A stretch of 64,000 nucleotides of DNA from Rothia dentocariosa ATCC 17931. GTDB lineage: Bacteria > Actinomycetota > Actinomycetes > Actinomycetales > Micrococcaceae. Positions 1-64,000 of the stretch are shown here, in pieces; positions within the stretch are counted from its first letter, which is position 1, and every line of letters begins with the position of its first letter. Both the position numbers and the translations under genes were made by a program. The stretch lies in contig NC_014643.1 in the NCBI RefSeq assembly GCF_000164695.2, positions 186,001 through 250,000 of the forward strand, written 5' to 3'. Under the pieces are notes generated by a model, which did no database searches, was not told where the DNA came from, and saw only the letters and a list, made by a program, of their open reading frames with translations.

Positions 1-2
1 CC

Positions 3-467
3 GTCTATACGCTCATCGACGAGGCTTTTGCCCTCAACAGCGGACCGGAACGGCATACTCTAAGAGGGTCACGCATTCTGTGGATTCATGCTGGAATGCA
101 TGTGAGCGTTATCCTCAGTTCCACACTCGGGTTCTTCTTGGGGTCGAGTTTTCTGGCGCATCTTGAGGGGTTCGATTTCGTAATGACTGCGCTCTTTACG
201 GTACTTGCCCTTGATGCCTATCGCGCTAACCCCGATAGGCTCACGGTGCTTTTCTCGGTGATCGCGGCGGCAGTAGCGTTGATTATTGCCCCGGGGTCTA
301 TGCTCTTGGTGGCGATGGCAGTGTATATGGCGCTTCTGGTGGGGCGTTATGCAGCGGCGAAGAAACGCGGTTCTCTGCCTCAACATATGCTGGTCGCCGA
401 CGAGCTTACGCACCATCGCACGGAACACGATCGCGCAGAAGAGACTCCGCACGAACCAGCACAATAG
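3..467 (+). CDS. azlC: AzlC-family branched-chain amino acid exporter, C-terminal part (cut by window start)
   Basis: The frame is open from base 3 and the first ATG at 96 is internal. The residues before it read VYTLIDEAFALNSGPERH, which matches the (L)TDExFAL signature of AzlC proteins. The rest is a string of hydrophobic helices (FFLGSSFLAHLEGFDFVMTA, LTVLFSVIAAAVALI, MLLVAMAVYMALLVG) and a charged His/Glu-rich tail. AzlC is the large subunit of the AzlCD exporter for branched-chain amino acids and analogues in the cytoplasmic membrane. No AzlD-like small subunit follows in this window; the next gene is tpx on the opposite strand. The family call is good; the substrate is inferred. Confidence 0.75.
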   Translation, partial: VYTLIDEAFALNSGPERHTLRGSRILWIHAGMHVSVILSSTLGFFLGSSFLAHLEGFDFVMTALFTVLALDAYRANPDRLTVLFSVIAAAVALIIAPGSMLLVAMAVYMALLVGRYAAAKKRGSLPQHMLVADELTHHRTEHDRAEETPHEPAQ

Positions 468-545
468 TTTCAAACGGCAGAACAAAGCAGGCACCACGGC
501 ACGGAAAAACCGGGCATGGTGCCTGCTTGATAGGCTCAGCTGCGT

Positions 546-1046
546 TTACTTAAGAGCTGCGAGCGCAGCCTCGTAATTAGGTTCGTTGGTGATTTCGGGA
601 ACGAGCTCGGTGTACACTACCTCACCGGCGGGGTTCACGACTACGACGGCGCGAGCAAGGAGCCCTTCGAGAGGTCCGTCGGTCATTGTCACGCCGAAGT
701 CCTGCCCGAAGGATGAGCGGAATGCGGAGGTGGTAACAACGTTCTCGATGCCCTCAGCGGCACAGAAACGACCAAGCGCGAACGGAAGATCGTGTGAAAC
801 GTTCACGACAACGGTGTTATCAAGACCGGCGGCTTCTTTGTTGAAGTTGCGAACCGAGGCGGCGCATACGCCGGTATCGACCGAGGGGAAGATATTCAGC
901 ACGAGGTTCTTACCCGAGAACTGGGCGCCGGTGACCTCAGCGAGGTCGGCGTCGAGTACGGAGAATGCGGGGACCTTAGAACCGATGGCGGGAAGGTTGC
1001 CGCTGGTGTGAACTGCAAGGTTATTTTGAAAAGTAATTTCAGCCAT
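546..1046 (-). CDS. tpx: Thiol peroxidase Tpx (atypical 2-Cys peroxiredoxin)
   Basis: Reduces hydrogen peroxide and alkyl hydroperoxides in the cytoplasm using thioredoxin. From the MAEITFQ start the protein is 166 aa, the usual Tpx length. The peroxidatic cysteine is C61 in [12 protein letters not shown] and the resolving cysteine is C95 in [13 protein letters not shown], the same positions as in E. coli Tpx. The usual Pro before the first Cys (TPVC) is Gly here (TGVC). The frame stays open upstream to 1127, but the shorter start fits family length and has GAGGA just upstream, unusually close to the ATG. Single gene; divergent from the lipoprotein gene at 1296. Confidence 0.93.
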
Positions 1047-1295
1047 TTCCTCATTGTCGCGCGTTCTCTGCCTCTGCGCAAGGGGAACTGTCGCGTAAGA
1101 GCCGGGCCGCGCGGTCTCGTCGTACATTCATGCTGTTGCGAAGGGAGTTCATGAGGAATATGAAATACTTACGCAACGGGGCGGGCTATTAGCGTGTATA
1201 CTTTCGACCCGCAAACCCGGCAGGTCTCCCGCACTGGCGAGTTGCCGCCAGTAAACTAGGAGTAACAACACGCACCGATACGAAAAGAGTTTTTC

Positions 1296-1937
1296 ATGTC
1301 TAGATTTCCTGTAAAACCGCTAGTTTTCTGCGCTGGCGCGGCGCTTCTGCTTTCTTCCTGCGGTAACCCGTTTGGCGCATCCACCGATTCGGGCAGCAGT
1401 TCGCAGGCTGCACGCAGTTCCAGCTCATCTAGTTCTTCATCCGCTTCAACCAGCGCATCTCACTCTCCCACAGCAAGTGCCACCAGTTCTTCAGCCTCTC
1501 CAAGTCCGAGCGTGTCTGTAGTAACGGTAACCGCCAACCCGCAGCCGGAGGCAAGTACCGTTACGGTAACCGCATCATCAAATTCTAATTCGGGGTCTTC
1601 GTCCTCAAGCGGGCGTTTGGCGTTGGATTCTAATGCGAGTAAACTTCGCGGTCATCATTCGTGGTCGCTGAGTTCGGCGGATACTTCGACTTTCGATTCG
1701 AGTGCGGAGCTCTCGTGGATTACGGTCGGGTCTTCCGATGGTGCGTCACATATTATGCTGTTCCATCACGGAGACTACTTGGGAACCGGCACGCTCAACC
1801 CAGTTCAGGGGTCCCCTTCGGTCTCACGGAATTCTGCTAACCAGATTTCGGCCTCTGTGGGGTCTTCCCAAGCGACGTTCACCTGGGACTCCGCTCAGGA
1901 AAAGATTGTTATGAACGGGGATTTGCCGACCGGGTAG
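1296..1937 (+). CDS. LppP/LprE-family surface lipoprotein
   Basis: Signal peptide with lipobox LLSSC (Cys about residue 22), then a Ser/Thr-rich unstructured linker (residues about 25-105, long Ser runs) and a folded C-terminal domain with the pattern IMLFHHGDYLGTGT. This resembles the actinobacterial LppP/LprE lipoprotein domain (FhdGxYlGT). Expected to be lipid-anchored on the outer face of the membrane; function unknown in the family. ATG at 1296 follows a purine-rich stretch (cgaaaagagtttttc). The linker has direct VTVTA repeats. A strong hairpin lies 27 bases after the stop. Confidence 0.7.
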   Translation: MSRFPVKPLVFCAGAALLLSSCGNPFGASTDSGSSSQAARSSSSSSSSSASTSASHSPTASATSSSASPSPSVSVVTVTANPQPEASTVTVTASSNSNSGSSSSSGRLALDSNASKLRGHHSWSLSSADTSTFDSSAELSWITVGSSDGASHIMLFHHGDYLGTGTLNPVQGSPSVSRNSANQISASVGSSQATFTWDSAQEKIVMNGDLPTG

Positions 1938-1964
1938 TTCCTGATAAACGTGTGTAAGCAAGCG

Positions 1965-2002
1965 GTGAGCCCCGCATCCAACCTTCTGGATGCGGGGCTC
2001 AC
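1965..2002. terminator. 16-bp perfect hairpin between convergent genes
   Basis: Arms GTGAGCCCCGCATCCA and its exact complement flank the 6-nt loop ACCTTC. It lies between the lipoprotein gene (+) and the small-protein gene (-), so it probably serves both. No long T-run follows on the + strand. Confidence 0.8.
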
Positions 2003-2067
2003 GCAAATCTGCTGTGTATTCAGTTCGTGTGGGCTTTATGTACCCCATCAAAACTGCTGACTCTAGC

Positions 2068-2142
2068 TTAGGCTGCGAACTTCTTCTTGTACACGAAAAA
2101 TGCTGCTGCGCCGACGAGAGCAAGTACAATGAGCTTCTTCAT
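2068..2142 (-). CDS. 24-residue single-helix membrane peptide
   Basis: Reads MKKLIVLALVGAAAFF then VYKKKFAA and stop: a basic N-terminus, one hydrophobic helix and a Lys-rich end. It resembles the N-terminal half of the actinobacterial DLW-39 small proteins (MKKLLVLALAAAG..VYRK) but lacks the acidic DLW tail. AAAGGA lies about 12 bases upstream of the ATG. It is too short for most gene callers. Coding status is inferred from the start site and the coherent transmembrane peptide; function unknown. Confidence 0.5.
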   Translation of the reverse strand: MKKLIVLALVGAAAFFVYKKKFAA

Positions 2143-2398
2143 AAGAGAGGATTCCTTTCATGGGATCAGTGATTGGGTGCCCTCACGGGCCTTTCCGTGA
2201 TGTCTTAGCACCGGTTCACTCATTCTACCCTGTTCTGGTATGGATTCGCTATCGTTACACGACGTGTAAGGCTCATGCTGTGCGGTAGAAATGTGAATTT
2301 ACTCAGTTTTAGAGGTGCGGAACCACGCATGTGCGATGCCCTAGAGAATCCATAAAAATCATCCGGCGGTAGTAGTGCGGATGTGCAAAACTAGAATT

Positions 2399-2815
2399 AT
2401 GAGCTTGAAGAAAAACGTATCTGAGGATTCCCGCTCCGGCGGTAAGAAACATATAGCGCCCGTGGTAACAGCCGGTTTTCTAGGGACCACGGGTGTGCTG
2501 CATTTCGCGAAACCCGAACATTACGACGCAATCGTGCCTCGTGCCCTGCCGGGCTCCGCGCGGTTCTACACCTATGCTTCGGGGGCTGCTGAGCTTGGTA
2601 TCGCAGGGCTGCTGACCGTCCCAACAACCCGCCGGGCGGGTGCCCTCGCGGCTATTGCACTGTATACGGCGGTGTTCCCGGCGAATGTGCAAATGGCGTG
2701 GGATTGGCGGCATGAGTCAGCGTTTAAGCGTGTTGTGGCTTTCGGCCGTCTACCGTTGCAGCTGCCAATGATTCGCCGTGCCTGGCGCATCTATAAAACC
2801 TCCTCTCGGCGCTAA
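2399..2815 (+). CDS. DoxX-like membrane protein
   Basis: About 138 aa with four hydrophobic segments. The stretch GVLHFAKPEHYDAIVPRALPG is typical of the DoxX/SURF4-like family (HFxxPxxYdxivP). These are small integral membrane proteins, often linked to redox metabolism, of unclear biochemical role. GTG at 2375 and ATG at 2381 are alternative in-frame starts; none has a convincing Shine-Dalgarno, so the start is uncertain. Followed 80 bases later by a methyltransferase on the same strand. Confidence 0.7.
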   Translation: MSLKKNVSEDSRSGGKKHIAPVVTAGFLGTTGVLHFAKPEHYDAIVPRALPGSARFYTYASGAAELGIAGLLTVPTTRRAGALAAIALYTAVFPANVQMAWDWRHESAFKRVVAFGRLPLQLPMIRRAWRIYKTSSRR

Positions 2816-2894
2816 AGCTCTCCTGGCGGTGGCACAAACTGCGGCCGTGCTATGATAAAAAATCTTCACGCCTGGATTATTATAAAGGAGCACT

Positions 2895-3590
2895 ATGTCT
2901 AGTACCCGCCAGAACCCGGCCGAGCAGGCGAAGGCCCTTGCTTCCCAGCTTAAGTGCCCCATGGGTGACACCGGTCAAGAGCTAGCACACTCTTTAAACC
3001 TGGGGAATCTTCCCATGATTGTGAGCGCCCTGAATGCATTAGGCATTGAGGAAGATGACCGCATCCTGGAGGCGGGCCCGGGCAATGGTGGGCTCCTCAA
3101 TTATGTTCTCTCCCTCGCAGAGAACCTGCACTATGATGGGGTGGAAATTTCGCCGCTCATGTATGAGCAGGCCCGCGCCGCCAATAACGTGTTTATCGCA
3201 GAAGGGCTGGCTGAGTACGCGCTGTATGACGGCGTGAATCTGCCGTATGAAGACGGCATTTTCACGAAGGTGTTGAGCGTGAATACGGTGTATTTCTGGG
3301 AGGAACCGGCTTGGCTGCTCGCAGAAATGTGCCGGGTGCTTACCGCCGGCGGGCGGGTGTGTTTAAGCTTCTGTGAAAAAGATTTTATGAAGACCCTGCC
3401 ATTCACCAAGTACGGCTTCGCCCTGTACGATGCCGCCGATATAGTTGCGCTCACACAAGAACTGCCGCTACATACGGTAGCTGTACAGCATCTGCACGAT
3501 ATGGCGGTGGCGGGCGGCTCTGCCCGGCTGGTACGACGCGACTACGTAAACCTCGTGTTTAAAAAAGAGACAATCAGCTCTACTACATAG
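2895..3590 (+). CDS. Class I SAM-dependent methyltransferase
   Basis: 231 aa. Motif I ILEAGPGNGGLLNYVLS binds S-adenosylmethionine; an acidic residue ends strand 2 (GVEISPLMYEQAR), followed by LPYEDGIFTKVLSVNTVYFW and MCRVLTAGGRVCLSF, the usual Methyltransf_11 order. Substrate unknown. A clear AAAGGAG lies 5 bases before the ATG. It is the first of three genes with little spacing (methyltransferase, 4-TM protein, methyltransferase), probably one transcript. Confidence 0.85.
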   Translation: MSSTRQNPAEQAKALASQLKCPMGDTGQELAHSLNLGNLPMIVSALNALGIEEDDRILEAGPGNGGLLNYVLSLAENLHYDGVEISPLMYEQARAANNVFIAEGLAEYALYDGVNLPYEDGIFTKVLSVNTVYFWEEPAWLLAEMCRVLTAGGRVCLSFCEKDFMKTLPFTKYGFALYDAADIVALTQELPLHTVAVQHLHDMAVAGGSARLVRRDYVNLVFKKETISSTT

Positions 3591-3611
3591 CTTGGGAGTT
3601 AGAAGGATCGC

Positions 3612-4046
3612 ATGGTAGTACCTTTCGTCATGGCTGGAGTGCTTATGGCACTGGCGTTCGGCGCACATATTTTTGTTGGAACCCGCGAGACGCTGTCTTT
3701 GCGTCCGGTTGCGCATCCCGCCAATACAGAAAACATGGTACGTGTCCCTGCTAATCACACAGAGCTTTCCCGGCACTGGACGCAGGCCATGTGCGCGTTT
3801 CAGCTGGTGAGTATCGATCTGCTGTTGATCACCATTGTTACGTTCCTATTAGCATTCACCGACTTATTGCCAGCCAAACGAGAAATCGGTTTATTCATCG
3901 CAGCGTACTTAGGCGCGTGGGGATTCGTATGGCTGGTGCAGCTGGCAGCTGTGAAAGTCGAACGCCGCACCTACTACATGTTGGGACAATGGATGCTGTT
4001 CTTCCTCTGTGCCGCCCTCATGGTGTGGGGCTCTCTTGCTCTGTAG
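3612..4046 (+). CDS. Four-helix membrane protein of unknown function
   Basis: 144 aa with hydrophobic helices near residues 2-22, 63-85, 92-112 and 122-142. I do not recognise a named family. AAGGA upstream of the ATG, 21 bases after the preceding methyltransferase stop; probably the same operon. The second methyltransferase follows after about 140 bases. Confidence 0.65.
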   Translation: MVVPFVMAGVLMALAFGAHIFVGTRETLSLRPVAHPANTENMVRVPANHTELSRHWTQAMCAFQLVSIDLLLITIVTFLLAFTDLLPAKREIGLFIAAYLGAWGFVWLVQLAAVKVERRTYYMLGQWMLFFLCAALMVWGSLAL

Positions 4047-4186
4047 CAATGGCGCGCGTCCTGAGGTAAAAAATCAATATTTTGGATGAAGACCGTCAAG
4101 GACGATATATCTACAATTGTGCTTACGAGGTCATGTTTTTAACAGCAGACATCGTCCTTGATTATCACCAATCCGAAAGCTATATC

Positions 4187-4933
4187 ATGTCAACCACGCT
4201 ACTCGATAAGCTCAAGCCCGAATTCCGCACTAACCCTCCCGCCGAAGAGAATGGCATTCTGCTATGTCTGGATGAAGCGCAGATTCAGGGCGATAACGCC
4301 AAATACATGAAATTCTACAACCGCTTAGCCTCCGTCTACGACCTAGGCGAACGGTGGTTTGGGCGTCTCGCTTACGGCAATGAAGTCGCACAGATGCGCC
4401 AGCAGTTCATGAAGGAACTAGAGTGGTTTCCCGGCTGCTCGGCGCTGTACGTCTCAATCGGCACCGGTACCGACCTACGCTACCTGCCCGACGATATTGA
4501 GGTGAGCGCAATCGACTGGACGGGTGCCGATATTTCGCTCGGGATGCTCAAGAAATGCCAGAAAATCTGGGGTGGGCGCGCGAACCTGAACCTAGTGAAC
4601 TGTGCCGCCGAGGACCTGCCCTTCATCGATCAGAGTTTTGACGTGGTGCTGCACGTGGGCGGCATTAACTTCTTTAGCGATAAAAAACGCGCGATCAAAG
4701 AAATGATTCGGGTGGCCAAACCCGGCACGAAAATTATGATCGCAGACGAAACTTCCGACTACATCGATTCGCAGTACAAGAAGAACGTCCTCACCCGTAA
4801 AGCCTACAAGAACGCCACTTTCGATCTCTCAGAGATTGAGGCACTGATACCCGAAGACATGGAGGATGCAAGCACCAGCTTGCTCTGGAATGATCAGTTC
4901 TATTGCATCACGTTCAGGGTTCCGCAAGACTAA
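4187..4933 (+). CDS. Class I SAM-dependent methyltransferase (UbiE-like)
   Basis: From MSTTLLDKLK the protein is 248 aa. LYVSIGTGTDLRYLP is a variant of motif I; AIDWTGADISLGMLKKCQK carries the acidic ribose-binding residue; AAEDLPFIDQSFDVVLHVGG and MIRVAKPGTKIMIADE are motifs II/III. The pre-domain FYNRLASVYDLGERWFGRLAYG resembles UbiE/COQ5-type enzymes. The frame runs upstream to a TTG at 4082, but that extension is not family-like, so I chose the ATG at 4187, although only GAAAG lies in front. Substrate unknown. Confidence 0.8.
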   Translation: MSTTLLDKLKPEFRTNPPAEENGILLCLDEAQIQGDNAKYMKFYNRLASVYDLGERWFGRLAYGNEVAQMRQQFMKELEWFPGCSALYVSIGTGTDLRYLPDDIEVSAIDWTGADISLGMLKKCQKIWGGRANLNLVNCAAEDLPFIDQSFDVVLHVGGINFFSDKKRAIKEMIRVAKPGTKIMIADETSDYIDSQYKKNVLTRKAYKNATFDLSEIEALIPEDMEDASTSLLWNDQFYCITFRVPQD

Positions 4934-4967
4934 GAAAGACCAGAATTACAATCATAAACGGGTGAAG

Positions 4968-5028
4968 CGGGAGCAGTTTCTTGATTCGGGAGCATTTTAA
5001 CCGCTCCCGAATGAAGAAACTGCTCCCG
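4968..5028. repeat. Palindromic intergenic repeat family 1, copy A (26-bp stem)
   Basis: Arms 4968-4993 and 5003-5028 pair over 26 bases with one mismatch (4983) around the loop ATTTTAACC. CGGGAGC occurs at both ends of each arm. It lies between convergent genes, so probably acts as a bidirectional terminator. Copies B and C are at 13608 and 29987. Confidence 0.9.
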
Positions 5029-5087
5029 GAGTCTGCTATTTCAAGGTGAACACACTATGCGGTGGGTTTCTGCCCGATGGAGAAAAC

Positions 5088-5699
5088 CTAGACGATAAAG
5101 CGAACGCCGCCCTCAACCCGAATCGCACGCCTATTGTTGATAGGCACAAGGTCCAGCTTATCCGAATATTCGCTTTTCATACGGCGTACCGCCTGTACAA
5201 AAGGTTCTTCTTCCTCGTGCACCGCCGGGTAGAAATCGACAATTCCCAACGCCTTAAAATTAAACATTCCCAGAGCAGCGTCAGAGTCGTCCATAACTCG
5301 TGCATACTCAATATCAGGCGAAGCGACCATAGCTCCAGCCGACTCCCCCACGTACATCATGCCGTGGCGCACCTTTTCGACAATGAAATTGATGAGGTCT
5401 TTGGATTTGAGCTGCTGCAGCAAATAGAACGTATTGCCGCCCGAAATATAGAGAACTTCAGCTTGTTCGATGCGCAACTTCGCGGTTTCTGAATCAACTT
5501 CTGCAATGTCGAGAATATCGGGGGTTAGCCCTAAATTTTTGAAAACATTCAGGGCATCCTGAACGTAGAAAGTTGTGTTTTCAACCGTGCTGGCGGTAGG
5601 AATAAACACCACCTGCTGTTGTGATGGGTTGCCGCGCAAGAAATTTTTGAAGGCGGGTTCTACACCGGCGAAGTAAGAACAGAGGAAGGCGCGCATCAT
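5088..5699 (-). CDS. Peptidase S51-family protein (dipeptidase E / cyanophycinase-like)
   Basis: 203 aa cytoplasmic protein of the class I glutamine-amidotransferase-like fold. GESAGAM is the S51 nucleophile elbow (Ser) and IYISGGNTFYLLQQL is the conserved strand seen in PepE-like enzymes. PepE cleaves Asp-X dipeptides; the substrate here is unproved. Two adjacent ATGs (5699 and 5696) follow AGGAGATAG; the second has the better spacing. Single gene between hairpins at 4968 and 5766. Confidence 0.85.
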   Translation of the reverse strand: MMRAFLCSYFAGVEPAFKNFLRGNPSQQQVVFIPTASTVENTTFYVQDALNVFKNLGLTPDILDIAEVDSETAKLRIEQAEVLYISGGNTFYLLQQLKSKDLINFIVEKVRHGMMYVGESAGAMVASPDIEYARVMDDSDAALGMFNFKALGIVDFYPAVHEEEEPFVQAVRRMKSEYSDKLDLVPINNRRAIRVEGGVRFIV

Positions 5700-5765
5700 C
5701 TATCTCCTGGCGAAGGCATCTATAGTGTGGTTTTATCAAATCGTACCGGTCGATTTACCCATGCA

Positions 5766-5822
5766 ACACCCCTAGAAGGAAATTTTAGGTTTATGTAGCA
5801 CCTTATCTTCTTCTAGGGGTGT
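5766..5822. terminator. Long hairpin after the secreted-protein gene
   Basis: Outer arms ACACCCCTAGAAG (5766-5778) and its exact complement (5810-5822) enclose a 31-base inner part. It lies just after the stop of the minus-strand gene at 5851 and before the S51 gene, so it is a probable terminator for the former. Confidence 0.75.
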
Positions 5823-5850
5823 CAGCACAGAGATTTTCTCTTAATAAAGC

Positions 5851-7077
5851 CTAGTTCGTGGTCGGAACCAGGGTCTTGAGGGTAATGTCGCTTGCGACTC
5901 CGCCATCCGCGTATTCAAGGTATGCGCGTACCACGTATTTCTTTCCTGCTTGCAGCTTATTACCGGGAATAGTCAGGTCGCCCTCGAAGTCGCCGTTCGG
6001 TTTCGGGGTAACAGTCGTATTCACGATCTCATCGCTGCTGGGATCATCAAGCTCAACATTGTATTCGGTGAAAATCAACCGAACCTTGGAGCCGTTCTGA
6101 GCCGCTGCTGCAGGGTTAAACCCGCCGCCAGCAACCTTCAGGTGATTCTCGGCGGCACTGCGGCTAAGGGGTGCACCGTTAATGATGCCTACAACCTCAT
6201 CATCCGTATCGCCATAAAGATCCTTAGTCACAGCCCTTACCCAGTCGTCGCTGCTGGATTCAATAAGCACCCGATAGTGCTTGCCTTCCTGAATCTTGGA
6301 TCCAGGAATCTGAATCTGAGTAGTAAAGTTACCGTTCTTCATCTCTGCCGAGACGTCTTTGGTGGCAAGAGTTTCGTTAACCTGTCCGTTCTCATCCAGA
6401 CCCTCAACTTTTATCTTGACCTGCTTCACGTCATCAAAATGGGTTCCGGTCAGGGTCAAGACATTGGTGTTCAGGTGGCTGCTGAGCATATTTGTCTTCG
6501 AGGAGTTGGTGGTCAGGGTTACGGAAGACTGCAGGTCCTTGCTGTCAACCTGCTGTACAGGCAGATCTTGTTTAGCCTCTATTGTGCGGTTACCGTGCCC
6601 GGGGTAGCTCATAATGTAGAGAACATAGTGTTTCTGGGGATCGAAATCGCCTTTAACCTTGGCAGTGCCACGGAAATGACCGTCTTCCGTCACAACAAGG
6701 CCTCCGCCGTCTTGAACTAAGTTCTCGCCAGTGAAGTCGCCGTCTGCATCAACCTCGTAGACTTCTGCACCTAAACCGTCAAAAGACTTGTTGAGGTCAA
6801 TCCCCTCACCAGTAATCGTAAGGTTGTTCTGCCCTGTCAGAGGGTTCAGCGGACCGCCCTCAACGGAAGTTACTTTAGCCCCTGTATTAATATTTGTGTT
6901 GTTCCCATTGGTGTTATTAGTGCCAGTATTTTGGCCACCCGGAAGCGTAGAGATAGCCTGCTGAGTCTGCGCACCAGCGTTCCCTTCAGCGGCAAAGGAA
7001 GGAACGGACGGCACCACGGATGCACCTAGGAGGGCAAGCGCACCCACTCCGGTCAGGATAAAACGGGTATTGGACAT
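5851..7077 (-). CDS. Secreted protein with three Ig-like modules
   Basis: About 408 aa from MSNTRFILT. Signal peptide with an AXA-like cleavage site (VPSFAA/EGN), an Asn/Thr/Gly-rich linker, then three related modules (about residues 70-165, 190-285, 295-405). Each has NxLxxxGxxF at the start and NGDF/NGNF...IPGxKLQxGKxYxVxI/RA at the end. No sorting motif or C-terminal anchor, so it is probably released or wall-associated. The start ATG is preceded by GGAG at the right distance; the upstream ATG at 7089 overlaps that GGAG. The leader (accgatgaATGGAGT) is shared with the neighbouring gene at 8438. Function unknown; adhesin-like in look. Confidence 0.75.
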   Translation of the reverse strand: MSNTRFILTGVGALALLGASVVPSVPSFAAEGNAGAQTQQAISTLPGGQNTGTNNTNGNNTNINTGAKVTSVEGGPLNPLTGQNNLTITGEGIDLNKSFDGLGAEVYEVDADGDFTGENLVQDGGGLVVTEDGHFRGTAKVKGDFDPQKHYVLYIMSYPGHGNRTIEAKQDLPVQQVDSKDLQSSVTLTTNSSKTNMLSSHLNTNVLTLTGTHFDDVKQVKIKVEGLDENGQVNETLATKDVSAEMKNGNFTTQIQIPGSKIQEGKHYRVLIESSSDDWVRAVTKDLYGDTDDEVVGIINGAPLSRSAAENHLKVAGGGFNPAAAAQNGSKVRLIFTEYNVELDDPSSDEIVNTTVTPKPNGDFEGDLTIPGNKLQAGKKYVVRAYLEYADGGVASDITLKTLVPTTN

Positions 7078-7230
7078 TTTGTACTCCATTCATCGGTTAG
7101 TGGAATACTGTTAAATGTAATACATGATTGAGTTTAGGTCTAGCATTTTTAGCATTATTTCTTGATATTTATTTTTATGACAACATGAATGTTTCGATGG
7201 AAAATATATACATAAACTAATGTGTCAACA

Positions 7231-7294
7231 CGACTCAAAGGGTCTTCAACAGCATGCCTATTGCTAAAACATACTCCCGAAGACCCTTGAGCCG
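7231..7294. terminator. Long hairpin between the two secreted-protein genes
   Basis: CGACTCAAAGGGTCTTC (from 7231) pairs with GAAGACCCTTGAGCCG (to 7294) with a single-base bulge or mismatch, around a 30-base inner segment. It is downstream of the minus gene ending at 7362 and upstream of the gene starting at 7077, in an AT-rich spacer. Confidence 0.7.
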
Positions 7295-7361
7295 AAAATA
7301 TATTTTATTTTTAGAAATCTAATACACTAAACAAAATGCAAAAGATAATACGGTGTATTAA

Positions 7362-8438
7362 TTACTGTGCTGCCGACAGAGGAACAACCGGAATGTAGGT
7401 ACGGTTCCAAACCACGATGGGGTAGTACGCGTAACTCGCCGTTAAGGTATCCTGATCGAATACATCAATGTAGACCCGGTACTGGTGGTTCGGGTTAATC
7501 TTAGTGCCATCAACACTCACGTACATCCCGAAGCTCCCGTCCGAACCAAGACTAGACCCTCCGCCGTTGCTAACGTCATCATTAACGATGTTCCCGAACT
7601 CATCAAGTTCCTGAACACGCGGCTCGTACTGTACACGGTGGGTATTATCGATCCCCGTAGTCTCTACAGACAGAACGTTATCAGTATTCTGCGGGTCAAT
7701 GAATCCATCGACAGAGGTAATCGCAATAAAACCGGAGTTCTGATTCGCGGGTGCGGAGGGCTGGCTCTGACGGCTCTGATTATTCTGTGATGCAGAATTC
7801 GAGTTTGAGCTGCTCTGGGATGCGGGTGCGCCCTGTTGTTGACCCTGAGCCTGCTGACCCTGGCCGTTAGCATTAGCGTTAGCACTCTGCTGCTGATCCT
7901 GGGTTGCGCCGGGCTGAGCCTGCTGACCCTGAGCATCAGCATTGGCGCCCTGCTGCCGACCCTGACCGCTGGCATTAGTACCCTGCTGATCCTGAGATGC
8001 GCTAGGCTGACCCTGCTGCTGTTCACCGCCGGATGCAGCTTGCGAAGGATCCTGTGCCGCACCGCCCTGTGTTGCACCATTCTGGCTCTGGTCACTGGCG
8101 TTAGCACCCTGCTGACCCTGAGCATCAGCATTGGCGCCCTGCTGCCGACCCTGACCGTTAGCACTCTGCTGCTGACCCTGGGTAGCACCATCCTGGTTCT
8201 GACCACTGGCGTTAGCACCCTGCTGGTCCTGACCGTTAGCATTAGCGCTCTGCTGCTGACCCTGATCCTGACCGTTCTGTGCTGCAGAATTTGGCTGGCC
8301 CTGAGTGGACCCAGAACGAGCCTCATCCTGAGGACTTGCAGGCGCTGCATTTGCCTGCGCAAGCGGAAGAACCGTCACACCCGCAAGGGTGAAAATAGCA
8401 GCTCCGGTCATAGCCGAACGAGAATAGCGAAAAGCCAT
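7362..8438 (-). CDS. Secreted protein with long Gln/Asn/Ala-rich repeat region
   Basis: About 358 aa. Signal peptide (FTLAGVTVLPLAQANAAP), then about 200 residues of imperfect repeats built from GQQQSANANGQ, GQDQQGANASGQ and similar units, ending in a Ser/Asn-rich stretch, then one C-terminal module. That module (VLSVETTGI ... DGSFGMYVSVDGTKINPNHQ) matches the Ig-like modules of the neighbour at 5851. The repeat tract encodes a flexible stalk and is a likely site of length variation. The true start is ATG 8438 behind GGAGTTT; the ATG at 8450 is part of the ribosome-binding leader. Function unknown; stalked surface or matrix protein is an inference. Confidence 0.75.
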   Translation of the reverse strand: MAFRYSRSAMTGAAIFTLAGVTVLPLAQANAAPASPQDEARSGSTQGQPNSAAQNGQDQGQQQSANANGQDQQGANASGQNQDGATQGQQQSANGQGRQQGANADAQGQQGANASDQSQNGATQGGAAQDPSQAASGGEQQQGQPSASQDQQGTNASGQGRQQGANADAQGQQAQPGATQDQQQSANANANGQGQQAQGQQQGAPASQSSSNSNSASQNNQSRQSQPSAPANQNSGFIAITSVDGFIDPQNTDNVLSVETTGIDNTHRVQYEPRVQELDEFGNIVNDDVSNGGGSSLGSDGSFGMYVSVDGTKINPNHQYRVYIDVFDQDTLTASYAYYPIVVWNRTYIPVVPLSAAQ

Positions 8439-9197
8439 CATAAACTCCATTCATCGGTGACATGAACAATTCAACCCTAAACATAATTCAGGACCGAGAT
8501 ACAAGAGATATCGAGGAATCATCACAATAATTATTCTGAGAACGAATTTTTTACGTTGATATAGAAATATTCGAAGTTATTTAGCCAAGGTTTTATAAAA
8601 AATTTCTCCATTAAGTTTTTACAGAAAAATATAGCTCCGCCTCTCGTTTTTGATACAGGCGAAGCATATCTTGAATTGTAGGGATGTATCAGAATTATTA
8701 TGAGCGCACCTTATCCATTAGATATTTTGACGTAGCTCACCGAATTTTGTACGCACACTGGCAAACAGGTTCCCCGACTCTCCTCTGATGTTCGATTGCA
8801 TCGAGTGTTTCTACTCGAAGTGCACCATGAGCGCAACAAGGTGGAGACCCACAAAAACATACCGCACGCCGCCCGTGTCATGGGGCGTTGAGTGGCGCGA
8901 GATACAGCCTCTATTCTCACGTTGGTTGGGTAAAACCATTCTGGTGCACAATAGCGTCTACCGGCTCCCCACGGTATTGCGGGGTGATTCATACCTTTTG
9001 TTGAGGAGTATATGTTGTTTCTCACCAACTTTTTCCCAGTAGGTATCTGCCTGGTGGACTACCGAAACGCGGTTAAACTCTGCGTATTTTTATCCTTCAC
9101 TCTTACGATCCAAGGCGGGCAATAATGCAATATTTCACGAGCTAGGTTAGATACTTTCTACCGAATAAGGTCTTGTATCCATCTCGCTGATTGCATG
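8439..9197. other. 760-base gene-poor spacer
   Basis: AT-rich promoter-like sequence up to about 8700, then sequence of more ordinary base content with no convincing intact gene. Short frames on both strands between 8711 and 9042 do not look like proteins, apart from an IS3-like relic at about 8770-8850. No hairpin or RNA gene recognised. Confidence 0.5.
8770..8850 (+). pseudogene. Possible relic of an IS3-family transposase C-terminus
   Basis: The + strand reads MFDCIECFYSKCTMSA ... TYRTPP. IS3-type transposases end with FDYIExFYNRxRxHSALGYRTPxE, so the spacing of FDxIExFY and YRTP is suggestive. Surrounding sequence has no open frame and no terminal inverted repeats, so it would be a decayed fragment. 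Similarity is short and judged by eye. Confidence 0.3.
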
Positions 9198-9854
9198 TCA
9201 TATAGAGGGTTCGTGGGTTCCAATTCCAGTGAACAAAGTGTGCATAATCAAAGTGGTTAGGCGGTCTAGCTCGGCATCGTCTACAACCGCCTCCAGTCTG
9301 GCCAAATCATCCGGCCCGGTCGGCATTGGCGGGGCTTTAGCCCCCATGCCGGTGCCGGTGATACCAGCTACCGCCTCGTCAGTCATGGCACGGAACATAC
9401 GCTGCGCCCAGATAAGGTCTACATCTGCAGCGATATAGCCCTCACGCTGTGCACGCTCAAAAACCTTACCCAAACGCCCTAAAAGAGTGCGTTGTTTTGT
9501 AATCACGGCGGGATCATCATCGCTCAGATGCGCCATCGCATACAACCAGATCGCCTTCACCCGCATCACGTTAACGGTCAGGCGATGCAGCGCCACCATT
9601 ACAGGAGCGGTCTCGGGACTTGCTGACTCAAATGCTTCATAAAATTCTCTAACGGCAATATTACTCAGCTCCGCGAGAAGAGCCTCGCGGCTGGCGAATC
9701 TGCGATGAATAGTTGTTCGAGTGACTCCTGCAACCGTAGCCACCTGCTCTAGCGAGGCGGTTGGGTCTCGGCGCAATACTTGTTCGGCGGCGTGAAGCAC
9801 GATATTGACCGTGCGCCGCGCATCAGCTCGCAATGGCTTAGATGAATCAATCAC
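9198..9854 (-). CDS. TetR-family transcriptional regulator
   Basis: 218 aa. The N-terminal HTH is typical: ASLEQVATVAGVTRTTIHRRFASREALLAEL (about residues 33-63), with the conserved tyrosine-helix region modified to IHRRF. The C-terminal ligand domain is divergent. Starts at GTG 9854. It is divergent from an NTF2-like protein and an SDR gene, which it probably represses in the absence of an unknown ligand. Confidence 0.85.
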   Translation of the reverse strand: MIDSSKPLRADARRTVNIVLHAAEQVLRRDPTASLEQVATVAGVTRTTIHRRFASREALLAELSNIAVREFYEAFESASPETAPVMVALHRLTVNVMRVKAIWLYAMAHLSDDDPAVITKQRTLLGRLGKVFERAQREGYIAADVDLIWAQRMFRAMTDEAVAGITGTGMGAKAPPMPTGPDDLARLEAVVDDAELDRLTTLIMHTLFTGIGTHEPSI

Positions 9855-9947
9855 GTAGTTATTACCCTAATAAATAGAACATGTCTGTTACAGTTAAATG
9901 CGTGGGTTATACCCGCATGTCATATATTCTATTCGCGAGAGGGTCAA
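9855..9947. promoter_or_regulatory. Divergent control region of the TetR/NTF2-like pair
   Basis: The 93-base spacer has GAACATGTCTGTTAC (imperfect dyad AACA/TGTT) and GCGTGGGTTATACCCGC (dyad around TTAT). Either could be the TetR operator. GAGAGGG precedes the ATG at 9948. Confidence 0.35.
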
Positions 9948-10307
9948 ATGACTACTAAGCAGACCGTCCTGAATTACTATTCGGCAATTCACGCCGAAAA
10001 TTGGCAAGACTACATTTCCGATAAATTAGCCTACGGATTCAACAGTGCAGAACAAAATCTTGGCAAACAAGATTATCTGCAGGGTGCCGGAAATTTTTTT
10101 AATTCCACCACTAATGTTGAGCTTGCACATCTTGTGGTTGAAGGTGACAAAGCGGCGGTTATTGCGCGCTACACCGCAAAGTCCCCCGCAGGAGACACCC
10201 AGATTTTTGAGGTTCCGGAATTTCTCACAGTGCGAGACGGCAAAATTATTGCCTCCAGCATCTATCTTGACGGCGCCGCCTTTATGGCCTTTATAAAAGG
10301 CGAGTAA
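9948..10307 (+). CDS. NTF2-like / SnoaL-like small protein
   Basis: 119 aa, the right size for a single NTF2-like cone fold: N-terminal helix (VLNYYSAIHAENWQDYISDKLAYGF), then AVIARYTAKSPAGD and EVPEFLTVRDGKIIASSIYLDGAAF, the beta-strand pattern of SnoaL-like proteins. These can be isomerases, hydrolases or binding proteins; no role can be read here. GAGAGGG four bases before the ATG. Followed by an SDR gene 131 bases downstream. Confidence 0.7.
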   Translation: MTTKQTVLNYYSAIHAENWQDYISDKLAYGFNSAEQNLGKQDYLQGAGNFFNSTTNVELAHLVVEGDKAAVIARYTAKSPAGDTQIFEVPEFLTVRDGKIIASSIYLDGAAFMAFIKGE

Positions 10308-10438
10308 AGCTTTCTAGTCGCTTTCATTCAACTTCAGCTCTCTAATACCCGCAGCACATTCGCTGCTCTCGCCTGAGATAGCAGGTTTTATGCGGGAATT
10401 ACTCTTTATCACTCATTCCCTCCCCCAAGGAGATCATC

Positions 10439-11221
10439 ATGAATACCAATTCTGCGCTTTCCGGCAAGAATGCCGTTATTACCGGCGGAAGCGACGGTAT
10501 CGGCTACGGTATTGCCGAAGAATTTGCCCGCCAAGGTGCTAACCTATTCCTCATTGCTCGCACCCCCACAAAACTTGCAGAAGCCAGCGCGCGCTTGAGC
10601 GAATACCCCGTGACCGTGCACACCTTCGCAGCAGATTTAACGGATATTTCTGAAGTACACCGTGCCGCCGAGCACGCCCTTGATATTTTGGGAAGTATTG
10701 ATGTGCTGGTCAATAATGCCGGTATTGCACGGTTTATTCCCTTTGAGCAAACCGATGAGAACGCTTTTGACGAGCATTTTAATCTCAACGTCAAAGCCCC
10801 GTATTTCTTGGCACAAAAGTTATTGCCTGAACTCGCTAAAAATTCTGGCAATATTGTTAACATTTCGTCATATTTTTCGAAGCGAATGCTTCCCGGGCGC
10901 CCTTCGACGGTCTATTCCATGACAAAGGGCGCATTAAATCTTTTCACACAGTCATTAGCGTTTGAGACGGGTTCCGCCGGAGTGCGCGTGAATGCGATTG
11001 CGCCGGGAATGGTCGAAACTCCACAATTGCTGCGCAATGTTTCTGCGATGCCGCCTGAAGCGCAGGAGCAAATGAAGCAAAATGCCTCGGCGTTGATTCC
11101 GTTGGGGCGCATCGGGAATGTTGATGATATTGGGCGTGCCGCCGCGTTTTTGGCATCGGATGCAGCCGCATGGGTGACCGGCGCGGTATTGAGCGTGGAT
11201 GGTGGTGTTACGACGCACTAG
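10439..11221 (+). CDS. SDR-family oxidoreductase
   Basis: 260 aa classical short-chain dehydrogenase. NAD(P)-binding motif ITGGSDGIGYGIAEEF, NNAG as VNNAGIARF, catalytic Ser in IVNISSYFSK and YxxxK in STVYSMTKGALNL; C-terminal GAVLSVDGG. AAGGAGATCATC directly precedes the ATG. Likely in the regulon of the divergent TetR gene. Substrate unknown. Confidence 0.9.
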   Translation: MNTNSALSGKNAVITGGSDGIGYGIAEEFARQGANLFLIARTPTKLAEASARLSEYPVTVHTFAADLTDISEVHRAAEHALDILGSIDVLVNNAGIARFIPFEQTDENAFDEHFNLNVKAPYFLAQKLLPELAKNSGNIVNISSYFSKRMLPGRPSTVYSMTKGALNLFTQSLAFETGSAGVRVNAIAPGMVETPQLLRNVSAMPPEAQEQMKQNASALIPLGRIGNVDDIGRAAAFLASDAAAWVTGAVLSVDGGVTTH

Positions 11222-11262
11222 GCTTGCTGCCCTGTTCTCCCCTCCCCTCTCCCTAGTGTTGT

Positions 11263-11327
11263 AAAAAAGGCTCTTTATACGAATCAAGCGGATTTTCTAA
11301 CGCTTTATTCGTATAAAGGGTCTTTTT
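11263..11327. repeat. Palindromic intergenic repeat family 2, copy A
   Basis: AAAAAAGG-CTCTTTATACGAAT pairs with ATTCGTATAAAGGGTCTTTTT, with an inner pairing AAGCG/CGCTT and loop GATTTTCTAA. An A-run before and a T-run after make it a good bidirectional terminator between the convergent SDR and DJ-1-like genes. Relatives at 11989 and 60188. Confidence 0.85.
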
Positions 11328-11343
11328 ATGCGCTGGGAGGAAG

Positions 11344-11976
11344 CTACGCTGATTCGAACTCGGCAGAATGTGCAAATGGGTCAGTATCCGGGTCATTTTG
11401 CCACAGATATTCGCAGCGGGACGCGATCTCTTGAGCCGTTTCCAAACCCCACCGGTCGGCGATAAAACCTAGGGTCATATCCATACCCGCCGAAACTCCC
11501 GAGGATGTATAAAACTTCTCTGTGCTCACCCAACGCGCCTTCTGCCGCCACCCCACCTGTGGGCGCGTCCCACGCACCCACTCGAAGGCACGTTTGTTAG
11601 TAGTAGCAGGCTTCCCGTCAAGAACACCTGTGGCGGCAAGAAGTGCCGCTCCGGTGCAGACTGTTAGGCAGGTTTGGCTTTGCTGTACCAATTTCGCAAG
11701 GTTTTGCAGGAATAGGTTATTCATTACGAGAGAGCGCGTACCTATACCTCCTGGAATCAGAAGAATGCTCCCCGGAGGAAGACTTTCAACGATTTCCGTC
11801 TTGAGGGTAAAGCCCTGGGCGGAACGTACCAATGAACCACCGTTTTCGGATGCGCCCGCCACCGAGATATACCGCATACGCACATCAGGCACACGGTGCA
11901 AAAATTCGATAGGTCCCATAGCGTCGAGAGTCTCATAACCGTCGAAGAAAAGACAGTACACAGATGTAGTCGTCAT
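11344..11976 (-). CDS. DJ-1/PfpI-family protein (isonitrile hydratase-like)
   Basis: About 210 aa class I amidotransferase-like fold. The nucleophile elbow is TVCTGAALLAATGVLDGKPATTNKR, as in GATase1 domains of isonitrile hydratases and AraC-type sensors, but there is no HTH. PGSILLIPGGIGTR is the conserved strand/loop. Starts at 11985 (MGAM) or 11976 (MTTTSV) are both possible; neither has a Shine-Dalgarno, and a family 2 hairpin arm lies directly upstream. An isolated gene. Enzyme activity not predictable. Confidence 0.75.
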   Translation of the reverse strand: MTTTSVYCLFFDGYETLDAMGPIEFLHRVPDVRMRYISVAGASENGGSLVRSAQGFTLKTEIVESLPPGSILLIPGGIGTRSLVMNNLFLQNLAKLVQQSQTCLTVCTGAALLAATGVLDGKPATTNKRAFEWVRGTRPQVGWRQKARWVSTEKFYTSSGVSAGMDMTLGFIADRWGLETAQEIASRCEYLWQNDPDTDPFAHSAEFESA

Positions 11977-11988
11977 AGCACCCATGCT

Positions 11989-12052
11989 AAAAAGGGTCTT
12001 TATGTGAATCAAGCACGATTCTTCAACGTTTTATTCACATCAAGGGTTTTTA
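11989..12052. repeat. Palindromic intergenic repeat family 2, copy B
   Basis: AAAAAGGGTCTTTATGTGAAT ... ATTCACATCAAGGGTTTTTA around AAGCACGATTCTTCAACG. Same architecture as copy A but with GTG/CAC in place of ACG/CGT in the stem. Unlike the other copies it lies just upstream of the DJ-1-like start. Confidence 0.8.
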
Positions 12053-12060
12053 TTATGCGC

Positions 12061-12207
12061 TCAGGCATGTGCTGCAGGTTTGTATGCCTGGAAATATACC
12101 CGGGTGCCCGTCGTAAAACCGTCATTTATCACGGTTTGGCACGCATACAGGTTAGAGTTAAACACAGAGGCATTATTTTGGGTGCCGTCGCCCATTACAC
12201 AGCTGCG
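12061..12207 (-). pseudogene. Possible remnant of an unidentified protein C-terminus
   Basis: On the minus strand a coherent stretch MGDGTQNNASVFNSNLYACQ ... FTTGTRVYFQAYKPAAHA ends in TGA at 12061. Codon use looks like real coding sequence, but no start or upstream domain continues it and there is no Shine-Dalgarno. I do not recognise the family. Best explained as the tail of a deleted gene between the repeat at 11989 and the oxidoreductase. Confidence 0.3.
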
Positions 12208-12275
12208 GTTCTCATGTCGAATGCCGTGCATCCTACACCGATGCTTCCGCAATGACCGATAAGAAAGAGATAAAT

Positions 12276-13235
12276 ATGTCGCTACCAACCACAATGCGCG
12301 CCGTACAATACGACAAATTTGGCGGGTCTGATCTGCTCACGATCAACGAAGTTCCCGTGCCATCTCCCCGCCCCGGCCAGGTGTTGGTACGCGTGCAGGC
12401 CTTCAGCGTGAATCGCATTGACGTGATCGTGCGCGAAGGCGAAATGCGGCTTTTTACGGGCAAACGCTTCCCCAAAGGTACCGGTGTGGATGCGCTCGGC
12501 GAGATTGTCAGCGTGGGCACCGGCGTGATGGACTACAAAGTTGGCGATATCGTGTGGGGGTTCAACGGCTCCATTTCTATGGCACCCACCGGCACAGCAG
12601 CCGAATACGTTCTATTCCGTGAGAACCGGATTCACCATGCACCGCGCATCCAGAACCAAATTGATGCGGCGGCACTGCCGCTCGTGAGCCTTGCCGCCCT
12701 GCAGGTGCTCCGCAAGAACCTGAAACTCCAGGCCGGTCAGCGTTTGCTGGTGGTGGGTGCTAGCGGCGGTGTAGGGCATGCCGCACTGCAGATCGGGCAG
12801 ATTTTGGGGGCTCAGGTGGCGACTGTTTCTGCCGAAGAAAATATAGCTCTGTGCCGCGAGCTAGGTTCGATTGAGGCATACGACCATGAGGCTCTGCCAG
12901 ACCCCGAAAAGGTTGAGAAATTCGATGCGATCCTGGACTGCGGAGGCGTTGTGACCGCGTTTTACCGCAACTACTTGAAGCCGGGCGGGCGCATGATGAC
13001 GGTCTCGCCTGACGGTCTTCCGGCGGTGCTGACCTCGCTGTTCACGAACCGTCGCGTGGGTTTCCTGCTGGCGACCAAGGCATCGTCCGAGGCCATGAAG
13101 TGGATTACCAATGCCGTCGAGCGTGGTCAGCTGCGCCCAGTTATTGAGAAGAAATACTCACTTGAGGAACTTGGCGCCGCGCAAGATCGTGTAGCCGAGA
13201 AACATACACGCGGCAAACTCGTAGTGGTTATGTAA
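12276..13235 (+). CDS. Zinc-independent MDR / quinone oxidoreductase-like dehydrogenase
   Basis: 319 aa from MSLPTTMRAVQYDKFGGSD. Medium-chain dehydrogenase/reductase with GroES-like N-domain (VRVQAFSVNRIDVIVREGE, GVDALGEIVSVGTGV) and Rossmann domain (LLVVGASGGVGHAALQIGQ). The catalytic zinc ligands of alcohol dehydrogenases are absent, as in QOR-type NADPH enzymes. AAAGAGAT lies five bases before ATG 12276, preferred over ATG 12252. Substrate unknown. Confidence 0.85.
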   Translation: MSLPTTMRAVQYDKFGGSDLLTINEVPVPSPRPGQVLVRVQAFSVNRIDVIVREGEMRLFTGKRFPKGTGVDALGEIVSVGTGVMDYKVGDIVWGFNGSISMAPTGTAAEYVLFRENRIHHAPRIQNQIDAAALPLVSLAALQVLRKNLKLQAGQRLLVVGASGGVGHAALQIGQILGAQVATVSAEENIALCRELGSIEAYDHEALPDPEKVEKFDAILDCGGVVTAFYRNYLKPGGRMMTVSPDGLPAVLTSLFTNRRVGFLLATKASSEAMKWITNAVERGQLRPVIEKKYSLEELGAAQDRVAEKHTRGKLVVVM

Positions 13236-13257
13236 CTCTCTTTGGTTATTTATACGG

Positions 13258-13312
13258 GCGAGGTTTTGACATATGGCCACAATGTGGTGGCTATGCACTC
13301 AAAGCCTCGCCT
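13258..13312. terminator. Long hairpin after the quinone oxidoreductase gene
   Basis: GGCGAGG-TTTTGA-CATATGGCCAC pairs with GTGGTGGCTATGCACTCAAAGCCTCGCC with a few mismatches. Position 22 bases after the stop fits termination. A single copy, not matching families 1-3. Confidence 0.7.
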
Positions 13313-13372
13313 TTATGCATGACCGTGACGATGCGGCACGCATGTTTGCGGCGCTGGGAGTAGGCTAAAGGT

Positions 13373-13573
13373 ATGAGAATTGGTATGCGTAAACCCAGTG
13401 TGAAACGAATGATTAAGGCCCGCACCACCGGTCGGGCAAAACGCGCCGTAAAAAGTGCTGTGATTCCCGGTTATGGTAAGCGCGGCATGGGGTTTGTGAA
13501 AAACCCGAAGCGAGCCGTAAAAGGGGCTATCTACCGCCGCACGACCTTCAGCGTGTGGGATTTGTTTAGGTAA
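13373..13573 (+). CDS. Small very basic conserved protein of unknown function
   Basis: 66 aa rich in Arg/Lys: RKPSVKRMIKARTTGRAKRA, then IPGYGKRGMGFVKNPKRAVK and TTFSVWDLFR. I recall similar short proteins (xKARTTGxxKRxxK ... YGKKGMGFxKxPKKA) in Gram-positive bacteria without a known role; this is recollection, not a search. Starts could be ATG 13373 or 13385; neither has a clear ribosome site. Followed by a family 1 repeat. Confidence 0.6.
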   Translation: MRIGMRKPSVKRMIKARTTGRAKRAVKSAVIPGYGKRGMGFVKNPKRAVKGAIYRRTTFSVWDLFR

Positions 13574-13607
13574 TGGAAGAGTCCCTCTCTTGCGGTAACG
13601 CTCAATT

Positions 13608-13668
13608 CGGGAGCATTTTCTTCATTCGGGAGCACTTTAACTGCTCCCGAATGAAGAAAATGCTCCCG
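13608..13668. repeat. Palindromic intergenic repeat family 1, copy B (perfect 26-bp stem)
   Basis: Arms 13608-13633 and 13643-13668 are perfect reverse complements; loop ACTTTAACT. CAT/ATG replaces the CAG/CTG of copy A inside the stem, preserving pairing. It follows the small basic gene and precedes the methyltransferase gene on the same strand. Confidence 0.92.
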
Positions 13669-13902
13669 CTTTGTCATGTTGTGGTTGTAACGCCGGAATA
13701 AGAACCTGAATATGCACCAGTATGTGCCTCACACGGTTCTTCTTTACATGTCTAGAGCCGCCCCTCGCCCATGTAGCACTCACTCCTCAATCTTGCGCCG
13801 CCGCATAAAAACCTTTGGAAAAGACCCTAAAAATAAAGGTTCTCGCGCGGTATACTAAGGATAAGCTAACCTCCTCGTCAAAGCTGAAAGGGACCTTTTC
13901 CT

Positions 13903-14718
13903 ATGCTGAAAATCGAAGATGCCATCAGCGAGACCTTGCTTATCCCCCTATACATGAAGCACCTCGCCTCGCAACAGCCCGACCCAATCATCAAAGATGA
14001 GGCAGCGGGGCGCATCGTTTCGCAGTTAGACTACAATTTCTCTAAATTTGATAACATTATTCACACCGTTGTCGGCACCGCGATTCGCTCAGATTACTTT
14101 GACCGACTGGCGGCCGATTTTATTAAGCGCCAGCCTAACCCGGTGATCGTTAATGTTGGATGCGGTCTAGACAGCCGCCGGGAACGCATCGGTGAAATCG
14201 CGCAGAACGTGCCGTTTTACAGCCTAGATTTACCCGATGTGATGACTTTGCGTATAAAGTTGCTGCCCCCGCAAGGCAGTGAAGTTTTCCTGGGAACCTC
14301 AGCCTTCGACGCGGGTTGGATGGACGAGCTGAACGATCTGCAGCCGAATGCCCAATTTCTGTTCGTGATTGAAGGCATGATGATGTACTTTGACCGTTAC
14401 ACGGTACGCGCTTTGTTCCGCGATCTTGCGCAGCGTTTTCACGGCAGTGAGATCGCGTTCGACGTCATAAACTCGTGGATGGTTACGCATTCCGATCAGC
14501 ACGAAGCACTTAAGCACTCCCGCGCGCGATTCGTTTTTGGATGCGACGACGATCATGAACCCGAGCGTTGGGCTCATAACCTTCGCTTGGTGAGCGCTAA
14601 ACGGCTGATGACAGACTTTCCGGCGTGGAAGAAGAGCGGGGCACTGTCTGCCATGATAGCGCGGCGTTTACCATTCCTGAAGGAATCCTTCCGTATGCTC
14701 CACTACCGGATAGACTAA
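13903..14718 (+). CDS. Leucine carboxyl methyltransferase (LCM)-family O-methyltransferase
   Basis: 271 aa. VIVNVGCGLDSRRERI is the LCM/PPM1 motif I variant (NxGxGxDxRxxR), and FLFVIEGMMMYFDRYTVRAL the conserved EGxxmYf strand. YNFSKFDNIIHTVVGTAIRSDYFD matches the N-terminal region of TcmP-like enzymes, which methylate carboxyl or hydroxyl groups of small molecules. AAAGGGA lies about ten bases before ATG 13903. Stands alone; substrate unknown. Confidence 0.85.
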   Translation: MLKIEDAISETLLIPLYMKHLASQQPDPIIKDEAAGRIVSQLDYNFSKFDNIIHTVVGTAIRSDYFDRLAADFIKRQPNPVIVNVGCGLDSRRERIGEIAQNVPFYSLDLPDVMTLRIKLLPPQGSEVFLGTSAFDAGWMDELNDLQPNAQFLFVIEGMMMYFDRYTVRALFRDLAQRFHGSEIAFDVINSWMVTHSDQHEALKHSRARFVFGCDDDHEPERWAHNLRLVSAKRLMTDFPAWKKSGALSAMIARRLPFLKESFRMLHYRID

Positions 14719-15094
14719 CCCTGCGTATTTCAAGCGTCATCAGATTATTCTTCCTGCACAAGCAGGATCCGGCGATTTACCCGCCGGGGCACTATTTCAA
14801 GCGCAGCAGGAAATAAACCGCATTCCGAAAATGGGTGAGGTAACAAGCCAGAACCCGTTGCCTTTTAGCGCGTCTTACCCCAGCTGCTCTTTTCTGCTCC
14901 TGGGGTTATAGCTTCGCAGGCTCCGCATAGTATACAATCCGGGTTGGAACCGCATACACATATAGTTTACCCATCAAGTAATTTGTACTGTACAATTGAG
15001 GGTTCATATGCGATAACCACACATTATCGCTCGTGTGCAAAGTCTATGGAACTCTGCGCAGTATATGACTCATCCAAACCGCAAGGAGGTATCT
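14719..15094. other. Spacer between LCM-type methyltransferase and GlsB genes
   Basis: Holds a short hairpin at 14877 and, from about 14925, AT-richer sequence that should contain the glsB promoter. No gene seen. Confidence 0.5.
14877..14906. terminator. Short hairpin (ACCCCAG/CTGGGGT)
   Basis: A 7-bp stem around a 16-base loop, about 160 bases after the methyltransferase stop and followed by TATA. A weak terminator candidate. Confidence 0.4.
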
Positions 15095-15352
15095 ATGGGT
15101 CAGCTTATTGGGATGATTATTGCGGGTGCTATTATTGGCGCCCTTGCCCGCCTGTTCATGAAGGGTCAGCAGAATATTTCTATTCTTTGGACCATCATCT
15201 TGGGTGCTGTCGGCGCATTTGTCGGAGGCTGGGTAGCTGGTCTGCTTGGCGTTGCTGAAACCGCCGGTATCGACTGGATCCGCTGGATTCTTTCGATTAT
15301 CGCCGCGATGGTCGCTATCTCCATCTACTTGAGCGTCACACACAAGAAGTAG
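15095..15352 (+). CDS. GlsB/YeaQ/YmgE-family membrane protein
   Basis: 85 aa, three hydrophobic helices with the family pattern GQLIGMIIAGAIIGALARLF ... ILGAVGAFVGGWVAGLLG. These transglycosylase-associated/GlsB proteins are induced by stress in many bacteria; exact role unknown. AAGGAGG lies five bases before the ATG at 15095, which rules out the longer frame from 15035. Followed directly by a strong terminator, so monocistronic. Confidence 0.9.
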   Translation: MGQLIGMIIAGAIIGALARLFMKGQQNISILWTIILGAVGAFVGGWVAGLLGVAETAGIDWIRWILSIIAAMVAISIYLSVTHKK

Positions 15353-15369
15353 CTTCTTCCACATTCTGC

Positions 15370-15411
15370 AAAAGCGGATCCTCGAACATTCTGTTTCGAG
15401 GATCCGCTTTT
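15370..15411 (+). terminator. Rho-independent terminator of glsB
   Basis: AAAAGCGGATCCTCGAA and its complement around CATTCTGT-like loop sequence, ending in TTTTATT, 17 bases after the stop. Confidence 0.9.
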
Positions 15412-15491
15412 ATTGTGTGTTATGGGTGCGCTAGTTAAAGACAGACTAAATCACCTCCTGTATTTGGCCAGAGCACAGATTAGGATGCGTA

Positions 15492-15863
15492 TCATCCATC
15501 ATTCTCGAACCGACACCCCAGGTCTTGTGCCACATCGCGCAAACGTTTGTCACGAGTCCACAGAGTAGTTCCTGGAACTACCACAACCGAGGCTAAAAGG
15601 TGCACATCAACAGCAGATAAACCGCGTCCCCACAGCTTACGTTTCTCGATAAACCACCGCACTTCGTGATCATCGACTGTGGGAAGTTGTTTTAGCTCGC
15701 TCAGGGCAGACAGGAACTCGTTCCGCTTTTTAAGAGACCCAAGAGCTAGTTCTGTAAGCACTAAATCATGACAGCAAATTTCATCACTCATCAGGAGCTC
15801 TGATAGTTCGGGCTCTGTACGATGCAGATGATCTATCCAAACATTGGTATCAACTAAAATCAT
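15492..15863 (-). CDS. vapC: VapC-type PIN-domain ribonuclease toxin
   Basis: 123 aa PIN domain. The acidic active-site residues are visible: ILVDTNVWIDHL (Asp), LVLTELALGSL (Glu), GLSAVDVHLLASVV (Asp) and LWTRDKRL (Asp). VapC toxins cleave tRNA or rRNA when not bound by VapB. Its ATG overlaps the antitoxin stop by four bases (ATGA), the usual translational coupling. Confidence 0.92.
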   Translation of the reverse strand: MILVDTNVWIDHLHRTEPELSELLMSDEICCHDLVLTELALGSLKKRNEFLSALSELKQLPTVDDHEVRWFIEKRKLWGRGLSAVDVHLLASVVVVPGTTLWTRDKRLRDVAQDLGCRFENDG

Positions 15864-16057
15864 GACTGCACATTTCGATGCCGCGGAGCCGCCTGGGCTT
15901 GAGGGTCGGAACCTCCTAATGCAGCGAGCAGACGCCCATTTTCGATACGTAATAGGGTTTCCATAGCCTCACGCACCAAGACTGAACGTTCTTCAATACC
16001 GGTTAGTTTCGCCACCTTAGCAACAACTTTTTCATCCAAGGTCACAGTTATACGCAT
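15860..16057 (-). CDS. vapB: VapB-type ribbon-helix-helix antitoxin
   Basis: 65 aa. MRITVTLDEKVVAKVAKLTG is the beta-strand and first helix of an RHH (MetJ/Arc) domain, and SVLVREAMETLLRIE the second helix; the C-terminal tail (LGGSDPQAQAAPRH) would wrap VapC. GGAGG precedes ATG 16057 by five bases, ruling out the ATG at 16069, which is part of that ribosome site. Expected to repress its own operon with VapC. Confidence 0.9.
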   Translation of the reverse strand: MRITVTLDEKVVAKVAKLTGIEERSVLVREAMETLLRIENGRLLAALGGSDPQAQAAPRHRNVQS

Positions 16058-16123
16058 AATAACCTCCACATCAGTAATATCATACTCATGGTGCGGATAA
16101 TGATGCTGCCTTATTTTGCATAT

Positions 16124-16857
16124 CTACCCCGTTGGCACCGCAGCCTCAAAAACCATAATCGGTTGAGTGCCATCAAAAGGGGTGCGGCACCAGTCACCCC
16201 ATACGGCATGTATTTCAAATCCTGCATTCTGCAGCTGGTAGCCTAATGTCTTTTTATCTCGAAAAGTTAGGATACTCTCTTGGACCACAGTCTCTCCAGA
16301 GTCCATGAAGTGATAGTTAGTGCGGTGCAGAACCTGCCCATTATTATCAGGCGCAACCGCTTCTGACCATTCAGATATCAGTCCGTGCCGTGTAGAGCGA
16401 GTCGTAGTAGACGTAGTCCAACTTTCCCAGGCCCGACATGCTGGATTACGGCTCTCGAACGCGAGCATTCCACCTGAGCGCATTATACGATGTAGGTCAT
16501 TCAAGGTCTTTTCCCACTGTGGGCTAGGGATGTGTTGCGCCACATTACCAGTCATCACTACCAAATCGAAGCCATGGTCGGGAGCATTTCGGCTATCCCC
16601 CAGAATCCACCGGATTTTGGAAGCACCGGGGCGACTGCGTGCGTACTCTAACATTGATGCTGACGGGTCTACACCGATAACAGCACGCCCCGATTGAGCT
16701 AAAGTTACGGTGAGTATGTCGGTACCGCATCCTAGGTCAAGGATTCTTTGGGCATTACGCCGATGAGCTAGAGAACGGTAATAATCATGGTCCGCCTTAT
16801 TGGGGTTGTCTTCATCGTAGAATTCACCGTGCGAGGATCATAGCCTTTTGTGCTCAC
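16124..16857 (-). pseudogene. Class I methyltransferase gene with a frameshift near its 5' end
   Basis: The main frame reads upstream through EFYDEDNPNKADHDYYRSLA, RILDLGCGTDILTVTLAQSG (motif I) and VIGVDPSASMLEYAR to VVMTGNVAQHI, a typical Methyltransf_25-type enzyme ending at 16124. The natural start, GTG at 16857, encodes STKGYDPRT in another frame; the two halves join near base 16827, where one base appears to be missing. The GTG overlaps the stop of the DUF2867 gene (GTGA), which supports it as the original start. From internal ATG 16654 only a protein lacking motif I could be made. Real mutation or sequencing error cannot be told apart here. Confidence 0.75.
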
Positions 16858-17315
16858 GGTTTTATCTCGACTTGACGCAGCATATAAGGCACCAGGATCT
16901 TATGGAAAGGCCAGATACATGTTAGGTACACCTTCCCCACAGCCGATTGAGGCTGAGCATGTGTTTCAATCCCGCCACGCGCAGACGTGCTGCCCTCCTC
17001 AGCAGCGGTAACCACGAATTTTGAGGAGAACTCTATATGCTTATCCTTATGGCCACCGATAACATGCTCATCGGTGACCTCAGTAAACGTAAAGGGGCCC
17101 GCTGATGAACCAACCGCGACCTCCAATTGAGTGGATTTCGTTGCGGGCTGTACTGTAAACCCCATTTTCTGTACAACACGGTTACGGACCCGCATTATCA
17201 CACGAACCCACGGAGGGGTTGCAGATAAAAAGCGGTGGGTAAATTCCTGGGCGTCCCAACTAGCGGGTATCTGCACATAGTGACCATCAGAAAAGTTCAT
17301 ATCGTTAAATCGCAT
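16854..17315 (-). CDS. DUF2867-family protein
   Basis: About 153 aa. HRFLSATPPWVRVIMRVRNRVVQKMGF matches the N-terminal part of DUF2867, a small domain of unknown function often fused or linked to SDR-type proteins; EFSSKFVVTAAE and VYLTCIWPFHKILVPYMLR are its later strands and helix. AGGAG lies eight bases before ATG 17315; TTG at 17321 is too close to that site. The stop overlaps the GTG start of the frameshifted methyltransferase, so the two were translationally coupled. Confidence 0.75.
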   Translation of the reverse strand: MRFNDMNFSDGHYVQIPASWDAQEFTHRFLSATPPWVRVIMRVRNRVVQKMGFTVQPATKSTQLEVAVGSSAGPFTFTEVTDEHVIGGHKDKHIEFSSKFVVTAAEEGSTSARGGIETHAQPQSAVGKVYLTCIWPFHKILVPYMLRQVEIKP

Positions 17316-17348
17316 GTTCAAGGCTCCTAAACGTGCTCAGCGGACCTA

Positions 17349-17412
17349 AATAACGCAGGTAAAGGCGTATCGCCTACCCCTAGAGGGTGCGCAATACGCC
17401 TTAAGGTGCGTT
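17349..17412. repeat. Palindromic intergenic repeat family 3, copy A
   Basis: AATAACGCAGGTAAAGGCGT ... ACGCCTTAAGGTGCGTT around CCTACCCCTAGAGGGT. Same layout as 56447. It lies just after the YdeI-like gene (minus) and before the DUF2867 gene, so probably ends the former. Confidence 0.75.
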
Positions 17413-17426
17413 TTTCAGGATACGGA

Positions 17427-17654
17427 CTATTTGCGTGAGGCCTTATGTTCCTTGCCCATATAGATACCGCCCTGCGCCAGCTCGGTGAGCATTTGTTCGA
17501 GGCGCTCGATACGCATCGCCGGTGTCTTGGCGCGGTTGATCCAACCAATATAGTCGTTGCGCTGATACGCTGGTCGAGCCTTATAGTCGGTGCGTAACCC
17601 CGCGTTTTTCAGGGCCGCCGCAATATCTTTCGGCATAGTGTGTTGTTCGCGCAT
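17427..17654 (-). CDS. YdeI/OmpD-associated family protein, short form
   Basis: 75 aa. PKDIAAALKNAGLRTDYKAR, PAYQRNDYIGWINRAKTPAM and RIERLEQMLTELAQG..YMG match the C-terminal half of YdeI_OmpD-associated proteins (RPAYQRNDYIxWIxxAKxxxTRxxRI). The N-terminal half is absent, so this is a short version or a remnant. AGGAGG four bases before ATG 17654 shows it can be translated. Biochemical role unknown. Confidence 0.75.
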   Translation of the reverse strand: MREQHTMPKDIAAALKNAGLRTDYKARPAYQRNDYIGWINRAKTPAMRIERLEQMLTELAQGGIYMGKEHKASRK

Positions 17655-17823
17655 AAAGCCTCCTGAGGTGGGTGTTTATCGTGTACCTGTACTCCACGCT
17701 ACCTGTAGCACGGTGGCAGGTTCAAGATTTCAGGTAAGCGCGAACTATACCGGGCAGTATTTTCCGCGGGTCACAGCACTCCTGAGGGTGGTTTTATTAG
17801 CTTTCACCTCACAGAGGCAGAGA

Positions 17824-17857
17824 GGTGCGCATCCTGCGATGGTTGAGGATGCGCGCC
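17824..17857. terminator. Hairpin after the first DGSW-repeat lipoprotein gene
   Basis: GGTGCGCATCCT pairs with AGGATGCGCGCC (one mismatch). The same stem, slightly longer, follows the paralogous gene at 18980, so the terminator was duplicated with the gene. Confidence 0.75.
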
Positions 17858-17880
17858 TAACCGTTTCTTTCAAAGGGGTA

Positions 17881-18621
17881 TCAGCGTTTTGCAGGCTGAA
17901 CCGCTCCCTTAGGGGTTACCGCATTCGAACCATTGGGCATCACGGGGGTTTCAGGCGTTCCACTTGGGGTCTCACGAGACGTTTCACCGTTCATCCTGAC
18001 CTCGTAGGTACCGTTAGGTTGCACCTGTGAATTCTTATTGGAGCCGTTGGGCAGACCATTTTCATTTGTAATCCAGGATCCATCGGCACCCACCCAATCG
18101 GTGTTTCCGGTGGCTGGATTGCTCCGATCCCACGATCCATCGGAATACACCCTTACAATCTCACCGTCGGGTTCGGTTGCAGTCCAGGATCCGTCTTCAG
18201 CAACCTGCACATACCCTTCAGAACCGGGATTTTGGTTCGCTGTCTTTCCGGGGGCGCCCTGTTGTTGAGCTCCGCCGCCAGCGACACCGCCGTTAGCTCC
18301 AGCACCCTGGTCTGCCTGGGTGCCGCCTCCATTAGCGCCAGTACCGCCGTCACCCTGCACTGCACCATTACCAGAATTCTGTTCCGCACCTGCGCCACCG
18401 TTAGCGCCTGAACCGGAATTTCCAGATGTTCCACCGCCGTTATTCACAGCGTTGGAGCTTCCTGTGGAGCTAGAAGCACGAGATGAACTTGATGAAGAAG
18501 AAGCCGAGGACGAACTTGAAGAATCATTCGCACTATTTGAGCCGCATGCACTCAAAGCTAAGATGCCAGCAACAGCCAGAGATACGCATGCGGTAGCCTT
18601 CTTGGTAGTCATGATTCGCAT
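17881..18621 (-). CDS. Lipoprotein with DGSW repeats (paralogue 1)
   Basis: 246 aa. Signal peptide with lipobox LSAC (ILALSACGSN), a Ser-rich stretch, a Gly/Asn/Ala-rich flexible region, then short repeats: AEDGSWTATEPDG, YSDGSWDRSNPATG, GADGSWITNENG and QPNGTYEV. The DGSW/NGTY spacing (about 20 residues) suggests a small beta-repeat domain. Expected on the outer membrane-surface side, anchored by lipid. AGGAG five bases before ATG 18621. Closely related to the gene at 19056, including the signal peptide and upstream DNA. Function unknown. Confidence 0.75.
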   Translation of the reverse strand: MRIMTTKKATACVSLAVAGILALSACGSNSANDSSSSSSASSSSSSSRASSSTGSSNAVNNGGGTSGNSGSGANGGAGAEQNSGNGAVQGDGGTGANGGGTQADQGAGANGGVAGGGAQQQGAPGKTANQNPGSEGYVQVAEDGSWTATEPDGEIVRVYSDGSWDRSNPATGNTDWVGADGSWITNENGLPNGSNKNSQVQPNGTYEVRMNGETSRETPSGTPETPVMPNGSNAVTPKGAVQPAKR

Positions 18622-18713
18622 CCTTTCTCCTGATAAATATCAACTGGTATTTTAACCGTCGCATAGCTCACATGTATTGTCAGGAATTTTCCAGATTTTG
18701 CAAATATTTTTAC
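18613..18713 (-). repeat. Duplicated 5' region, copy 1
   Basis: About 100 bases upstream of the first lipoprotein gene (TCTCCTGATAAATAT, TGGTATTTTAACCGTCGCAT, TTTTCCAGATTTTGCAAATA) are nearly identical to 19821-19926. Promoter and leader were duplicated with the gene. TTGCAAAATCTGG on the minus strand could hold a -35 box. Confidence 0.85.
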
Positions 18714-18979
18714 CACAAAATGCATTACACCCGTGTATTACACATTAAAGAAATTGAATTAGCTTATATATCTAAACTAAATTTTATTTATGAACGAATC
18801 AACTAACGATTATTAATATTTTGAAAAATCATAAATTTATACTGTCTCACATATTTCCAAGACGGTGGCTTCCACCGGTATAGAATTTTTAACATTCTCC
18901 CCCAACCCATAACCCGCGACGACGTTAGCCCCCCCTCCCCAAAAAAAATTCAGCGGGCGTGTACGCTGTGCACACAATA
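18714..18979. other. AT-rich spacer with a G-rich tract
   Basis: Mostly AT-rich, with no gene. At 18930-18947 the minus strand has a T-run followed by GGGGAGGGGGGG, and the region ends in the terminator at 18980. Nothing else seen. Confidence 0.4.
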
Positions 18980-19014
18980 GGGTGCGCATCCTCAGGTATT
19001 GAGGATGCGCACCC
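18980..19014. terminator. Terminator of the second DGSW-repeat lipoprotein gene
   Basis: Perfect 15-bp stem GGGTGCGCATCCTCA / TGAGGATGCGCACCC with loop GGTAT, 42 bases past the minus-strand stop at 19056. Confidence 0.85.
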
Positions 19015-19055
19015 GTTTCGCGCAAATCACTTTGCGAAAGTGTCCCTGCTGGTTA

Positions 19056-19832
19056 TTACATGCCCGGCTTAGTGGGCTGTACCGGGTTTACTGCCGGGAC
19101 TGCCTTCGGGTCAGGGAGTTTTCCAGGAGACACCGGGACAGCATTGCTGGGCATCTCAGGGGAAAGCTGACCGTCATAGGTAACCCGGTAGGTTCCGTCA
19201 GCCTCTACCCGGGCTACCGTGTGCCCGTCGGCATAGTTCTTAGTCCAAGAACCATCCGCCGCAACGGTACTGGTACCGTCTTCCCCAACGCTCGTCCAGC
19301 CACCGTCGCCGTCTACATGATACCGAGAACCCGTGGTATCAACGTAATCCCAGGAAGCTTCGCGGTGAATTACGTATTCGCCAGGGGTCAATGCGTTGGG
19401 GTTTTTCGTGACATTATGTTCATCATTCGCAGCATTCGCCCCTCCAGGATCGGCCTGTTGCTGCTGGGCACCGCCTTGGGCTTCAGCGCCCTGGTTCGCT
19501 TGTGCTCCGCCGTTGGTATCGGCGCCGGTTACACTGCCACTCTGTGCGCCAGTGCCGGAGTTTTGATCCGCCCCAGTGCCGTCTTCAGCACCAGAATTTG
19601 CTGCGCCGCCGTTAGCGCCTGAACCGGAGTTTGCGGAGTTTCCATCACCGCTGCTCACCGTGCCAGATCCACCGGCGCTAGCTGTCTTGGAGGCTGTTGT
19701 TGATGATGAAGATGATGGGGAAGAATTCGAAGCATTATTAGAGCTATTTGAACCACAGGCGCTCAAAGCCATAATGCCAGCAACAGCCAGGGATACATAT
19801 ACAGGTACCTTCGTGGTAGTCATAATTCGCAT
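19056..19832 (-). CDS. Lipoprotein with DGSW/DGTY repeats (paralogue 2)
   Basis: 258 aa, same plan as the gene at 17881: MRIMTTTK start, lipobox LSAC (IMALSACGSN), Ser/Ala-rich then Gly/Gln/Ala-rich linker, and a C-terminal repeat region (VHREASWDY, DGDGGWTSV, AADGSWTKNYADG, EADGTYRVTYDG). It ends in a Pro/Val-rich tail. Signal peptides and upstream regions are nearly the same while linkers differ, as expected after tandem duplication and relaxed change in the disordered part. Function unknown. Confidence 0.75.
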   Translation of the reverse strand: MRIMTTTKVPVYVSLAVAGIMALSACGSNSSNNASNSSPSSSSSTTASKTASAGGSGTVSSGDGNSANSGSGANGGAANSGAEDGTGADQNSGTGAQSGSVTGADTNGGAQANQGAEAQGGAQQQQADPGGANAANDEHNVTKNPNALTPGEYVIHREASWDYVDTTGSRYHVDGDGGWTSVGEDGTSTVAADGSWTKNYADGHTVARVEADGTYRVTYDGQLSPEMPSNAVPVSPGKLPDPKAVPAVNPVQPTKPGM

Positions 19833-19926
19833 CCTTTCTCCTGATAAATATTCAGCTGGTATTTTAACCGTCGCATAAGCCCATGTGTATTGTCAGAAAT
19901 TTTCCAGATTTTGCAAATATTTTTTA
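19821..19926 (-). repeat. Duplicated 5' region, copy 2
   Basis: Near-identical partner of 18613-18713, upstream of the second lipoprotein gene; similarity stops in the AT-rich sequence beyond about 19926. Confidence 0.85.
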
Positions 19927-20213
19927 TAACAGGGTGTAAATAAGTGGATATATTACATAATAAAGAATAGATATGTATTATAAAACTAAAATAACTCTTT
20001 CTCTAAACTTCTTACAATAAGAAATATTGAATATTTTATCTATGAAATATATGTGCTTGAGTTGGGTCTATCTAGGTATTACCCCGGCTTCGCATCGCCG
20101 GAATTAGCGTAAGCCCTGGGGGTTGAGAGTTACTACCCGCACAGGAAGATGCTTGCACAAACTAAGACATGTAACATGTAGGGGATATTCGTTTACTCTG
20201 GAAGGAACCGAGC
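19927..20213. other. Spacer upstream of mop
   Basis: AT-rich to about 20060, then ordinary composition. ACATGTAACATGT at 20166-20178 contains two ACATGT palindromes and could be a regulator site for mop. TGGAAGGA precedes the mop ATG. No gene seen. Confidence 0.4.
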
Positions 20214-20426
20214 ATGAAGCTTTCTGCCCGTAACCAGCTCGCTGGCAAGGTTGTTGAGATTACTGAGGGTGCGACTAACGGCATCGTTAAGATTGAGATC
20301 GCTCCCGAGGTTGTTATCTCTGCGTCCATCACCAACGAGTCCATCAAGGAGCTGGGCCTGAAGGTTGGCGAGACCGCTTACGCAGTGATTAAGGCGTCCA
20401 ACGTTATGGTTGGTGCTGACCACTAA
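20214..20426 (+). CDS. Molbindin-like TOBE-domain protein (Mop)
   Basis: 70 aa, one Mop/TOBE domain: SARNQLAGKVVEITEGATNG, VKIEIAPEVVISASITNESI and VGETAYAVIKASNVMVG, the standard molbindin sequence. Such proteins bind molybdate or tungstate oxyanions in the cytoplasm as hexamers. AAGGA seven bases before the ATG. No molybdate transporter genes are near. It marks the left edge of the mosaic region next to ychF. Confidence 0.92.
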   Translation: MKLSARNQLAGKVVEITEGATNGIVKIEIAPEVVISASITNESIKELGLKVGETAYAVIKASNVMVGADH

Positions 20427-20488
20427 TCCCGGTCAATAGGGTTTAAACTCGGGCGGCTGCTTTTTGTGGCGCGCGAGGGTTAATAGGG

Positions 20489-20530
20489 CGGAGCCCCGCA
20501 CTGTGTGTACAGTGCGGGGCTCCGTTTTTT
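20489..20530 (+). terminator. Rho-independent terminator of mop
   Basis: CGGAGCCCCGCACTGT and its complement around GTGT, followed by TTTTTT. On the minus strand it also ends the array of genes downstream of ychF. Confidence 0.9.
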
Positions 20531-20543
20531 ATGTTTTTATCGT

Positions 20544-20570
20544 TTAGACGTTGAAGCGGAACTCCACCAC
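20544..20570 (-). repeat. ychF 3'-end repeat, copy 4
   Basis: Minus strand encodes VVEFRFNV-stop (GAGTTCCGCTTCAACGTC, TAA), matching the last codons of ychF at 24879. Preceded by in-frame NVELRRG and followed by the mop terminator. It is the far edge of the array. Confidence 0.85.
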
Positions 20571-20607
20571 GCCACGGCGTAATTCGACGTTTAGGGTAAG
20601 CGGTACC

Positions 20608-21696
20608 CTACGAGGAGAGATGCTCCTTCCGTTGCCCAACTTCTGTGGCAGCCGTTTCCAAGCTCTCCCCGTAGATTTCCCACAATTCAGGGCACTTTTC
20701 ACTAATCCATTCAAATCCCTGACGGACATCATGGCTATCAGTTCCCCAGTTTCCTTCCGATTTAGGTACTGATTCAATTGCGAGAGCTAGTTTTTCAATC
20801 ATCCGCATCGCTAAATGACCATCAACATCGGCAACCCATCCAACTGCTCTGATGAGCCAGGCAGCTGTAGCAGTGACACTGTCAGTCGATCCCTTAATTT
20901 CCCACTGGTTAAACGAGCTTAGGACACCTCGATGTAGCAGATAGGCGAGAGCTTGGGCAATCCCACCCCTCAGTTTTTCCACCTCATCCGCATTCGACGT
21001 CGCACCTCGGCGTCCCTTTTCCAAGTCTTTGACCGCGAGAAGGGCACCTGTCAGAACATTCAGCTTAAGACCACCGTGAGCCTGAGAATCAATCCTCTCA
21101 ACCGCATGAAGAAGAGGACTCACTGCTTGGGGAAGAGCAAGAACCAGATCATAATAGAAGAAATGACCTGGACATTGTTTTTCTGCAGTCGGTCCCGTAA
21201 CAAGCGCAACGATACGCGAGTCCTCAATCTTTGCTCCCTGTCTTTTTGCTTCCGCAATGAATTTAAGCAATCCGGGATAGGGCGGGTACCCGTCGCTTTC
21301 TGCATAACGGCGCTCAAACCCATCAACATAATTACTCACAGCGGCATCAGTCAGGTTATCTTGCGCTTTCGCACCGGTAGACGTTCCCGGAAGCGCAAGA
21401 GCAGGATTAGCACGGAGATGAGCGAGAAGGAAGTCCCGGTCCTCCTCCTTGTACTCAAGAATCTCCTTCCACAACACTTCCAAGTACCTGGCGTCTGAGG
21501 ATTGAGTAACAATTCCCAGCAGCGCATCGCGTCGCTGGAGTTGAGAAACCAACGTTTGACGAGCAAGGATTTTGGCTTGCAACTCGCTGTCACGTTTTGC
21601 TTGTTTCGCTCCTGCCCTCCATAACACAATGGGGATGAGTGCAGTAGCCACAAAGGATGCTACACCCAAGAGAAGCATCGGGTCATCCCACGACAA
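20608..21696 (-). CDS. Unknown protein with one N-terminal membrane helix (cassette gene C)
   Basis: About 362 aa. A hydrophobic helix LLLGVASFVATALIPIVLW at the N-terminus, a charged helix (RAGAKQAKRDSELQAKIL) and a largely helical cytoplasmic part. No known motif recognised. TTG 21696 has no ribosome site; the frame is open to 21732, where AGGAGG and correct spacing lead to an ATA codon giving IIIDWWNSLLNRLSWDD. It lies directly behind ychF-end copy 3 and before copy 4. Probably horizontally acquired cargo; role unknown. Confidence 0.6.
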   Translation of the reverse strand: MSWDDPMLLLGVASFVATALIPIVLWRAGAKQAKRDSELQAKILARQTLVSQLQRRDALLGIVTQSSDARYLEVLWKEILEYKEEDRDFLLAHLRANPALALPGTSTGAKAQDNLTDAAVSNYVDGFERRYAESDGYPPYPGLLKFIAEAKRQGAKIEDSRIVALVTGPTAEKQCPGHFFYYDLVLALPQAVSPLLHAVERIDSQAHGGLKLNVLTGALLAVKDLEKGRRGATSNADEVEKLRGGIAQALAYLLHRGVLSSFNQWEIKGSTDSVTATAAWLIRAVGWVADVDGHLAMRMIEKLALAIESVPKSEGNWGTDSHDVRQGFEWISEKCPELWEIYGESLETAATEVGQRKEHLSS

Positions 21697-21742
21697 CCTG
21701 TTTAAAAGAGAATTCCACCAATCGATTATTATTTCTTACCTC

Positions 21743-21769
21743 CTAGACGCTGAATCGGAGCTCCACCAC
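21743..21769 (-). repeat. ychF 3'-end repeat, copy 3
   Basis: Minus strand encodes DVVELRFSV-stop with TAG followed by GAGG, so the ribosome site of the next gene is built into the repeat, as in ychF itself. Upstream a 22-codon frame (MVKKSKVALAYNC...) reads into it. Confidence 0.8.
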
Positions 21770-21854
21770 GTCACAGTTATAAGCCAGCGCTACTTTACTT
21801 TTCTTCACCATGAGATGTTATCCAAGTTCTGCATTCACACTTCACTACCATAAA

Positions 21855-22985
21855 TTAAGATTCAGAAGATTTTTTAATATTATCGACATAGATTAGAAGA
21901 CTTGTAACAAGCATAAGCGCTTGAATACAATTTTCCAATTTATACTGCCGACGCGAGACGCCATGAACACTCGCATGACGCGAGTATTCCGCTGGAGGTT
22001 CCTCACCTGCATGACCAAAAAATTTCATATGACTATTCCAGATCGGGGCAAACACAAACATATCCAAGAAATTCATATTCTTGATGAGCTGGGGCAGTTC
22101 GTCACCTTCCTTATGATTAGAAATCGCAGTACGTGTTTGCTTATTCAAGCCCCAAAAATTCTGATGCACAGTATCCAGCGTATTTGTAAATAGCGCCTGC
22201 GCTGCCTCAACATGACCGTTTTTCAGAGCCTTCAACCCAGCCAGAATAAAAAACTTCTTTTCCAATGCATATTTAGAAGAAATTTTATTTAGAACATTCT
22301 CACAGTCTTCAAAAATCGATTCTTGGTACTTAACTAGTATCTCCCTTCGGCTCGCCCCATTATCTGCTTCCACCAATTCAAGAACAGTACTCATTCTAGG
22401 CACAGCATACAAAGGAATCCCATCCCTCTTAGCCACTTTAAGCACCTGTTCTATAGTTATACTACTGCCAACTTCTATAAGATTTTCGGGGATTTTTTTA
22501 GGTAAACCCTTAAATAAGTTAAATACCTCTAGGGGAATTGTTTTATTTACAGAACCCAAAAAGTTATCAATTACTTCGCCTATTACATCAAGACTTGCAG
22601 AAAATTGATTGTTAAAGACAGGAATTTCAAAATTGATTGAATCGATTTTAGATAACGAAAGATTCTGAATAGCAGCTGAATCGATGAACCAGTTCTGCTT
22701 CTGAACTACTTTGATTAATTCTCTACACCGAGCAGCGTTCTGCTCTCGAAACGGCTTCAGAGCTTCCTCAAAATGAGTTGCGTATTGCCCCTGAAACGGT
22801 TTCAGAGCTTCCTGTAGCACAGGAATTTTCCGAGCATAAAAAATCTCAGATATACGATTAGACGTTCTCAATAGCTCTGACGAAATATGAATCTTTGCTG
22901 ATCTGCTCCTCATTACATCAGTTTTTGATTTATCCGATACAGCAGGCTTACTGTTCTCTTCAACCGGTTCATTATTCATAATCAT
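21855..22985 (-). CDS. Putative HEPN-like protein with RxxxxH motif (cassette gene B)
   Basis: About 376 aa from MIMNNEPVEEN (GGAAGGG before ATG 22985). An imperfect duplicated EALKPFxxQ segment lies near residues 57-85, the middle is helical, and the C-terminus has YSRHASVHGVSRRQY followed by a helix (LENCIQALMLVTSLLIYVD). R336 and H341 form an RxxxxH motif with an HG context like that of HEPN-type RNase families. The gene is much richer in A/T than its neighbours, indicating recent transfer. HEPN proteins are common in antiviral and toxin systems; no partner antitoxin is seen. Catalytic role is inferred. Confidence 0.5.
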   Translation of the reverse strand: MIMNNEPVEENSKPAVSDKSKTDVMRSRSAKIHISSELLRTSNRISEIFYARKIPVLQEALKPFQGQYATHFEEALKPFREQNAARCRELIKVVQKQNWFIDSAAIQNLSLSKIDSINFEIPVFNNQFSASLDVIGEVIDNFLGSVNKTIPLEVFNLFKGLPKKIPENLIEVGSSITIEQVLKVAKRDGIPLYAVPRMSTVLELVEADNGASRREILVKYQESIFEDCENVLNKISSKYALEKKFFILAGLKALKNGHVEAAQALFTNTLDTVHQNFWGLNKQTRTAISNHKEGDELPQLIKNMNFLDMFVFAPIWNSHMKFFGHAGEEPPAEYSRHASVHGVSRRQYKLENCIQALMLVTSLLIYVDNIKKSSES

Positions 22986-23047
22986 GTCGCCCTTCCTACC
23001 TTCTAAATTAAGGTATGTTGCATGTTCGTTTTGCATTTCTAGGGTAC

Positions 23048-23102
23048 AAAAAATCCGGTGACAGCGAGATGATTTTCGTCATCCCTCCGTCACCGGATTT
23101 TC
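23048..23102. terminator. Terminator behind ychF-end copy 2
   Basis: AAAATCCGGTGAC pairs exactly with GTCACCGGATTTT around a 26-base loop. In minus-strand direction it follows the decayed gene and copy 2, and separates them from gene B. Confidence 0.85.
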
Positions 23103-23125
23103 AAAGCCCTATCGACCCGTCAGAT

Positions 23126-23152
23126 TTAGACGTTGAAGCGGAACTCCATCAA
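23126..23152 (-). repeat. ychF 3'-end repeat, copy 2
   Basis: Minus strand ends NLMEFRFNV-stop (TAA). The codons for EFRFNV use the same bases as copy 4 and differ from resident ychF at GAG and TTC. It is the in-frame end of the decayed gene at 23126-23880. Confidence 0.8.
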
Positions 23153-23880
23153 GTTCAAATCACCAACAGCTAGCCTGGGTATATCGGTGCCGCGAATGAC
23201 AAAAGCGGGTGCATCCGAGACTGGATTCGGAGTCTCGGTACCCCACCCACCCCCGATGTGGTAGGAAACGCCACCATCAAACCTGACAGCCATGATCCGA
23301 GAACCCCGTTGATCGCCACGTCGACCTTGTCTCGAAGAACGTCAGAGTCGTCGCTGAGTTGAGGAACTCCTCATGTAGTCGTTGCAGGTCGCTCACGAAT
23401 TCGGCGCCTGCTTTGTCGACGGCGCACTACCGCTGTAGTGGCAAGGGTAGAGGCTCCAGCCCTGGTCCTGGATATCGGAGCGGGTGGTGATCTTGCACCG
23501 GCCACCAACGTCGACGCACTGTACGCCAGCCACCATCACATCGACGGTGGCTAACGCGATAAGCTGCTGACGGATCTCGTTCTCAGACTATTCAGCGTCG
23601 CCCTCAAGCTGGGTGGGTAGTGGTACGAAGAGACACATCAGTTCGATAAGGGTAGAGCATTCGAGCTTCTGGCCCCCTCGTAGCAGGACGTCCTTGAGCT
23701 TGGGTCGGTCTCTTCGATACCCTTGGTCGCTAGTCAGCCCCTTTGCCAACATCCTTATCTTCTGACAGGTTGAACGGGTTGGATAGGCGAGACTCGTCGG
23801 ACACATAGAGCACGGACTTCGCCCTGTAGTCCGCGATGGTAGCGGGGTTGCGCCTCGTGCTGCCAGACTCGACCACAGCA
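23126..23880 (-). pseudogene. Decayed high-GC gene ending in a ychF-like tail
   Basis: The minus strand shows coherent protein pieces in shifting frames: NPATIADYRAKSVLYVSDES, RDRPKLKDVLLRGGQKLEC, NEIRQQLIALATVDVMVAGV, KITTRSDIQDQGWSLYPC, DKAGAEFVSDLQRLHEEFL and FDGGVSYHIGGGWGTETPNP, the last running in frame to PRLAVGDLNLMEFRFNV-stop. Several frameshifts and stops separate them. GC-rich codons (GTC, GAC, CTC) suggest an origin in a higher-GC actinobacterium. Family not recognised. Confidence 0.65.
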
Positions 23881-24020
23881 GAACTTGCTCTCTGCGTATG
23901 TCAAAAACACGAGGCCCAGCACTGGATCTCAGTATTGTACAGGTGTGTGCTTGGCGTTAGCACAAAGCTCATCTGCTGCGGTTCACAATGTCGCGCAGGC
24001 GTATGCGAGATCGAAGAATA

Positions 24021-24869
24021 TCATTCCGCCTCCTCAATGGGAGACCCTTCCGAGTCGGGAAAGAGAATCGCGCGGCATTCATCATCGAGCATCTTTGCCA
24101 TTTCATCACTCCCAAGATTAACCACAGGGGCGTCCTGCTCAGCTGAAGGTTCCGGATACTGCCCAAGGGGCGAAATCCGCTCCGGGCGTTTTGGTATCCG
24201 TGCATACCAGGAAGGCGGCTCAGTAAAGGGGGGTGTGAACTTACCCGGATCATCCCAGTAGTACGGCATATTGGCCTTAATATACGGCCATGACGCAGCA
24301 TCCACAGCTGCTTGGAGTCGGCGAATCTCTTCGCGTTTCTCGGAATCTTCCTGTGCGGTTCTGGGAGGCGTAAGGAAAAATGATTCGAGCGCTGCTCCGA
24401 GGCGGTCATGACAGGCCAGGAGCTCTAAGAAATTCGTATCGGTATTTGGTGTCAGCGCAAGGATTGCCACCTGAGAATTATATGCTCGCAGGCACCGCAA
24501 AACCTCCTCTCGAACTTGCGCATCATAGAGATTCTGCCACGACATCCCCACGTGAGTGACAACATCCCAGCCCATATCAGCAGTCACCCGCACCGCATTG
24601 CCAGTCACAGGGGCCCGCTTTGAGCGTTCGCGCCTTAACGCAAACCAATTAACGAACCACGTGGTGAGCACGGCGAAGATCGTCATGGAGAACAGCGCCG
24701 TAATCATGGCATGGCCCAACGCGAATACCCGGAACTGGTCCCACAAGAGGTCAGCCAGCCCAACTCCCACCGCTAAAACGCACGCCACCACCGGCAGACG
24801 GTAATCCAGCAGCTTGGCCACCCTCACCCGAGTAAAGGACCTCACGCCCTCGTGCCTGACACGCCTCAC
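24021..24869 (-). CDS. Unknown membrane protein coupled to ychF (cassette gene A)
   Basis: 282 aa. Two hydrophobic helices (VVACVLAVGVGLADLLW and ITALFSMTIFAVLTTWFVNWF, about residues 27-75), then a cytoplasmic part with MGWDVVTHVGMSWQNLYDAQ and an acidic end. No family recognised. GTG 24869 begins nine bases after the ychF stop, and its AGGAG overlaps that stop (TAGGAG), so it should be co-translated with ychF. Absence of a known link to YchF and its place in the repeat array suggest cargo placed behind a housekeeping gene. Confidence 0.6.
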   Translation of the reverse strand: MRRVRHEGVRSFTRVRVAKLLDYRLPVVACVLAVGVGLADLLWDQFRVFALGHAMITALFSMTIFAVLTTWFVNWFALRRERSKRAPVTGNAVRVTADMGWDVVTHVGMSWQNLYDAQVREEVLRCLRAYNSQVAILALTPNTDTNFLELLACHDRLGAALESFFLTPPRTAQEDSEKREEIRRLQAAVDAASWPYIKANMPYYWDDPGKFTPPFTEPPSWYARIPKRPERISPLGQYPEPSAEQDAPVVNLGSDEMAKMLDDECRAILFPDSEGSPIEEAE

Positions 24870-24878
24870 TTCTTTCTC

Positions 24879-24905
24879 CTAGACGTTGAAGCGAAACTCA
24901 ACCAC
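24879..24905 (-). repeat. ychF 3'-end repeat, copy 1 (resident gene end)
   Basis: Last codons of ychF, VVEFRFNV-stop (TAG), followed by GAGAAAGAA. Reference copy for the partial duplicates at 20544, 21743 and 23126. Confidence 0.85.
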
Positions 24906-25964
24906 ATCACCGTCGGCCATGATGTAGTCTTTGCCTTCCATGCGGACTTTGCCGCGGGCTTTTGCTTCGTTCATGGAACCTGCCGCATCTAGATCATCGA
25001 AGGAAACAACCTCGGCCTTAATGAAGCCGCGTTCAAAATCGGAGTGGATCACGCCTGCCGCCTGCGGTGCCGTGTCGCCCTTATAGATCGTCCAGGCACG
25101 CGATTCCTTCGGGCCAGCCGTCAGATAGGTCTGCAGCCCCAGGGTTGAGAAGCCCACGCGAGCCAGCTTATCCAACCCCGATTCGTCCTGACCACTCATT
25201 TCCAGCATCTCGCGGGCCTCCTCCTCGGAAAGCTCCACCATGTCAGCCTCAAGTTTCGCGTCCAAGAAAACAGCTTCCGCCGGGGCCACCAGCTCACGCA
25301 GCTCGGCCTGCTTCTCCTCAGAAGCGAGCACGCCCTCATCCGCGTTAAACACGTAGATAAAAGGCTTAGCGGTCAGCAGGTTCAGCTCCTTCAAATGCGC
25401 CATCTCAAGCTTCTCGGCAGCCGCACGTGAGAAAATCGTGTTCCCATCCTCAAGAATCTGCTGCGCCTGCTTGTAAGTCTCCAGCTGGGCGGCATCGCCC
25501 TTCTTAATCTTCACGGCCTTCTCAAGGCGCGGAATCGCGTTCTCCAAAGTCTGCAAATCCGCCAGAATCAGCTCGGTATTAATGGTCTCCATATCGGAGG
25601 CAGGATCAACCTTGCCGTCCACGTGAATCACATCCGGGTCATCAAACGCGCGCACCACCTGCGCAATCGCGTGCGCCTCACGAATATTAGCCAGGAACTT
25701 ATTCCCCAGCCCCTCACCCTCAGAAGCACCCTTCACAATACCCGCAATATCAACGAACGAGACGGTTGCGGGCAGGATACGCTCAGACCCGAAAATCTCG
25801 GCGAGCCGGTTCAGGCGGGCATCCGGCAGGTTCACCACACCAATATTCGGCTCAATCGTAGCGAACGGGTAGTTAGCCGCCAGCACCGTGTTGCGGGTGA
25901 GCGCGTTGAACAGGGTGGACTTGCCCACGTTAGGAAGACCGACAATGCCGATAGTCAGAGCCAC
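24879..25964 (-). CDS. ychF: Redox-regulated ATPase YchF (Obg-family P-loop NTPase)
   Basis: 361 aa, the family length. GLPNVGKSTLFNALTRN is the P-loop, FVDIAGIVKGASEGEGLGNKFL the switch II region (DxxG), and FVFNADEG the altered G4 that makes YchF prefer ATP over GTP. The C-terminal TGS domain ends IMADGDVVEFRFNV. YchF binds ribosomes and takes part in stress responses. The GTG start (VALTIGIVG) with AAGGA in front is chosen over longer starts up to 26108 on family length. The 3' end appears to be a repeated insertion site. Confidence 0.96.
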   Translation of the reverse strand: MALTIGIVGLPNVGKSTLFNALTRNTVLAANYPFATIEPNIGVVNLPDARLNRLAEIFGSERILPATVSFVDIAGIVKGASEGEGLGNKFLANIREAHAIAQVVRAFDDPDVIHVDGKVDPASDMETINTELILADLQTLENAIPRLEKAVKIKKGDAAQLETYKQAQQILEDGNTIFSRAAAEKLEMAHLKELNLLTAKPFIYVFNADEGVLASEEKQAELRELVAPAEAVFLDAKLEADMVELSEEEAREMLEMSGQDESGLDKLARVGFSTLGLQTYLTAGPKESRAWTIYKGDTAPQAAGVIHSDFERGFIKAEVVSFDDLDAAGSMNEAKARGKVRMEGKDYIMADGDVVEFRFNV

Positions 25965-26123
25965 AGAAAATCCTTCATAATGACGACGATAATTCGCCCA
26001 CACCCCCGAGTGATACCAGGCGCAGGCACAGACAGTTAACATTCTACCGCGCGGGCGGTTACTCTGCGCTGAAGGGTGAGGCCCGGGTTCCTTCCCCGCC
26101 GGATACACGCCCGCCCTCCCCCG

Positions 26124-26192
26124 CTATTTTGCGGGTTATTTTGCATTGGGCGACTTAAATAACCGTCTGATGCACAATAACCCGCAAAATAG
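26124..26192. other. Long hairpin in the ychF / ABC divergent region
   Basis: CTATTTTGCGGGTTATTTTG pairs with CAATAACCCGCAAAATAG over about 22 bases with one mismatch, loop about 25 bases. It lies upstream of both genes, so ordinary termination of either is not expected. Not in families 1-3. Confidence 0.7.
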
Positions 26193-26225
26193 AACACCTC
26201 CGAGGCGGCGCATCCCCAAAAAACC

Positions 26226-26254
26226 ATGACACCTGTCATAGGTATGTCATGACA
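26226..26254. promoter_or_regulatory. Paired TGTCAT dyads upstream of the ABC transporter genes
   Basis: ATGACA-CC-TGTCAT (26226-26239) and the perfect palindrome TGTCATGACA (26245-26254) lie side by side, centres about 17 bases apart, 44 bases before the transporter start. Likely operator for a dimeric regulator, possibly the response regulator of this locus. Confidence 0.5.
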
Positions 26255-26297
26255 GCACGCACTTATAGCACCCGGTACAAGCTGGTGTACTAGAAGC

Positions 26298-27233
26298 ATG
26301 AACACGACAACAGTTATTCAGGCAGAGAATCTGACCCAGGTTTTCCGGGTTCCAGGCGGCACCCTCACTGCCGTCGATAATCTCGACCTCACCATCAGCA
26401 AGGGCGAAATTATAGCCCTGCTCGGCCCAAACGGGGCGGGCAAAACCACTCTCATTGATATGATTCTGGGGCTGACCGAGCCGGCGCGAGGAACCCTCAC
26501 CGTGCAGGGTATCTCCCCTAAAAAGGCGGTGCAGCGCGGCGATATTGGGGCCGTTCTGCAAACCGGCGGGCTTCTCAAAGACCTGACCGTGCGACAAACC
26601 CTCGAAATGCTCGCCACGCTCTATCCCACCCGCATCGACATTGATAAGGTGCTTGCCAGCGCAGACCTGACCGAGCTGGCGCATCGTAAGGTCGGCAAAT
26701 GCTCCGGCGGGCAGCAGCAGCGCATCCGGTTTGCTATCGCCACCATGCATGACCCTAATATCCTCATTCTGGATGAGCCCACCACCGGCATGGATGTTAC
26801 CGCCCGCCGCACCTTCTGGGAACGCATGGATAAGCTCGCCGAAACCGGTAAAACCATTATCTTCGCAACCCACTACCTGGAAGAGGCTCAGAACTTCGCA
26901 CAGCGCATTGTGCTCATGCGCGACGGCGCCATTATTGCCGATGGTACGTCCGAAGAAATCCGTGACCTTACCGGATACCGGCACGTGAGCTTCCTGGCGG
27001 ATGCGCCCCTCGCCTTTGACGATCTACCGCATCAGCAGGTCGAAATTACCCAGGAAAACGGCAAATACCGCCACCGACTGAACATCTCGGATGCCGAAGA
27101 TTTCGTGCGGCTTCTGCTCAACACACAGGTTGTGAGTGACCTTGAAATCGTGAAGCCCTCCATGGACGAATCCTTCATGCTCCTCACCTCAGACACCGAA
27201 TCAGCCGCATCTAGCGCCACAAAGGAGTCCTAG
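26298..27233 (+). CDS. ABC transporter ATP-binding protein
   Basis: 311 aa. Walker A LLGPNGAGKTTLIDMILG, Q-loop GAVLQTGG, signature CSGGQQQRIRFA, Walker B NILILDEPTTGMDVTA, and H-loop IIFATHYLEEAQ. The long C-terminus (about residues 215-311) is of the drug/antibiotic efflux (DrrA-like) type. Works with the membrane subunit two bases downstream, probably exporting lipids, drugs or peptides. Followed by sensor kinase and response regulator genes, a common arrangement for envelope-stress exporters. Confidence 0.93.
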   Translation: MNTTTVIQAENLTQVFRVPGGTLTAVDNLDLTISKGEIIALLGPNGAGKTTLIDMILGLTEPARGTLTVQGISPKKAVQRGDIGAVLQTGGLLKDLTVRQTLEMLATLYPTRIDIDKVLASADLTELAHRKVGKCSGGQQQRIRFAIATMHDPNILILDEPTTGMDVTARRTFWERMDKLAETGKTIIFATHYLEEAQNFAQRIVLMRDGAIIADGTSEEIRDLTGYRHVSFLADAPLAFDDLPHQQVEITQENGKYRHRLNISDAEDFVRLLLNTQVVSDLEIVKPSMDESFMLLTSDTESAASSATKES

Positions 27234-27235
27234 AC

Positions 27236-27997
27236 ATGCTACGTTACACACTCTACGAAATTCGCCGGTCGGTATTGTCGCCGTCTTCCGTGTTTTACAC
27301 AATCATCCTGCCTGTGGGGCTCTACATGCTCTTCGGGGCCCTGCAGGACTACGCAAAGGTCAAAGTCGCAGACGGTAACGCCTCCGCCTATGTCATGATT
27401 GGCATGGCACTCTACGGCGCTATCAGCAGCACCGTATCGGTCAGCGGCCTGACCGTGGTCGAAAACGTGGCCGGATGGGGCAGGCAGCTAGCCCTCACCC
27501 CTATGAATACCGGTAAATACCTGTTCTCCAAATGCTGTGTGGCGTTCGTTATGGCGGCGGTACCCGTCATAGCAGTGAACATTGCTGCACGCCTCACCGG
27601 AATCGATATGCCGCTGAATCAGCAGATCGCTTGCGCTGCGCTCAGCATACTATGCGCTATGGTCTTCGGGTTCTTCGGGCTAGCCATCGGGCTTCTGGTA
27701 CCCAGCGAAAGCGCAGTAGGTATTGCCAACGGCGTTCTGGTGGTGTTCTCGTTCTTCGGCACGCTCTTCGCCCCGCTCACCAAAGACCTTATGCCCTACG
27801 CCCGTTTCACTCCGCTGTACGGTGCCGCCGAAATCTCCCGCTATCCCTTCACTCAAGGGCTCACGATTATCAACGGCAGCGGCCCCGACTGGAACATGAT
27901 CGAACCACTCTGGTACGGCGTTGTTAGCTTCGCAGCCTGGGGCGCTCTGTTCATTCTGGCAACCATGCTCCTTATGCGGCGAACCACGCGGCGCTAG
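27236..27997 (+). CDS. ABC-2-type transporter permease
   Basis: 253 aa with six hydrophobic segments; FYTIILPVGLYMLFGALQDY and the middle region ISSTVSVSGLTVVENVAGWGRQLALTPM are typical of ABC-2 permeases. Starts two bases after the ATPase stop and forms the transporter with it. A GC-rich sequence (GCGCATCC...GGATGCGCC) lies just before the kinase gene. Confidence 0.9.
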   Translation: MLRYTLYEIRRSVLSPSSVFYTIILPVGLYMLFGALQDYAKVKVADGNASAYVMIGMALYGAISSTVSVSGLTVVENVAGWGRQLALTPMNTGKYLFSKCCVAFVMAAVPVIAVNIAARLTGIDMPLNQQIACAALSILCAMVFGFFGLAIGLLVPSESAVGIANGVLVVFSFFGTLFAPLTKDLMPYARFTPLYGAAEISRYPFTQGLTIINGSGPDWNMIEPLWYGVVSFAAWGALFILATMLLMRRTTRR

Positions 27998-28108
27998 GTC
28001 TTTCGCGACAACGGCTGCTAGGTTTTGGGCGCATCCGGTATTCACACCGCCGGATGCGCCCTCTGCGCTACACGAAGTCGTCTTTATACTAGAGTCCAGG
28101 AGGAGCAT

Positions 28109-29335
28109 ATGACACCGCTAAAACCCCGCAATAAAACACCTGAAAACCGCACTATCGACTGGATTAGCCTGGGGTTCTCCGCGCCCTGGCTCATATTTCT
28201 GGGGTATATCTATGACGGTGTTCTAGAGCCTAACGCTCCGGTGTGGAAGCACGTGTACGTCATTATCTGCCTGGTCATTTTCTCGATCACAGATGTTGCC
28301 GCGTATACGGTCCCCTGGGCTCTTCCGGCGTCATCATATTTCAGGCGGCTGCTTCTCTGGACGGCCCTTCTCTTCGTGCCCGTATGCGGCGTGATGTTGA
28401 TAGCCGCCATTCCACCGGCAGATGTACTCATCGGGTTCACCATCTACTTTGTGGCACTGTGGACCTTCACCGAGGACATTCCCTACAGCACACGAATTCG
28501 CGGTGCCTTCATCATTGCGGCAGTTTTCTGGATAATTTACATGTTCTCTGACGGAATCCCTATCAATTTCGCGGATAAATCCCGCCTCACCTTGTCACTG
28601 GGCGCCCCCATGATCGGGATTATGGCGTTCTCCTACCTGATCCAGATGAGTAAAAACGCCGACAAAACCCAAGCGAAACTTGATATGGTCAGCGAGCGCG
28701 AGCGCATCGCCCGCGATGTACATGACGTGCTCGGGCATTCTCTGACCGTGATCACGCTTAAGGCCGATTTGGCGCGTAGACTTCTGCATGCTGACCCTGA
28801 TCGTGCCGATGCGGAGCTTGAAGCTATCGCCCAGCTTTCTCGGTCTTCGCTGGCGGAGGTTCGTTCGACGGTCACGCGGCTGCGCATCCCGGACTTTTCG
28901 GGCGAAATTCAGGCGTCGGCGCGTGCCTTGCAGACGGCGTCGATCACCGCTAAATTGCCCGATGCGGAACATGCTCTCTCAGTGGTTGGGGTGAATTCTT
29001 CGCTTTTTTCGTGGGTGCTGCGTGAGGCTGTGACGAATATTGTGCGGCATTCGCAGGCCGGTTTCTGTGAGGTGCGGTTGAGTAATACCGGGCTTGAAGT
29101 TCTTGATAATGGGGTGGGTATTCCCGCCGAGTATGCTGCCGGAAGCGGTATCAAGGGCATGAAGAGTCGTGTGGAGTCTGCGGGCGGAACCCTCGTTATT
29201 GAGGATGCTCCGGCGCACTGGCTGCGGGCGCATCCTGCCGGTTCTGGAGCGGCAGACGTTCGGGGTACGCGGGTTCGGGTTAGCATGGACGGTAATACCG
29301 CCGAGATTGAGCCTTCGGGAGATACAGATGATTAA
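28109..29335 (+). CDS. Sensor histidine kinase (HisKA_3, DesK/LiaS-like)
   Basis: 408 aa from MTPLKPRNK. Five or six transmembrane helices in residues 20-165, then ERERIARDVHDVLGHSLTVI with the phosphorylated His, and a HATPase_c domain (LREAVTNIVRHSQA, LEVLDNGVGIPAEYAAGSGIKGMK). AGGAGG six bases before ATG 28109 excludes the longer frame. It overlaps the response regulator by eight bases. Probably senses a membrane state or a drug and controls the ABC transporter upstream. Confidence 0.92.
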   Translation: MTPLKPRNKTPENRTIDWISLGFSAPWLIFLGYIYDGVLEPNAPVWKHVYVIICLVIFSITDVAAYTVPWALPASSYFRRLLLWTALLFVPVCGVMLIAAIPPADVLIGFTIYFVALWTFTEDIPYSTRIRGAFIIAAVFWIIYMFSDGIPINFADKSRLTLSLGAPMIGIMAFSYLIQMSKNADKTQAKLDMVSERERIARDVHDVLGHSLTVITLKADLARRLLHADPDRADAELEAIAQLSRSSLAEVRSTVTRLRIPDFSGEIQASARALQTASITAKLPDAEHALSVVGVNSSLFSWVLREAVTNIVRHSQAGFCEVRLSNTGLEVLDNGVGIPAEYAAGSGIKGMKSRVESAGGTLVIEDAPAHWLRAHPAGSGAADVRGTRVRVSMDGNTAEIEPSGDTDD

Positions 29336-29960
29336 GATTATGCTCGCCGATGACCAGCAGCTTGTGCGCGAGGCGCTGGCCGCGCTGTTGGGACTTGAGA
29401 ACGATATTGAGGTGGTCGCGCAGGTTGGCGGCGGCGATGAAGTTATTCCGGCGATCAACCGGTATCACCCGGATGTGGTGCTTCTCGATATCGAAATGCC
29501 CGGTTCTGAGCTTTCCAGCGGTATTGATGTGGCGGCTGCGATTCGAGATGCGAAACTGGTAACGCTTACGGGAGATCCGGTACGTTCGCTCATTGTGACG
29601 ACCTTCGGCAGACCGGGGTACCTGCGGCGTGCTCTCGCCGCTGGGGCGAGCGGGTTTATGGTGAAGGATACAAGCGCATCCCAGCTGGCGGAGGGCATTC
29701 GGCGTGTTCATGCGGGTATGCATGTGGTGGATCCGGCGCTGGCGGCAGAGTCTTTGGCGTATGGGGAGTCTCCGCTGACCGAGCGTGAGACCGAGATCCT
29801 GCGGGTTGCCGGTCATGGTGCTACGGCGCGCGCTATTGGTGAGCAGCTGTTCCTCTCCCCCGGTACGGTGCGCAACCATCTGTCTTCTGCGATGGCGAAG
29901 CTTAACGCCTCGAACCGGCAGGAGGCGATACGTATCGCCGCCGATAACGGTTGGCTCTAG
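29328..29960 (+). CDS. NarL/LuxR-family response regulator
   Basis: 210 aa. Receiver domain IKIMLADDQQLVREALAALL, with the phospho-acceptor Asp in DVVLLDIEMPG and Lys in GFMVKDTSASQLAEGI; C-terminal LuxR HTH SPLTERETEILRVAGHGATA ... PGTVRNHLSSAMAKL. The receiver has a small insertion (ELSSGIDVA ... RDAKLVTLTGDPVRSL) as in DesR-like regulators. Start inferred from overlap with the kinase gene. Followed by family 1 copy C. Confidence 0.93.
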   Translation: MIKIMLADDQQLVREALAALLGLENDIEVVAQVGGGDEVIPAINRYHPDVVLLDIEMPGSELSSGIDVAAAIRDAKLVTLTGDPVRSLIVTTFGRPGYLRRALAAGASGFMVKDTSASQLAEGIRRVHAGMHVVDPALAAESLAYGESPLTERETEILRVAGHGATARAIGEQLFLSPGTVRNHLSSAMAKLNASNRQEAIRIAADNGWL

Positions 29961-29986
29961 GGCTTCCTGCGGTTGTACCGCTAATT

Positions 29987-30047
29987 CGGGAGCGTTTTCT
30001 TCATTCGGGAGCACTTTAAGTGCTCCCGAATGAAGAAAACGCTCCCG
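29987..30047. repeat. Palindromic intergenic repeat family 1, copy C (perfect 26-bp stem)
   Basis: Arms 29987-30012 and 30022-30047 are perfect complements; loop ACTTTAAGT. CGT/ACG inside the stem replaces CAT/ATG of copy B. It lies between the convergent response regulator and ispH genes. Confidence 0.92.
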
Positions 30048-30074
30048 GATTTGTAAGTTCGTGTAAGGCGCGAA

Positions 30075-31160
30075 CTATCGCGTGGGTTTTGCCCCGCGGC
30101 CTCCCAGCTGACGACCTGTATTTTCGTCATTTTTCAGGGCGGCACGCAGCTCTTTGGGCAGGGAGAAGAGAATGTCTTCCTTAGCGGTTTCTACCTCTTC
30201 GATGTTCTCGTACCCGTATTCAGCCAGTAGCGCCAGTACCTCCTGCACCAGCACCTCGGGCACCGATGCGCCAGAAGTCAGCCCTACGGTCGCCACACCC
30301 TCAAACCAGGATTCATCCACCTGATGGGCGAAGTCCACACGTTCGGCGCGCTTGGCACCGTACTCTAGCGCGACTTCTTTAAGCCGCACAGAGTTCGAAG
30401 AGTTCGCAGACCCCACCACAATCACTAAATCTGACTGCGGGGCAATCTCTTTGATAGCGCCCTGACGGTTTGAGGTTGCGTAGCAAATATCGTCTGAGGG
30501 CGGGTCTTGAAGGGAGGGGAACCGTTCGCGCAGTCTTGCCACGGTTTCTAGGGTTTCGTCCACGGAGAGGGTGGTCTGTGAAATCCACACGACCTTCTCT
30601 GGGTCGCGCACGGTAACCGAATCCACTTCATCAGGCGAATTCACGATCTGAATATGTTCGGGTGCTTCACCGGCGGTACCTTCTACTTCTTCGTGCCCGG
30701 TATGCCCGATGAGCAGAATATCGTAGTCCTGTTTTGCGAAACGAACAGCCTCACGGTGCACTTTATTCACCAGCGGGCAGGTCGCATCAATCGTGTTCAG
30801 CTGCCTGTCCCCCGCAGCAGATACAACCGCTGGGGAAACTCCGTGCGCCGAAAATACGGTCACGGACCCTTCGGGCACTTCGTCCACTTCATCCACAAAA
30901 ATAGCACCCTGCTGTTCGAGGGTTTCCACCACATGACGGTTGTGCACAATCTGTTTGCGCACGTACACCGGGGCACCGTAGTGTTCGAGAGCCTTTTCAA
31001 CGGCGATCACGGCACGATCAACGCCAGCGCAGTACCCGCGTGGGGTGGCCAGCAGCACCTTTTTGGCACTCGTGACGGGGTTTGCAGCCTCAATATCGGC
31101 GCGGCTTCGGCGGGTGCGCGGCAGCGGCGGCAGACCGAGGGAAATGGTTTCAGTGGACAT
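30075..31160 (-). CDS. ispH: 4-hydroxy-3-methylbut-2-enyl diphosphate reductase
   Basis: 361 aa. Last enzyme of the MEP pathway, producing IPP and DMAPP. The three cysteines for its Fe-S cluster are in [30 protein letters not shown] and [14 protein letters not shown]; the conserved HxxxxH-type residues [11 protein letters not shown] and FSAHGV are present. The N-terminus has a short extension typical of actinobacteria and the C-terminus a basic tail ([13 protein letters not shown]). A membrane protein gene lies just upstream on the same strand. Confidence 0.97.
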
Positions 31161-31187
31161 GACTACTATCCTACGTTGTTTGTTCCT

Positions 31188-32432
31188 CTAGTGTGTGCGT
31201 ACTGTGGTGCCGCTCGCAGTGAGCGCAATGAGTTTGGCAAGAATACCGCCCAGAAGCGAGACCACGGCCGCCCATGCACTGTAACTTGCGAGCGAATTCA
31301 GATGACCCGTCAGCATGGGACGCGCCGTATTCACCAGGCCGTCCAAGAAAACAGTTCCTACCGTGCTGTCAGTACTTAGCCCAAGCATCTGCGGGGTTTG
31401 CTGCGCCATGACCGCACTCAGAATCCACAGACCCGCCGCAAGAATCAAGAACGCACAGGTCAGAAGCACAAAGCGTCCGCGCGGAAGCAAGATCAGGGCG
31501 ATCACCAGACCGATAATACTTGCTGCGATCAGTGCTCCGGACATACTTCCAACCCACTGCGCCCGCTGCACCGCATGCTGCACGGGGTTTCCGTCACGGT
31601 CAATAGATATCAGGTGTTTTCCCCAGGATGAAATATCGGGGTCGTATATGCCTATGCTGCCCACACGCGCATCAAGCTCACGATAGAAGGCGCTGATGTC
31701 GAGCGCGGCTGGATCATCAGGATGCGCCAGGTTGTAGGTGTGCGTATCCGCCGCAACCTGCCGCCACATGGTGCGGTATTCGGAGGTTCCAGTGAGCCTC
31801 TGTGCATTCTCGCTCAGGCGTTTTTTCACCTCGCCGCGGCTTGTGCTCAGAATCTGTGTGAGAAAGTTATTGCCGGATTCGGGGAAGACTCGCTTGACCG
31901 CATCAGAGTTCATAACATCGGTGACAGCGGCATCGGCAATTCGTTTTTGAAAGTCTTGGTCTTCCACCAGCTGGGTGCTGAGCTGGTTGAACCCGGATTG
32001 GCTGATGAGGTTTTGATTGACCCAGCTGGCAACCGAACCCGTTAGCGCGCACAGAATACTCAAGGATGCAGCAAGAATCGCCAGAGCGTACCGCAGCTTT
32101 GAGACGCTGGTGGGTTCTAGCACATGCCGCTGCGGTTTCTGATTCGCCAGGTTGGCTACGGGAGCACCCGTCGGTTCCGGGGTTTCGCTGTGCGGGCGCA
32201 GCGCATCAAAGGACTCGTTGAGCACTCGCGTCTGCTGGTTTATCTCGGGGGCAGATAAGAGCGTGGTGGTTTCATCCGCGCCCTCAAGATCATGCGGTTC
32301 GCTGGAGATAACCCGGTAGTCATCGCGCGGAGGTTCGGGCAATACGCGGGTGGTGTCTGGTGAGTCCTCTGGAACCTCAAGTTTGATCGTGCGCTTGGGT
32401 TCGTGGGGTTGGGGGTCGTCATGTGCACCCAT
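31188..32432 (-). CDS. Multi-pass membrane protein next to ispH
   Basis: 414 aa. A long acidic/Pro-rich cytoplasmic N-terminus (residues 1-110), one helix near 114-137, an extracellular helical domain of about 150 residues (DFQKRIADAAVTDVMN, YRTMWRQVAADTHTYN), then three more helices near 290-405. The family resembles uncharacterised actinobacterial integral membrane proteins; no named domain recognised. It is 27 bases upstream of ispH on the same strand and divergent from xseA. Confidence 0.7.
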   Translation of the reverse strand: MGAHDDPQPHEPKRTIKLEVPEDSPDTTRVLPEPPRDDYRVISSEPHDLEGADETTTLLSAPEINQQTRVLNESFDALRPHSETPEPTGAPVANLANQKPQRHVLEPTSVSKLRYALAILAASLSILCALTGSVASWVNQNLISQSGFNQLSTQLVEDQDFQKRIADAAVTDVMNSDAVKRVFPESGNNFLTQILSTSRGEVKKRLSENAQRLTGTSEYRTMWRQVAADTHTYNLAHPDDPAALDISAFYRELDARVGSIGIYDPDISSWGKHLISIDRDGNPVQHAVQRAQWVGSMSGALIAASIIGLVIALILLPRGRFVLLTCAFLILAAGLWILSAVMAQQTPQMLGLSTDSTVGTVFLDGLVNTARPMLTGHLNSLASYSAWAAVVSLLGGILAKLIALTASGTTVRTH

Positions 32433-32560
32433 AGGTTACAGATTACCGGGTTCGGCAGAAAAGGTTGAATGAGTGTGCCCTCAGCGGAAACTGTGACGTG
32501 AAGAGTACGCACATGACCGAAAGATGGGCAAAATCGCAGGCTGTGGGAGAGAATGGGGTT

Positions 32561-33871
32561 ATGACTGATTTTTCGGCAGCGCACCATGAATACCCGCACT
32601 CGGCTCCCCCGATTGTGCCGCCTGCGGCTGAGCGGCAGCTTCCTGCAAAGTCGCAGGAGACTACACCGCAGAATCCTTGGCCTCTGGCGCTTTTGGCTCA
32701 GAATATGAAGAACTATATCGATAAGGTTCCGCAGCTGTGGGTTGAGGCGCAGGTTGCTTCCCTCAACGGGCGCGGCGGGAACGTTTTTATCGAGCTGAAG
32801 GATCTGCAGGAAGATTTTTCGTTTACGCTCGCCCTGTTCGGTCAGGCGGGGCGCGGCCTGGGTTCGGATGTGAAGGTTGGCGCGCGGGTGGTGACCTTAG
32901 CGAAGCCCAGCCTGTGGAAGAACGGTCGGCTCTCCCTGATTGGGCGGCGTATCTATGCGGTGGGCACGGGTAACCTGCACGAACAGCTGCAAATACTACG
33001 TGAAAAGCTGGCCGCTGAGGGGCTGTTTGCGGATGCTCGCAAGAAGCCGCTCCCGTTGCTGCCGCATCGTGTAGGACTGATTACCGGGCGTGATTCCGAT
33101 GCCGAAAAAGACGTGATTCGCAATGCTTCGCTGCGCTGGCCCGGAGTGCAGTTTGAGGTACGGAACGTGAAAGTGCAGGGCGAAGGCTCGGCGAGCGAGG
33201 TGATGGCGGCGCTGAGTGAGTTGGATGCGCATCCTGAGGTTGATGTGATTGTGATTGCCCGCGGAGGCGGTTCGTTTGAGGATCTGCTCTCGTTCTCTGA
33301 TGAGGCTCTGGTACGTGCCGTGGCGGCGGCGCAGACTCCGGTCGTTTCGGCAATTGGGCATGAGGCAGACAGCCCAATTCTGGATGCCGTCGCGGATGTT
33401 CGCGCCTCTACCCCCACCGATGCGGGTAAGCGTATTGTGCCTGATGTCGCCGAGGAGCTGGCGGTTATTCGTGAGGCGCGAGCGCGTGCCGACCGCGCGG
33501 TTTTGGGCTACCTGAACTATCAGGAGCAGTATATTCGGCAGCTGCATGAGCGCCCGGTGCTGACCCAGCCGGAGACGGATTTAGGGTGGCGCAGTGAGGA
33601 TATTTTTCGGCTGCGGGAGCGAGCCGCCCGTTCGGTGGAGTACCGTGTGGCGCGCGAACGGGACGCGATTTCGCATACGATTGCGCGGGTGCGGGCACTC
33701 TCGCCCGTAGAAACGCTCAAGCGCGGGTACACGATTGTGCAGCGTGCCGATGGTGATCTGGTGCGTGATGCCACGGCTCTATCGGCTCATGACAAGCTGA
33801 CGATGCGCGCAGCGGTGGGCGGCGCCGAGGTCAGTGTGGTCAAAACCTACGACTCAAATCTTGATTTATAA
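32561..33871 (+). CDS. xseA: Exodeoxyribonuclease VII large subunit
   Basis: About 436 aa. N-terminal OB-fold ([20 protein letters not shown]), central catalytic domain with [19 protein letters not shown] and [39 protein letters not shown], and a C-terminal coiled-coil part that binds XseB. With XseB it degrades single-stranded DNA. ATG 32513 is an alternative start; 32561 has GGAGAG upstream and fits family length. xseB follows after 22 bases. Confidence 0.95.
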
Positions 33872-33893
33872 CTCTCTGGTGGAAGGTACAACA

Positions 33894-34175
33894 TTGTCTG
33901 AGAATATTAGTTTTCATACGGAAGAGCTGGGTGCTCCCGTCGAGACCCTAAGCTATGAGCAGGCGCGCTCCGAGCTTGAGAATGTGGTGCGGCAGCTAGA
34001 ATCTGGCACCTCAAATTTGGAGTCTTCGATAGCCCTGTGGGAACGCGGTGAGGCGTTAGCTTCCCGGTGTGAAGCCTGGCTTGAAGGCGCCCGGGAACGC
34101 CTGCACGCGGTGCGTAACACTCAGGATGCAACGGGTGAAGAAGCTGAGTCTGAGGGCTCCGAGTCCGAAGACTAA
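33894..34175 (+). CDS. xseB: Exodeoxyribonuclease VII small subunit
   Basis: 93 aa from TTG 33894 (GGAAGG seven bases upstream). [20 protein letters not shown] and [22 protein letters not shown] are the two family helices. The C-terminus is a short acidic tail. The frame's longer start at 33834 overlaps xseA and is not family-like. Partner of XseA. Confidence 0.93.
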
Positions 34176-34185
34176 GGCGTAAAAA

Positions 34186-34239
34186 GCTCTTGATGCGTTA
34201 CCAGGCGTGAAAAAATCCGTTTGATAACACATCAAGAGC
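34186..34239. terminator. Long hairpin after xseAB
   Basis: GCTCTTGATGCGTTA pairs with GATAACACATCAAGAGC (one mismatch, one bulge) around CCAGGCGTGAAAAAATCCGTTT. Convergent position between xseB and the aminotransferase gene; A-run before the left arm suits minus-strand termination. Confidence 0.75.
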
Positions 34240-34288
34240 AGTAGGAATGGGCGCGAACTAGCGCGGGAAAACCGCCTAGCAAACCCCG

Positions 34289-35512
34289 CTAATTCTTTTG
34301 TTTGTAATCCGCCATGAAGTTACCCAGCCGCTCAAGCGCGCTCTTGAGGGTCTGCACATCCGGCAGGAAAACCAGGCGGAAGTGGTCGGGCTTATGCCAG
34401 TTGAAGGCGCTGCCGTGGCTGAAGAGAATTTTCTGATCTTTGAGCAGGTCAAGCATGAACTGTTCGTCGCTCTTGATGTTGAACTTTTCGGTATCAATTT
34501 TGGGGAACAGGTAGAGCGCGCCATCGGCCTGTTCACAGGTAATGCCGTCGATTTCGTTGAGCATACGATACGCCAGGGTGCGCTGCTCGTAGAGACGCCC
34601 GCCGGGGGCAACGAGTTCGTCAATGGACTGGTAGCCGCCGAGTGCGGTCTGAATTGCATGCTGGGCGGGCACGTTGGAACACAAGCGCATCGACGCAAGC
34701 AGGGTAATGCCCTCGATATAGTTTTTAGCGTCCTCTTTTGGCCCGGTAATGGCGAGCCATCCGGCGCGGTAACCGCAGACGCGGTATGCTTTGGAAAGCC
34801 CCGAGAAGGTCATGCAGAGCACATCATCACCGGTGATGGTGGCCATGTTGATAGCCTCGGCGCCTTCGTAGGTGATCTTCTCGTAGATTTCGTCGGCAAA
34901 GACCACGAGCTCATGTTCGCGCGCCACATCAGCAATCTGCTGCAGAATCTCGCGGGAGTACACGGCACCGGTGGGGTTGTTGGGGTTAATAACCACAATG
35001 CCCCTGGTGCGCTCAGTAATCTTCGACTTAATGTCTTCAATATCCGGGTACCAGTTGTTCTCTTCGTCGCACAGGTAATGCACGGGGTTGCCGCCTGCGA
35101 GCGTGGTGGAGGCGGTCCACAGCGGGTAGTCGGGCATCGGAACCAGAATTTCATCGCCCGGTTCGCATAGCGCCTGCAGGGTCATAGGGATCAGTTCCGA
35201 AACGCCGTTGCCCAGATATATATCGTTGGTGTCAAGGTCGAGAATCCCGCGATTCTGGTAGTACTGCACGATGGCGGTACGCGCCGAGTACAGGCCGTGG
35301 GAATCGGAATAACCCTGTGTGACAGGCAGGTGGCGGATGATATCCATCATGATCGCATCCGGCGCTTCAAATCCGAAGGGAGCGGGGTTACCAATATTGA
35401 GTTTGAGGATGCGGTGGCCAAGCGCTTCCATGCGGTTGGCTTCTTCGAGAATAGGTCCGCGAATATCGTAGAGGACGTTGTTCAGCTTTGAGGACTGACG
35501 GTACTTCGTCAT
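34289..35512 (-). CDS. alaA: Alanine aminotransferase-like PLP enzyme (AlaA type)
   Basis: 407 aa fold-type I aminotransferase. ILKLNIGNPAPFGFEAPD is the AlaA-like N-terminus; VVINPNNPTGAVYS binds PLP, VFADEIYEKI holds the Asp for the pyridine nitrogen, SGLSKAYRVCGYRAGW contains the Schiff-base Lys, and FRLVFLPD the substrate Arg. Expected to make alanine from pyruvate and glutamate. Follows the betaine-type binding protein gene with seven bases between. Confidence 0.9.
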   Translation of the reverse strand: MTKYRQSSKLNNVLYDIRGPILEEANRMEALGHRILKLNIGNPAPFGFEAPDAIMMDIIRHLPVTQGYSDSHGLYSARTAIVQYYQNRGILDLDTNDIYLGNGVSELIPMTLQALCEPGDEILVPMPDYPLWTASTTLAGGNPVHYLCDEENNWYPDIEDIKSKITERTRGIVVINPNNPTGAVYSREILQQIADVAREHELVVFADEIYEKITYEGAEAINMATITGDDVLCMTFSGLSKAYRVCGYRAGWLAITGPKEDAKNYIEGITLLASMRLCSNVPAQHAIQTALGGYQSIDELVAPGGRLYEQRTLAYRMLNEIDGITCEQADGALYLFPKIDTEKFNIKSDEQFMLDLLKDQKILFSHGSAFNWHKPDHFRLVFLPDVQTLKSALERLGNFMADYKQKN

Positions 35513-35519
35513 AGTTACA

Positions 35520-36632
35520 TTACTTCCTTGGATGCTCTAATAAGAATTTCGCGGCCTCGTCGTCAGCGATGGGGTTAGTACCGCTCGTAAGACGAAGCAA
35601 GAACGATAGGTTTCCCGTATCTAATGTAGATGATACGCGGTTTATAGCTTCGCGTGCACTATCTGGCAGGTTACGACGCGCAATCGGAAGAAGTTGTTGG
35701 TTCAGCTGCGTAGTCTGTGGGTCTTCGAGAGTTGTGAAGCGGTTATCCTCAATCGCCGGGTCTGCGCTGTGCAAAAGGACCACCTGCGCGGTGTCTTTGC
35801 TGAGCATACTCACCCGTTCTGCCGAATTTTCGTTGAGAATAGGGTTTTCGACCGTGTATTTGTAGACGGTTTTGAGGCTTGCAACGCCGTAGTTGCTGCT
35901 GGTGTATCCGCTGGTGAGAGCAAAACTTAGGGTAGCTTTTACATCCGCAAGGTTGGCGAGGCTACGAAGTTTATGCTGCACTTCGTTCTGGCGAGTGGTC
36001 ACGAGAACATCGCGGTTTTGGGCATTAGCAACGTCTAGAAGTTCCAGGTGTTCGGGGAGCACACGGTTAATAGCGGCAACAGTATCGGTAATATTCAGTG
36101 CGCGCGCGTTAATGGCCCCGCTGGGGCTTGCGGTTGCACCTTCGGAGGCGGACGCATCATGCGAAGGCGTGTTGGTGGGGGTGGGCGGTAGTGTGACCCC
36201 GGCACTCGCCGCAGATGCGCTGGCACTGGCAGCCTGGCGTTCCGCCTGAATTTGTGCGGGGCTAAGTTTGCCGTCGTTCGTAAGATGCAGCAGCAAATCG
36301 CCGCTGTAATCAATAACAAGGTCAAGCGTGTCTGGTTCGGGGGTGTTCGCTTCGGTCTGTTTGAGCGCATCCAGAAATTTGCTGCGGCTGTCTTCGTTGG
36401 TGACGACTTCAACGTTATATCCCACGTTGCGAAGCGCCTGAGCGTACAGGTATGCGACCGCCCGCATCTCGCGCAGGGCACCGATGCCCACGCGCAGGGT
36501 TCCGTAGCTTGATGCTGAAGGATCCACTTTCGGTTTATCGTCCTCTGACGAGCAGGCGGCAAGAAGCGGAGCTAGGGCTAAGGCGCTTATCATGGTGCGG
36601 CGGGTAGGCGCGGGGCGGTTTGGGTAATGCAC
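35520..36632 (-). CDS. Tat-type lipoprotein, OpuC/glycine-betaine-like substrate-binding protein
   Basis: 370 aa. PTRRTMISALALAPLLAACSS combines a twin-arginine signal with a lipobox (LAAC). The binding-protein part (GTLRVGIGALREMRAVAYLY, PDTLDLVIDYSGDLLLHLTN, AQVVLLHSADPAIEDNRFTT) follows OpuAC-like quaternary-amine/osmoprotectant binding proteins. A Ser/Ala/Pro-rich insert of about 45 residues (near 130-175) splits the domain. No permease or ATPase lies near, so it is an orphan. GTG start overlaps the NUDIX stop (TAGTG). Confidence 0.75.
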   Translation of the reverse strand: MHYPNRPAPTRRTMISALALAPLLAACSSEDDKPKVDPSASSYGTLRVGIGALREMRAVAYLYAQALRNVGYNVEVVTNEDSRSKFLDALKQTEANTPEPDTLDLVIDYSGDLLLHLTNDGKLSPAQIQAERQAASASASAASAGVTLPPTPTNTPSHDASASEGATASPSGAINARALNITDTVAAINRVLPEHLELLDVANAQNRDVLVTTRQNEVQHKLRSLANLADVKATLSFALTSGYTSSNYGVASLKTVYKYTVENPILNENSAERVSMLSKDTAQVVLLHSADPAIEDNRFTTLEDPQTTQLNQQLLPIARRNLPDSAREAINRVSSTLDTGNLSFLLRLTSGTNPIADDEAAKFLLEHPRK

Positions 36633-37135
36633 TAGATTTTCCTCGCGTTCTCGTCGGCAAGAAATTCTTGGTATTCACGCGACCAAGCGGCGGCATTTTG
36701 AAAGCCCATCATGGATGCGACCTCGTCGATGAGGGTGCCGTAGCGCAGGGTATCGAGTTCAGCGATAGGCACCCAGCAGGCGCTGTCGGAAGAACCGTTC
36801 TCTTCGGCGCGCAGCTCGCCGGTGACCACGTGGGCGCGGTAGACGATGCGCAGGGCGCAGAACGGCAGCGTACTGTCGGAGAGCCCGTTACGCGCGGGAA
36901 AATGCCCGGCGTGCACGCCCAAAATATCTTCGATGGCAACGCTGTACCCAGTTTCTTCGAGGGTTTCTCGCAGGGCGGTTTCGTCGGCCTGCTCGCCCGG
37001 TTCCATGCCTCCGCCGGGCAGCGACCAGAGCGGACTTTGGGCGCGATCCTCGGGCACCCAGCGGGTCATGAGCAGTTTGCCCTGCTCGATAATGACCGCG
37101 TAGGCTGCGGGACGGGTTTCCATTACCAATGCCAT
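36632..37135 (-). CDS. NUDIX hydrolase
   Basis: 167 aa. The NUDIX box GGGMEPGEQADETALRETLE followed by ETGY matches Gx5Ex7REUxEExGU. Hydrolyses a nucleoside diphosphate linked to some group; specificity not readable. Starts 18 bases after the LysR-like gene stop and overlaps the lipoprotein start by one base, so it is inside a minus-strand operon. Confidence 0.9.
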   Translation of the reverse strand: MALVMETRPAAYAVIIEQGKLLMTRWVPEDRAQSPLWSLPGGGMEPGEQADETALRETLEETGYSVAIEDILGVHAGHFPARNGLSDSTLPFCALRIVYRAHVVTGELRAEENGSSDSACWVPIAELDTLRYGTLIDEVASMMGFQNAAAWSREYQEFLADENARKI

Positions 37136-37153
37136 GATGTTAAGTTTACCGCT

Positions 37154-38143
37154 TTAGCGTTTCTTTCCTGCACGCCGCGCACGGACGGCTTGAGCGTTGT
37201 GACGGGCATATTCTCGGAGGTTTCCGCTCTTTTTGGCGTTCGATTTCTTCCGATCACGAGCCTCACGGCGGGCATTGGCGGCACGGTTTTTCGCTTTCGT
37301 CTTTGCTTTCTCATCAGCAATGCGCTTAGCGCGGCTCTGCTTCGTCTCACTTCCTCGCTCGCTGGATGCGGTTCGCCCGCGCACAATACCGATAAAGTCC
37401 TGGATCAGAGTTTCTTCTCTTTCGGGACGCGGATGCGCCACCGGTGCCCGCCTCCAGGTGAGGGTCACCGGGTAGGGTTCAAGGCCGCGCATCGGGCGAT
37501 AGGTAAGGTCTTTGCGATGGTAGAATCGCGCCACGGACATGGGTGCAATGTACAGGCCAATTCCTGCGGCAACGAGCTCAAGAGCCTCACGATCGCCGGT
37601 AAATTCGGGCAGGAACCTTGGGTTTTCGGCGCGCCATGTGTTGGAGGCTTCAGCCCAGGCGGGGTAATCGGCGGGGTCGTGAAGCAGAAATTCTTCGGCG
37701 AGGTCTTCAAAGCTCACCTCGTCAAGCACTGTGAGCACGTGGTCGCTGGGCATGATCAGCACGGGTATTTCCTCATACAGCCTGATGCTGTGGTACTCGT
37801 CTGTGTCTCTGCTGCGCGGTTCGTGGTTGGGGCGCACAATCGCCATGTGTGCAAGCGGTTCTGCGCTTTGGGAGGTGGAAAGCTCTATGGTAAGGGCCTG
37901 AATTCCCAACCCCTCCCCCACCGGAATTTCAGCCAGGGGCGCGCGGTCGCCGTAACGCTCATGCCAGCGGGTGAACCATTTTCCGGGCATAATTCCCGGC
38001 ACATATGCAATGCGCAACTCAGAGCGTTCAAGCACCTGGGCTGGTAGGGCCTGCGGAGTGTAGAGAAGATTTGCGATATGGTGCGGAAGCTCGTCGGCTC
38101 TTGCTTTTTCCTCTGCCCGTGCGTTGGTGCTGTTTTCACTCAT
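37154..38143 (-). CDS. LysR substrate-binding-domain protein without HTH
   Basis: 329 aa. Residues about 40-245 resemble the LysR effector domain (LRIAYVPGIMPGKWFTRW, LYEEIPVLIMPSDHVL, ELVAAGIGLYIAPMSVAR). There is no N-terminal winged HTH; instead a short acidic start and a very basic, Ala/Arg/Lys-rich C-terminal tail (about residues 265-329) that could bind nucleic acid. I know this arrangement from related actinobacteria as an annotated LysR-domain protein; its role is unknown. First gene of a run with NUDIX and lipoprotein genes. Confidence 0.75.
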   Translation of the reverse strand: MSENSTNARAEEKARADELPHHIANLLYTPQALPAQVLERSELRIAYVPGIMPGKWFTRWHERYGDRAPLAEIPVGEGLGIQALTIELSTSQSAEPLAHMAIVRPNHEPRSRDTDEYHSIRLYEEIPVLIMPSDHVLTVLDEVSFEDLAEEFLLHDPADYPAWAEASNTWRAENPRFLPEFTGDREALELVAAGIGLYIAPMSVARFYHRKDLTYRPMRGLEPYPVTLTWRRAPVAHPRPEREETLIQDFIGIVRGRTASSERGSETKQSRAKRIADEKAKTKAKNRAANARREARDRKKSNAKKSGNLREYARHNAQAVRARRAGKKR

Positions 38144-38209
38144 GCCACCACGCTAGCACAGCGGGCGGGATACGCGGGGTGTATCCGTGGAATATAGGGT
38201 AAAAACGGG

Positions 38210-38680
38210 CTAAGACTGCCGCTTATCAGCGATATAGGTGCGAATCTTTGAGGCTGTCAGGCTGATCAGAATAAGCGCGACAAAGATGAGTGGCACCATC
38301 CACGGCTCAAATCCGAAGGCGGCGAGGAGGGCAAACCCGATAGTGACGTAGATAATCGCCCATATCAGGGTGCCCAGAAGCATGCCGGGCAGCCAGCGGC
38401 GCATCGGCATTTTCGTGAACCCCGTGGTAATGATGACGGCGGTCTGCAGTCCGACCGTCAGAAAACACAGCGGCACGGCGTAGGCTCCCCACCGGTTGAT
38501 CATGGCGGTGGCTCGTGTGTAGAGCGGGGTCTGCATGGCGTTACGGATGCGCTCTAGGCGCGCGCTTCCCGTGGCGGCAAGGTAGCCCAGGGCGTAGACG
38601 ATGCTGGTGCGCAAAATACCGATGCCCCACATGATGACGACAGCAAGTTCGAGAGGCAGAGCCGCAAACCATTCTTTCAC
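38210..38680 (-). CDS. DedA/VTT-like membrane protein (short)
   Basis: 156 aa. INRWGAYAVPLCFLTVGLQT, AVIITTGFTKMPMRRWLPGM and LLGTLIWAIIYVTIGFALLA follow the VTT/DedA core (WGxxxvxxxRFxPxxR...G...M....F...n..ga..W). The signature Arg of DedA is not clearly present. DedA proteins flip or transport phospholipids such as undecaprenyl phosphate. GTG start with GAGGGG in front. The C-terminus is a short charged tail. Confidence 0.7.
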   Translation of the reverse strand: MKEWFAALPLELAVVIMWGIGILRTSIVYALGYLAATGSARLERIRNAMQTPLYTRATAMINRWGAYAVPLCFLTVGLQTAVIITTGFTKMPMRRWLPGMLLGTLIWAIIYVTIGFALLAAFGFEPWMVPLIFVALILISLTASKIRTYIADKRQS

Positions 38681-38898
38681 CCCCTCATTCTCTCATGTTT
38701 TGGGTATGGTACTCATCAGCTGAGGGTGTACATATGTTGCTTTGAGGTTCTACGTAGTGCACATGGTCCCGCAATCAAAAAAATTTAAATTTTTTTCTGC
38801 ACCCTATTATTTGGGGTCTATCCCCGTAAACACGGGGTTTTCGGTTAGGTAACCCTAAATATACTGACAGAGTGTCGCTATTTTTCCAGGATTTGCGG

Positions 38899-38927
38899 TT
38901 GGCAGACACCTCGAAATTAGGTTATAT
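38899..38927 (+). promoter_or_regulatory. Strong sigma-70-type promoter
   Basis: TTGGCA (38899-38904), 17-base spacer, TTATAT (38922-38927). Close to consensus in both boxes and spacing. Points into the region ending at the hairpin at 39009; no gene starts nearby. Confidence 0.7.
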
Positions 38928-38933
38928 TTTTAT

Positions 38934-39045
38934 TACCAAATAGGATACGCCTTGTGGGAAGGCCTCCTAGATACGGTTTTGAAGACTTTTCTTCCTGTGT
39001 GTGATGCGAAGGAGGAGGTTCCAGATGGAACCTCCTCCTTTCCCT
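38934..39045 (+). ncRNA. Candidate small RNA (about 110 nt)
   Basis: Bounded by the promoter at 38899-38927 and the hairpin at 39009-39040, which is followed by TTTCC. The included frame from TTG 38952 has no ribosome site and runs through the terminator, so a non-coding RNA is preferred. The terminator stem contains GGAGGAGG, which could pair with ribosome-binding sites. No homology claimed. Confidence 0.4.
39009..39040 (+). terminator. Terminator-like 15-bp hairpin
   Basis: AAGGAGGAGGTTCCA pairs exactly with TGGAACCTCCTCCTT around a 2-base gap, so the real loop would take a few stem bases. Followed by TCCC, a weak T-run. Confidence 0.75.
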
Positions 39046-39098
39046 ATGCAAAAGCATCCTTACTGAATTACTCGCTTCATTCTTTTCCCAAGGCACGT

Positions 39099-39132
39099 AA
39101 AAAGGCTCCCCAGATGTATGGGGAGCCTTTTT
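39099..39132. terminator. Bidirectional rho-independent terminator
   Basis: AAAAAGGCTCCCCA pairs exactly with TGGGGAGCCTTTTT (loop GATGTA), with T-runs on both strands. Ends the minus-strand sepX/glpR gene and any + strand read-through from the small RNA. Confidence 0.9.
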
Positions 39133-39171
39133 ACTCTGTTGCAGAAATTAATCTAGAGATCCAGCGAACCG

Positions 39172-41475
39172 CTACTTCTGCTCTCCGTTATTCGGGCCGC
39201 CATCACTTCCATTGGGCTTCTTCTGATGCAAAGAACTCAGCGGCTTCGGAAGCTGGGTGGGGGTCCATGTTTTCTGTGATACCCCGGTGAAAGATGCTCC
39301 TGTCCCCGGCATGTTCCCCCGCTTATAGGACGCGGATGCGTTCGAGGAGGAGCCCGAACGCTCGCCGGGTTCATCCACGACCGGAATAATATCGAGAGGC
39401 TCGAACTCAGAATCGTCGAGATCAAGTGGAACCGGAACATCGAATTGGCTCGTATTCGTAAACCCAGACCCGCCTCCTACCGGAACAGAACCGGTCGCCG
39501 GTCCTTGCTGGAAGCGTGAATTCTGCGCACCTGAGCCTGTGGTGGTTCCCATCGGACGCTGCGACCGCGGAGGTTCCTGGTTCATGGGGCGGATAGCTCC
39601 CTGCGGGGTGAACCCTGCAGGAGGAAGATTCTTCTCCTCCGCTACAGAGCGCGAAGGCGCAAATCCAGGCCCGGAATTCTGAGCGTTCGTATGCTGAGCC
39701 GTGGAGGTCTGGTGCTTCTGGTTTTGCGGTGCAAAGCTGCGCTGACCGTATCCCTGCTGTTCGCCGAGGCTCTGCTGTCCTAAGCCTGTCTGAGCCGCCT
39801 GCCGGTTCTGACCTGCGTTTTGGTTTTGCTGCATACCCTGCTGATGTTGCCCCACACCCTGGCCCTGGTGCGTACCGTAGCCCTGAGCTGGCGCAGCATA
39901 CGGATTTTGCGCGGTATTCTGCGGCTGCGCAAGGTATGGATTATGTGCTGCACTACGATACGGCGCGGAATGTGCAGAGTCATCCGCGCGATCCTGCATG
40001 CCGGAGCCAAACGCCGCATCCTGAGCAGAAGTATTACTCATACCAGAGGGCGCGGAATACCCCTGAGTCTGGTTTGTATTCGCGGGAGCCGATTCTAAGA
40101 ATCCGTTCCTAGGCGCAGCACCTTCGCGTTGTGGAGCATTCACAGTATTTCCGGGTGCGGGAGTCACCGGGATTTGCCCGGTTGGAGTGGTCTGAACTTC
40201 CTGATCGAAAAGTTCACTCGTGCGTTCCAGCGGGCGCAGATGCGTTCCCGGAATGCGTGCCGGACGGCGCGGGGTCTGCCCCTGAGCAGATGCAGACCCG
40301 ACAAAACGGGTCTCGTGCCGCTGCGCCTCGGGCTGGGGTGCGGGCGCGCGGTGCAGGTTCTTCGGCTGCACAAAAACATCCTGTGCGGGAGCCTCCTCCG
40401 CCGCCGATGCTGAAAACGCGTGTGCGGAAGGAGCTTGCTCGTATGAAGCTTCGTGGCTTGCACCCTGGTCATCGTCGTACAGAACGGGTTCGGGGGCCTG
40501 CTGCGGAGGGTACTTAGGGTGCAACTGCGCCGGAAGCCTGCGGGCGTGCGAAGTACCGGAAAAGTGCTGCTGCGCATCCTCAGCTGAGTACGATTCAGCG
40601 TATTCGACGTATTCCTCATGCACCGGCTCTTCGCTCAGCTCGTGAGGCTCTGCTGCGAATTCATCGGCACCGATCTGTGGCGCATGGTCTGCGGGAACAC
40701 CCTGTTCTGAAGACTCTTCCTCCAGCGTAGATTTGCGGGATGCACGCCCCGAGTTCCAGCGTAGCGAACCCCACCTGCTGGCCTTGGAAGAACGACTCGG
40801 TGAGGTTTCTTCAGGTTCCTCGACGTCTAGCTCGTGTGCCTCATCCTGCGCGAATTCCTCTTCGGTAGCCTCACCCTCGATGGGCAGCGCATTATGTCCG
40901 GAGGTTTCGGGATACGCCGCATCAGGTTCTTCGTGCCCATCCTTGGGCTGCCCCAGGTAGTAGAGGGCACCGCCGATCCCCGCGAGCGCCACGAAGGAAA
41001 CCGTGGGGGCGCTCCACGGCAGCCACCCCATGAGGGAGAGAATCAGCGAGAAAATCAGAATAAGTGCCACCAGCGCGCCGATACCGAGCAGGGTCAGGCG
41101 CAGGGTTCCTAGGCGATGCAGGCGTTCCGGCAACCAAGGTTTCTGTTCTAAAACGGGCACAGGGCTGGTAAAAGGTTCGACCGGCGAGGCTTCGCGCAGA
41201 TCGGAGAGCGCGGCGCTCGTCTCTTCTTCACTGAGCGGGGGCACGTTTCCGCTCGCGGCGTTGGATTTCTTGGGGTCAGAACCGGGCACTGCGGACTCCT
41301 CAGAAAAAAGAATGGAATGCGAGGTCAGAACATCATCAGTCATGGAATGTGGGTTTACAACCGTCTGTTCGGGGGTGTCTGCGGCGGATGCACGACGCAT
41401 ATTCCGCGGTATAAACCACAACAGCATGACGACCGCTAAAACTACGAGAACACCCGACGTGCTCAAAATCGTCAT
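39172..41475 (-). CDS. Divisome protein SepX/GlpR-like
   Basis: 767 aa. N-terminal helix (STSGVLVVLAVVMLLWFIPR, about residues 6-25) followed by RNMRRA, a second pair of helices near 126-150 and 155-174, acidic and Gln/Pro/Ala-rich disordered regions (especially residues 430-660) and a short conserved tail. Helix 1 plus the basic stop and the position next to galU, folate cyclo-ligase and fmdB match the actinobacterial SepX/GlpR gene, whose product organises the divisome and, in Corynebacterium, binds the gephyrin-like Glp. The glp (moeA-like) and rimJ genes usually between galU and this gene are absent. Identification rests on layout and synteny. Confidence 0.6.
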   Translation of the reverse strand: MTILSTSGVLVVLAVVMLLWFIPRNMRRASAADTPEQTVVNPHSMTDDVLTSHSILFSEESAVPGSDPKKSNAASGNVPPLSEEETSAALSDLREASPVEPFTSPVPVLEQKPWLPERLHRLGTLRLTLLGIGALVALILIFSLILSLMGWLPWSAPTVSFVALAGIGGALYYLGQPKDGHEEPDAAYPETSGHNALPIEGEATEEEFAQDEAHELDVEEPEETSPSRSSKASRWGSLRWNSGRASRKSTLEEESSEQGVPADHAPQIGADEFAAEPHELSEEPVHEEYVEYAESYSAEDAQQHFSGTSHARRLPAQLHPKYPPQQAPEPVLYDDDQGASHEASYEQAPSAHAFSASAAEEAPAQDVFVQPKNLHRAPAPQPEAQRHETRFVGSASAQGQTPRRPARIPGTHLRPLERTSELFDQEVQTTPTGQIPVTPAPGNTVNAPQREGAAPRNGFLESAPANTNQTQGYSAPSGMSNTSAQDAAFGSGMQDRADDSAHSAPYRSAAHNPYLAQPQNTAQNPYAAPAQGYGTHQGQGVGQHQQGMQQNQNAGQNRQAAQTGLGQQSLGEQQGYGQRSFAPQNQKHQTSTAQHTNAQNSGPGFAPSRSVAEEKNLPPAGFTPQGAIRPMNQEPPRSQRPMGTTTGSGAQNSRFQQGPATGSVPVGGGSGFTNTSQFDVPVPLDLDDSEFEPLDIIPVVDEPGERSGSSSNASASYKRGNMPGTGASFTGVSQKTWTPTQLPKPLSSLHQKKPNGSDGGPNNGEQK

Positions 41476-41687
41476 GTGTATCTATCCCTTCAAGCTAACA
41501 TTTATAAAACCTAGGACTTTTCATCTTACCTAGTACAGGACAGTGTTCGCATTCATCTACGTATACCGTGCGAAAATATACCAAAGAAACCTGGAATATT
41601 CAGGGCTCTTCTAGAAAATATGCGCTCAGCACATTTCCCGTGCATGTATAAATACTATCGAACACAGTCGAACATTATGTAAATGAA

Positions 41688-41730
41688 TCAGGGGCGACAG
41701 CAGGTCATAAAACCGAACTATCGCCCCTGA
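41688..41730. terminator. Hairpin after galU
   Basis: TCAGGGGCGA and its exact complement (41721-41730) around a 23-base loop; 28 bases beyond the minus-strand galU stop. Confidence 0.75.
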
Positions 41731-41757
41731 TAGGACTAGAGATTATGCAAAGAGTGA

Positions 41758-42675
41758 TTAGCAGTTCTTATCGGCAAATTCTTTCAGCCATTCACGAAGT
41801 TCAGGGCCGAGATCTTCGCGTTCGGAAGCAAGAATAACGTTTGCCTTCAGATACGAGAGCTTATCCCCCGTATCGAAGCGGCGCCCCTTGAAGACCACAC
41901 CGTATACGCCCTCACCTTCGCCGGTGCCGACTGCCAAAGTCTGCAGTGCATCGGTCAGCTGAATTTCGTTGCCGCGACCCGGAGCCGTGTTTTCCAGCAC
42001 CTCGAATACCTTCGAGCTGAGCACGTAGCGACCAATCACCGCATAGTTCGAGGGTGCTTCCTCGGGGGCGGGCTTCTCAACAAGACCGGTGACCTTCACG
42101 TAGCCGTCCTGACCTTCAACCGCCTCGATAGCAGCGGCACCGTAGGCTGAGATAGACTCGTGGGGAACCTCCATAAGAGCGATCACGGAACCGCCGGTAG
42201 CCTGCTGAACCTCGACCATTCGCGAGAGCAAATCCTCTTTTTCGTCGATCAGGTCATCGCCCAGCAAAACCGCGAAGGGTTCATCCCCTACATGTACCTT
42301 GCCGCGCAAAACTGCATGGCCCAGACCTTTAGGGTCGCCCTGGCGCACATAGTGCAGTTCACCCAACTCATTCGTTGCTTCAACAGCTTTCAGAAGGGCG
42401 TCTTTACCCTGCTCGGCCAGCTGACTTTCTAGGACCGGAACACGGTCAAAATGGTCTTCAAGCGCACGCTTGTTACGGCCGGTAATCATAAGAACATCGT
42501 TCAGGCCGGCGCGGATTGCCTCTTCTACCACGTACTGAATTGCGGGGCGATCAACGACCGGAAGCATTTCCTTAGGAGTCGCCTTCGTTGCGGGCAAGAA
42601 CCTGGTCCCCAGACCAGCCGCCGGAATAACAGCCTTAGTGACAGACTTAGATACTTTAGTCATACCAATAAGCAT
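41758..42675 (-). CDS. galU: UTP-glucose-1-phosphate uridylyltransferase
   Basis: 305 aa. AVIPAAGLGTRFLPATKATP with KEMLPVV is the nucleotide-binding signature, and VLLGDDLIDEKEDLLSRMVE, FKGRRFDTGDKLSYLKANV are conserved GalU segments. Makes UDP-glucose for wall polymers and glycogen. AAAGAGGG lies about ten bases before ATG 42675. Divergent from the folate cyclo-ligase gene, a common actinobacterial arrangement. Confidence 0.96.
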   Translation of the reverse strand: MLIGMTKVSKSVTKAVIPAAGLGTRFLPATKATPKEMLPVVDRPAIQYVVEEAIRAGLNDVLMITGRNKRALEDHFDRVPVLESQLAEQGKDALLKAVEATNELGELHYVRQGDPKGLGHAVLRGKVHVGDEPFAVLLGDDLIDEKEDLLSRMVEVQQATGGSVIALMEVPHESISAYGAAAIEAVEGQDGYVKVTGLVEKPAPEEAPSNYAVIGRYVLSSKVFEVLENTAPGRGNEIQLTDALQTLAVGTGEGEGVYGVVFKGRRFDTGDKLSYLKANVILASEREDLGPELREWLKEFADKNC

Positions 42676-42851
42676 AACTCATGCACCCTCTTTCACAGCC
42701 TGTAATACTACAATTTGACACGTACCTTCGTGCAAGAATTTAAAAAATACCCCGCTGCACCTTTGCAGGTTAGGCACTATAAGATATCGTCGAGCATCGC
42801 ACTCGCTGCACAACATTATCGCAATGGTGAACGCACTCACCCAGGAGAACC

Positions 42852-43535
42852 ATGAAACCCGAGCCCAGCACCGTATCCGCCCCGCACGAGAGCAACGATG
42901 CGCCCCACAGCAAAACTCCCGAAGATACCGCCCTCGACAAGCAGATACTGCGCTCCCAAATTCGCCCGCAACGCCTGATCGTCAAAAACGCCCGCACAGC
43001 GGCGGAACACGAGCAGATGAAACAGCAATACCGCGACCATATTCTTTCGCTGATCCCCAAGGACGCGCAGGCGCAAACTATCGCGGCGTACCTGCCCACC
43101 GCCTCCGAACCGCCTATCACCGCAGCGCTTCACGACCTGCACGCGCGCGGGCACCGCATCCTGGTGCCCGTAGTACGCCCGGCACGCACCCTCGCCTGGG
43201 TTGTCTGGGACCCACACGTGGAGCATCCGCTCAACGGCTTGGGCATTGCCGAACCCGAAGGCGAAGAGTATGACACCCAGGCTTTTGTTGCCGCCGACCT
43301 GCGGCTAGTTCCGGCGCTCGCCTATGCACGCAACGGCCGCCGTCTAGGGCAGGGCGGAGGCTACTATGACCGCATCATCCCTGCCCTTTCGGCAGATAAA
43401 CTGCGTGAGAGCACCGTAGGCGTGGTGTTTTCCCATGAAGTGCTCGAAAGCATTCCCTACGATGAATGGGATGCCGTGCTCCCCCGCGTGCTGACCGAGA
43501 ACGGCATAGAGCCCCTCGGCGATTCCACGCTCTAG
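42852..43535 (+). CDS. 5-formyltetrahydrofolate cyclo-ligase
   Basis: 227 aa. Converts 5-formyl-THF to 5,10-methenyl-THF with ATP. IRPQRLIVKNARTAAEHEQM is the N-terminal region, and GRRLGQGGGYYDRIIPAL the ATP/folate-binding loop. An N-terminal extension of about 35 residues precedes the domain. AGGAGAACC before the ATG. fmdB follows after 150 bases. Confidence 0.93.
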   Translation: MKPEPSTVSAPHESNDAPHSKTPEDTALDKQILRSQIRPQRLIVKNARTAAEHEQMKQQYRDHILSLIPKDAQAQTIAAYLPTASEPPITAALHDLHARGHRILVPVVRPARTLAWVVWDPHVEHPLNGLGIAEPEGEEYDTQAFVAADLRLVPALAYARNGRRLGQGGGYYDRIIPALSADKLRESTVGVVFSHEVLESIPYDEWDAVLPRVLTENGIEPLGDSTL

Positions 43536-43686
43536 ACCGAGAACTTAAGAACATTCTGCCTGCGCTAAGCCCCGCGCGGCACGCCACCCAAGTCGAAACC
43601 GGGTGAGGTTCGCGGTACACTCTATACGCAACACACGGCAGCCGCCGCGCTCGCGTCTGCCCTAGGATCTGTCATTCAGGAGAACC

Positions 43687-43893
43687 ATGCCGGTCTACGT
43701 TTACCAGTGCAAAAACTGTGGGCACGCTTTCGAGAAACGCCAGTCGTTCAGCGAGGACGCCCTGCGCACCTGCCCGCAATGCGGTGAAGACACACTTCGC
43801 AAACGCTTCAACACCGTGGGCGTCGTCTTCAAAGGATCCGGGTTCTACAGCACCGATAAAGGTTCCAGCTCAAGCTCATCTCAAGCAGAGTAG
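43687..43893 (+). CDS. FmdB-family zinc-ribbon protein
   Basis: 68 aa. Two CxxC pairs: YVYQCKNCGHAFEKRQSF and LRTCPQCGEDTLRKRFN form one zinc ribbon, then a Ser-rich tail. The family is of unknown function, often linked to regulation of formamidase operons in name only. AGGAGAACC before the ATG. Confidence 0.9.
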   Translation: MPVYVYQCKNCGHAFEKRQSFSEDALRTCPQCGEDTLRKRFNTVGVVFKGSGFYSTDKGSSSSSSQAE

Positions 43894-43929
43894 TCACACG
43901 AAGAATCGTTCCCTCCCTGTACTGCGGCA

Positions 43930-44205
43930 CTAGCCCCAGTGCGGGGGTTTTTGTTCGCGCATCCACTCTAGACGGGCACGTTCTTCGGGGGTTAAATGTT
44001 CCTGCGCCGAGCCGCGGGCATGCCGTAGGTTTCCTCGATTCGCGGCTGACTTCCCGGAGATCTCTTTGCGTGCAGGCGTTGGCGTATGTGCGTGAAGCGG
44101 TGCGTTCACGCCCGCAATGCGCGGCTCGTCCCCTGCTAATGCGCCTCCCCCGCTGGCGCGTCGATGGCCTCTGCGCGGTTTCGGTGTTGGAGAATACTCA
44201 CCCAT
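43930..44205 (-). CDS. Small Pro/Arg-rich actinobacterial protein
   Basis: 91 aa with a basic, disordered first half (PKPRRGHRRASGG) and a short conserved end LTPEERARLEWMREQKPPHWG, similar to tails I recall in many actinobacterial small proteins (ER..WLxEQRPPHW). AAGGA eight bases before the ATG. It is just downstream of the large helicase-like gene on the same strand, with about 45 bases between. Function unknown. Confidence 0.65.
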   Translation of the reverse strand: MGEYSPTPKPRRGHRRASGGGALAGDEPRIAGVNAPLHAHTPTPARKEISGKSAANRGNLRHARGSAQEHLTPEERARLEWMREQKPPHWG

Positions 44206-44251
44206 AGGTTCGTCCTTTCAGCTCTGCGCTGCCGGGAGGGTGCAGAAGCGC

Positions 44252-47200
44252 CTAGTCTGCATATATACCCAAATACCGTAGGATACGCGCCACCACTGCC
44301 TCGGGATCGGCGAAAACCTCCAAGGTGTTAAGGGTTACGTAGTTCCAGCCCGTGCGGCTCAACCTTTCAGGAACCAGGCGAGTATGCTCACGCACGCTCT
44401 CGGTCGTGTAATCAAACAGCACATCCGACCCCACCATGAGCGGCATCCGCTGTGCGCTCTCCTGTTCAGATTCGGTATGAATGAGCTGTTGCGGTGCCAG
44501 CGCGATAAAGGCTATCTCGTCTTCGCCGGGCCGCACCCGAACGCCGCGTTCGCGCAGGCGTGCTACTGCATCGTTAAGCAGCCAGTCCTGCGTTACCGGG
44601 TCGGTTGGCTCGTCCTCAGTCTCTAGCCAGGCGTTAGACGCAAGAACGTCCTCGCGTGGAGTCTGCGCCGCAATCTGCTGCTGGTTCTCCTCATAGGCGA
44701 GCATCAACCGGTATAGATCCAGCGCACCCTCGTGGAGTTTCTGCGCATTCATATCGGTTGGACTCACGCAGCTAACAATATGCGTGGCCCGCCGTGCACG
44801 AGTGAGTCCCACTACGAAGCCTTCACGACCGTGCGGGCCCGATAGCAGCCCCAGATTATGGGAGCTCTGCCCCAGCCGGGCACGCCCCACACCCAGCGAG
44901 AAAATGATGGTATCGCGTTCCAGCGACCCCGCACGGTTTACATCCACCACCCGGAAAGACTCGGTACCGGGCTTGAAAAACTCGGCAAGCTGCGGGTACG
45001 TATTCAAGGCTTGGCGCACCGCCCCGGCAATCCGCTGGGCATGCTTCGGGCTCGCCGTCACCACCGCCAAAGAACGTTCGGGGCGGCGGTAGGCGTGCTC
45101 AAGCACCAAACGGGTTACACGGTCCACTTCAACGCTCGGGGATTCCAGGTTCGCGTTATCGCTCACCTTCCCGCGCGTATCAATATACTCAATACTCAGC
45201 GTGCTCACGGGCTTGCGGGATGCCGGGCTCACCGGAATTTCGCGCAGGTGAGACCCATAGAATTCCCGATTCAGGTAGTCGAAAAGCACGCGGTCAAAGG
45301 GACGATGCACGAGCGAGAGCGTGCGGTTCGGAAGCAGACGTGAAAGCGCCCCAAAAGTGCTCTCCAACCGGTGAGAATCCGATGCTGGTGCACCCGAAGT
45401 TGGCGCCGAAACAATAAACGGCGCAGGGAACCCGGCATGAGGATCGCCCACGGCGATTACCTGATCCGCGCGCGTAATCGCTGGAAGGTTAGCCGCCAGC
45501 GGGGTGGACTCAGCATCTAGCAGGATAACCGCATCAAAACGCATCGACATGGGAACCCGGCGCGCCAGCGAAAACGGACTGGCAGTCCACAGCGGCAGCA
45601 AAGTACGCGCCATGACCGGGGCATTCACCAGAAGCGACTCGAGATCAAACTCACGGCCGCGCAGCTGACTCTTCAGATACGAAGCCTGCTCGTGGAATTC
45701 TTCGATACGTTCCGTCCACAACCGTGCCGTATGCGCTAACAAACGCGCCTGGGCGCTCGACATATGGGCGTAGTCCGCGCGGCGGAACCGAGCCTCAATA
45801 TCGCGCAGCTCGTCGCCGTCAAGAATTTTTTCGGCGTGCTGCTCCAGAAGCTCTTCAAGCGCGGACTGCCACCACGCAAGTTCGAGTTCCGATGTCACCT
45901 CGGATGCGTTTGCCTCACGCTCACCCAGCTCGTCCAGAAAATCGCTCAGACCCGCATTCGTGAGCCGCCCTAAGAGTACGTCACGTTCGGGTAAGCTCAT
46001 GAGCACTTCGCGGTCGTTGAGCAGAGCATCCAGGCGGGCTTCGAGCTGGTCAAGATCCGTATGCACAAAGTCGACGCCTTCGGCGGTATCAGGGAGTATG
46101 ATCTCAAGCCCCGAAAGCTCTGAGCCCAGCGAGTGCAGGGCGTTCGCCAAAGCATCCAGGTTCTCGGGAATCTTCGGGGTGCTGGGCGAATCAAGAAGCC
46201 GAATCCACTCGGCGCGCTCGGTCTGCACAACTTTGAGATGTTCATGCAGATCGCCAATATGCACTCCCGGCAAAATATACTCTTTTGCCGCTCGACGCAG
46301 GCGCGAACGCTGCATACTGCTCATGTCGATACGGTTTTCCCGTCGCCATGAGCCGGATGCGGTAGCCGCAATCAGGTCGGTCACCGGACGGTCGTACACC
46401 TCTGCCCGGAAGCGCTTGAGAGTTTCCCGAATGCGAATCAGAATAGCAAGCTGCGCATCCCAATCGGCTATAGTACGTGCCCGGCGCAGATGCAGGCTCG
46501 CGTTCATGGCGTTCATCGCCTCGCGCAGGGAAAGAAGCGAGGAACGCAGGGTAATGACGAGGGCATAGGCATCCGCCGCCTCGTCTTCGTTAAGCAGACG
46601 GGCACGATGCCAGGGCGAAGTGCGGGTTGCGCGTGTAAACCCGTTCAGTTCCGCAAAACGCACAATATCGGCGGTAATGGCTTCACGGTCTTGCAGGGTA
46701 TCAAGCAGCTGACGGCTAAAACGCACCTGGGTCTGCGGCGCGCTCTCCTCAGAGGCGAGTTCGGCTACTCGCTGCAAGGCTTCACTGATAGAAATATGCC
46801 ACAGTGGGTCGCGCGCCGTCAGTGCATGAGTGTGATCTGTGAGCGCCGTGCGGGTTTCGATCAGCTCACGATTAAGGTTTGTGGAATTAGGCTCTGCGGT
46901 ATTCTCGTTACGCACGATAGCGCGAATAAACTCGGTTCGCTGATCTTCGGCAGTGTGTTCTGCCAGCAGATCGTAGCGCAGATCGTTAAGCCCGGTGCGT
47001 CCCAGAAGCTCGCTAAAGGATGCGAGGGTCGAACGTTTTTCTCCCACGACCAGAACCGACTTTCCGCGCCCCATCAGGGTTGAGGCGATATTTACGGCGG
47101 TGCGTAACGGTTCTGTTCCGGGTGCGGCTGTCACAGTCATCGAAAATCCGCTGGCGGCGGTATCAATAATATTCTGCGCCACGGGGTCTGCGTCGAACAG

Positions 47201-48079
47201 CAGCGTTTCTTGGGCGGGATCGCGCTGGTTGAGGGGCTGCTGCAGGTTGTGCGCGTTCATCTCGCGCGGCTGCGCACCGGGAACTTTGAGCGCCGCAAGA
47301 TCGCGCACGAGCGGGGTATGCGCAGTGTGCGGCAGCTCCCCCATGCTTTCCTTCAGATCTGCAAAGGTTGAGATAAAATACTTTGATTCTATGGTCATCC
47401 CTGGAATACGCCCGGCGGAGGCACGCATCCGCTCGATCACGGGTTCAGGGTCCAGGCGTGACATTGAGTTGGCGAGCTGCGCAACATCCATAGTGCCCAG
47501 GTCGATCTCATATTCCTGTTTGATTTGGCGCACCATAGCGGGGTTCAGGCGTGCAGAACCAGCTAGCTGCAGCTCAAAATCATCGCTTGTCGGATGCGGT
47601 GTCAGGTTCAGCGGCGCCATCAGAATTGGCGCGATAAACCGTTTTTCAGAGGCTTTGGCATCATCGCGCATCGCATGCGATAACCATGATGCGGTGCCCG
47701 CCACAAAATACCCGGCATCGAGCCCGTGCCCGGTCGAGAGCTCATAAATTTTGGTGCGCAGGGTACGCGCGGCACGCATCTCATGTCCCAGCAGAGACTT
47801 ATCGCGAATCAGGGTGGAAAGACGTGTTTTGCGTCCGGCCAACAGCTGCGCAAGCCCGGAAGGGTTAGCGTCACTGAGATTGATGTGTACGTAATCGACC
47901 TGGTTGAAGTCGAGCATCGCATCCGGCCCGGTATACACGTCCATCTGCTGCGCCCAGCGTTCAAGACCCCCCGAGGGGTCGAAGGCGGGAGAGCTGGGAT
48001 CCAGGTATTCCGGCTGGAATTCGGCGCTGCGGGGTTCCTTAGCAGCGGTGTTCTCCAGTGTATCCGGGGTTTCGTTCAC
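44252..48079 (-). CDS. DUF4011-type superfamily 1 helicase-like protein with variant P-loop
   Basis: 1275 aa. N-terminal domain DYVHINLSDANPSGLAQLLA of the DUF4011-like kind; ATPase core with FSMTVTAAPGTEPLRTAVNI in place of a canonical GxxxxGK(S/T) P-loop; FDAVILLDAESTPLAANLPA as Walker B-like strand and ADQVIAVGDPHAGFP as motif III; helicase C-part HGREGFVVGLTRARRATHIV; and a C-terminal nuclease-like segment (LMVGSDVLFDYTTESVREHT, TGWNYVTLNTLEVFADPEAV). The missing Lys suggests weak or no ATP hydrolysis; I recall variant P-loops in other actinobacterial members. GTG start. Role unknown. Confidence 0.75.
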   Translation of the reverse strand: MNETPDTLENTAAKEPRSAEFQPEYLDPSSPAFDPSGGLERWAQQMDVYTGPDAMLDFNQVDYVHINLSDANPSGLAQLLAGRKTRLSTLIRDKSLLGHEMRAARTLRTKIYELSTGHGLDAGYFVAGTASWLSHAMRDDAKASEKRFIAPILMAPLNLTPHPTSDDFELQLAGSARLNPAMVRQIKQEYEIDLGTMDVAQLANSMSRLDPEPVIERMRASAGRIPGMTIESKYFISTFADLKESMGELPHTAHTPLVRDLAALKVPGAQPREMNAHNLQQPLNQRDPAQETLLFDADPVAQNIIDTAASGFSMTVTAAPGTEPLRTAVNIASTLMGRGKSVLVVGEKRSTLASFSELLGRTGLNDLRYDLLAEHTAEDQRTEFIRAIVRNENTAEPNSTNLNRELIETRTALTDHTHALTARDPLWHISISEALQRVAELASEESAPQTQVRFSRQLLDTLQDREAITADIVRFAELNGFTRATRTSPWHRARLLNEDEAADAYALVITLRSSLLSLREAMNAMNASLHLRRARTIADWDAQLAILIRIRETLKRFRAEVYDRPVTDLIAATASGSWRRENRIDMSSMQRSRLRRAAKEYILPGVHIGDLHEHLKVVQTERAEWIRLLDSPSTPKIPENLDALANALHSLGSELSGLEIILPDTAEGVDFVHTDLDQLEARLDALLNDREVLMSLPERDVLLGRLTNAGLSDFLDELGEREANASEVTSELELAWWQSALEELLEQHAEKILDGDELRDIEARFRRADYAHMSSAQARLLAHTARLWTERIEEFHEQASYLKSQLRGREFDLESLLVNAPVMARTLLPLWTASPFSLARRVPMSMRFDAVILLDAESTPLAANLPAITRADQVIAVGDPHAGFPAPFIVSAPTSGAPASDSHRLESTFGALSRLLPNRTLSLVHRPFDRVLFDYLNREFYGSHLREIPVSPASRKPVSTLSIEYIDTRGKVSDNANLESPSVEVDRVTRLVLEHAYRRPERSLAVVTASPKHAQRIAGAVRQALNTYPQLAEFFKPGTESFRVVDVNRAGSLERDTIIFSLGVGRARLGQSSHNLGLLSGPHGREGFVVGLTRARRATHIVSCVSPTDMNAQKLHEGALDLYRLMLAYEENQQQIAAQTPREDVLASNAWLETEDEPTDPVTQDWLLNDAVARLRERGVRVRPGEDEIAFIALAPQQLIHTESEQESAQRMPLMVGSDVLFDYTTESVREHTRLVPERLSRTGWNYVTLNTLEVFADPEAVVARILRYLGIYAD

Positions 48080-48222
48080 AGTGTGCTCGTCCTTGGATGA
48101 TTCGTGGTGAGTGTGGGGATAATCTTACATAACATCATACGGAGGCTCTAGCTAATTCCCGTGTATCCGATGTGCTTTTCCACGGATCAGGTCGGGGAAC
48201 GGGCGTTCCTCACGTACCGTTA

Positions 48223-48678
48223 TCATGCCGACCAGAGGCGTATATTTGCGAAAAGTACGAGAAGGGTTACCAGCCCGAAGAAAATCATCGAGGCGATAAA
48301 AACCCATCGATAATTGGGGGCGAAGGGTTCCTCAGGAGCCTCGCGCAGTGCCCACCAAAGGAAGAACGCAAGCAGGGCACCGGGCAGGTTCCCTGCAAAC
48401 ACCAGCATCACCAGGGTGTAGAAGGCAATCATGCGTTCGGTGTGTTCATTCTCGCTCGCAGCAAATTTGAGTAGTCCCGCGAATAGAATCGACAGGCACC
48501 CGTTCAAAAATGCTACAGCATAAAACGGAATATTGATCGCAGCTTTGAAATCCAAGCCGGAGTTGGCGGCGCCCAACAGAATCCACGCAAAGAGCGCCAG
48601 GGGCATGATAATGAGATACCAGAAAAGGTATCGGCGCATTTTCTGCGGATTATTGATAAGTTCGAGGATTGCGATCAC
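48223..48678 (-). CDS. Four-helix membrane protein downstream of rpiR gene
   Basis: 151 aa with hydrophobic segments near residues 17-37, 47-70, 85-110 and 122-145. No family recognised. GTG 48678 starts three bases after the MurR/RpiR regulator stop (TAGCCCGTG), so it should be co-translated with that gene. A link to sugar uptake is possible only by position. Confidence 0.65.
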   Translation of the reverse strand: MIAILELINNPQKMRRYLFWYLIIMPLALFAWILLGAANSGLDFKAAINIPFYAVAFLNGCLSILFAGLLKFAASENEHTERMIAFYTLVMLVFAGNLPGALLAFFLWWALREAPEEPFAPNYRWVFIASMIFFGLVTLLVLFANIRLWSA

Positions 48679-48681
48679 GGG

Positions 48682-49581
48682 CTAGGTCTCCGATGGGTCT
48701 GTGTGCTGCCGATCAATAGCTACTGCACCAGCTTGGGCACGTATATCGGCGACGTCGAGTGCCCCGGTTTCGGCGCTAAATTCAGAACTTTCAAGAACCT
48801 GCGCTGTTTTGGTGGAGTTGCCGCGCTGTTGGGTTTCAACATGGTCTATATACCGGCGCACAATATAGTCCAAAAGCACTGAGAGCGCCACGAACGAGTG
48901 GTAAGGCTTGCGCTGAGTACTCAACTGGGTGGGGGTGGTTTGGTAGTGCAGTGAGTACTCGGCGTAGGAGGACATAAAGTTCACGCCAATAGCGGTAATT
49001 GCGATCATGGGGATTTTCCGCAGTGCCAGCATTTTGACGTGTTCGCGCATATTTTCAGTCTGTCCTGAGAAGGAGACAAGAATCACGACATCGTCCTGAT
49101 TCATAGCGCTCATGGTGCTTTCAAATTCATTGCGTGCAGGAATTACATGGCAGAATTTGCCGCAGACCTGCATAGACTTAGCAAATTCTTGTACCGCGTT
49201 TCGTTGCGCGTACCCGGTTCCGAAACAGTAGATTGTGCGCGCCGTATGAAGTTTCCTCAAAAGCCCGGAAAGCTCCATATGTTCCAGGTAATCGTAGGTG
49301 CGCAAAATATCTTCGCGGCCGCTTTCGATAAAACGCGGGTTATAGGGTTCCGATTTCGTCAAGGAAGATTTAATGAAGTATTTCAGCTCGGCAAAACCCG
49401 AAAAATTGAGCTTCTTGGTGAGCCTAATAATGGAGCTGGTTGAAGTATAGGTCTTGTGCGCGAGGGAGTTGATAGTCGCCTCCGCAACAAATTCTTCGTT
49501 TTCAAGCATGAACGCCAAAATATCGCGTTCGGTATCGCTGAACCTGTGTTGGTTCGCGTTCACCACATCTTGTAAATCCAC
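48682..49581 (-). CDS. MurR/RpiR-family sugar-responsive regulator
   Basis: 299 aa. N-terminal HTH_6 (FSDTERDILAFMLENEEFVA, TYTSTSSIIRLTKKLNFSGF) and a SIS domain for phosphosugar (ARTIYCFGTGYAQRNAVQEF, DVVILVSFSGQTENMREHVK). GTG start with AGGAG seven bases upstream; that AGGAG is part of a 14-bp hairpin. It lies downstream of the PTS permease and divergent operon, and probably senses the imported sugar phosphate to control both. Confidence 0.92.
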   Translation of the reverse strand: MDLQDVVNANQHRFSDTERDILAFMLENEEFVAEATINSLAHKTYTSTSSIIRLTKKLNFSGFAELKYFIKSSLTKSEPYNPRFIESGREDILRTYDYLEHMELSGLLRKLHTARTIYCFGTGYAQRNAVQEFAKSMQVCGKFCHVIPARNEFESTMSAMNQDDVVILVSFSGQTENMREHVKMLALRKIPMIAITAIGVNFMSSYAEYSLHYQTTPTQLSTQRKPYHSFVALSVLLDYIVRRYIDHVETQQRGNSTKTAQVLESSEFSAETGALDVADIRAQAGAVAIDRQHTDPSET

Positions 49582-49586
49582 TCAAA

Positions 49587-49645
49587 AGCTCCTGAATCGA
49601 AAACGCGCAATACATAAATATTACAACGTCTTCGATTCAGGAGCT
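49587..49645 (-). promoter_or_regulatory. Hairpin covering the RpiR-gene ribosome site
   Basis: AGCTCCTGAATCGA and TCGATTCAGGAGCT are exact 14-bp complements around a 31-base loop. In minus-strand RNA the second-formed arm includes AGGAG of the regulator gene, so the stem can both end PTS transcription and hide the start signal. Confidence 0.65.
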
Positions 49646-49676
49646 CGGTAGGTTTCCCTAGAAGGTGAATATAACC

Positions 49677-51320
49677 TTACTCTTTGGTGTTCACCATGGT
49701 TTCAAAACGCTCGCGAACCTGCGGAACGTCCATACCCACAATCACCTGGAATGCCTTGCCCTTGCGCACAATACCGAGGGCTCCGGCATCCTTGAAGGCA
49801 GCATCCGAAGTATCAACCAGGGATTCATCCGCCACCGAGACACGCAGGCGAGTAGCACAGTTGTTCACCGTGGTGATGTTATCGGCACCGCCAAGCAGTT
49901 CGAGGAATCCTGCCGCTCGCGGGGCATACAGATCTGCATCGCCAGCGTCATCTGCGGATGCGGCACCCTTCTTCTCGGCTGCCTTCGCGGCCTTGTATTC
50001 GGCTTTCGAGTACAGCTTCGTTTCGCCGCCCTCAGCCTCGCGACCCGGGGTCTTGAAATCGAACTTCAGAATGAGGAATCGGAAGAGCAGGAAGTAGATG
50101 ACGGTGAAGGACAGACCCACGCCGATCTGCATAAGGTAGGTGGGCCAGTGGTTCTGCCACAGCGGAACCCAGTTGAGGAAGAGGAAGTTATCAAGCAAGC
50201 CACCGCCCATGTTGCCTGAGAGGCCAAGCATGTACATGATCGACGCCATCGAAGCCGCCAGCACCGCGTGAACAGCGAACAGCGGGGGTGCCACGAACAG
50301 GAAGGTAAACTCCAGCGGCTCGGTAATACCGATCAGCATTGCGGTGAGGGTCACCGGGATCAGCAGGGCGAGAACTTCTTTACGCTTCTCACGGCGTGCC
50401 GTGGTGTAGAAGGCGGCAGAGATACCGAGGGGCGCAAAGATCTTCGAGTTACCGTGCAGTGCGAAACCGCCGCCGGGGAAGAGCTCGCGCAGAGGCTTGT
50501 CGCTCTTGGCAAATTCGCTGATGTGGGTCGGCCAATCCTTCACGATACCGTTCGGGGTCACAGCGTTACCGAACATGAACGGCGAGTAGATGAAGTGGTG
50601 CAGGCCGGTTGGAATCAGGATGCGCTCCAAGAAAGTGTAGATCCACACGCCTAACGCGCCGGAGGCGATGAAGAAGCCCTGCATGCTTGCGATACCATGC
50701 TGAGCGTAAGGCCACAGCCACGCGAAGATAAAGGCGATGGGCATCATCAGGAAGAAGCAGATCGCGTAGACGAACTGGGTGCCCTGGAAAATACCGAGGA
50801 AGTCGGGCAGCTTCTTATCGAAGTATCGGTTATGGACCCACACCACGATCGCGGAAATGATGATAGCGCCGAAAATACCGGTATCGATCGTCTTAATACC
50901 GGCGATAATTTTCAGGCCGGTACCGTAAGAATCCGAGTTATCTAGCGAAATAGAGGTGTTGTAATCCAGCTGGAAGAATCCCGAACCGCCTTGGCCCCAG
51001 AAATTCAGCATACCGGCCACCAAATAGTTGAAGGTCAGATAGACCATTCCGGCTTCGAGGACGGCACGAGCGTTTGCGGTCTTTGCGAGCGCAATCGGCA
51101 GACCCAGCACGAAAAGGAGCTCTATTTGCCGGAAAACGGTCCATGCGCCGTCAAGCCAAACAGTCCACGCTTGGTACCAGAAGGTATCTTCGTTCGCGAG
51201 ATCGCCAACAATATTTGGGAGGGTGGCAACGGTGCCGATACCGACCGCTAGGCCAGCGAAGGCGAAAAGAAGCACGGGCGCCAACATGGCGGACCCGAAC
51301 CTCTGAATTTTTTCCATCAT
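49677..51320 (-). CDS. PTS EIICB permease, glucose superfamily (alpha-glucoside type)
   Basis: 547 aa. EIIC domain with about ten helices (residues 10-420) including LLIPVTLTAMLIGITEPLEF, the conserved GITEP signature of glucose-superfamily permeases; a charged linker (SKAEYKAAKAAEKKG); and EIIB with phosphorylatable C488 in VNNCATRLRV. No EIIA domain, so the EIIA must be encoded elsewhere. Imports and phosphorylates a sugar; alpha-glucoside (AglA/MalB-like) specificity is inferred from the RpiR regulator, the phosphatase and the two alpha-glucosidases beside it. Confidence 0.88.
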   Translation of the reverse strand: MMEKIQRFGSAMLAPVLLFAFAGLAVGIGTVATLPNIVGDLANEDTFWYQAWTVWLDGAWTVFRQIELLFVLGLPIALAKTANARAVLEAGMVYLTFNYLVAGMLNFWGQGGSGFFQLDYNTSISLDNSDSYGTGLKIIAGIKTIDTGIFGAIIISAIVVWVHNRYFDKKLPDFLGIFQGTQFVYAICFFLMMPIAFIFAWLWPYAQHGIASMQGFFIASGALGVWIYTFLERILIPTGLHHFIYSPFMFGNAVTPNGIVKDWPTHISEFAKSDKPLRELFPGGGFALHGNSKIFAPLGISAAFYTTARREKRKEVLALLIPVTLTAMLIGITEPLEFTFLFVAPPLFAVHAVLAASMASIMYMLGLSGNMGGGLLDNFLFLNWVPLWQNHWPTYLMQIGVGLSFTVIYFLLFRFLILKFDFKTPGREAEGGETKLYSKAEYKAAKAAEKKGAASADDAGDADLYAPRAAGFLELLGGADNITTVNNCATRLRVSVADESLVDTSDAAFKDAGALGIVRKGKAFQVIVGMDVPQVRERFETMVNTKE

Positions 51321-51676
51321 AAGGCTGACGCCCTTTCTGGTTGAGAGTGAGCGGGCGCCTAGGTGTCTGCCGTGTGTTGGCCAGGAATTACCGCGCGATG
51401 CGCCCGCGCGTGTGGTGCAATGTTTTATTTAATAGCAATATCATGTCATCTTTTACGGACTAAAACCTCCTTGATCGGGTTTTTTGGCATAGTTTTTCAG
51501 AACCCGAAACATGTCCCAGTACCGGGTAAAAGTATTGGTGTTTCCGGTGAGTATTTTGCTGCGTTATTGACCATGCAAATGGTTAGCATATAAAAGTAGT
51601 TTTCCACCGACATTTTCACGAAGTGCAGAGGGCGAGAACCGCGTGTTGTCCCCTCACCTTTATATTTCTAGAGACG
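51321..51676. other. Divergent control region of the alpha-glucoside locus
   Basis: Holds promoters for both operons. GAAACA (51506-51511) and TGTTTC (51539-51544) form a separated dyad upstream of the + promoter and may be the regulator site. No gene seen. Confidence 0.45.
51567..51594 (+). promoter_or_regulatory. Promoter of the phosphatase/glucosidase operon
   Basis: TTGACC (51567-51572), 16-base spacer, TATAAA (51589-51594). Start of transcription near 51601, about 75 bases before the ATG at 51677. Confidence 0.65.
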
Positions 51677-52570
51677 ATGCGTTTTCTTACTCTTAACACT
51701 CACAGCTGGTGCGAGCCTCACCAGATCGTTAAAATTCACGAGCTTGCCCGTTTCATTGCCCACCATCGGGTTGATGTTATTGCGTTGCAGGAGGTGAATC
51801 AGTACCTGCACTCCCCTATTGTAGATATGCCGCTGGGGTACCAGGGCGGAGCCAGTATTCCTATCCGCGAGGATAATTACGCACTTCTGCTCGTGCGGTT
51901 CCTGGCTGATTTAGGGGTTCAGTACGAATGGGCGCTAACCGAAACCCATATTGGATGGGAACGGTATGACGAATGCGTAGCTGTACTTTCTCGTATGCCT
52001 ATCGAACGCATCGAGCCTATTGTGATGAGCCCGCAGTATGACTACGATCGGGTTGAGCGCAGGTCTTCTCTCGCGGTTCGGGTTGGTACTGATGCGGGTT
52101 CCGTGTGGTGTGCAAGCACCCATATGTCGTGGTGGGATTTTCAGGGCGAACCGCTTTTCGCACAGGAGTTTGCGCGGCTTTCGCAGGCTCTCACCGAGTG
52201 CGGTCAGGATGCGCCCGTTCTGATGGGCGGCGATTTCAACACGGCGGCGCAGGTGCGTGGCGAAGGGTACGATTTGGCGCTGTCTTCCGGCCTGGTGGAC
52301 ACCCGTGAGATTGCCGAGCGTACCGACGGCGAATTCACCGTACATCGCGAGATTGCCGGGTGGGAAGGGCAAGAGGATGCCAAGCGCATCGACTTCGTGT
52401 TTGCCGACCGCGCGGTGAAGGTACTTTCGCATGCGGTGGTATTCCGCGATAATTCTCCTAAGGCGATTTCCGATCACAGTGGCGTGCTGGTAGAGCTTGA
52501 CGAGTCGAGTTTCGAGCCCACCGCCAGGATGCACCCCGTGCAGCTGCCGTCGCAGGTACAGCCCGGATAG
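51677..52570 (+). CDS. Endonuclease/exonuclease/phosphatase-family protein, MapP-like sugar phosphatase
   Basis: About 297 aa from MRFLTLNTHSW. The fold's metal and catalytic residues are seen: LTLNTHSW (Asn), DVIALQEVNQ (Glu), SVWCASTHMSWWDF (His), VLMGGDFNTAA (Asp/Asn) and ISDHSGVLVEL (Asp-His). The N-terminus resembles the maltose 6'-phosphate phosphatase MapP of enterococci and lactobacilli, which removes phosphate from PTS-imported maltose 6'-phosphate. Between a PTS permease and two alpha-glucosidases this role fits very well. Specificity is inferred. GH13 gene follows after 84 bases. Confidence 0.7.
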   Translation: MRFLTLNTHSWCEPHQIVKIHELARFIAHHRVDVIALQEVNQYLHSPIVDMPLGYQGGASIPIREDNYALLLVRFLADLGVQYEWALTETHIGWERYDECVAVLSRMPIERIEPIVMSPQYDYDRVERRSSLAVRVGTDAGSVWCASTHMSWWDFQGEPLFAQEFARLSQALTECGQDAPVLMGGDFNTAAQVRGEGYDLALSSGLVDTREIAERTDGEFTVHREIAGWEGQEDAKRIDFVFADRAVKVLSHAVVFRDNSPKAISDHSGVLVELDESSFEPTARMHPVQLPSQVQPG

Positions 52571-52654
52571 TGCGGCGGCCCTAGGGGTGCCGCAGCTTAG
52601 CGCGTTTCCGCCTTCAGATTTTAAATTGATATGTATTCCGTGGAAGGACAGCTC

Positions 52655-54460
52655 ATGAAAACCGAAATTCAATGGTGGCAACAGCCCGTTGTGTACCAGA
52701 TTTACCCGCGTTCCTTCAACGACTCCAATGGCGACGGCATCGGCGATCTGCCCGGCATCACCGAAAAAATCCCGTACCTGGCGAAGCTGGGTATAGATGT
52801 TATCTGGCTTTCCCCGATTTACGCCTCGCCGAATGACGATAATGGCTACGATATTTCGGACTATCGGGCGATTATGACCGAGTTCGGTACGATGGCCGAT
52901 TTCGACGAACTGCTGGCGACCGCACATGAGCACGGCATCAAACTCATGATGGATTTAGTGGTGAACCACACTTCGGATGAGCACGAATGGTTCCGTCAGG
53001 CGCGATCAGCTAAGGATAACCCGTACCGCGACTACTATGTGTGGCGTGACCCTGCCGGGTTCTCCGAAGACGGCACCCCGATTCCGCCGAATAACTGGAT
53101 TTCCTGTTTCTCACCGTCGGTCTGGGAATGGGACGAGGGCACGCAGCAGTTCTATCTGCACTATTTTTCGGTGAAACAGCCCGACCTCAACTGGGAAAAC
53201 CCGAAGGTACGTGAAGAGGTCTACGACATTATGCGGTTCTGGCTTGATAAGGGCGTCGACGGCTTCCGCATGGATGTTATCAACCTGATCTCTAAGGATC
53301 TTTCCTTCCCAGATGACCCCGCCGTCACCGCAGGAGGGCTAGATAATTCTCTGGCGGTGGCCGCGAACGGTCCGCGTGTGCACGAGTTCCTGCGCGAAAT
53401 GAACCGCGAGGTACTCAGCAAGTACCCGGTGATGACCGTGGGTGAGACTCCCTGCGTGAGCGTGGAAGATGCCGCCCTGTACACCGGCTTTGACCGCCAC
53501 GAACTGCAGATGGTGTTCCAGTTCGAGCATATGGATGTGGATGCCAGCGCAGGCGGCGCTACCGGCAAATGGTCGGATACTCGTTTTAACCTGGTGGATT
53601 TGAAGAAGGTTCTCAGCCACTGGCAGACGGGGCTGCACGGTCGCGGATGGAATTCGCTGTACTGGAATAACCATGACCAACCGCGCACGGTTTCACGTTT
53701 CGGCAATGATTCCCCCGAGTTCCGTGAGGTCAGCGGTAAGATGCTCGGCACGATTCTGCATATGATGCAGGGAACTCCATACATCTATCAGGGTGAAGAG
53801 CTGGGGATGACCAATGTTTTCTTCGACTCGGTAGACGACTACAACGACCTTGAAATCCATGATTCCTGGCGTAAATACGTGGTGGAGTCCCAGCGGGTTA
53901 GCCCCGAGGATATGCTGCGGTACATCAGTGCTTCGGGCCGAGATAACGCGCGAACACCCATGCAGTGGGATGCGAGCGAAAATGCGGGCTTTACGACCGG
54001 TACCCCGTGGCTGAAGGTGAACCCGCGGTACACCGACATTAACGCCGCCGAAGAATTGGCGAACGATGATTCTATTTTCTATCACTACAGCGACCTCATT
54101 CACCTGCGCAAAGAGCACCCCATCGTACTCACCGGCGAATACCGTGTGCTCAACCCCGAGGATGAGCAGGTGTACGCCTACCTGCGCGTGAACTCTGCTG
54201 AAGATGCTGCCGCATCCGGCGAGCGCGCCCTGCTGGTGGTTGCTAATTTCACCCAAGAAACACTGTCTTTGCCCTATGCAGACGGTCAGCTCGCTTCTTT
54301 GGCGCTCAAGAACCCGGGCGTGCTGAAACTTGAGGAGCTTGCGGCCATGGGAGAAGCACCCGAACTGATCAGCTCAAACTACCGGAATGAGCACGGCGAG
54401 TTCACGGACGAAGGCACCACTCTGCGACCCTATGAGGCAAAAGTGTATCTGTACCGGTAG
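52655..54460 (+). CDS. GH13 alpha-glucosidase, predicted alpha-1,6 preference
   Basis: 601 aa. Starts MKTEIQWWQQPVVYQIYPRS (AAGGA before ATG 52655). Four GH13 regions: MDLVVNHTSDEH, GFRMDVINLI (nucleophile D207), TVGETP (acid/base Glu) and NNHDQPR. Val208 follows the nucleophile, the residue found in oligo-1,6-glucosidases and isomaltase, where alpha-1,4 enzymes have Ala or Thr. QPDLNW is the GH13 subfamily signature. C-terminal beta domain from about residue 510. No signal peptide, so cytoplasmic. Likely cleaves isomaltose-type sugars. Confidence 0.88.
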   Translation: MKTEIQWWQQPVVYQIYPRSFNDSNGDGIGDLPGITEKIPYLAKLGIDVIWLSPIYASPNDDNGYDISDYRAIMTEFGTMADFDELLATAHEHGIKLMMDLVVNHTSDEHEWFRQARSAKDNPYRDYYVWRDPAGFSEDGTPIPPNNWISCFSPSVWEWDEGTQQFYLHYFSVKQPDLNWENPKVREEVYDIMRFWLDKGVDGFRMDVINLISKDLSFPDDPAVTAGGLDNSLAVAANGPRVHEFLREMNREVLSKYPVMTVGETPCVSVEDAALYTGFDRHELQMVFQFEHMDVDASAGGATGKWSDTRFNLVDLKKVLSHWQTGLHGRGWNSLYWNNHDQPRTVSRFGNDSPEFREVSGKMLGTILHMMQGTPYIYQGEELGMTNVFFDSVDDYNDLEIHDSWRKYVVESQRVSPEDMLRYISASGRDNARTPMQWDASENAGFTTGTPWLKVNPRYTDINAAEELANDDSIFYHYSDLIHLRKEHPIVLTGEYRVLNPEDEQVYAYLRVNSAEDAAASGERALLVVANFTQETLSLPYADGQLASLALKNPGVLKLEELAAMGEAPELISSNYRNEHGEFTDEGTTLRPYEAKVYLYR

Positions 54461-54590
54461 GGCGTAGATTGCGCGGCGAGTGGCGCGCTGGCGCATCCTG
54501 ACTAAAAATTTTACAGACATACCTGCGGCAATGCGGCTTACGGGGTTTCCCACTAAGCCACACGACGCAACCCTTAACGAAAGGCTTCTG

Positions 54591-56423
54591 ATGAGTAGTG
54601 AAACCACGACTGAAGAGCGTGCGGTTCCTTCCTACGCCGGGCGGCAGTGGTGGAAGGAGGCGGTGGTCTATCAGGTGTATCCGCGCTCCTTCAACGACTC
54701 CAACGGCGACGGTATCGGCGATCTACCCGGTATTACCGAAAAAATCCCGTACCTGGCGAAGCTGGGCATTAACGTTATCTGGCTCTCCCCCGTGTTTGAT
54801 TCGCCGAACGTGGATAACGGCTACGATATTTCCGACTACTTCGACATTATGAGCGATTTCGGAACAATGGAAGATTTCGATGAGTTGCTGGCGACCGCGC
54901 ATGAGCACGGCATTAAAATTCTGATGGATTTGGTGGCGAACCATACTTCGGATCAGCATCCGTGGTTTGTGCAGTCTCGTTCCTCAAAGGATAATCCGTA
55001 CCGCGACTACTACATTTGGAAAGACCCCAACGGATTTGATGAGACCGGCTCCCCGATTCCTCCGAATAACTGGGCTTCCGAATTCGGCGGCTCCGCTTGG
55101 GAGTGGGACGAAGCCACGCAGCAGTTCTACCTGCACATTTTCTTCAAAGAACAGCCTGACCTGAACTGGGCAAACCCGAAGGTGCGCGAAGACCTGTATG
55201 CAATGGTGCGCTGGTGGCTCGATAAGGGCGTGGATGGTTTCCGTCTGGACGCCATCAACATTATTTCTAAACCCGAAGGCTTCCCGGATGATCCTTCCAC
55301 CGATTTTGAGAAGCATACGTCGTCGATCCCGTTTGTGATTGCGAACGGCACGATGGTGCATCCGTGGATGAAAGAACTCAACCGTGAGGCGTTCTCGAAG
55401 TACGATGTGATGACCGTGGGCGAAACGAGCGCCACCAGCCCCGAGGACGCGAAGCTGTGGGCGGGCTACGATGCGGGCGAATTGCAGATGCTCTTCCACT
55501 TCGACCACATGGGCGTCGATAACGACCCCGAAGGTTCGCTGGGCGGCAAGTGGTCGTATGCGCCGTACAAGCTGACCGAGCTTAAGCGCATTCTGAACGA
55601 GTGGCAGACGAAACTTGAGGGCAAGGCGTGGGGTTCGCTGTACTGGAATAACCACGATCAGCCGCGCGTGGTCTCGCGGTTCGGCAACGATTCCCCCGAA
55701 TTTCGGGTGCTTTCAGCGAAGCAGTTGGCAACCACCCTACATTTTATGCAGGGAACCCCCTATATTTATCAGGGTGAGGAACTGGGGATGACCAATGTGC
55801 GGTTCGAGTCGATCGAGGACTACCGCGATGGCGATTCGATTCGTTTCTACGAGGATATGCACGTGGATCATCAGCGACTCAACCATGAGGATGCGATGCG
55901 CGCTATCTACATTAAGGGTCGTGATAACGCCCGCACCCCCATGCAATGGGACGACTCGGCAAACGGTGGGTTCACGAACGCGGGAGTCGAACCGTGGCTG
56001 AAGGTGAACCCGAATTACCCGCAAATTAATGCGGAGGCTGCCCTGGACGATCAGGATTCGGTGTTCTACCACTATCAGGAATTGGCGAAACTGCGCCGCG
56101 GTGAGCTTAAAGATCTGATGGTATACGGGTCGTTCGCACCCGTAGATTCGGTTGAGGTTCCTCATGCCGAAGATGAGGCAGTGTACGCCTACACCCGTAC
56201 CGGCGGCCCGGACGGAACCGACGCGAACCAGTCCCTGCTCGTGGTTTCTAACTTCACGTCTGATTCGGTGGAGCGCACCTTCTCGCTGCTGGATGATGCG
56301 CGTGCAGCCGGAGCGTCCGTCGAACTGGTGCACTCCAACTACCGGGATGATACCGGCGCGCTGACCGATGTCGGCACCACCCTGCGCCCCTACGAAGCGA
56401 AGGTCTACCGCATCGTGAAGTAG
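54591..56423 (+). CDS. GH13 alpha-glucosidase, predicted alpha-1,4 preference
   Basis: 610 aa, a tandem paralogue of the gene before it (same RSFNDSNGDGIGDLPGITEK, NNHDQPR and RPYEAKVY). Starts MSSETTTEERAV (GAAAGG six bases upstream of ATG 54591). Region II reads GFRLDAINII: nucleophile D220 with Ala221 after it, the state of alpha-1,4-specific enzymes. MDLVANHTSD and MTVGETSA are the other regions. Cytoplasmic. Together the pair would cover both linkage types. Confidence 0.88.
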   Translation: MSSETTTEERAVPSYAGRQWWKEAVVYQVYPRSFNDSNGDGIGDLPGITEKIPYLAKLGINVIWLSPVFDSPNVDNGYDISDYFDIMSDFGTMEDFDELLATAHEHGIKILMDLVANHTSDQHPWFVQSRSSKDNPYRDYYIWKDPNGFDETGSPIPPNNWASEFGGSAWEWDEATQQFYLHIFFKEQPDLNWANPKVREDLYAMVRWWLDKGVDGFRLDAINIISKPEGFPDDPSTDFEKHTSSIPFVIANGTMVHPWMKELNREAFSKYDVMTVGETSATSPEDAKLWAGYDAGELQMLFHFDHMGVDNDPEGSLGGKWSYAPYKLTELKRILNEWQTKLEGKAWGSLYWNNHDQPRVVSRFGNDSPEFRVLSAKQLATTLHFMQGTPYIYQGEELGMTNVRFESIEDYRDGDSIRFYEDMHVDHQRLNHEDAMRAIYIKGRDNARTPMQWDDSANGGFTNAGVEPWLKVNPNYPQINAEAALDDQDSVFYHYQELAKLRRGELKDLMVYGSFAPVDSVEVPHAEDEAVYAYTRTGGPDGTDANQSLLVVSNFTSDSVERTFSLLDDARAAGASVELVHSNYRDDTGALTDVGTTLRPYEAKVYRIVK

Positions 56424-56446
56424 AATTCTTCTCCCCTCCCAATCCG

Positions 56447-56513
56447 AATAACGCAGCTTTGGGCGTATTACCTACCCTCTAGGGTCTTGTAATACGCCCA
56501 AAGCTGCATTATT
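56447..56513. repeat. Palindromic intergenic repeat family 3, copy B
   Basis: AATAACGCAGCTTTGGGCGT... pairs over about 24 bases with one mismatch; inner CCTACCCTCTAGGGT like copy A at 17349. Convergent position between the GH13 and hydrolase genes. Confidence 0.85.
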
Positions 56514-56637
56514 CAGAGTTCAAAGACGTTTCGCGCATGTCCAGCCGATACTGCTACTCCCGCCGATTACCGGAAAGTCTTGTTCTCAAAGCGCTTCCCG
56601 GGGTTCATTTTATGCTGTTCGTTCAGTATGACAAGAG

Positions 56638-57483
56638 TTACGACTCGATGAAGTCGCGCACTATATCCGCAAACCGTTCGGGGCTCTCTTTCTGAACCCA
56701 ATGCTTATGATGCTCAAAAATTTCGACCCGTGCATTCGGCATAGATGCGGCTGCCTGCTTCACATCACCGACTTTGACGCCGGGGTCCTTATCCCCTTGA
56801 ATAAATAGGGTTGGCACCTTGATCTGTGGCAGAAGCGGTATTAGGTGCCCGACCGGATGTTCTCCCCACAGCTCACTGATCTGAAATGATTGAAAAACTC
56901 GTGCCGCGTCTTTCGAATGGGCAGCAGTTTGCACCTCATCCAGAATTTCAGGGGTAATTTTCTCGCGATTCCCAATCAGTGACCCGGCAATAATGTTCTT
57001 TGCCAGCCACCTATTCTGCAAGGTTTTATATACCACCTGATTGAGTGGCAAACGCACCCGCAACCGTCCCATAAGTGAATACGGTGCTGAAGCGGACACA
57101 CCCCAAGGCGCTACCAGCACCAGCTTGCCAATATACTCCGGATACCGCAGCGCATATTGCAAAGCAATGGCGCCGCCCATTGAAAGGCCACACAAGGTAA
57201 CATTTTGAGCGTTCAAAGTATCAAGGAATGCCTTGAGGAAGCCCGTGTAGAAACTCAGCGAGTACTCTAATTCGGGTTTATCGCTGTTGCCGTACCCTGG
57301 CAGATCCAGGGCAACTAAAGGCTGAGATCCGGTCCAGGTCTGCATGATCGTTTTCCAGGAGAGCATGGCGTGATCCACCCCGCCACCATGAAGGAACACG
57401 ATAGGCGTGCCTTCACCCTCCGTACTGTAGTACGCGGTTTTAATGCCTTCAAGATCGAGAAAATGGGTCGAGATACGATTCAT
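56638..57483 (-). CDS. Alpha/beta hydrolase (C-C hydrolase/esterase type)
   Basis: 281 aa from MNRISTHFLDLEGIKT. Oxyanion-hole segment IVFLHGGGVDHAMLSWK, nucleophile elbow TLCGLSMGGAIALQYAL (Ser), acid strand LFIQGDKDPGVKVGDV and catalytic His in FEHHKHWVQKESPE. It resembles MhpC/BphD-like hydrolases or simple esterases. The frame extends far upstream, but the ATG at 57483 matches family length. Substrate unknown. Confidence 0.85.
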   Translation of the reverse strand: MNRISTHFLDLEGIKTAYYSTEGEGTPIVFLHGGGVDHAMLSWKTIMQTWTGSQPLVALDLPGYGNSDKPELEYSLSFYTGFLKAFLDTLNAQNVTLCGLSMGGAIALQYALRYPEYIGKLVLVAPWGVSASAPYSLMGRLRVRLPLNQVVYKTLQNRWLAKNIIAGSLIGNREKITPEILDEVQTAAHSKDAARVFQSFQISELWGEHPVGHLIPLLPQIKVPTLFIQGDKDPGVKVGDVKQAAASMPNARVEIFEHHKHWVQKESPERFADIVRDFIES

Positions 57484-57635
57484 GAATATCACCGTCTTTC
57501 CTGCGAGCTCACCGCTATTAAGTCTATCCCGTAAAAGACACACATACGATAGTGAGTCCCCGAACCATTCAGGGTTTCGGTTGGCAGAATGTATGTACGT
57601 AAGCCAGCCACACACAGTTTTGGCAGGTGCTGGGC

Positions 57636-58106
57636 TTATACCCAGCGCCGTACCCGCTGGCGGTACTGCCGGTATTCTGTACCGAACTTCTGGGTGAGAA
57701 CCCGCTCTTCGGGAATAATCTGGAAACGCGTTATCCAGGCAACGAAAAGCACCACCCCGAGCACAGCTTGCACCTGCCACAGCCACACCGCCCACCCGGT
57801 AAGTATGCAGACCATACCCAAGTACATGGGGTTGCGGCTTAAACGGTATATTCCGGAGGAGACAATGTTTACGGTGCGTTCGGGGGCGAACGGGTTCACT
57901 GTGGTGCGGGCACGTCTAAATGACAGCACCCCCGCCGCGTCCACCGTTAGGCCGAGTACAACCAGTGCAAGGGCGGGAACCAGCAGCAGCGGTGGTCTGC
58001 CTGTCAGCGGCGGCATCCCGCAGATGAGCCACATCAGTGAGGCGCACAGTGCCCCTATAAGTGGCGGCGGAACTTTATGTTCAAGGGCTGCAGCTAGTCT
58101 TTTCAT
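57636..58106 (-). CDS. Isoprenylcysteine/phospholipid methyltransferase-family membrane protein
   Basis: 156 aa, four or five helices. GIYRLSRNPMYLGMVCILTG is the ICMT/PEMT SAM-binding signature (sRNPmYlG), and IIPEERVLTQKFGTEYRQYR the C-terminal EExxLxxxFGxxYxxY. Methylates a lipid or prenyl group; bacterial substrates are mostly unknown. The racemase gene is just upstream on the same strand. Confidence 0.88.
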   Translation of the reverse strand: MKRLAAALEHKVPPPLIGALCASLMWLICGMPPLTGRPPLLLVPALALVVLGLTVDAAGVLSFRRARTTVNPFAPERTVNIVSSGIYRLSRNPMYLGMVCILTGWAVWLWQVQAVLGVVLFVAWITRFQIIPEERVLTQKFGTEYRQYRQRVRRWV

Positions 58107-58142
58107 GGGGAACAGTTATTTATTTCGGTCAAGAAGCGGGGT

Positions 58143-58847
58143 TTATACGGGAAGCGGCGGCGTTAACACTGCCTCTACTGCCGCGAGTGCGTGAATGGTG
58201 GTGCTATCAAAGACTGGCAGCGGGGTCTTGTCCGCTTCCACCGCTAGGCAGAGTTCGGTGCACCCCAGAATCACGCCCTGGGCGCCCTGCTCCTTCAGCC
58301 CTGTAATGACCTGCTGAAGATACTGCACGGCTTCAGGCTCCACACGGCCCAGGCACAGCTGCTCAAAAATGATGCGGTTAATATCTGTCTGTTCCGATTC
58401 GGTCGGTACGATCGTCTGGATTCCTTGCACCGCCATGCGCTCGGTGTAGAATCCGTCGCTCATGGTAAAAGTTGTACCCAGCAGCCCCACCCTCTGCAGC
58501 CCCTGCCTTTGGATGGCGGTGGCGGTGGCGTCCACTACGTGCAGTAACGGTACGGTGGTGGCACGCTCTATTGCGGGGGCAACCTTGTGCATGGTGTTCG
58601 TTGCCACCAGCAGCAGCTGCGCACCAGCACCCTCAAGTTTTGTGGCGCTTGCCGCCAGCAGAGCCCCAGCGGCTTCCCAGTCACCGCTTTTTTGCATGCG
58701 TACGACTTCCTCAAAATCTACGCTATGCATCACGATGTCGGCACTGTGGTTGTCTCCGAGGCGGCGGTTGACTTCACGGTTAATGATTCGGTAATACAGG
58801 GCGGTGCTCTCAGGGCTCATGCCGCCAATAATGCCTAGGGTTTTCAC
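58143..58847 (-). CDS. Aspartate/glutamate racemase-family protein (YgeA-like)
   Basis: 234 aa. MKTLGIIGGMSPESTALYYR start, LLLVATNTMHKVAPAIE and GVILGCTELCLAV. In cofactor-independent racemases the two catalytic residues are Cys; here the first is Thr (ATNTMH) with Cys in GCTE, the Thr/Cys pair of YgeA-type broad-specificity racemases. Probably makes a D-amino acid. Methyltransferase gene follows on the same strand. Confidence 0.88.
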   Translation of the reverse strand: MKTLGIIGGMSPESTALYYRIINREVNRRLGDNHSADIVMHSVDFEEVVRMQKSGDWEAAGALLAASATKLEGAGAQLLLVATNTMHKVAPAIERATTVPLLHVVDATATAIQRQGLQRVGLLGTTFTMSDGFYTERMAVQGIQTIVPTESEQTDINRIIFEQLCLGRVEPEAVQYLQQVITGLKEQGAQGVILGCTELCLAVEADKTPLPVFDSTTIHALAAVEAVLTPPLPV

Positions 58848-59024
58848 GGTGCACGCTCCTTTTATTTATTGTCTTCTGGCGGGTACTTCCCCTCATTGTA
58901 GGGTGAGCTCCGTAACCCCGTCTACAGAGAAGGTGTTTGTATTCAAAATGCATATAGAATGTGCAAGACACTTCTGAACAGAAAAGCGGCATCCCACCAT
59001 ATACGGGGCGGCAAATCGGAGATC

Positions 59025-59672
59025 TTAAGGTTGCTCTGAGGGAGGGGCATTCCACACCGTTACGCGCTCCGCCTCATGCCGTAAAGTGCGATGTCCTTCT
59101 CGTGCTCCGGAGCCTACAGCAATCATCATAATGTCAAGATATCGGCTTGGCAGGCGCAGCATCTCACGCAATTCTGCACGCTGATACCCCGTCATAGGTA
59201 TCGTATTCCACCCGGCTTCCTGCGCCGCCAGCATAAAGGTCATCGCCCAGAGCCCGCAGTCTAAACCTAAAAATTTCTGTATTTCCTGCTCGCTACGCGG
59301 CTCATAAAATTCGATAGCGGCGCGGGTCAGCCTCTCACAGATTTCTTGGGAGAAGCATCCAGCAATATATTCTTCGTGATGTATTCGACTCAAATTATCC
59401 GCGCAGTATGCTTGCCGATCACCCAGCAGAATCAACACGGCCGATGCAGTCATAATCTGCTGCTGGTTATATGCAATAGGCAACAGCTTTTCGCGTAAAT
59501 GCCGCTCGGTTACGATCACAACCCGCCACGGCTGCGAATTATTACTGCTGGGAGCCTGATTAGCACAATTAATAAGACGGTATATTTCCTCGTGGCTTAT
59601 TAGGCAGGCAGGGTCAAAATATCGAGTAGAGCGACGGTCACGTATAAGGTCTTGCAAAGTCATGGGTAACAT
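59025..59672 (-). CDS. Nitroreductase-family protein
   Basis: 215 aa. LQDLIRDRRSTRYFDPACLI, NQAPSSNNSQPWRVVIVTER and NTIPMTGYQRAELREML are FMN-binding and family segments. Reduces nitro groups or quinones using NAD(P)H. Start ATG 59672 or 59663. Divergent from an HxlR regulator, a common pairing in which the regulator controls the reductase. Confidence 0.9.
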   Translation of the reverse strand: MLPMTLQDLIRDRRSTRYFDPACLISHEEIYRLINCANQAPSSNNSQPWRVVIVTERHLREKLLPIAYNQQQIMTASAVLILLGDRQAYCADNLSRIHHEEYIAGCFSQEICERLTRAAIEFYEPRSEQEIQKFLGLDCGLWAMTFMLAAQEAGWNTIPMTGYQRAELREMLRLPSRYLDIMMIAVGSGAREGHRTLRHEAERVTVWNAPPSEQP

Positions 59673-59728
59673 TTTCTCTTCGGGTGATTACAAAATTCAG
59701 TATAATGTACAAAAATGCATTAAAACAT

Positions 59729-59767
59729 AACTTACTTATAGGTTCTATACATACTTTTAGGTAAGTT
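59729..59767. promoter_or_regulatory. Candidate HxlR operator
   Basis: AACTTAC (59729-59735) and GTAAGTT (59761-59767) are exact complements 25 bases apart, in the AT-rich spacer between nitroreductase and HxlR genes. Confidence 0.5.
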
Positions 59768-59791
59768 TTAAGTATTTACGGTAGGTTTTTA

Positions 59792-60139
59792 ATGAAAAAA
59801 ATTTCTGCAATAGAGATGGCAATGAATCTAGTTGGAGGCAAATATAAGTGCCTCATTCTCTACCACTTGAGCGGTGGGGCAAAACGCACCCGCGATCTGC
59901 TTCGGCTACTTGAAGGGATCAGTTCAAAAGTGCTAACTGAGCAGCTCCGTCAGCTTGAAGAGGATGAACTCATCAAACGCACCGTATATGCGGAAGTACC
60001 GCCGAGAGTGGAATACACGCTAAGCACGGAAGGGCAAACATTTCTACCGGTGCTACAACTCATGTGCGACTGGGGATGGGAATACGACTCTAGGCATCAA
60101 GGTATTGTGAAACCCTGTACATCACGCATAACTGAGTAA
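59792..60139 (+). CDS. HxlR-family regulator
   Basis: 115 aa winged helix. AMNLVGGKYKCLILYHLSGG, TRDLLRLLEGISSKVLTEQL and RQLEEDELIKRTVYAEVPPR with VEYTLSTEGQ are the full HxlR pattern (iggKWt..iL..L...R..el.r.i.gis.k.Lt..Lr.Le..Gli.R). Probably senses a redox-active or electrophilic compound and controls the divergent nitroreductase. Followed by family 2 copy C. Confidence 0.92.
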   Translation: MKKISAIEMAMNLVGGKYKCLILYHLSGGAKRTRDLLRLLEGISSKVLTEQLRQLEEDELIKRTVYAEVPPRVEYTLSTEGQTFLPVLQLMCDWGWEYDSRHQGIVKPCTSRITE

Positions 60140-60187
60140 AAATATAGATATTCATATAGCTAAAAATCTTCGTCACACTTTTCGATC

Positions 60188-60250
60188 AAAAAATACCTTT
60201 ATGTGAATAATGCGTTAGAAAACATTTTATTCGCATAAAGGCACTTTTTA
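60188..60250. repeat. Palindromic intergenic repeat family 2, copy C
   Basis: AAAAAATACCTTTATGTGAATAA ... TTATTCGCATAAAGGCACTTTTT, with GCGTTAGAAAA in the loop as in the reverse of copy A. Convergent position between HxlR and SDR genes; T-run on both strands. Confidence 0.85.
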
Positions 60251-60309
60251 GCGCTTACCTGGGGCTAGACAGCTATGCGCGTATTCACGCACCGCCGAAC
60301 AACAGAGCG

Positions 60310-61050
60310 CTACTGCATGATCAGACCGCCGTCTACCGTATACGAGCTACCCGTCACATAGCTGGCCTCATCAGAGAGCAGGAATAGCGCGACCGCGGCG
60401 GCTTCACGCGCATCGCCCACACGCTTGAGGAGCACTGCCTCGGCAAGCCGTTCCTCGAATTGGGCACGCATCTCATCGGGAAGAACCGACCTCAGGTTGC
60501 TCGTAATCGGCCCGGGAACCAGGCTATTCACCCGAATATTGCGCGGTGCAAGCTCGGAGGCCCACCCGCGCGCCGCCGCCAGAATAGCAGCTTTTGTTGC
60601 GGCATAGGCAGAGACTATAGGTGCTCCCTCATAAGCCGCCGTCGAAGACGTCACTAGCACCGACCCGCCGTCTTTCACATATGGAGAAAGCGCGCCCATT
60701 TGGATCATCGGTGCCACCACATTCACCTTAAATATCTGATCGAGAGTCGCCTGATCCATCTCTTCTAAAGGACCTCCGGCTGCGTATGCGGCATTGAGCC
60801 ACACACCATCCAACGCACCAGCACGCTCCACCACGGGCATGATGCGCTCCAAAGTGTTGCCGTCCGAAACATCATCCAGAACGGCGGTAGCATGATCGCC
60901 CAACTCGGCTGCTGCAGCCTGCACATGACTTTCGGTACGACCCGTAAAGATAACGTGCGCGCCCTCTTCGATCAGGCGTTTTGCGCCCGCCAAACCAATA
61001 CCGCTGCTCGCGCCGGTAATCAGAATGGTCTTGTTTTCAAAGCGTTTCAT
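60310..61050 (-). CDS. SDR-family oxidoreductase
   Basis: 246 aa. ITGASSGIGLAGAKRL binds NAD(P), LNAAYAAGG replaces NNAG, catalytic Ser in LVTSSTAAYEG, and YAATKAAILAAARGWASEL has YxxxK; ends YTVDGGLIMQ. DUF-type membrane protein and MarR genes lie upstream on the same strand and may form a regulon. Confidence 0.92.
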   Translation of the reverse strand: MKRFENKTILITGASSGIGLAGAKRLIEEGAHVIFTGRTESHVQAAAAELGDHATAVLDDVSDGNTLERIMPVVERAGALDGVWLNAAYAAGGPLEEMDQATLDQIFKVNVVAPMIQMGALSPYVKDGGSVLVTSSTAAYEGAPIVSAYAATKAAILAAARGWASELAPRNIRVNSLVPGPITSNLRSVLPDEMRAQFEERLAEAVLLKRVGDAREAAAVALFLLSDEASYVTGSSYTVDGGLIMQ

Positions 61051-61307
61051 GGGGTTCCTCCTCGTTTTTTATGTTTACTCGATGACTAAATCCACGAAGT
61101 ACTTGGGAATACAACGCTCTTTTTAACACTACAGATTGAGGACAGAAATACCTAGAGTTTTTACTTAGAAGGACCGAGTGGCAGAGGACATTCGGAGCAG
61201 GTTTTTTCTGTTATGCACAGCTCCGCGTCCCAGTACCGCTGGCTGAGCCGGTGCACACGGGGGGCACATATCCTGCGGGCAATCCTTCCCTTCATTGAGG
61301 TCTATCC

Positions 61308-61661
61308 CTATATGCCCGGAACCGAAAAAGCGACGACCGTGTGGGCTGCCGCGCTGAGTGAGGGGAAGAATACCATGCCCCATTCTTTGCGTGTCCAGCC
61401 GATGAAGGCATCGCCCGCCTGTATGACCGCAAAAGTCGCAAGAAGCAGGACCACGGCACCGCCTCGAAAATAGAAGGGTGCAATAAGAACGGCTATTCCG
61501 GCTGGTATGGCGCGCACAGCATACATGTATACGTAGAAACGAGTATTAGCGTCAACGGAAGAAGCGTGAACCATAAGCCCGGGGCGGCACAGAGCCAATA
61601 CCGCGCTAGCGATTGTTACGAGTGCAGAAATAGTATTTATAGTTAGCAAAACGGGATTCAT
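61308..61661 (-). CDS. DUF4267-like four-helix membrane protein
   Basis: 117 aa with four hydrophobic helices and the segment STRFYVYMYAVRAIPAGIAV-like (here NTRFYVYMYAVRAIPAGIAV), followed by FAVIQAGDAFIGWTRKEWGM, a pattern of small DUF4267/DoxX-neighbour proteins. MarR gene is 28 bases upstream on the same strand; likely under MarR control. Function unknown. Confidence 0.65.
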   Translation of the reverse strand: MNPVLLTINTISALVTIASAVLALCRPGLMVHASSVDANTRFYVYMYAVRAIPAGIAVLIAPFYFRGGAVVLLLATFAVIQAGDAFIGWTRKEWGMVFFPSLSAAAHTVVAFSVPGI

Positions 61662-61689
61662 AGTAAACCTCCGCCGGTAGCTTTTCGTA

Positions 61690-62121
61690 TTATTCCTTAA
61701 GATGCTGAGATAAAACCTCTAGCGTCTCAAGAGCGGCAATAACAGATTCATGCTGATATGACCCACTCCATTGTTCGACCTGTTGGCGCCAGCGTTTTCG
61801 GATTTCCGCTAATTTCTGCTCGCCGTGTTCGGTCAAGGAATACCGTGGGGAACGTTTATGCGCAGGGTTTTCGACGGACATCACCAGCCCCTCATCCCGC
61901 AGGAGGTTGAGCTGCTTTTGCACGCCCTGCCGAGTTATTCCCATGCGTTCGGCGATTTGCGGTGAAGTACTCGGTTCTTTCGACATTGAGATTGCACCTA
62001 ATACTTGCCAGCGCGCAGTTGTGAGACCACTTTCGGCGGCGAACCGGTCTCCCCATGCGGTGAGTGTTCCGTTCACACGGAAGATCTGCACCACGAGTTC
62101 GCTGAGCAATGAAGCATCCAT
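61690..62121 (-). CDS. MarR-family regulator
   Basis: 143 aa from MDASLLSELVVQI. TTARWQVLGAISMSKEPSTS, QIAERMGITRQGVQKQLNLL (recognition helix) and GLVMSVENPAHKRSPRYSLT (wing) are the MarR core. GGAGG five bases before ATG 62121 excludes the start at 62148. A perfect palindrome lies about 42 bases upstream. Probably regulates itself and the downstream membrane protein. Confidence 0.92.
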   Translation of the reverse strand: MDASLLSELVVQIFRVNGTLTAWGDRFAAESGLTTARWQVLGAISMSKEPSTSPQIAERMGITRQGVQKQLNLLRDEGLVMSVENPAHKRSPRYSLTEHGEQKLAEIRKRWRQQVEQWSGSYQHESVIAALETLEVLSQHLKE

Positions 62122-62145
62122 TTTTTCCTCCAGCGGCAATTTTGG

Positions 62146-62178
62146 CAACCAGTTTACAAATATGACAACTGGTTGTCA
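62146..62178. promoter_or_regulatory. MarR operator
   Basis: TGACAAC-TG-GTTGTCA (62163-62178) is a perfect dyad; in addition CAACCAGTT (62146) and AACTGGTTG (62167) are exact complements. Position just upstream of the marR start fits autoregulation. Confidence 0.65.
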
Positions 62179-62330
62179 ATGCCTGATGCGAGATGCTACC
62201 AAGGCAAAAAGCACAGCCTATCTTCTATCATCAGCAATTTCTCAGAGTACATTGAGGATATATTCAGAACGTGTTGGTACATTATTTATACCGTATTCAA
62301 ATCATCATTGTATGAAAGATATAAAATACT

Positions 62331-62819
62331 ATGAGCACGTCCCGAAACCCCAGTAGAACTACTCATCCCGCGGAATATACTCGAAATAACACCCCTCAAA
62401 AAACTACATCTAAAGACTCTTCGCCTGAGTTCCAGAATTTCTCCAACACATATGAAAAATATCGTGCATATGGGTTCTCAGCCCCAGAAAATCCGCGCGG
62501 GTTCCGCAAAAGTTTGTTGCGTGTAGTTGCATGGATATGCTTTGTAGCTACGATTCCTTGGGCGCTTATCTTTATTATCCTCGGAGTAGCTGTTAGCGCT
62601 AATCTGCTGCATGTTACTAGTATTTTTATTATTAACCTAATTATCACACTTCTTGCCTTTCTTGCGGCAGTATCACTTGCGGCACTCCCTATCTTGGGAA
62701 CAATTAAGCTTTTCAAGCTCTCCCGCAAGAATCCTGAACAACCGGATGGCGGCGAAAAGTTTGCCGAGAAGGTTTTCAATTTCTTCGGCAAAATACTCGA
62801 TGGCGCAGACTATCTCTAA
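62331..62819 (+). CDS. Two-helix membrane protein of unknown function
   Basis: 162 aa. A polar N-terminus (Thr/Asn/Pro-rich, residues 1-60), helices LLRVVAWICFVATIPWALIF and IFIINLIITLLAFLAAVSLA with a third near 110-125, and a charged tail. No family recognised. No clear Shine-Dalgarno before ATG 62331 (TATAAAATACT), so it may be leaderless or the start may differ. Confidence 0.55.
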   Translation: MSTSRNPSRTTHPAEYTRNNTPQKTTSKDSSPEFQNFSNTYEKYRAYGFSAPENPRGFRKSLLRVVAWICFVATIPWALIFIILGVAVSANLLHVTSIFIINLIITLLAFLAAVSLAALPILGTIKLFKLSRKNPEQPDGGEKFAEKVFNFFGKILDGADYL

Positions 62820-63549
62820 ACATATATATATGGGAAATAGTTTGTTTGGAATTATCGATGACATAGGCAGAGAATAATGCCGACAAACATTCCAAACACC
62901 AGGCTTCAAATTATTCTCTCGACCCTATCCTCAAAGTGTTTTCATGATGGCGCATTCTCTTAGCGGGAGCGGAAGTTTATAGCGGGAGCACGGACCCCGA
63001 AGAAGATCTGCGCTCCCGAAGTTTGCGACCTGATCGGTGGATTACCCTGGTTAACGTATAGACCACAGTTACTGCCTTTACAAAGAATATAAAGACCCGG
63101 TGCATCCTGAAAGACCAGAATATACCAGGCGGCTTTTAGCACTATTAGATCTAATTTATCCGACAAACATACTCTTCAGATGCACCATGGTCAACAAAGG
63201 ACGGCGAGAGCTGCTTGGGGGTATCCCAAGTCAGAGTATGACTAAGCGATTGAGGGCGGTTGCGAATTATGCAGTGGTCAGTCCAGTGACGGCAAGAAAG
63301 CAACGGTTTCCACCTGCATGTGATTGGTGGCTGGTCGCTTCTTTCACCATCATACGTATAGCAGGGGTAGGAACCACTGTTTTTACTGTCATCTAAAGGA
63401 GCCCTAATAAATAATCCTCCATAAAGCATTAGAAACTCTATTTTAGATAAATATCATTTTTTATTTTATAAAAAATAAAAAGTATTGTTTTTTGAGAATA
63501 TTCAGGGAGCTTCCACGGAATACCCAGGCTAGAAGCTTAGGGTGAAGCC
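62820..63549. other. 730-base spacer without intact gene
   Basis: Contains a diverged family 1 repeat at 62973. Frames on either strand between 63100 and 63430 are short and unlike known proteins; a minus-strand piece NRPQSLSHTLTWDTP weakly recalls IS30 transposase ends. The last 120 bases are AT-rich and should hold the promoter of the gene at 63550. Confidence 0.45.
62973..63018. repeat. Diverged relative of repeat family 1 (copy D)
   Basis: CGGGAGC occurs at about 62964 and 62983 and GCTCCCG at 63012; the last two pair. Spacing and flanks differ from copies A-C (CGGAAGTTTATAGCGGGAGC), so only the core words are kept. Confidence 0.4.
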
Positions 63550-64000
63550 ATGACTACTAATAAGAACCTTCCAAAACCTGAGCATGGAACGCTCCAGGCT
63601 CAAGATGTTCATGAGATAAAGAAAGAACCTAAGGCAGATTCGACCAAGAAGCAGACCTCGTTTCCTCCTAGTCTTATAGCTGTGCAGACCATAAGGACTG
63701 TCATTGAATTTATATTAGTACTGCCATTACTCCCTTTGCTCACTATTGGTCTTGGAGGTTTCCTTCTTTTCCTGCCTTTTGGTTTGCATTTTATTTTGCA
63801 GGCTGTGGCATGGTCACGGGCAAAGAAAGAAACTCGGATCGCTTGGGTTGTAGGAATCAACATTTATAGCCTGATGATTGTTGCGCCTATTGGTGCTTTC
63901 TATACGTGGTTCATGATGGAGCTGCAGGTGGCAGCTCCAAACATAACAGGTGCTGATATTGGACTATTATGGTGGTCGCTAGGTGCCTGCGTTCTTGAAG
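63550..64000 (+). CDS. Membrane protein, N-terminal part (cut by window end)
   Basis: 150 codons are open to the window end. MTTNKNLPKPEHGTLQAQDV begins a polar N-terminus of about 50 residues, then helices LVLPLLPLLTIGLGGFLLF-like (from residue 62), LPFGLHFILQAVAW, WVVGINIYSLMIVAPIGAF and LLWWSLGACV. Built like the protein at 62331 (polar head, then helices), but not obviously the same family. AGGGTGAAG before the ATG. Family unknown. Confidence 0.6.
   Translation, partial: MTTNKNLPKPEHGTLQAQDVHEIKKEPKADSTKKQTSFPPSLIAVQTIRTVIEFILVLPLLPLLTIGLGGFLLFLPFGLHFILQAVAWSRAKKETRIAWVVGINIYSLMIVAPIGAFYTWFMMELQVAAPNITGADIGLLWWSLGACVLE

Follow-up and report, generated by a model that had tools for sequence, protein, structure and literature searches.

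The window is a 64,000-nucleotide stretch of Rothia dentocariosa ATCC 17931 DNA, in which an array of three units (1,199, 1,383 and 1,753 bp) lies between four copies of the last codons of ychF. The array and its neighbours were annotated as follows.

24879..25967, minus strand: ychF (ORF), a housekeeping gene with the integration site in its last codons
24879..24905, minus strand: copy 1 of the word, the resident ychF 3' end and start of unit 3, reading VEFRFNV-stop
23126..24878, minus strand: unit 3 (1,753 bp), one intact ORF and a decayed hsdM, bounded by copies 1 and 2
24021..24869, minus strand: unit 3 gene, 282 aa, GTG start directly behind TAG-GAG
23299..24024, minus strand: decayed hsdM-like remnant (blastn), a first gene of ychF islands
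23126..23152, minus strand: copy 2, reading MEFRFNV-stop
23050..23101, no strand: hairpin behind copy 2, 23-nt arms, 87% complementary
21743..23125, minus strand: unit 2 (1,383 bp, 39.7% GC), bounded by copies 2 and 3
21855..23036, minus strand: unit 2 gene, of a family of ychF islands in other actinobacteria
21743..21769, minus strand: copy 3, the FSV variant, reading VELRFSV-stop
20544..21742, minus strand: unit 1 (1,199 bp), bounded by copies 3 and 4
20608..21696, minus strand: unit 1 gene, listed with a TTG start as 362 aa; lacks the start codon of its relatives
20544..20570, minus strand: copy 4, far end of the array, reading VEFRFNV-stop
20489..20524, no strand: hairpin between the array and mop, 16-nt arms, perfect
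20214..20426, plus strand: mop-like gene (ORF), resident right neighbour of the array

The word copies and the genes between them

The first-pass annotation had described four copies of the ychF end in one orientation, and all four were confirmed on the minus strand together with their endings: TAG-GAG stands behind copies 1 and 3, while copies 2 and 4 end in TAA followed by a nearby hairpin. Copy 4 is presumably the displaced native ychF end, and its right flank is resembled in three genomes of the sample (G012, G013 and G014). When a 22-bp word was searched with at most three mismatches, only these four places were found in the 2.5-Mb genome. The backwards word gave 0 matches across all 35 genomes of the genus, the reversed pattern gave none in 295 genomes of the family, and a position-weight scan of the genus stretches found no copies on the opposite strand. 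Chance recurrence of conserved C-terminal codons, which the annotation had named as a refuting outcome, was ruled out by these word searches and controls in genus and family.

None of the window proteins was matched with confidence in Pfam or PADLOC. For the unit 3 gene 20 relatives were found, one of which ends in VEFRFNV. Its stop overlaps, by eye, the start of the hsdM remnant, the "high-GC wreck" of the annotation; in blastn this remnant matched the gene right after ychF in four loci (L198, L196, L207 and L197) at 67–77% over pieces of 102–431 bp. Relatives of the unit 2 gene stand directly upstream of a large serine recombinase (LSR) in several actinobacteria. Among 23 loci with such relatives, ychF lay 1.1–6.7 kb upstream on the same strand in 15 and an LSR was present in 8; some of the named loci with relatives of window genes are genomes already present in the genus or family sample. 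The predicted structure of the unit 2 protein is helical (mean pLDDT 69), with no convincing fold match, HEPN included, among the matches listed, and the residues R338, H339 and H343 of its RHxxxH motif, examined with the Rx4-6H motif of HEPN ribonucleases in mind, were invariant in 55 sequences. Named relatives of the unit 1 gene, among the best 120 of 270, were from Rothia. Two of the three units thus contain ychF-island genes (the decayed hsdM and the gene that elsewhere precedes an LSR).

Variation and movement of cassettes in related genomes

The ychF interval was compared across relatives, as the annotation had proposed. A full-length ychF match was obtained in 34 of the 35 genus genomes; the 35th (G031, 65% complete) gave a weak partial match. 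At least two word copies were present in 84 of the 295 family genomes (a hand count from a table that lists copy positions for part of them), with at least two on one strand in 82, and up to seven copies stood in a row. Copy number and cargo varied among the 35 genus and 295 family genomes, and one unchanging set of copies and cargo in every relative, which would have refuted the annotation's reading, was not seen. Occupied sites (G019, G018) were found alongside empty ones (G017, G015, G005, G030). Two species with a 3.7% difference in ychF shared a 1,166-bp cassette without a mismatch over 1,146 bp, and others matched at 97–99% between genera or families. Overall, several cassettes were 97–100% identical over their whole length across species, genera and families with differing neighbours. 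Vertical inheritance with ordinary divergence was ruled out by the occupied and empty pairs and by cassette identity exceeding ychF identity. Repeated site-specific entry restoring the ychF end, the reading favoured by the annotation, is supported by the same pairs, by the varying copies and cargo, and by an LSR clade at the locus.

Twelve cassette clusters, comprising 35 of 137 cassettes, were common to different genomes. The 1,166-bp cassette occupied the first place in six arrays and the second in G259, and a 1,503-bp cassette led the arrays of G106 and G431 and came second in G047. These sequence comparisons show cassettes shuffled independently between arrays, an integron-like behaviour. 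When ten pairs of near-identical cassettes were compared, their 20-bp left-end words showed as many as 4 base differences, and only 5 pairs had the right-hand break at GGT|N. A/T third positions made up 41 of 204 in far-end copies versus 178 of 464 in earlier copies, the "last" junction being the last in its stretch and several stretches ending inside an array. Plasmids contained no 1,166-bp cassette. The cargo was mixed, with many phage-defence families (GmrSD, ApeA/HEPN, KAP, Abi_2, MmeI and R-M proteins) as well as MFS, SDR and unknown genes. Small mobile cassettes of this kind, often with phage-defence genes, stand behind the universal gene ychF in many actinobacteria.

A large serine recombinase and its attachment-site arms

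The annotation had seen no recombinase in the window, and for serine recombinases this holds genome-wide (0 PF00239, 0 PF07508). A search for integrases near ychF in relatives, also suggested there, revealed an LSR clade at the ychF locus. The R. santali LSR (514 aa) carries PF00239 and PF07508, and its nearest solved chains by sequence include TP901-1 and phiC31 integrase. Intact LSRs are present, for example, in Zhihengliuella and Kocuria. In the 295 family genomes 17 homologs were detected at E<1e-100, of which 15 were on the ychF contig, 0.05–36 kb downstream, and the remaining 2 at contig ends. Weaker homologs (E 1e-77 to 1e-42), from 10 genomes, were without ychF in 4 of 5 stretches examined. 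No LSR relative was found in plasmids at 1e-30, and the best phage relative among the matches listed was 41.7% identical. Two phage loci (integrases 36–42% identical) had no symmetric attP, with best values of 15 and 16 of 26 positions and shuffles reaching 18.

In LSR loci, the arm adjoining ychF is the attP half TGGA-GTTCCG-N9-AACCTCT, which gives an alternative YchF C-terminus, the islands encoding a GKK tail where the resident end has FNV. Most internal junctions of the arrays have the mirror attP half AGAGGTT-N9-CGGAAC-GTGG as left arm, and as right arm the attB half GTTCCG-N4-AACGTCT, which restores FNV-stop. Of 121 internal left arms, 98 had the motif AACCTCT (at least 5/7) at offset 19, as did 18 of 22 altered ychF right arms; at offset 14 it occurred in none of either. 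An LSR or a fragment of one was present in the locus for 20 of these 22, the exceptions being G010 and G029. The FNV right arms had the motif at offset 14 in 132 of 168, and at offset 19 in none of them; shuffled controls (6/7) gave at most 1. The motif was absent from 47 ychF left arms, in contrast to its frequency in internal left arms. By sequence, the attP arms are mirror-symmetric, and their motif, that of the zinc domain, lies 5 bp more distant from the centre than the one in attB, a pattern not clear in the window's own junctions; attB and attP differ by a 5-bp shift in the serine integrases covered by the available part of PMC3783163. The word in relatives is one half of an attachment site, mostly travelling with a cassette. 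The copies are not merely foreign ychF ends, which qualifies the annotation's remark that they look as if taken from ychF of other species.

An attP model placed 52 of 55 held-out left arms above the 99.9th percentile of the background (3.8), with a held-out mean of 18.8; 7 of 19 held-out ychF ends also exceeded 3.8, and the background maximum (33.8) coincides with the score that a true junction of G057 obtained. The internal left arms of the window fitted poorly (-13.2, -3.4 and 3.1), so the P arms there would be decayed or of another type. Far-end arms in LSR-bearing stretches were uneven (G021, 18.1; G155, 13.2; G008, 5.1; G009, 2.6 and -19.4).

Origin of the array and comparison with known systems

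We interpret the array as a stack of integrase-free cassettes at the attB of a ychF-specific LSR family, with a probability of roughly 0.77. The best reading of the system is an SCC-like LSR island accompanied by integron-like, integrase-free cassettes, whose movement we infer. With a left attP arm and a right attB arm at most internal junctions, a cassette is of attB type at its left end and of attP type at its right, and an array reads B|B' cassette P|B' cassette P|B'. A predicted 52-bp attP would recombine with the attB at the 3' end of ychF and cross over in GTGGTGGA. A visiting island would integrate at attB; when it is excised with the help of an RDF, any of the attR sites downstream may serve as partner of its attL, and the island could carry off no cassette, one or more. 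Once in a new host, it would leave these cassettes behind on excision via the nearest attR. Direct-repeat attR sites should not recombine mutually, so arrays would be stable once the integrase is gone; as array-bearing genomes can be without any serine recombinase, the enzyme must be present only transiently. The islands of the window would have decayed, unit 3 retaining the wrecked hsdM and unit 2 the pre-LSR gene. The origin of the attB-type left end falls outside the LSR model and counts against it. The broader proposal, of class-wide LSR-based integron-like cassettes with hybrid attP/attB ends, ordered behind ychF, shuffled in trans by transient islands and forming a shared actinobacterial gene pool with many phage-defence genes, we regard as evenly balanced.

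A possible alternative, to which we give less weight, is that cassettes excise and integrate singly as circles with the LSR acting in trans, the FNV left end being the P' arm and P|B' the attP, which would make the system a true serine-recombinase counterpart of the integron. Lone cassettes in new neighbourhoods (the 1,166-bp and 1,503-bp ones) agree with this, as do the left ends of cassettes, which often have AT-rich codons and in some groups more shared sequence behind the word; however, according to the available part of PMC3783163, pairing between attB and an attR-type site is not what one would expect of serine integrases. It is unlikely that the small units are only leftovers of stacked LSR islands that decayed in place and were never mobile. 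Whole-length cassettes at 97–100% in different species, genera and families with differing neighbours contradict such erosion for several cassettes, but it could still hold for units 2 and 3 of the window, which hold island genes, one of them decayed, and a 260-bp remnant bounded by a degenerate junction is present in G014.

If the arrays were built with no site-specific enzyme, through natural transformation or homologous recombination at the ychF 3' ends of different species, this would explain why several Rothia copies have extra ychF sequence on their left side (up to some 200 bp, in G014), a feature outside the LSR model. This reading is nevertheless improbable in view of the fixed orientation, the LSR at the locus, and the attP motif that is common in internal left arms and missing from ychF left arms. 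Movement by a tyrosine recombinase (XerC/XerD or an integron integrase) is more improbable still: two PF00589 proteins are encoded in the window genome, which is devoid of serine recombinases, but the site geometry is that of serine integrase att sites, and a single listed PF00589 of the genus (C11:203077, in the G009 island) lies between ychF and FNV copies, with none listed in the small-cassette arrays, IntI-type enzymes included. The listed positions in the genus gave no support to such a mover.

In integrons, cassettes that are mostly small and have conserved ends stand in tandem on one strand and are shuffled from species to species, the recombinase being separate; integrons are said to be rare in this phylum. 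The ychF arrays share the tandem, same-strand arrangement, the small shuffled cassettes and the separate recombinase; unlike those of integrons, their ends match serine-integrase att halves and their oldest copies look to be furthest from the gene of entry, ychF. The ychF system points to a further enzymatic way of building cassette arrays, next to that of the integron, in actinobacteria. The staphylococcal and enterococcal cassette chromosomes (SCC/ECC) at rlmH are likewise LSR islands at the 3' end of a housekeeping gene with direct-repeat att sites and variable cargo (PMC6222049, available part). They differ from the ychF system in their target, rlmH rather than ychF, in their hosts, which for the ychF system are Actinomycetes, in using a CcrAB pair rather than one LSR, and from the recombinase-free single-gene units of the ychF arrays, where as many as seven word copies follow one another; the available part of that source calls tandem ECCs that carry several recombinases "not observed directly". 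The enzyme domains and the half-site rule with its 5-bp shift are shared with the Bxb1, phiC31, TP901-1 and A118 types, as far as the accessible parts of the sources describe them; serine-integrase prophages and islands are there single elements with their own integrase, and non-autonomous arrays are not described in those parts. Defence cargo is common to defence islands or hotspots and to the ychF units, which differ in being individually att-bounded and in having non-defence cargo as well. Pneumococcal prophages insert upstream of ychF, a different site (PMC10383233 and PMC8637289, available parts). No description of ychF cassette arrays was found in the open-licence literature, preprints aside, and an account may be published elsewhere.

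The ychF 3' end offers a single address for reading cassette genes, many defence-like and many unknown, from actinobacterial genomes, and the LSR is a natural recombinase with a conserved housekeeping-gene target in actinobacteria. Because an attP half at ychF swaps the C-terminus, YchF C-termini differ between relatives. The annotation's alternative, a cassette system of promoterless genes read from the ychF promoter, held in part: small units do move as units, and read-through is supported mainly for islands with an attP-type end at ychF, in which a co-oriented ORF was found at the ychF stop in 16 of 21 and overlapped it in 7 of 21. As a general rule it was dropped for small cassettes, where a co-oriented ORF was found at 5 of 47 ychF-adjacent and 25 of 121 internal junctions versus 418 of 1,040 random positions. 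The longest ORF was co-oriented with ychF in 67 of 117 cassettes (137 less 18 duplicates gave 119 examined, less 2 without an ORF of 90 aa).

The ychF array and its distribution

Four copies of the ychF 3' end (the word, about 27 bp) had been marked in the window by the first-pass annotation, and all were found exactly in place: the ychF end itself (copy 1) and repeats at 23126, 21743 and 20544. The word is pseudo-palindromic about its centre (GACGT...ACGTC). The segments between copies, read on the minus strand from ychF outwards, and the neighbouring features were as follows.

Unit 3, minus strand: 282-aa gene and a wreck, 56.2% GC
Unit 2, minus strand: AT-rich, 39.7% GC
Unit 1, minus strand: 50.4% GC, followed by the mop-like gene
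17881-18621 and 19056-19832: two similar tandem lipoprotein-like genes, Ser/Gly/Ala-rich, adjoining the array (genome G001 has a related gene on the far side of mop)
26124-26192: inverted repeat between ychF and an ABC transporter gene, with 23-nt arms (96% complementary) and a 23-nt loop

With up to 3 mismatches allowed, the word was present in 29 of the 35 genus genomes searched. It was repeated in several of them, four times in the window genome and G006, three times in G013 and G014 and twice in other genomes. The backwards word gave no matches in these 35 genomes. Empty sites with a single copy, proposed earlier as a check among Rothia relatives, were found in G017, G015, G005 and G030, as against an insert of 814 or 553 bp between two copies in G019 and G018; past the insert, the flanks of G017 and G019 were 94.9% identical. 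In the family sample, at least two copies of the exact codon-degenerate motif were counted by hand in 84 of 295 genomes (82 with at least two on one strand), the largest numbers being seven (G256) and six (G250), and the reversed motif gave 0 in every row for the 295 genomes. The class sample comprised 394 genomes, 6 belonging to the family; by our own count, 10 of the 388 outside the family carried at least two copies, one of them on two contigs. In G491, which belongs to another family, three short units of 204, 835 and 626 bp follow ychF (locus L139, 2284-3949), bounded by four copies of the word.

Cassette mobility and cargo

Segments between word copies (cassettes) were cut from 62 genomes, giving 137 with a median of 1,814 bp, 72 of them shorter than 2 kb. 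Clustering placed 35 in 12 clusters common to several genomes and left 102 singletons. Cassettes are shown to move between genomes. Unit 1 was 87.1% identical between the window and G013, and the sister genome G014 reached only 79.0% there, though ychF of G013 and G014 is 97.6% identical; the inheritance of unit 1 has therefore not tracked ychF. A cassette of 1,165-1,168 bp was common to seven genomes, heading six arrays and taking second place in G259, and its copies in G207 and G251 were 100.0% identical over 1,146 bp without the word (one base differs in the word), with ychF at 96.3%. Between different families, a 1,503-bp cassette was 98.7% identical (G047 and G431; ychF 75.0%) and a 569-bp cassette 97.3% (G037 and G427). 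Two adjacent cassettes, with TIR-like and AAA-ATPase cargo by eye, were 98.9% and 99.3% identical between Rothia G006 and G087 of another genus. Among ten near-identical pairs, five lost identity on the right at GGT|N and two lost it two or three bases beyond; in the remaining three it was lost elsewhere or not at all. The words differed by 0-4 bases on the left and 0-5 on the right. In G014 (locus L065, oriented, 3507-3710), a restriction-modification cassette has no attP arm on its right; ychF 3'-end sequence takes its place over about 200 bp, or 67 codons at 93% protein identity.

Cargo was scanned in 112 cassette proteins (longest ORF each), a set from which duplicates had been removed, along with the window's three units and two long ORFs. 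The commonest Pfam families included GmrSD, ApeA/HEPN, KAP NTPase, Abi_2 and SMC/AAA, also MFS and SDR; MmeI and a type I R subunit were each matched once. At least one cassette protein matched each of 167 PADLOC families, the first 25 of which were listed. The impression of many defence genes comes from reading these family lists.

The large serine recombinase and attachment-site geometry

Element-borne integrases beside ychF in relatives had been suggested earlier as a check. A large serine recombinase (LSR) family with Resolvase and Recombinase domains was first met adjoining ychF in G001, G008, G009 and G021 and then in the family sample. Homologs at E<1e-40 occurred in 27 of 295 family genomes. 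Seventeen reached E<1e-100, 15 of them on the ychF contig, 0.05-36 kb downstream, and the other two at contig ends. Weaker homologs, at E 1e-77 to 1e-59, were represented by five stretches, four of which lacked ychF, so the association with ychF is claimed for the strong clade only. Where the locus holds an LSR or part of one (20 loci), YchF tails such as RHGITSASQGKK, encoded by the attP (phage-side) half, replace RFNV, except in G001 and G006 (FNV) and G073 (FKFNVT).

Read from their sequence, the cassette ends are serine-integrase half-sites. The left-arm consensus of 121 internal junctions, outward from the centre, was CCAC GTTCCG gcaC.gA.c AACCTCT; the ychF right arm in LSR loci, TGGA GTTCCG gcaCGGAaT AACcTCT, is its mirror image, and the right arm restoring FNV-stop was TGGA GTTCCG cTTC AACGTcT. 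Among internal left arms, 98 of 121 had the outer motif (at least 5/7) at offset 19, as did 18 of 22 right arms at altered ychF ends, with none at 14. It stood at offset 14 in 132 of 168 FNV arms, with none at 19; shuffled arms gave at most 1 at the stricter 6/7 match. In a published model, the zinc-domain motif lies 5 bp closer to the centre in attB (host-side) than in attP (PMC3783163). A junction weight matrix built from the first loci was scored on held-out sites and on background (mean -23.5, 99.9th percentile 3.8): 55 internal junctions averaged 18.8 (52 above 3.8, minimum -17.1) and 19 ychF ends averaged 2.2 (7 above 3.8).

In 7 of 21 attP-type loci, among them L092 of R. santali, the first island gene starts within the stop codon of ychF (ATGA/GTGA), and the ychF message may therefore also serve for its translation. 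Island stretches of R. santali and G008 encode a type ISP restriction-modification enzyme, a D5-type primase, an N6/N4 methylase beside a weak ResIII match, and Abi_2. The R. santali primase-helicase, encoded at L098:6379-7992 in the interval that separates ychF from the FNV copy, hints that a replicating or phage-dependent form may exist. Immediately upstream of the island LSR lies a small opposite-strand ORF (L198:11098-11580, L197:11062-11577), a possible recombination directionality factor (RDF).

Origin of the window array and proposed mechanism

The unit 2 protein had 202 matches across actinobacteria at E<=0.001, itself included. A genome scan gave 23 loci with relatives; ychF lay upstream on the same strand at 1.1-6.7 kb in 15 and an LSR was present in 8; three (L187, L191, L195) had a word or attP-type copy and no full ychF. 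The island of Corynebacterium xerosis reads ychF, hsdM-like gene (516 aa), specificity-like gene, 1,110-aa gene, unit 2 relative, LSR, and Propioniferax and Kocuria varians share its first four genes behind ychF (hsd names were assigned by sequence reading, not family search). The window wreck is piecewise 67-77% identical in nucleotides to the hsdM-like first gene. Because unit 2 relatives occur in such islands and the wreck matches their first gene, the window array derives at least partly from decayed LSR islands, even though the attP model does not match the left arms of the array itself. By eye, the wreck starts where the 282-aa gene stops; one relative of the protein from that gene has DVEFRFNV as its C-terminus and so seemingly adjoins a ychF-end copy elsewhere too. 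The closest relative of the window genome by ychF (G001, locus L061; 95.3% nt) carries a broken island, in which the LSR downstream of ychF, by eye, lacks its catalytic start and has an RCC1-like piece in its place; a methylase-like gene follows.

The site geometry, the location of the enzyme, mobility and direction are shown by the sequences, direction by the drop in A/T third positions in word copies more distant from ychF. According to PMC3783163, attL x attR pairing requires an RDF and attR x attR proceeds only between antiparallel sites. Most probably, therefore, P|B' sites (attP-type left arm joined to attB-type right arm) arrayed as direct repeats would be inert until an island occupies ychF; the attL of that island could then recombine with any one of them and take cassettes along. 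The rival reading is that single cassettes integrate in trans, which, if true, would make the system a genuine serine counterpart of the integron.
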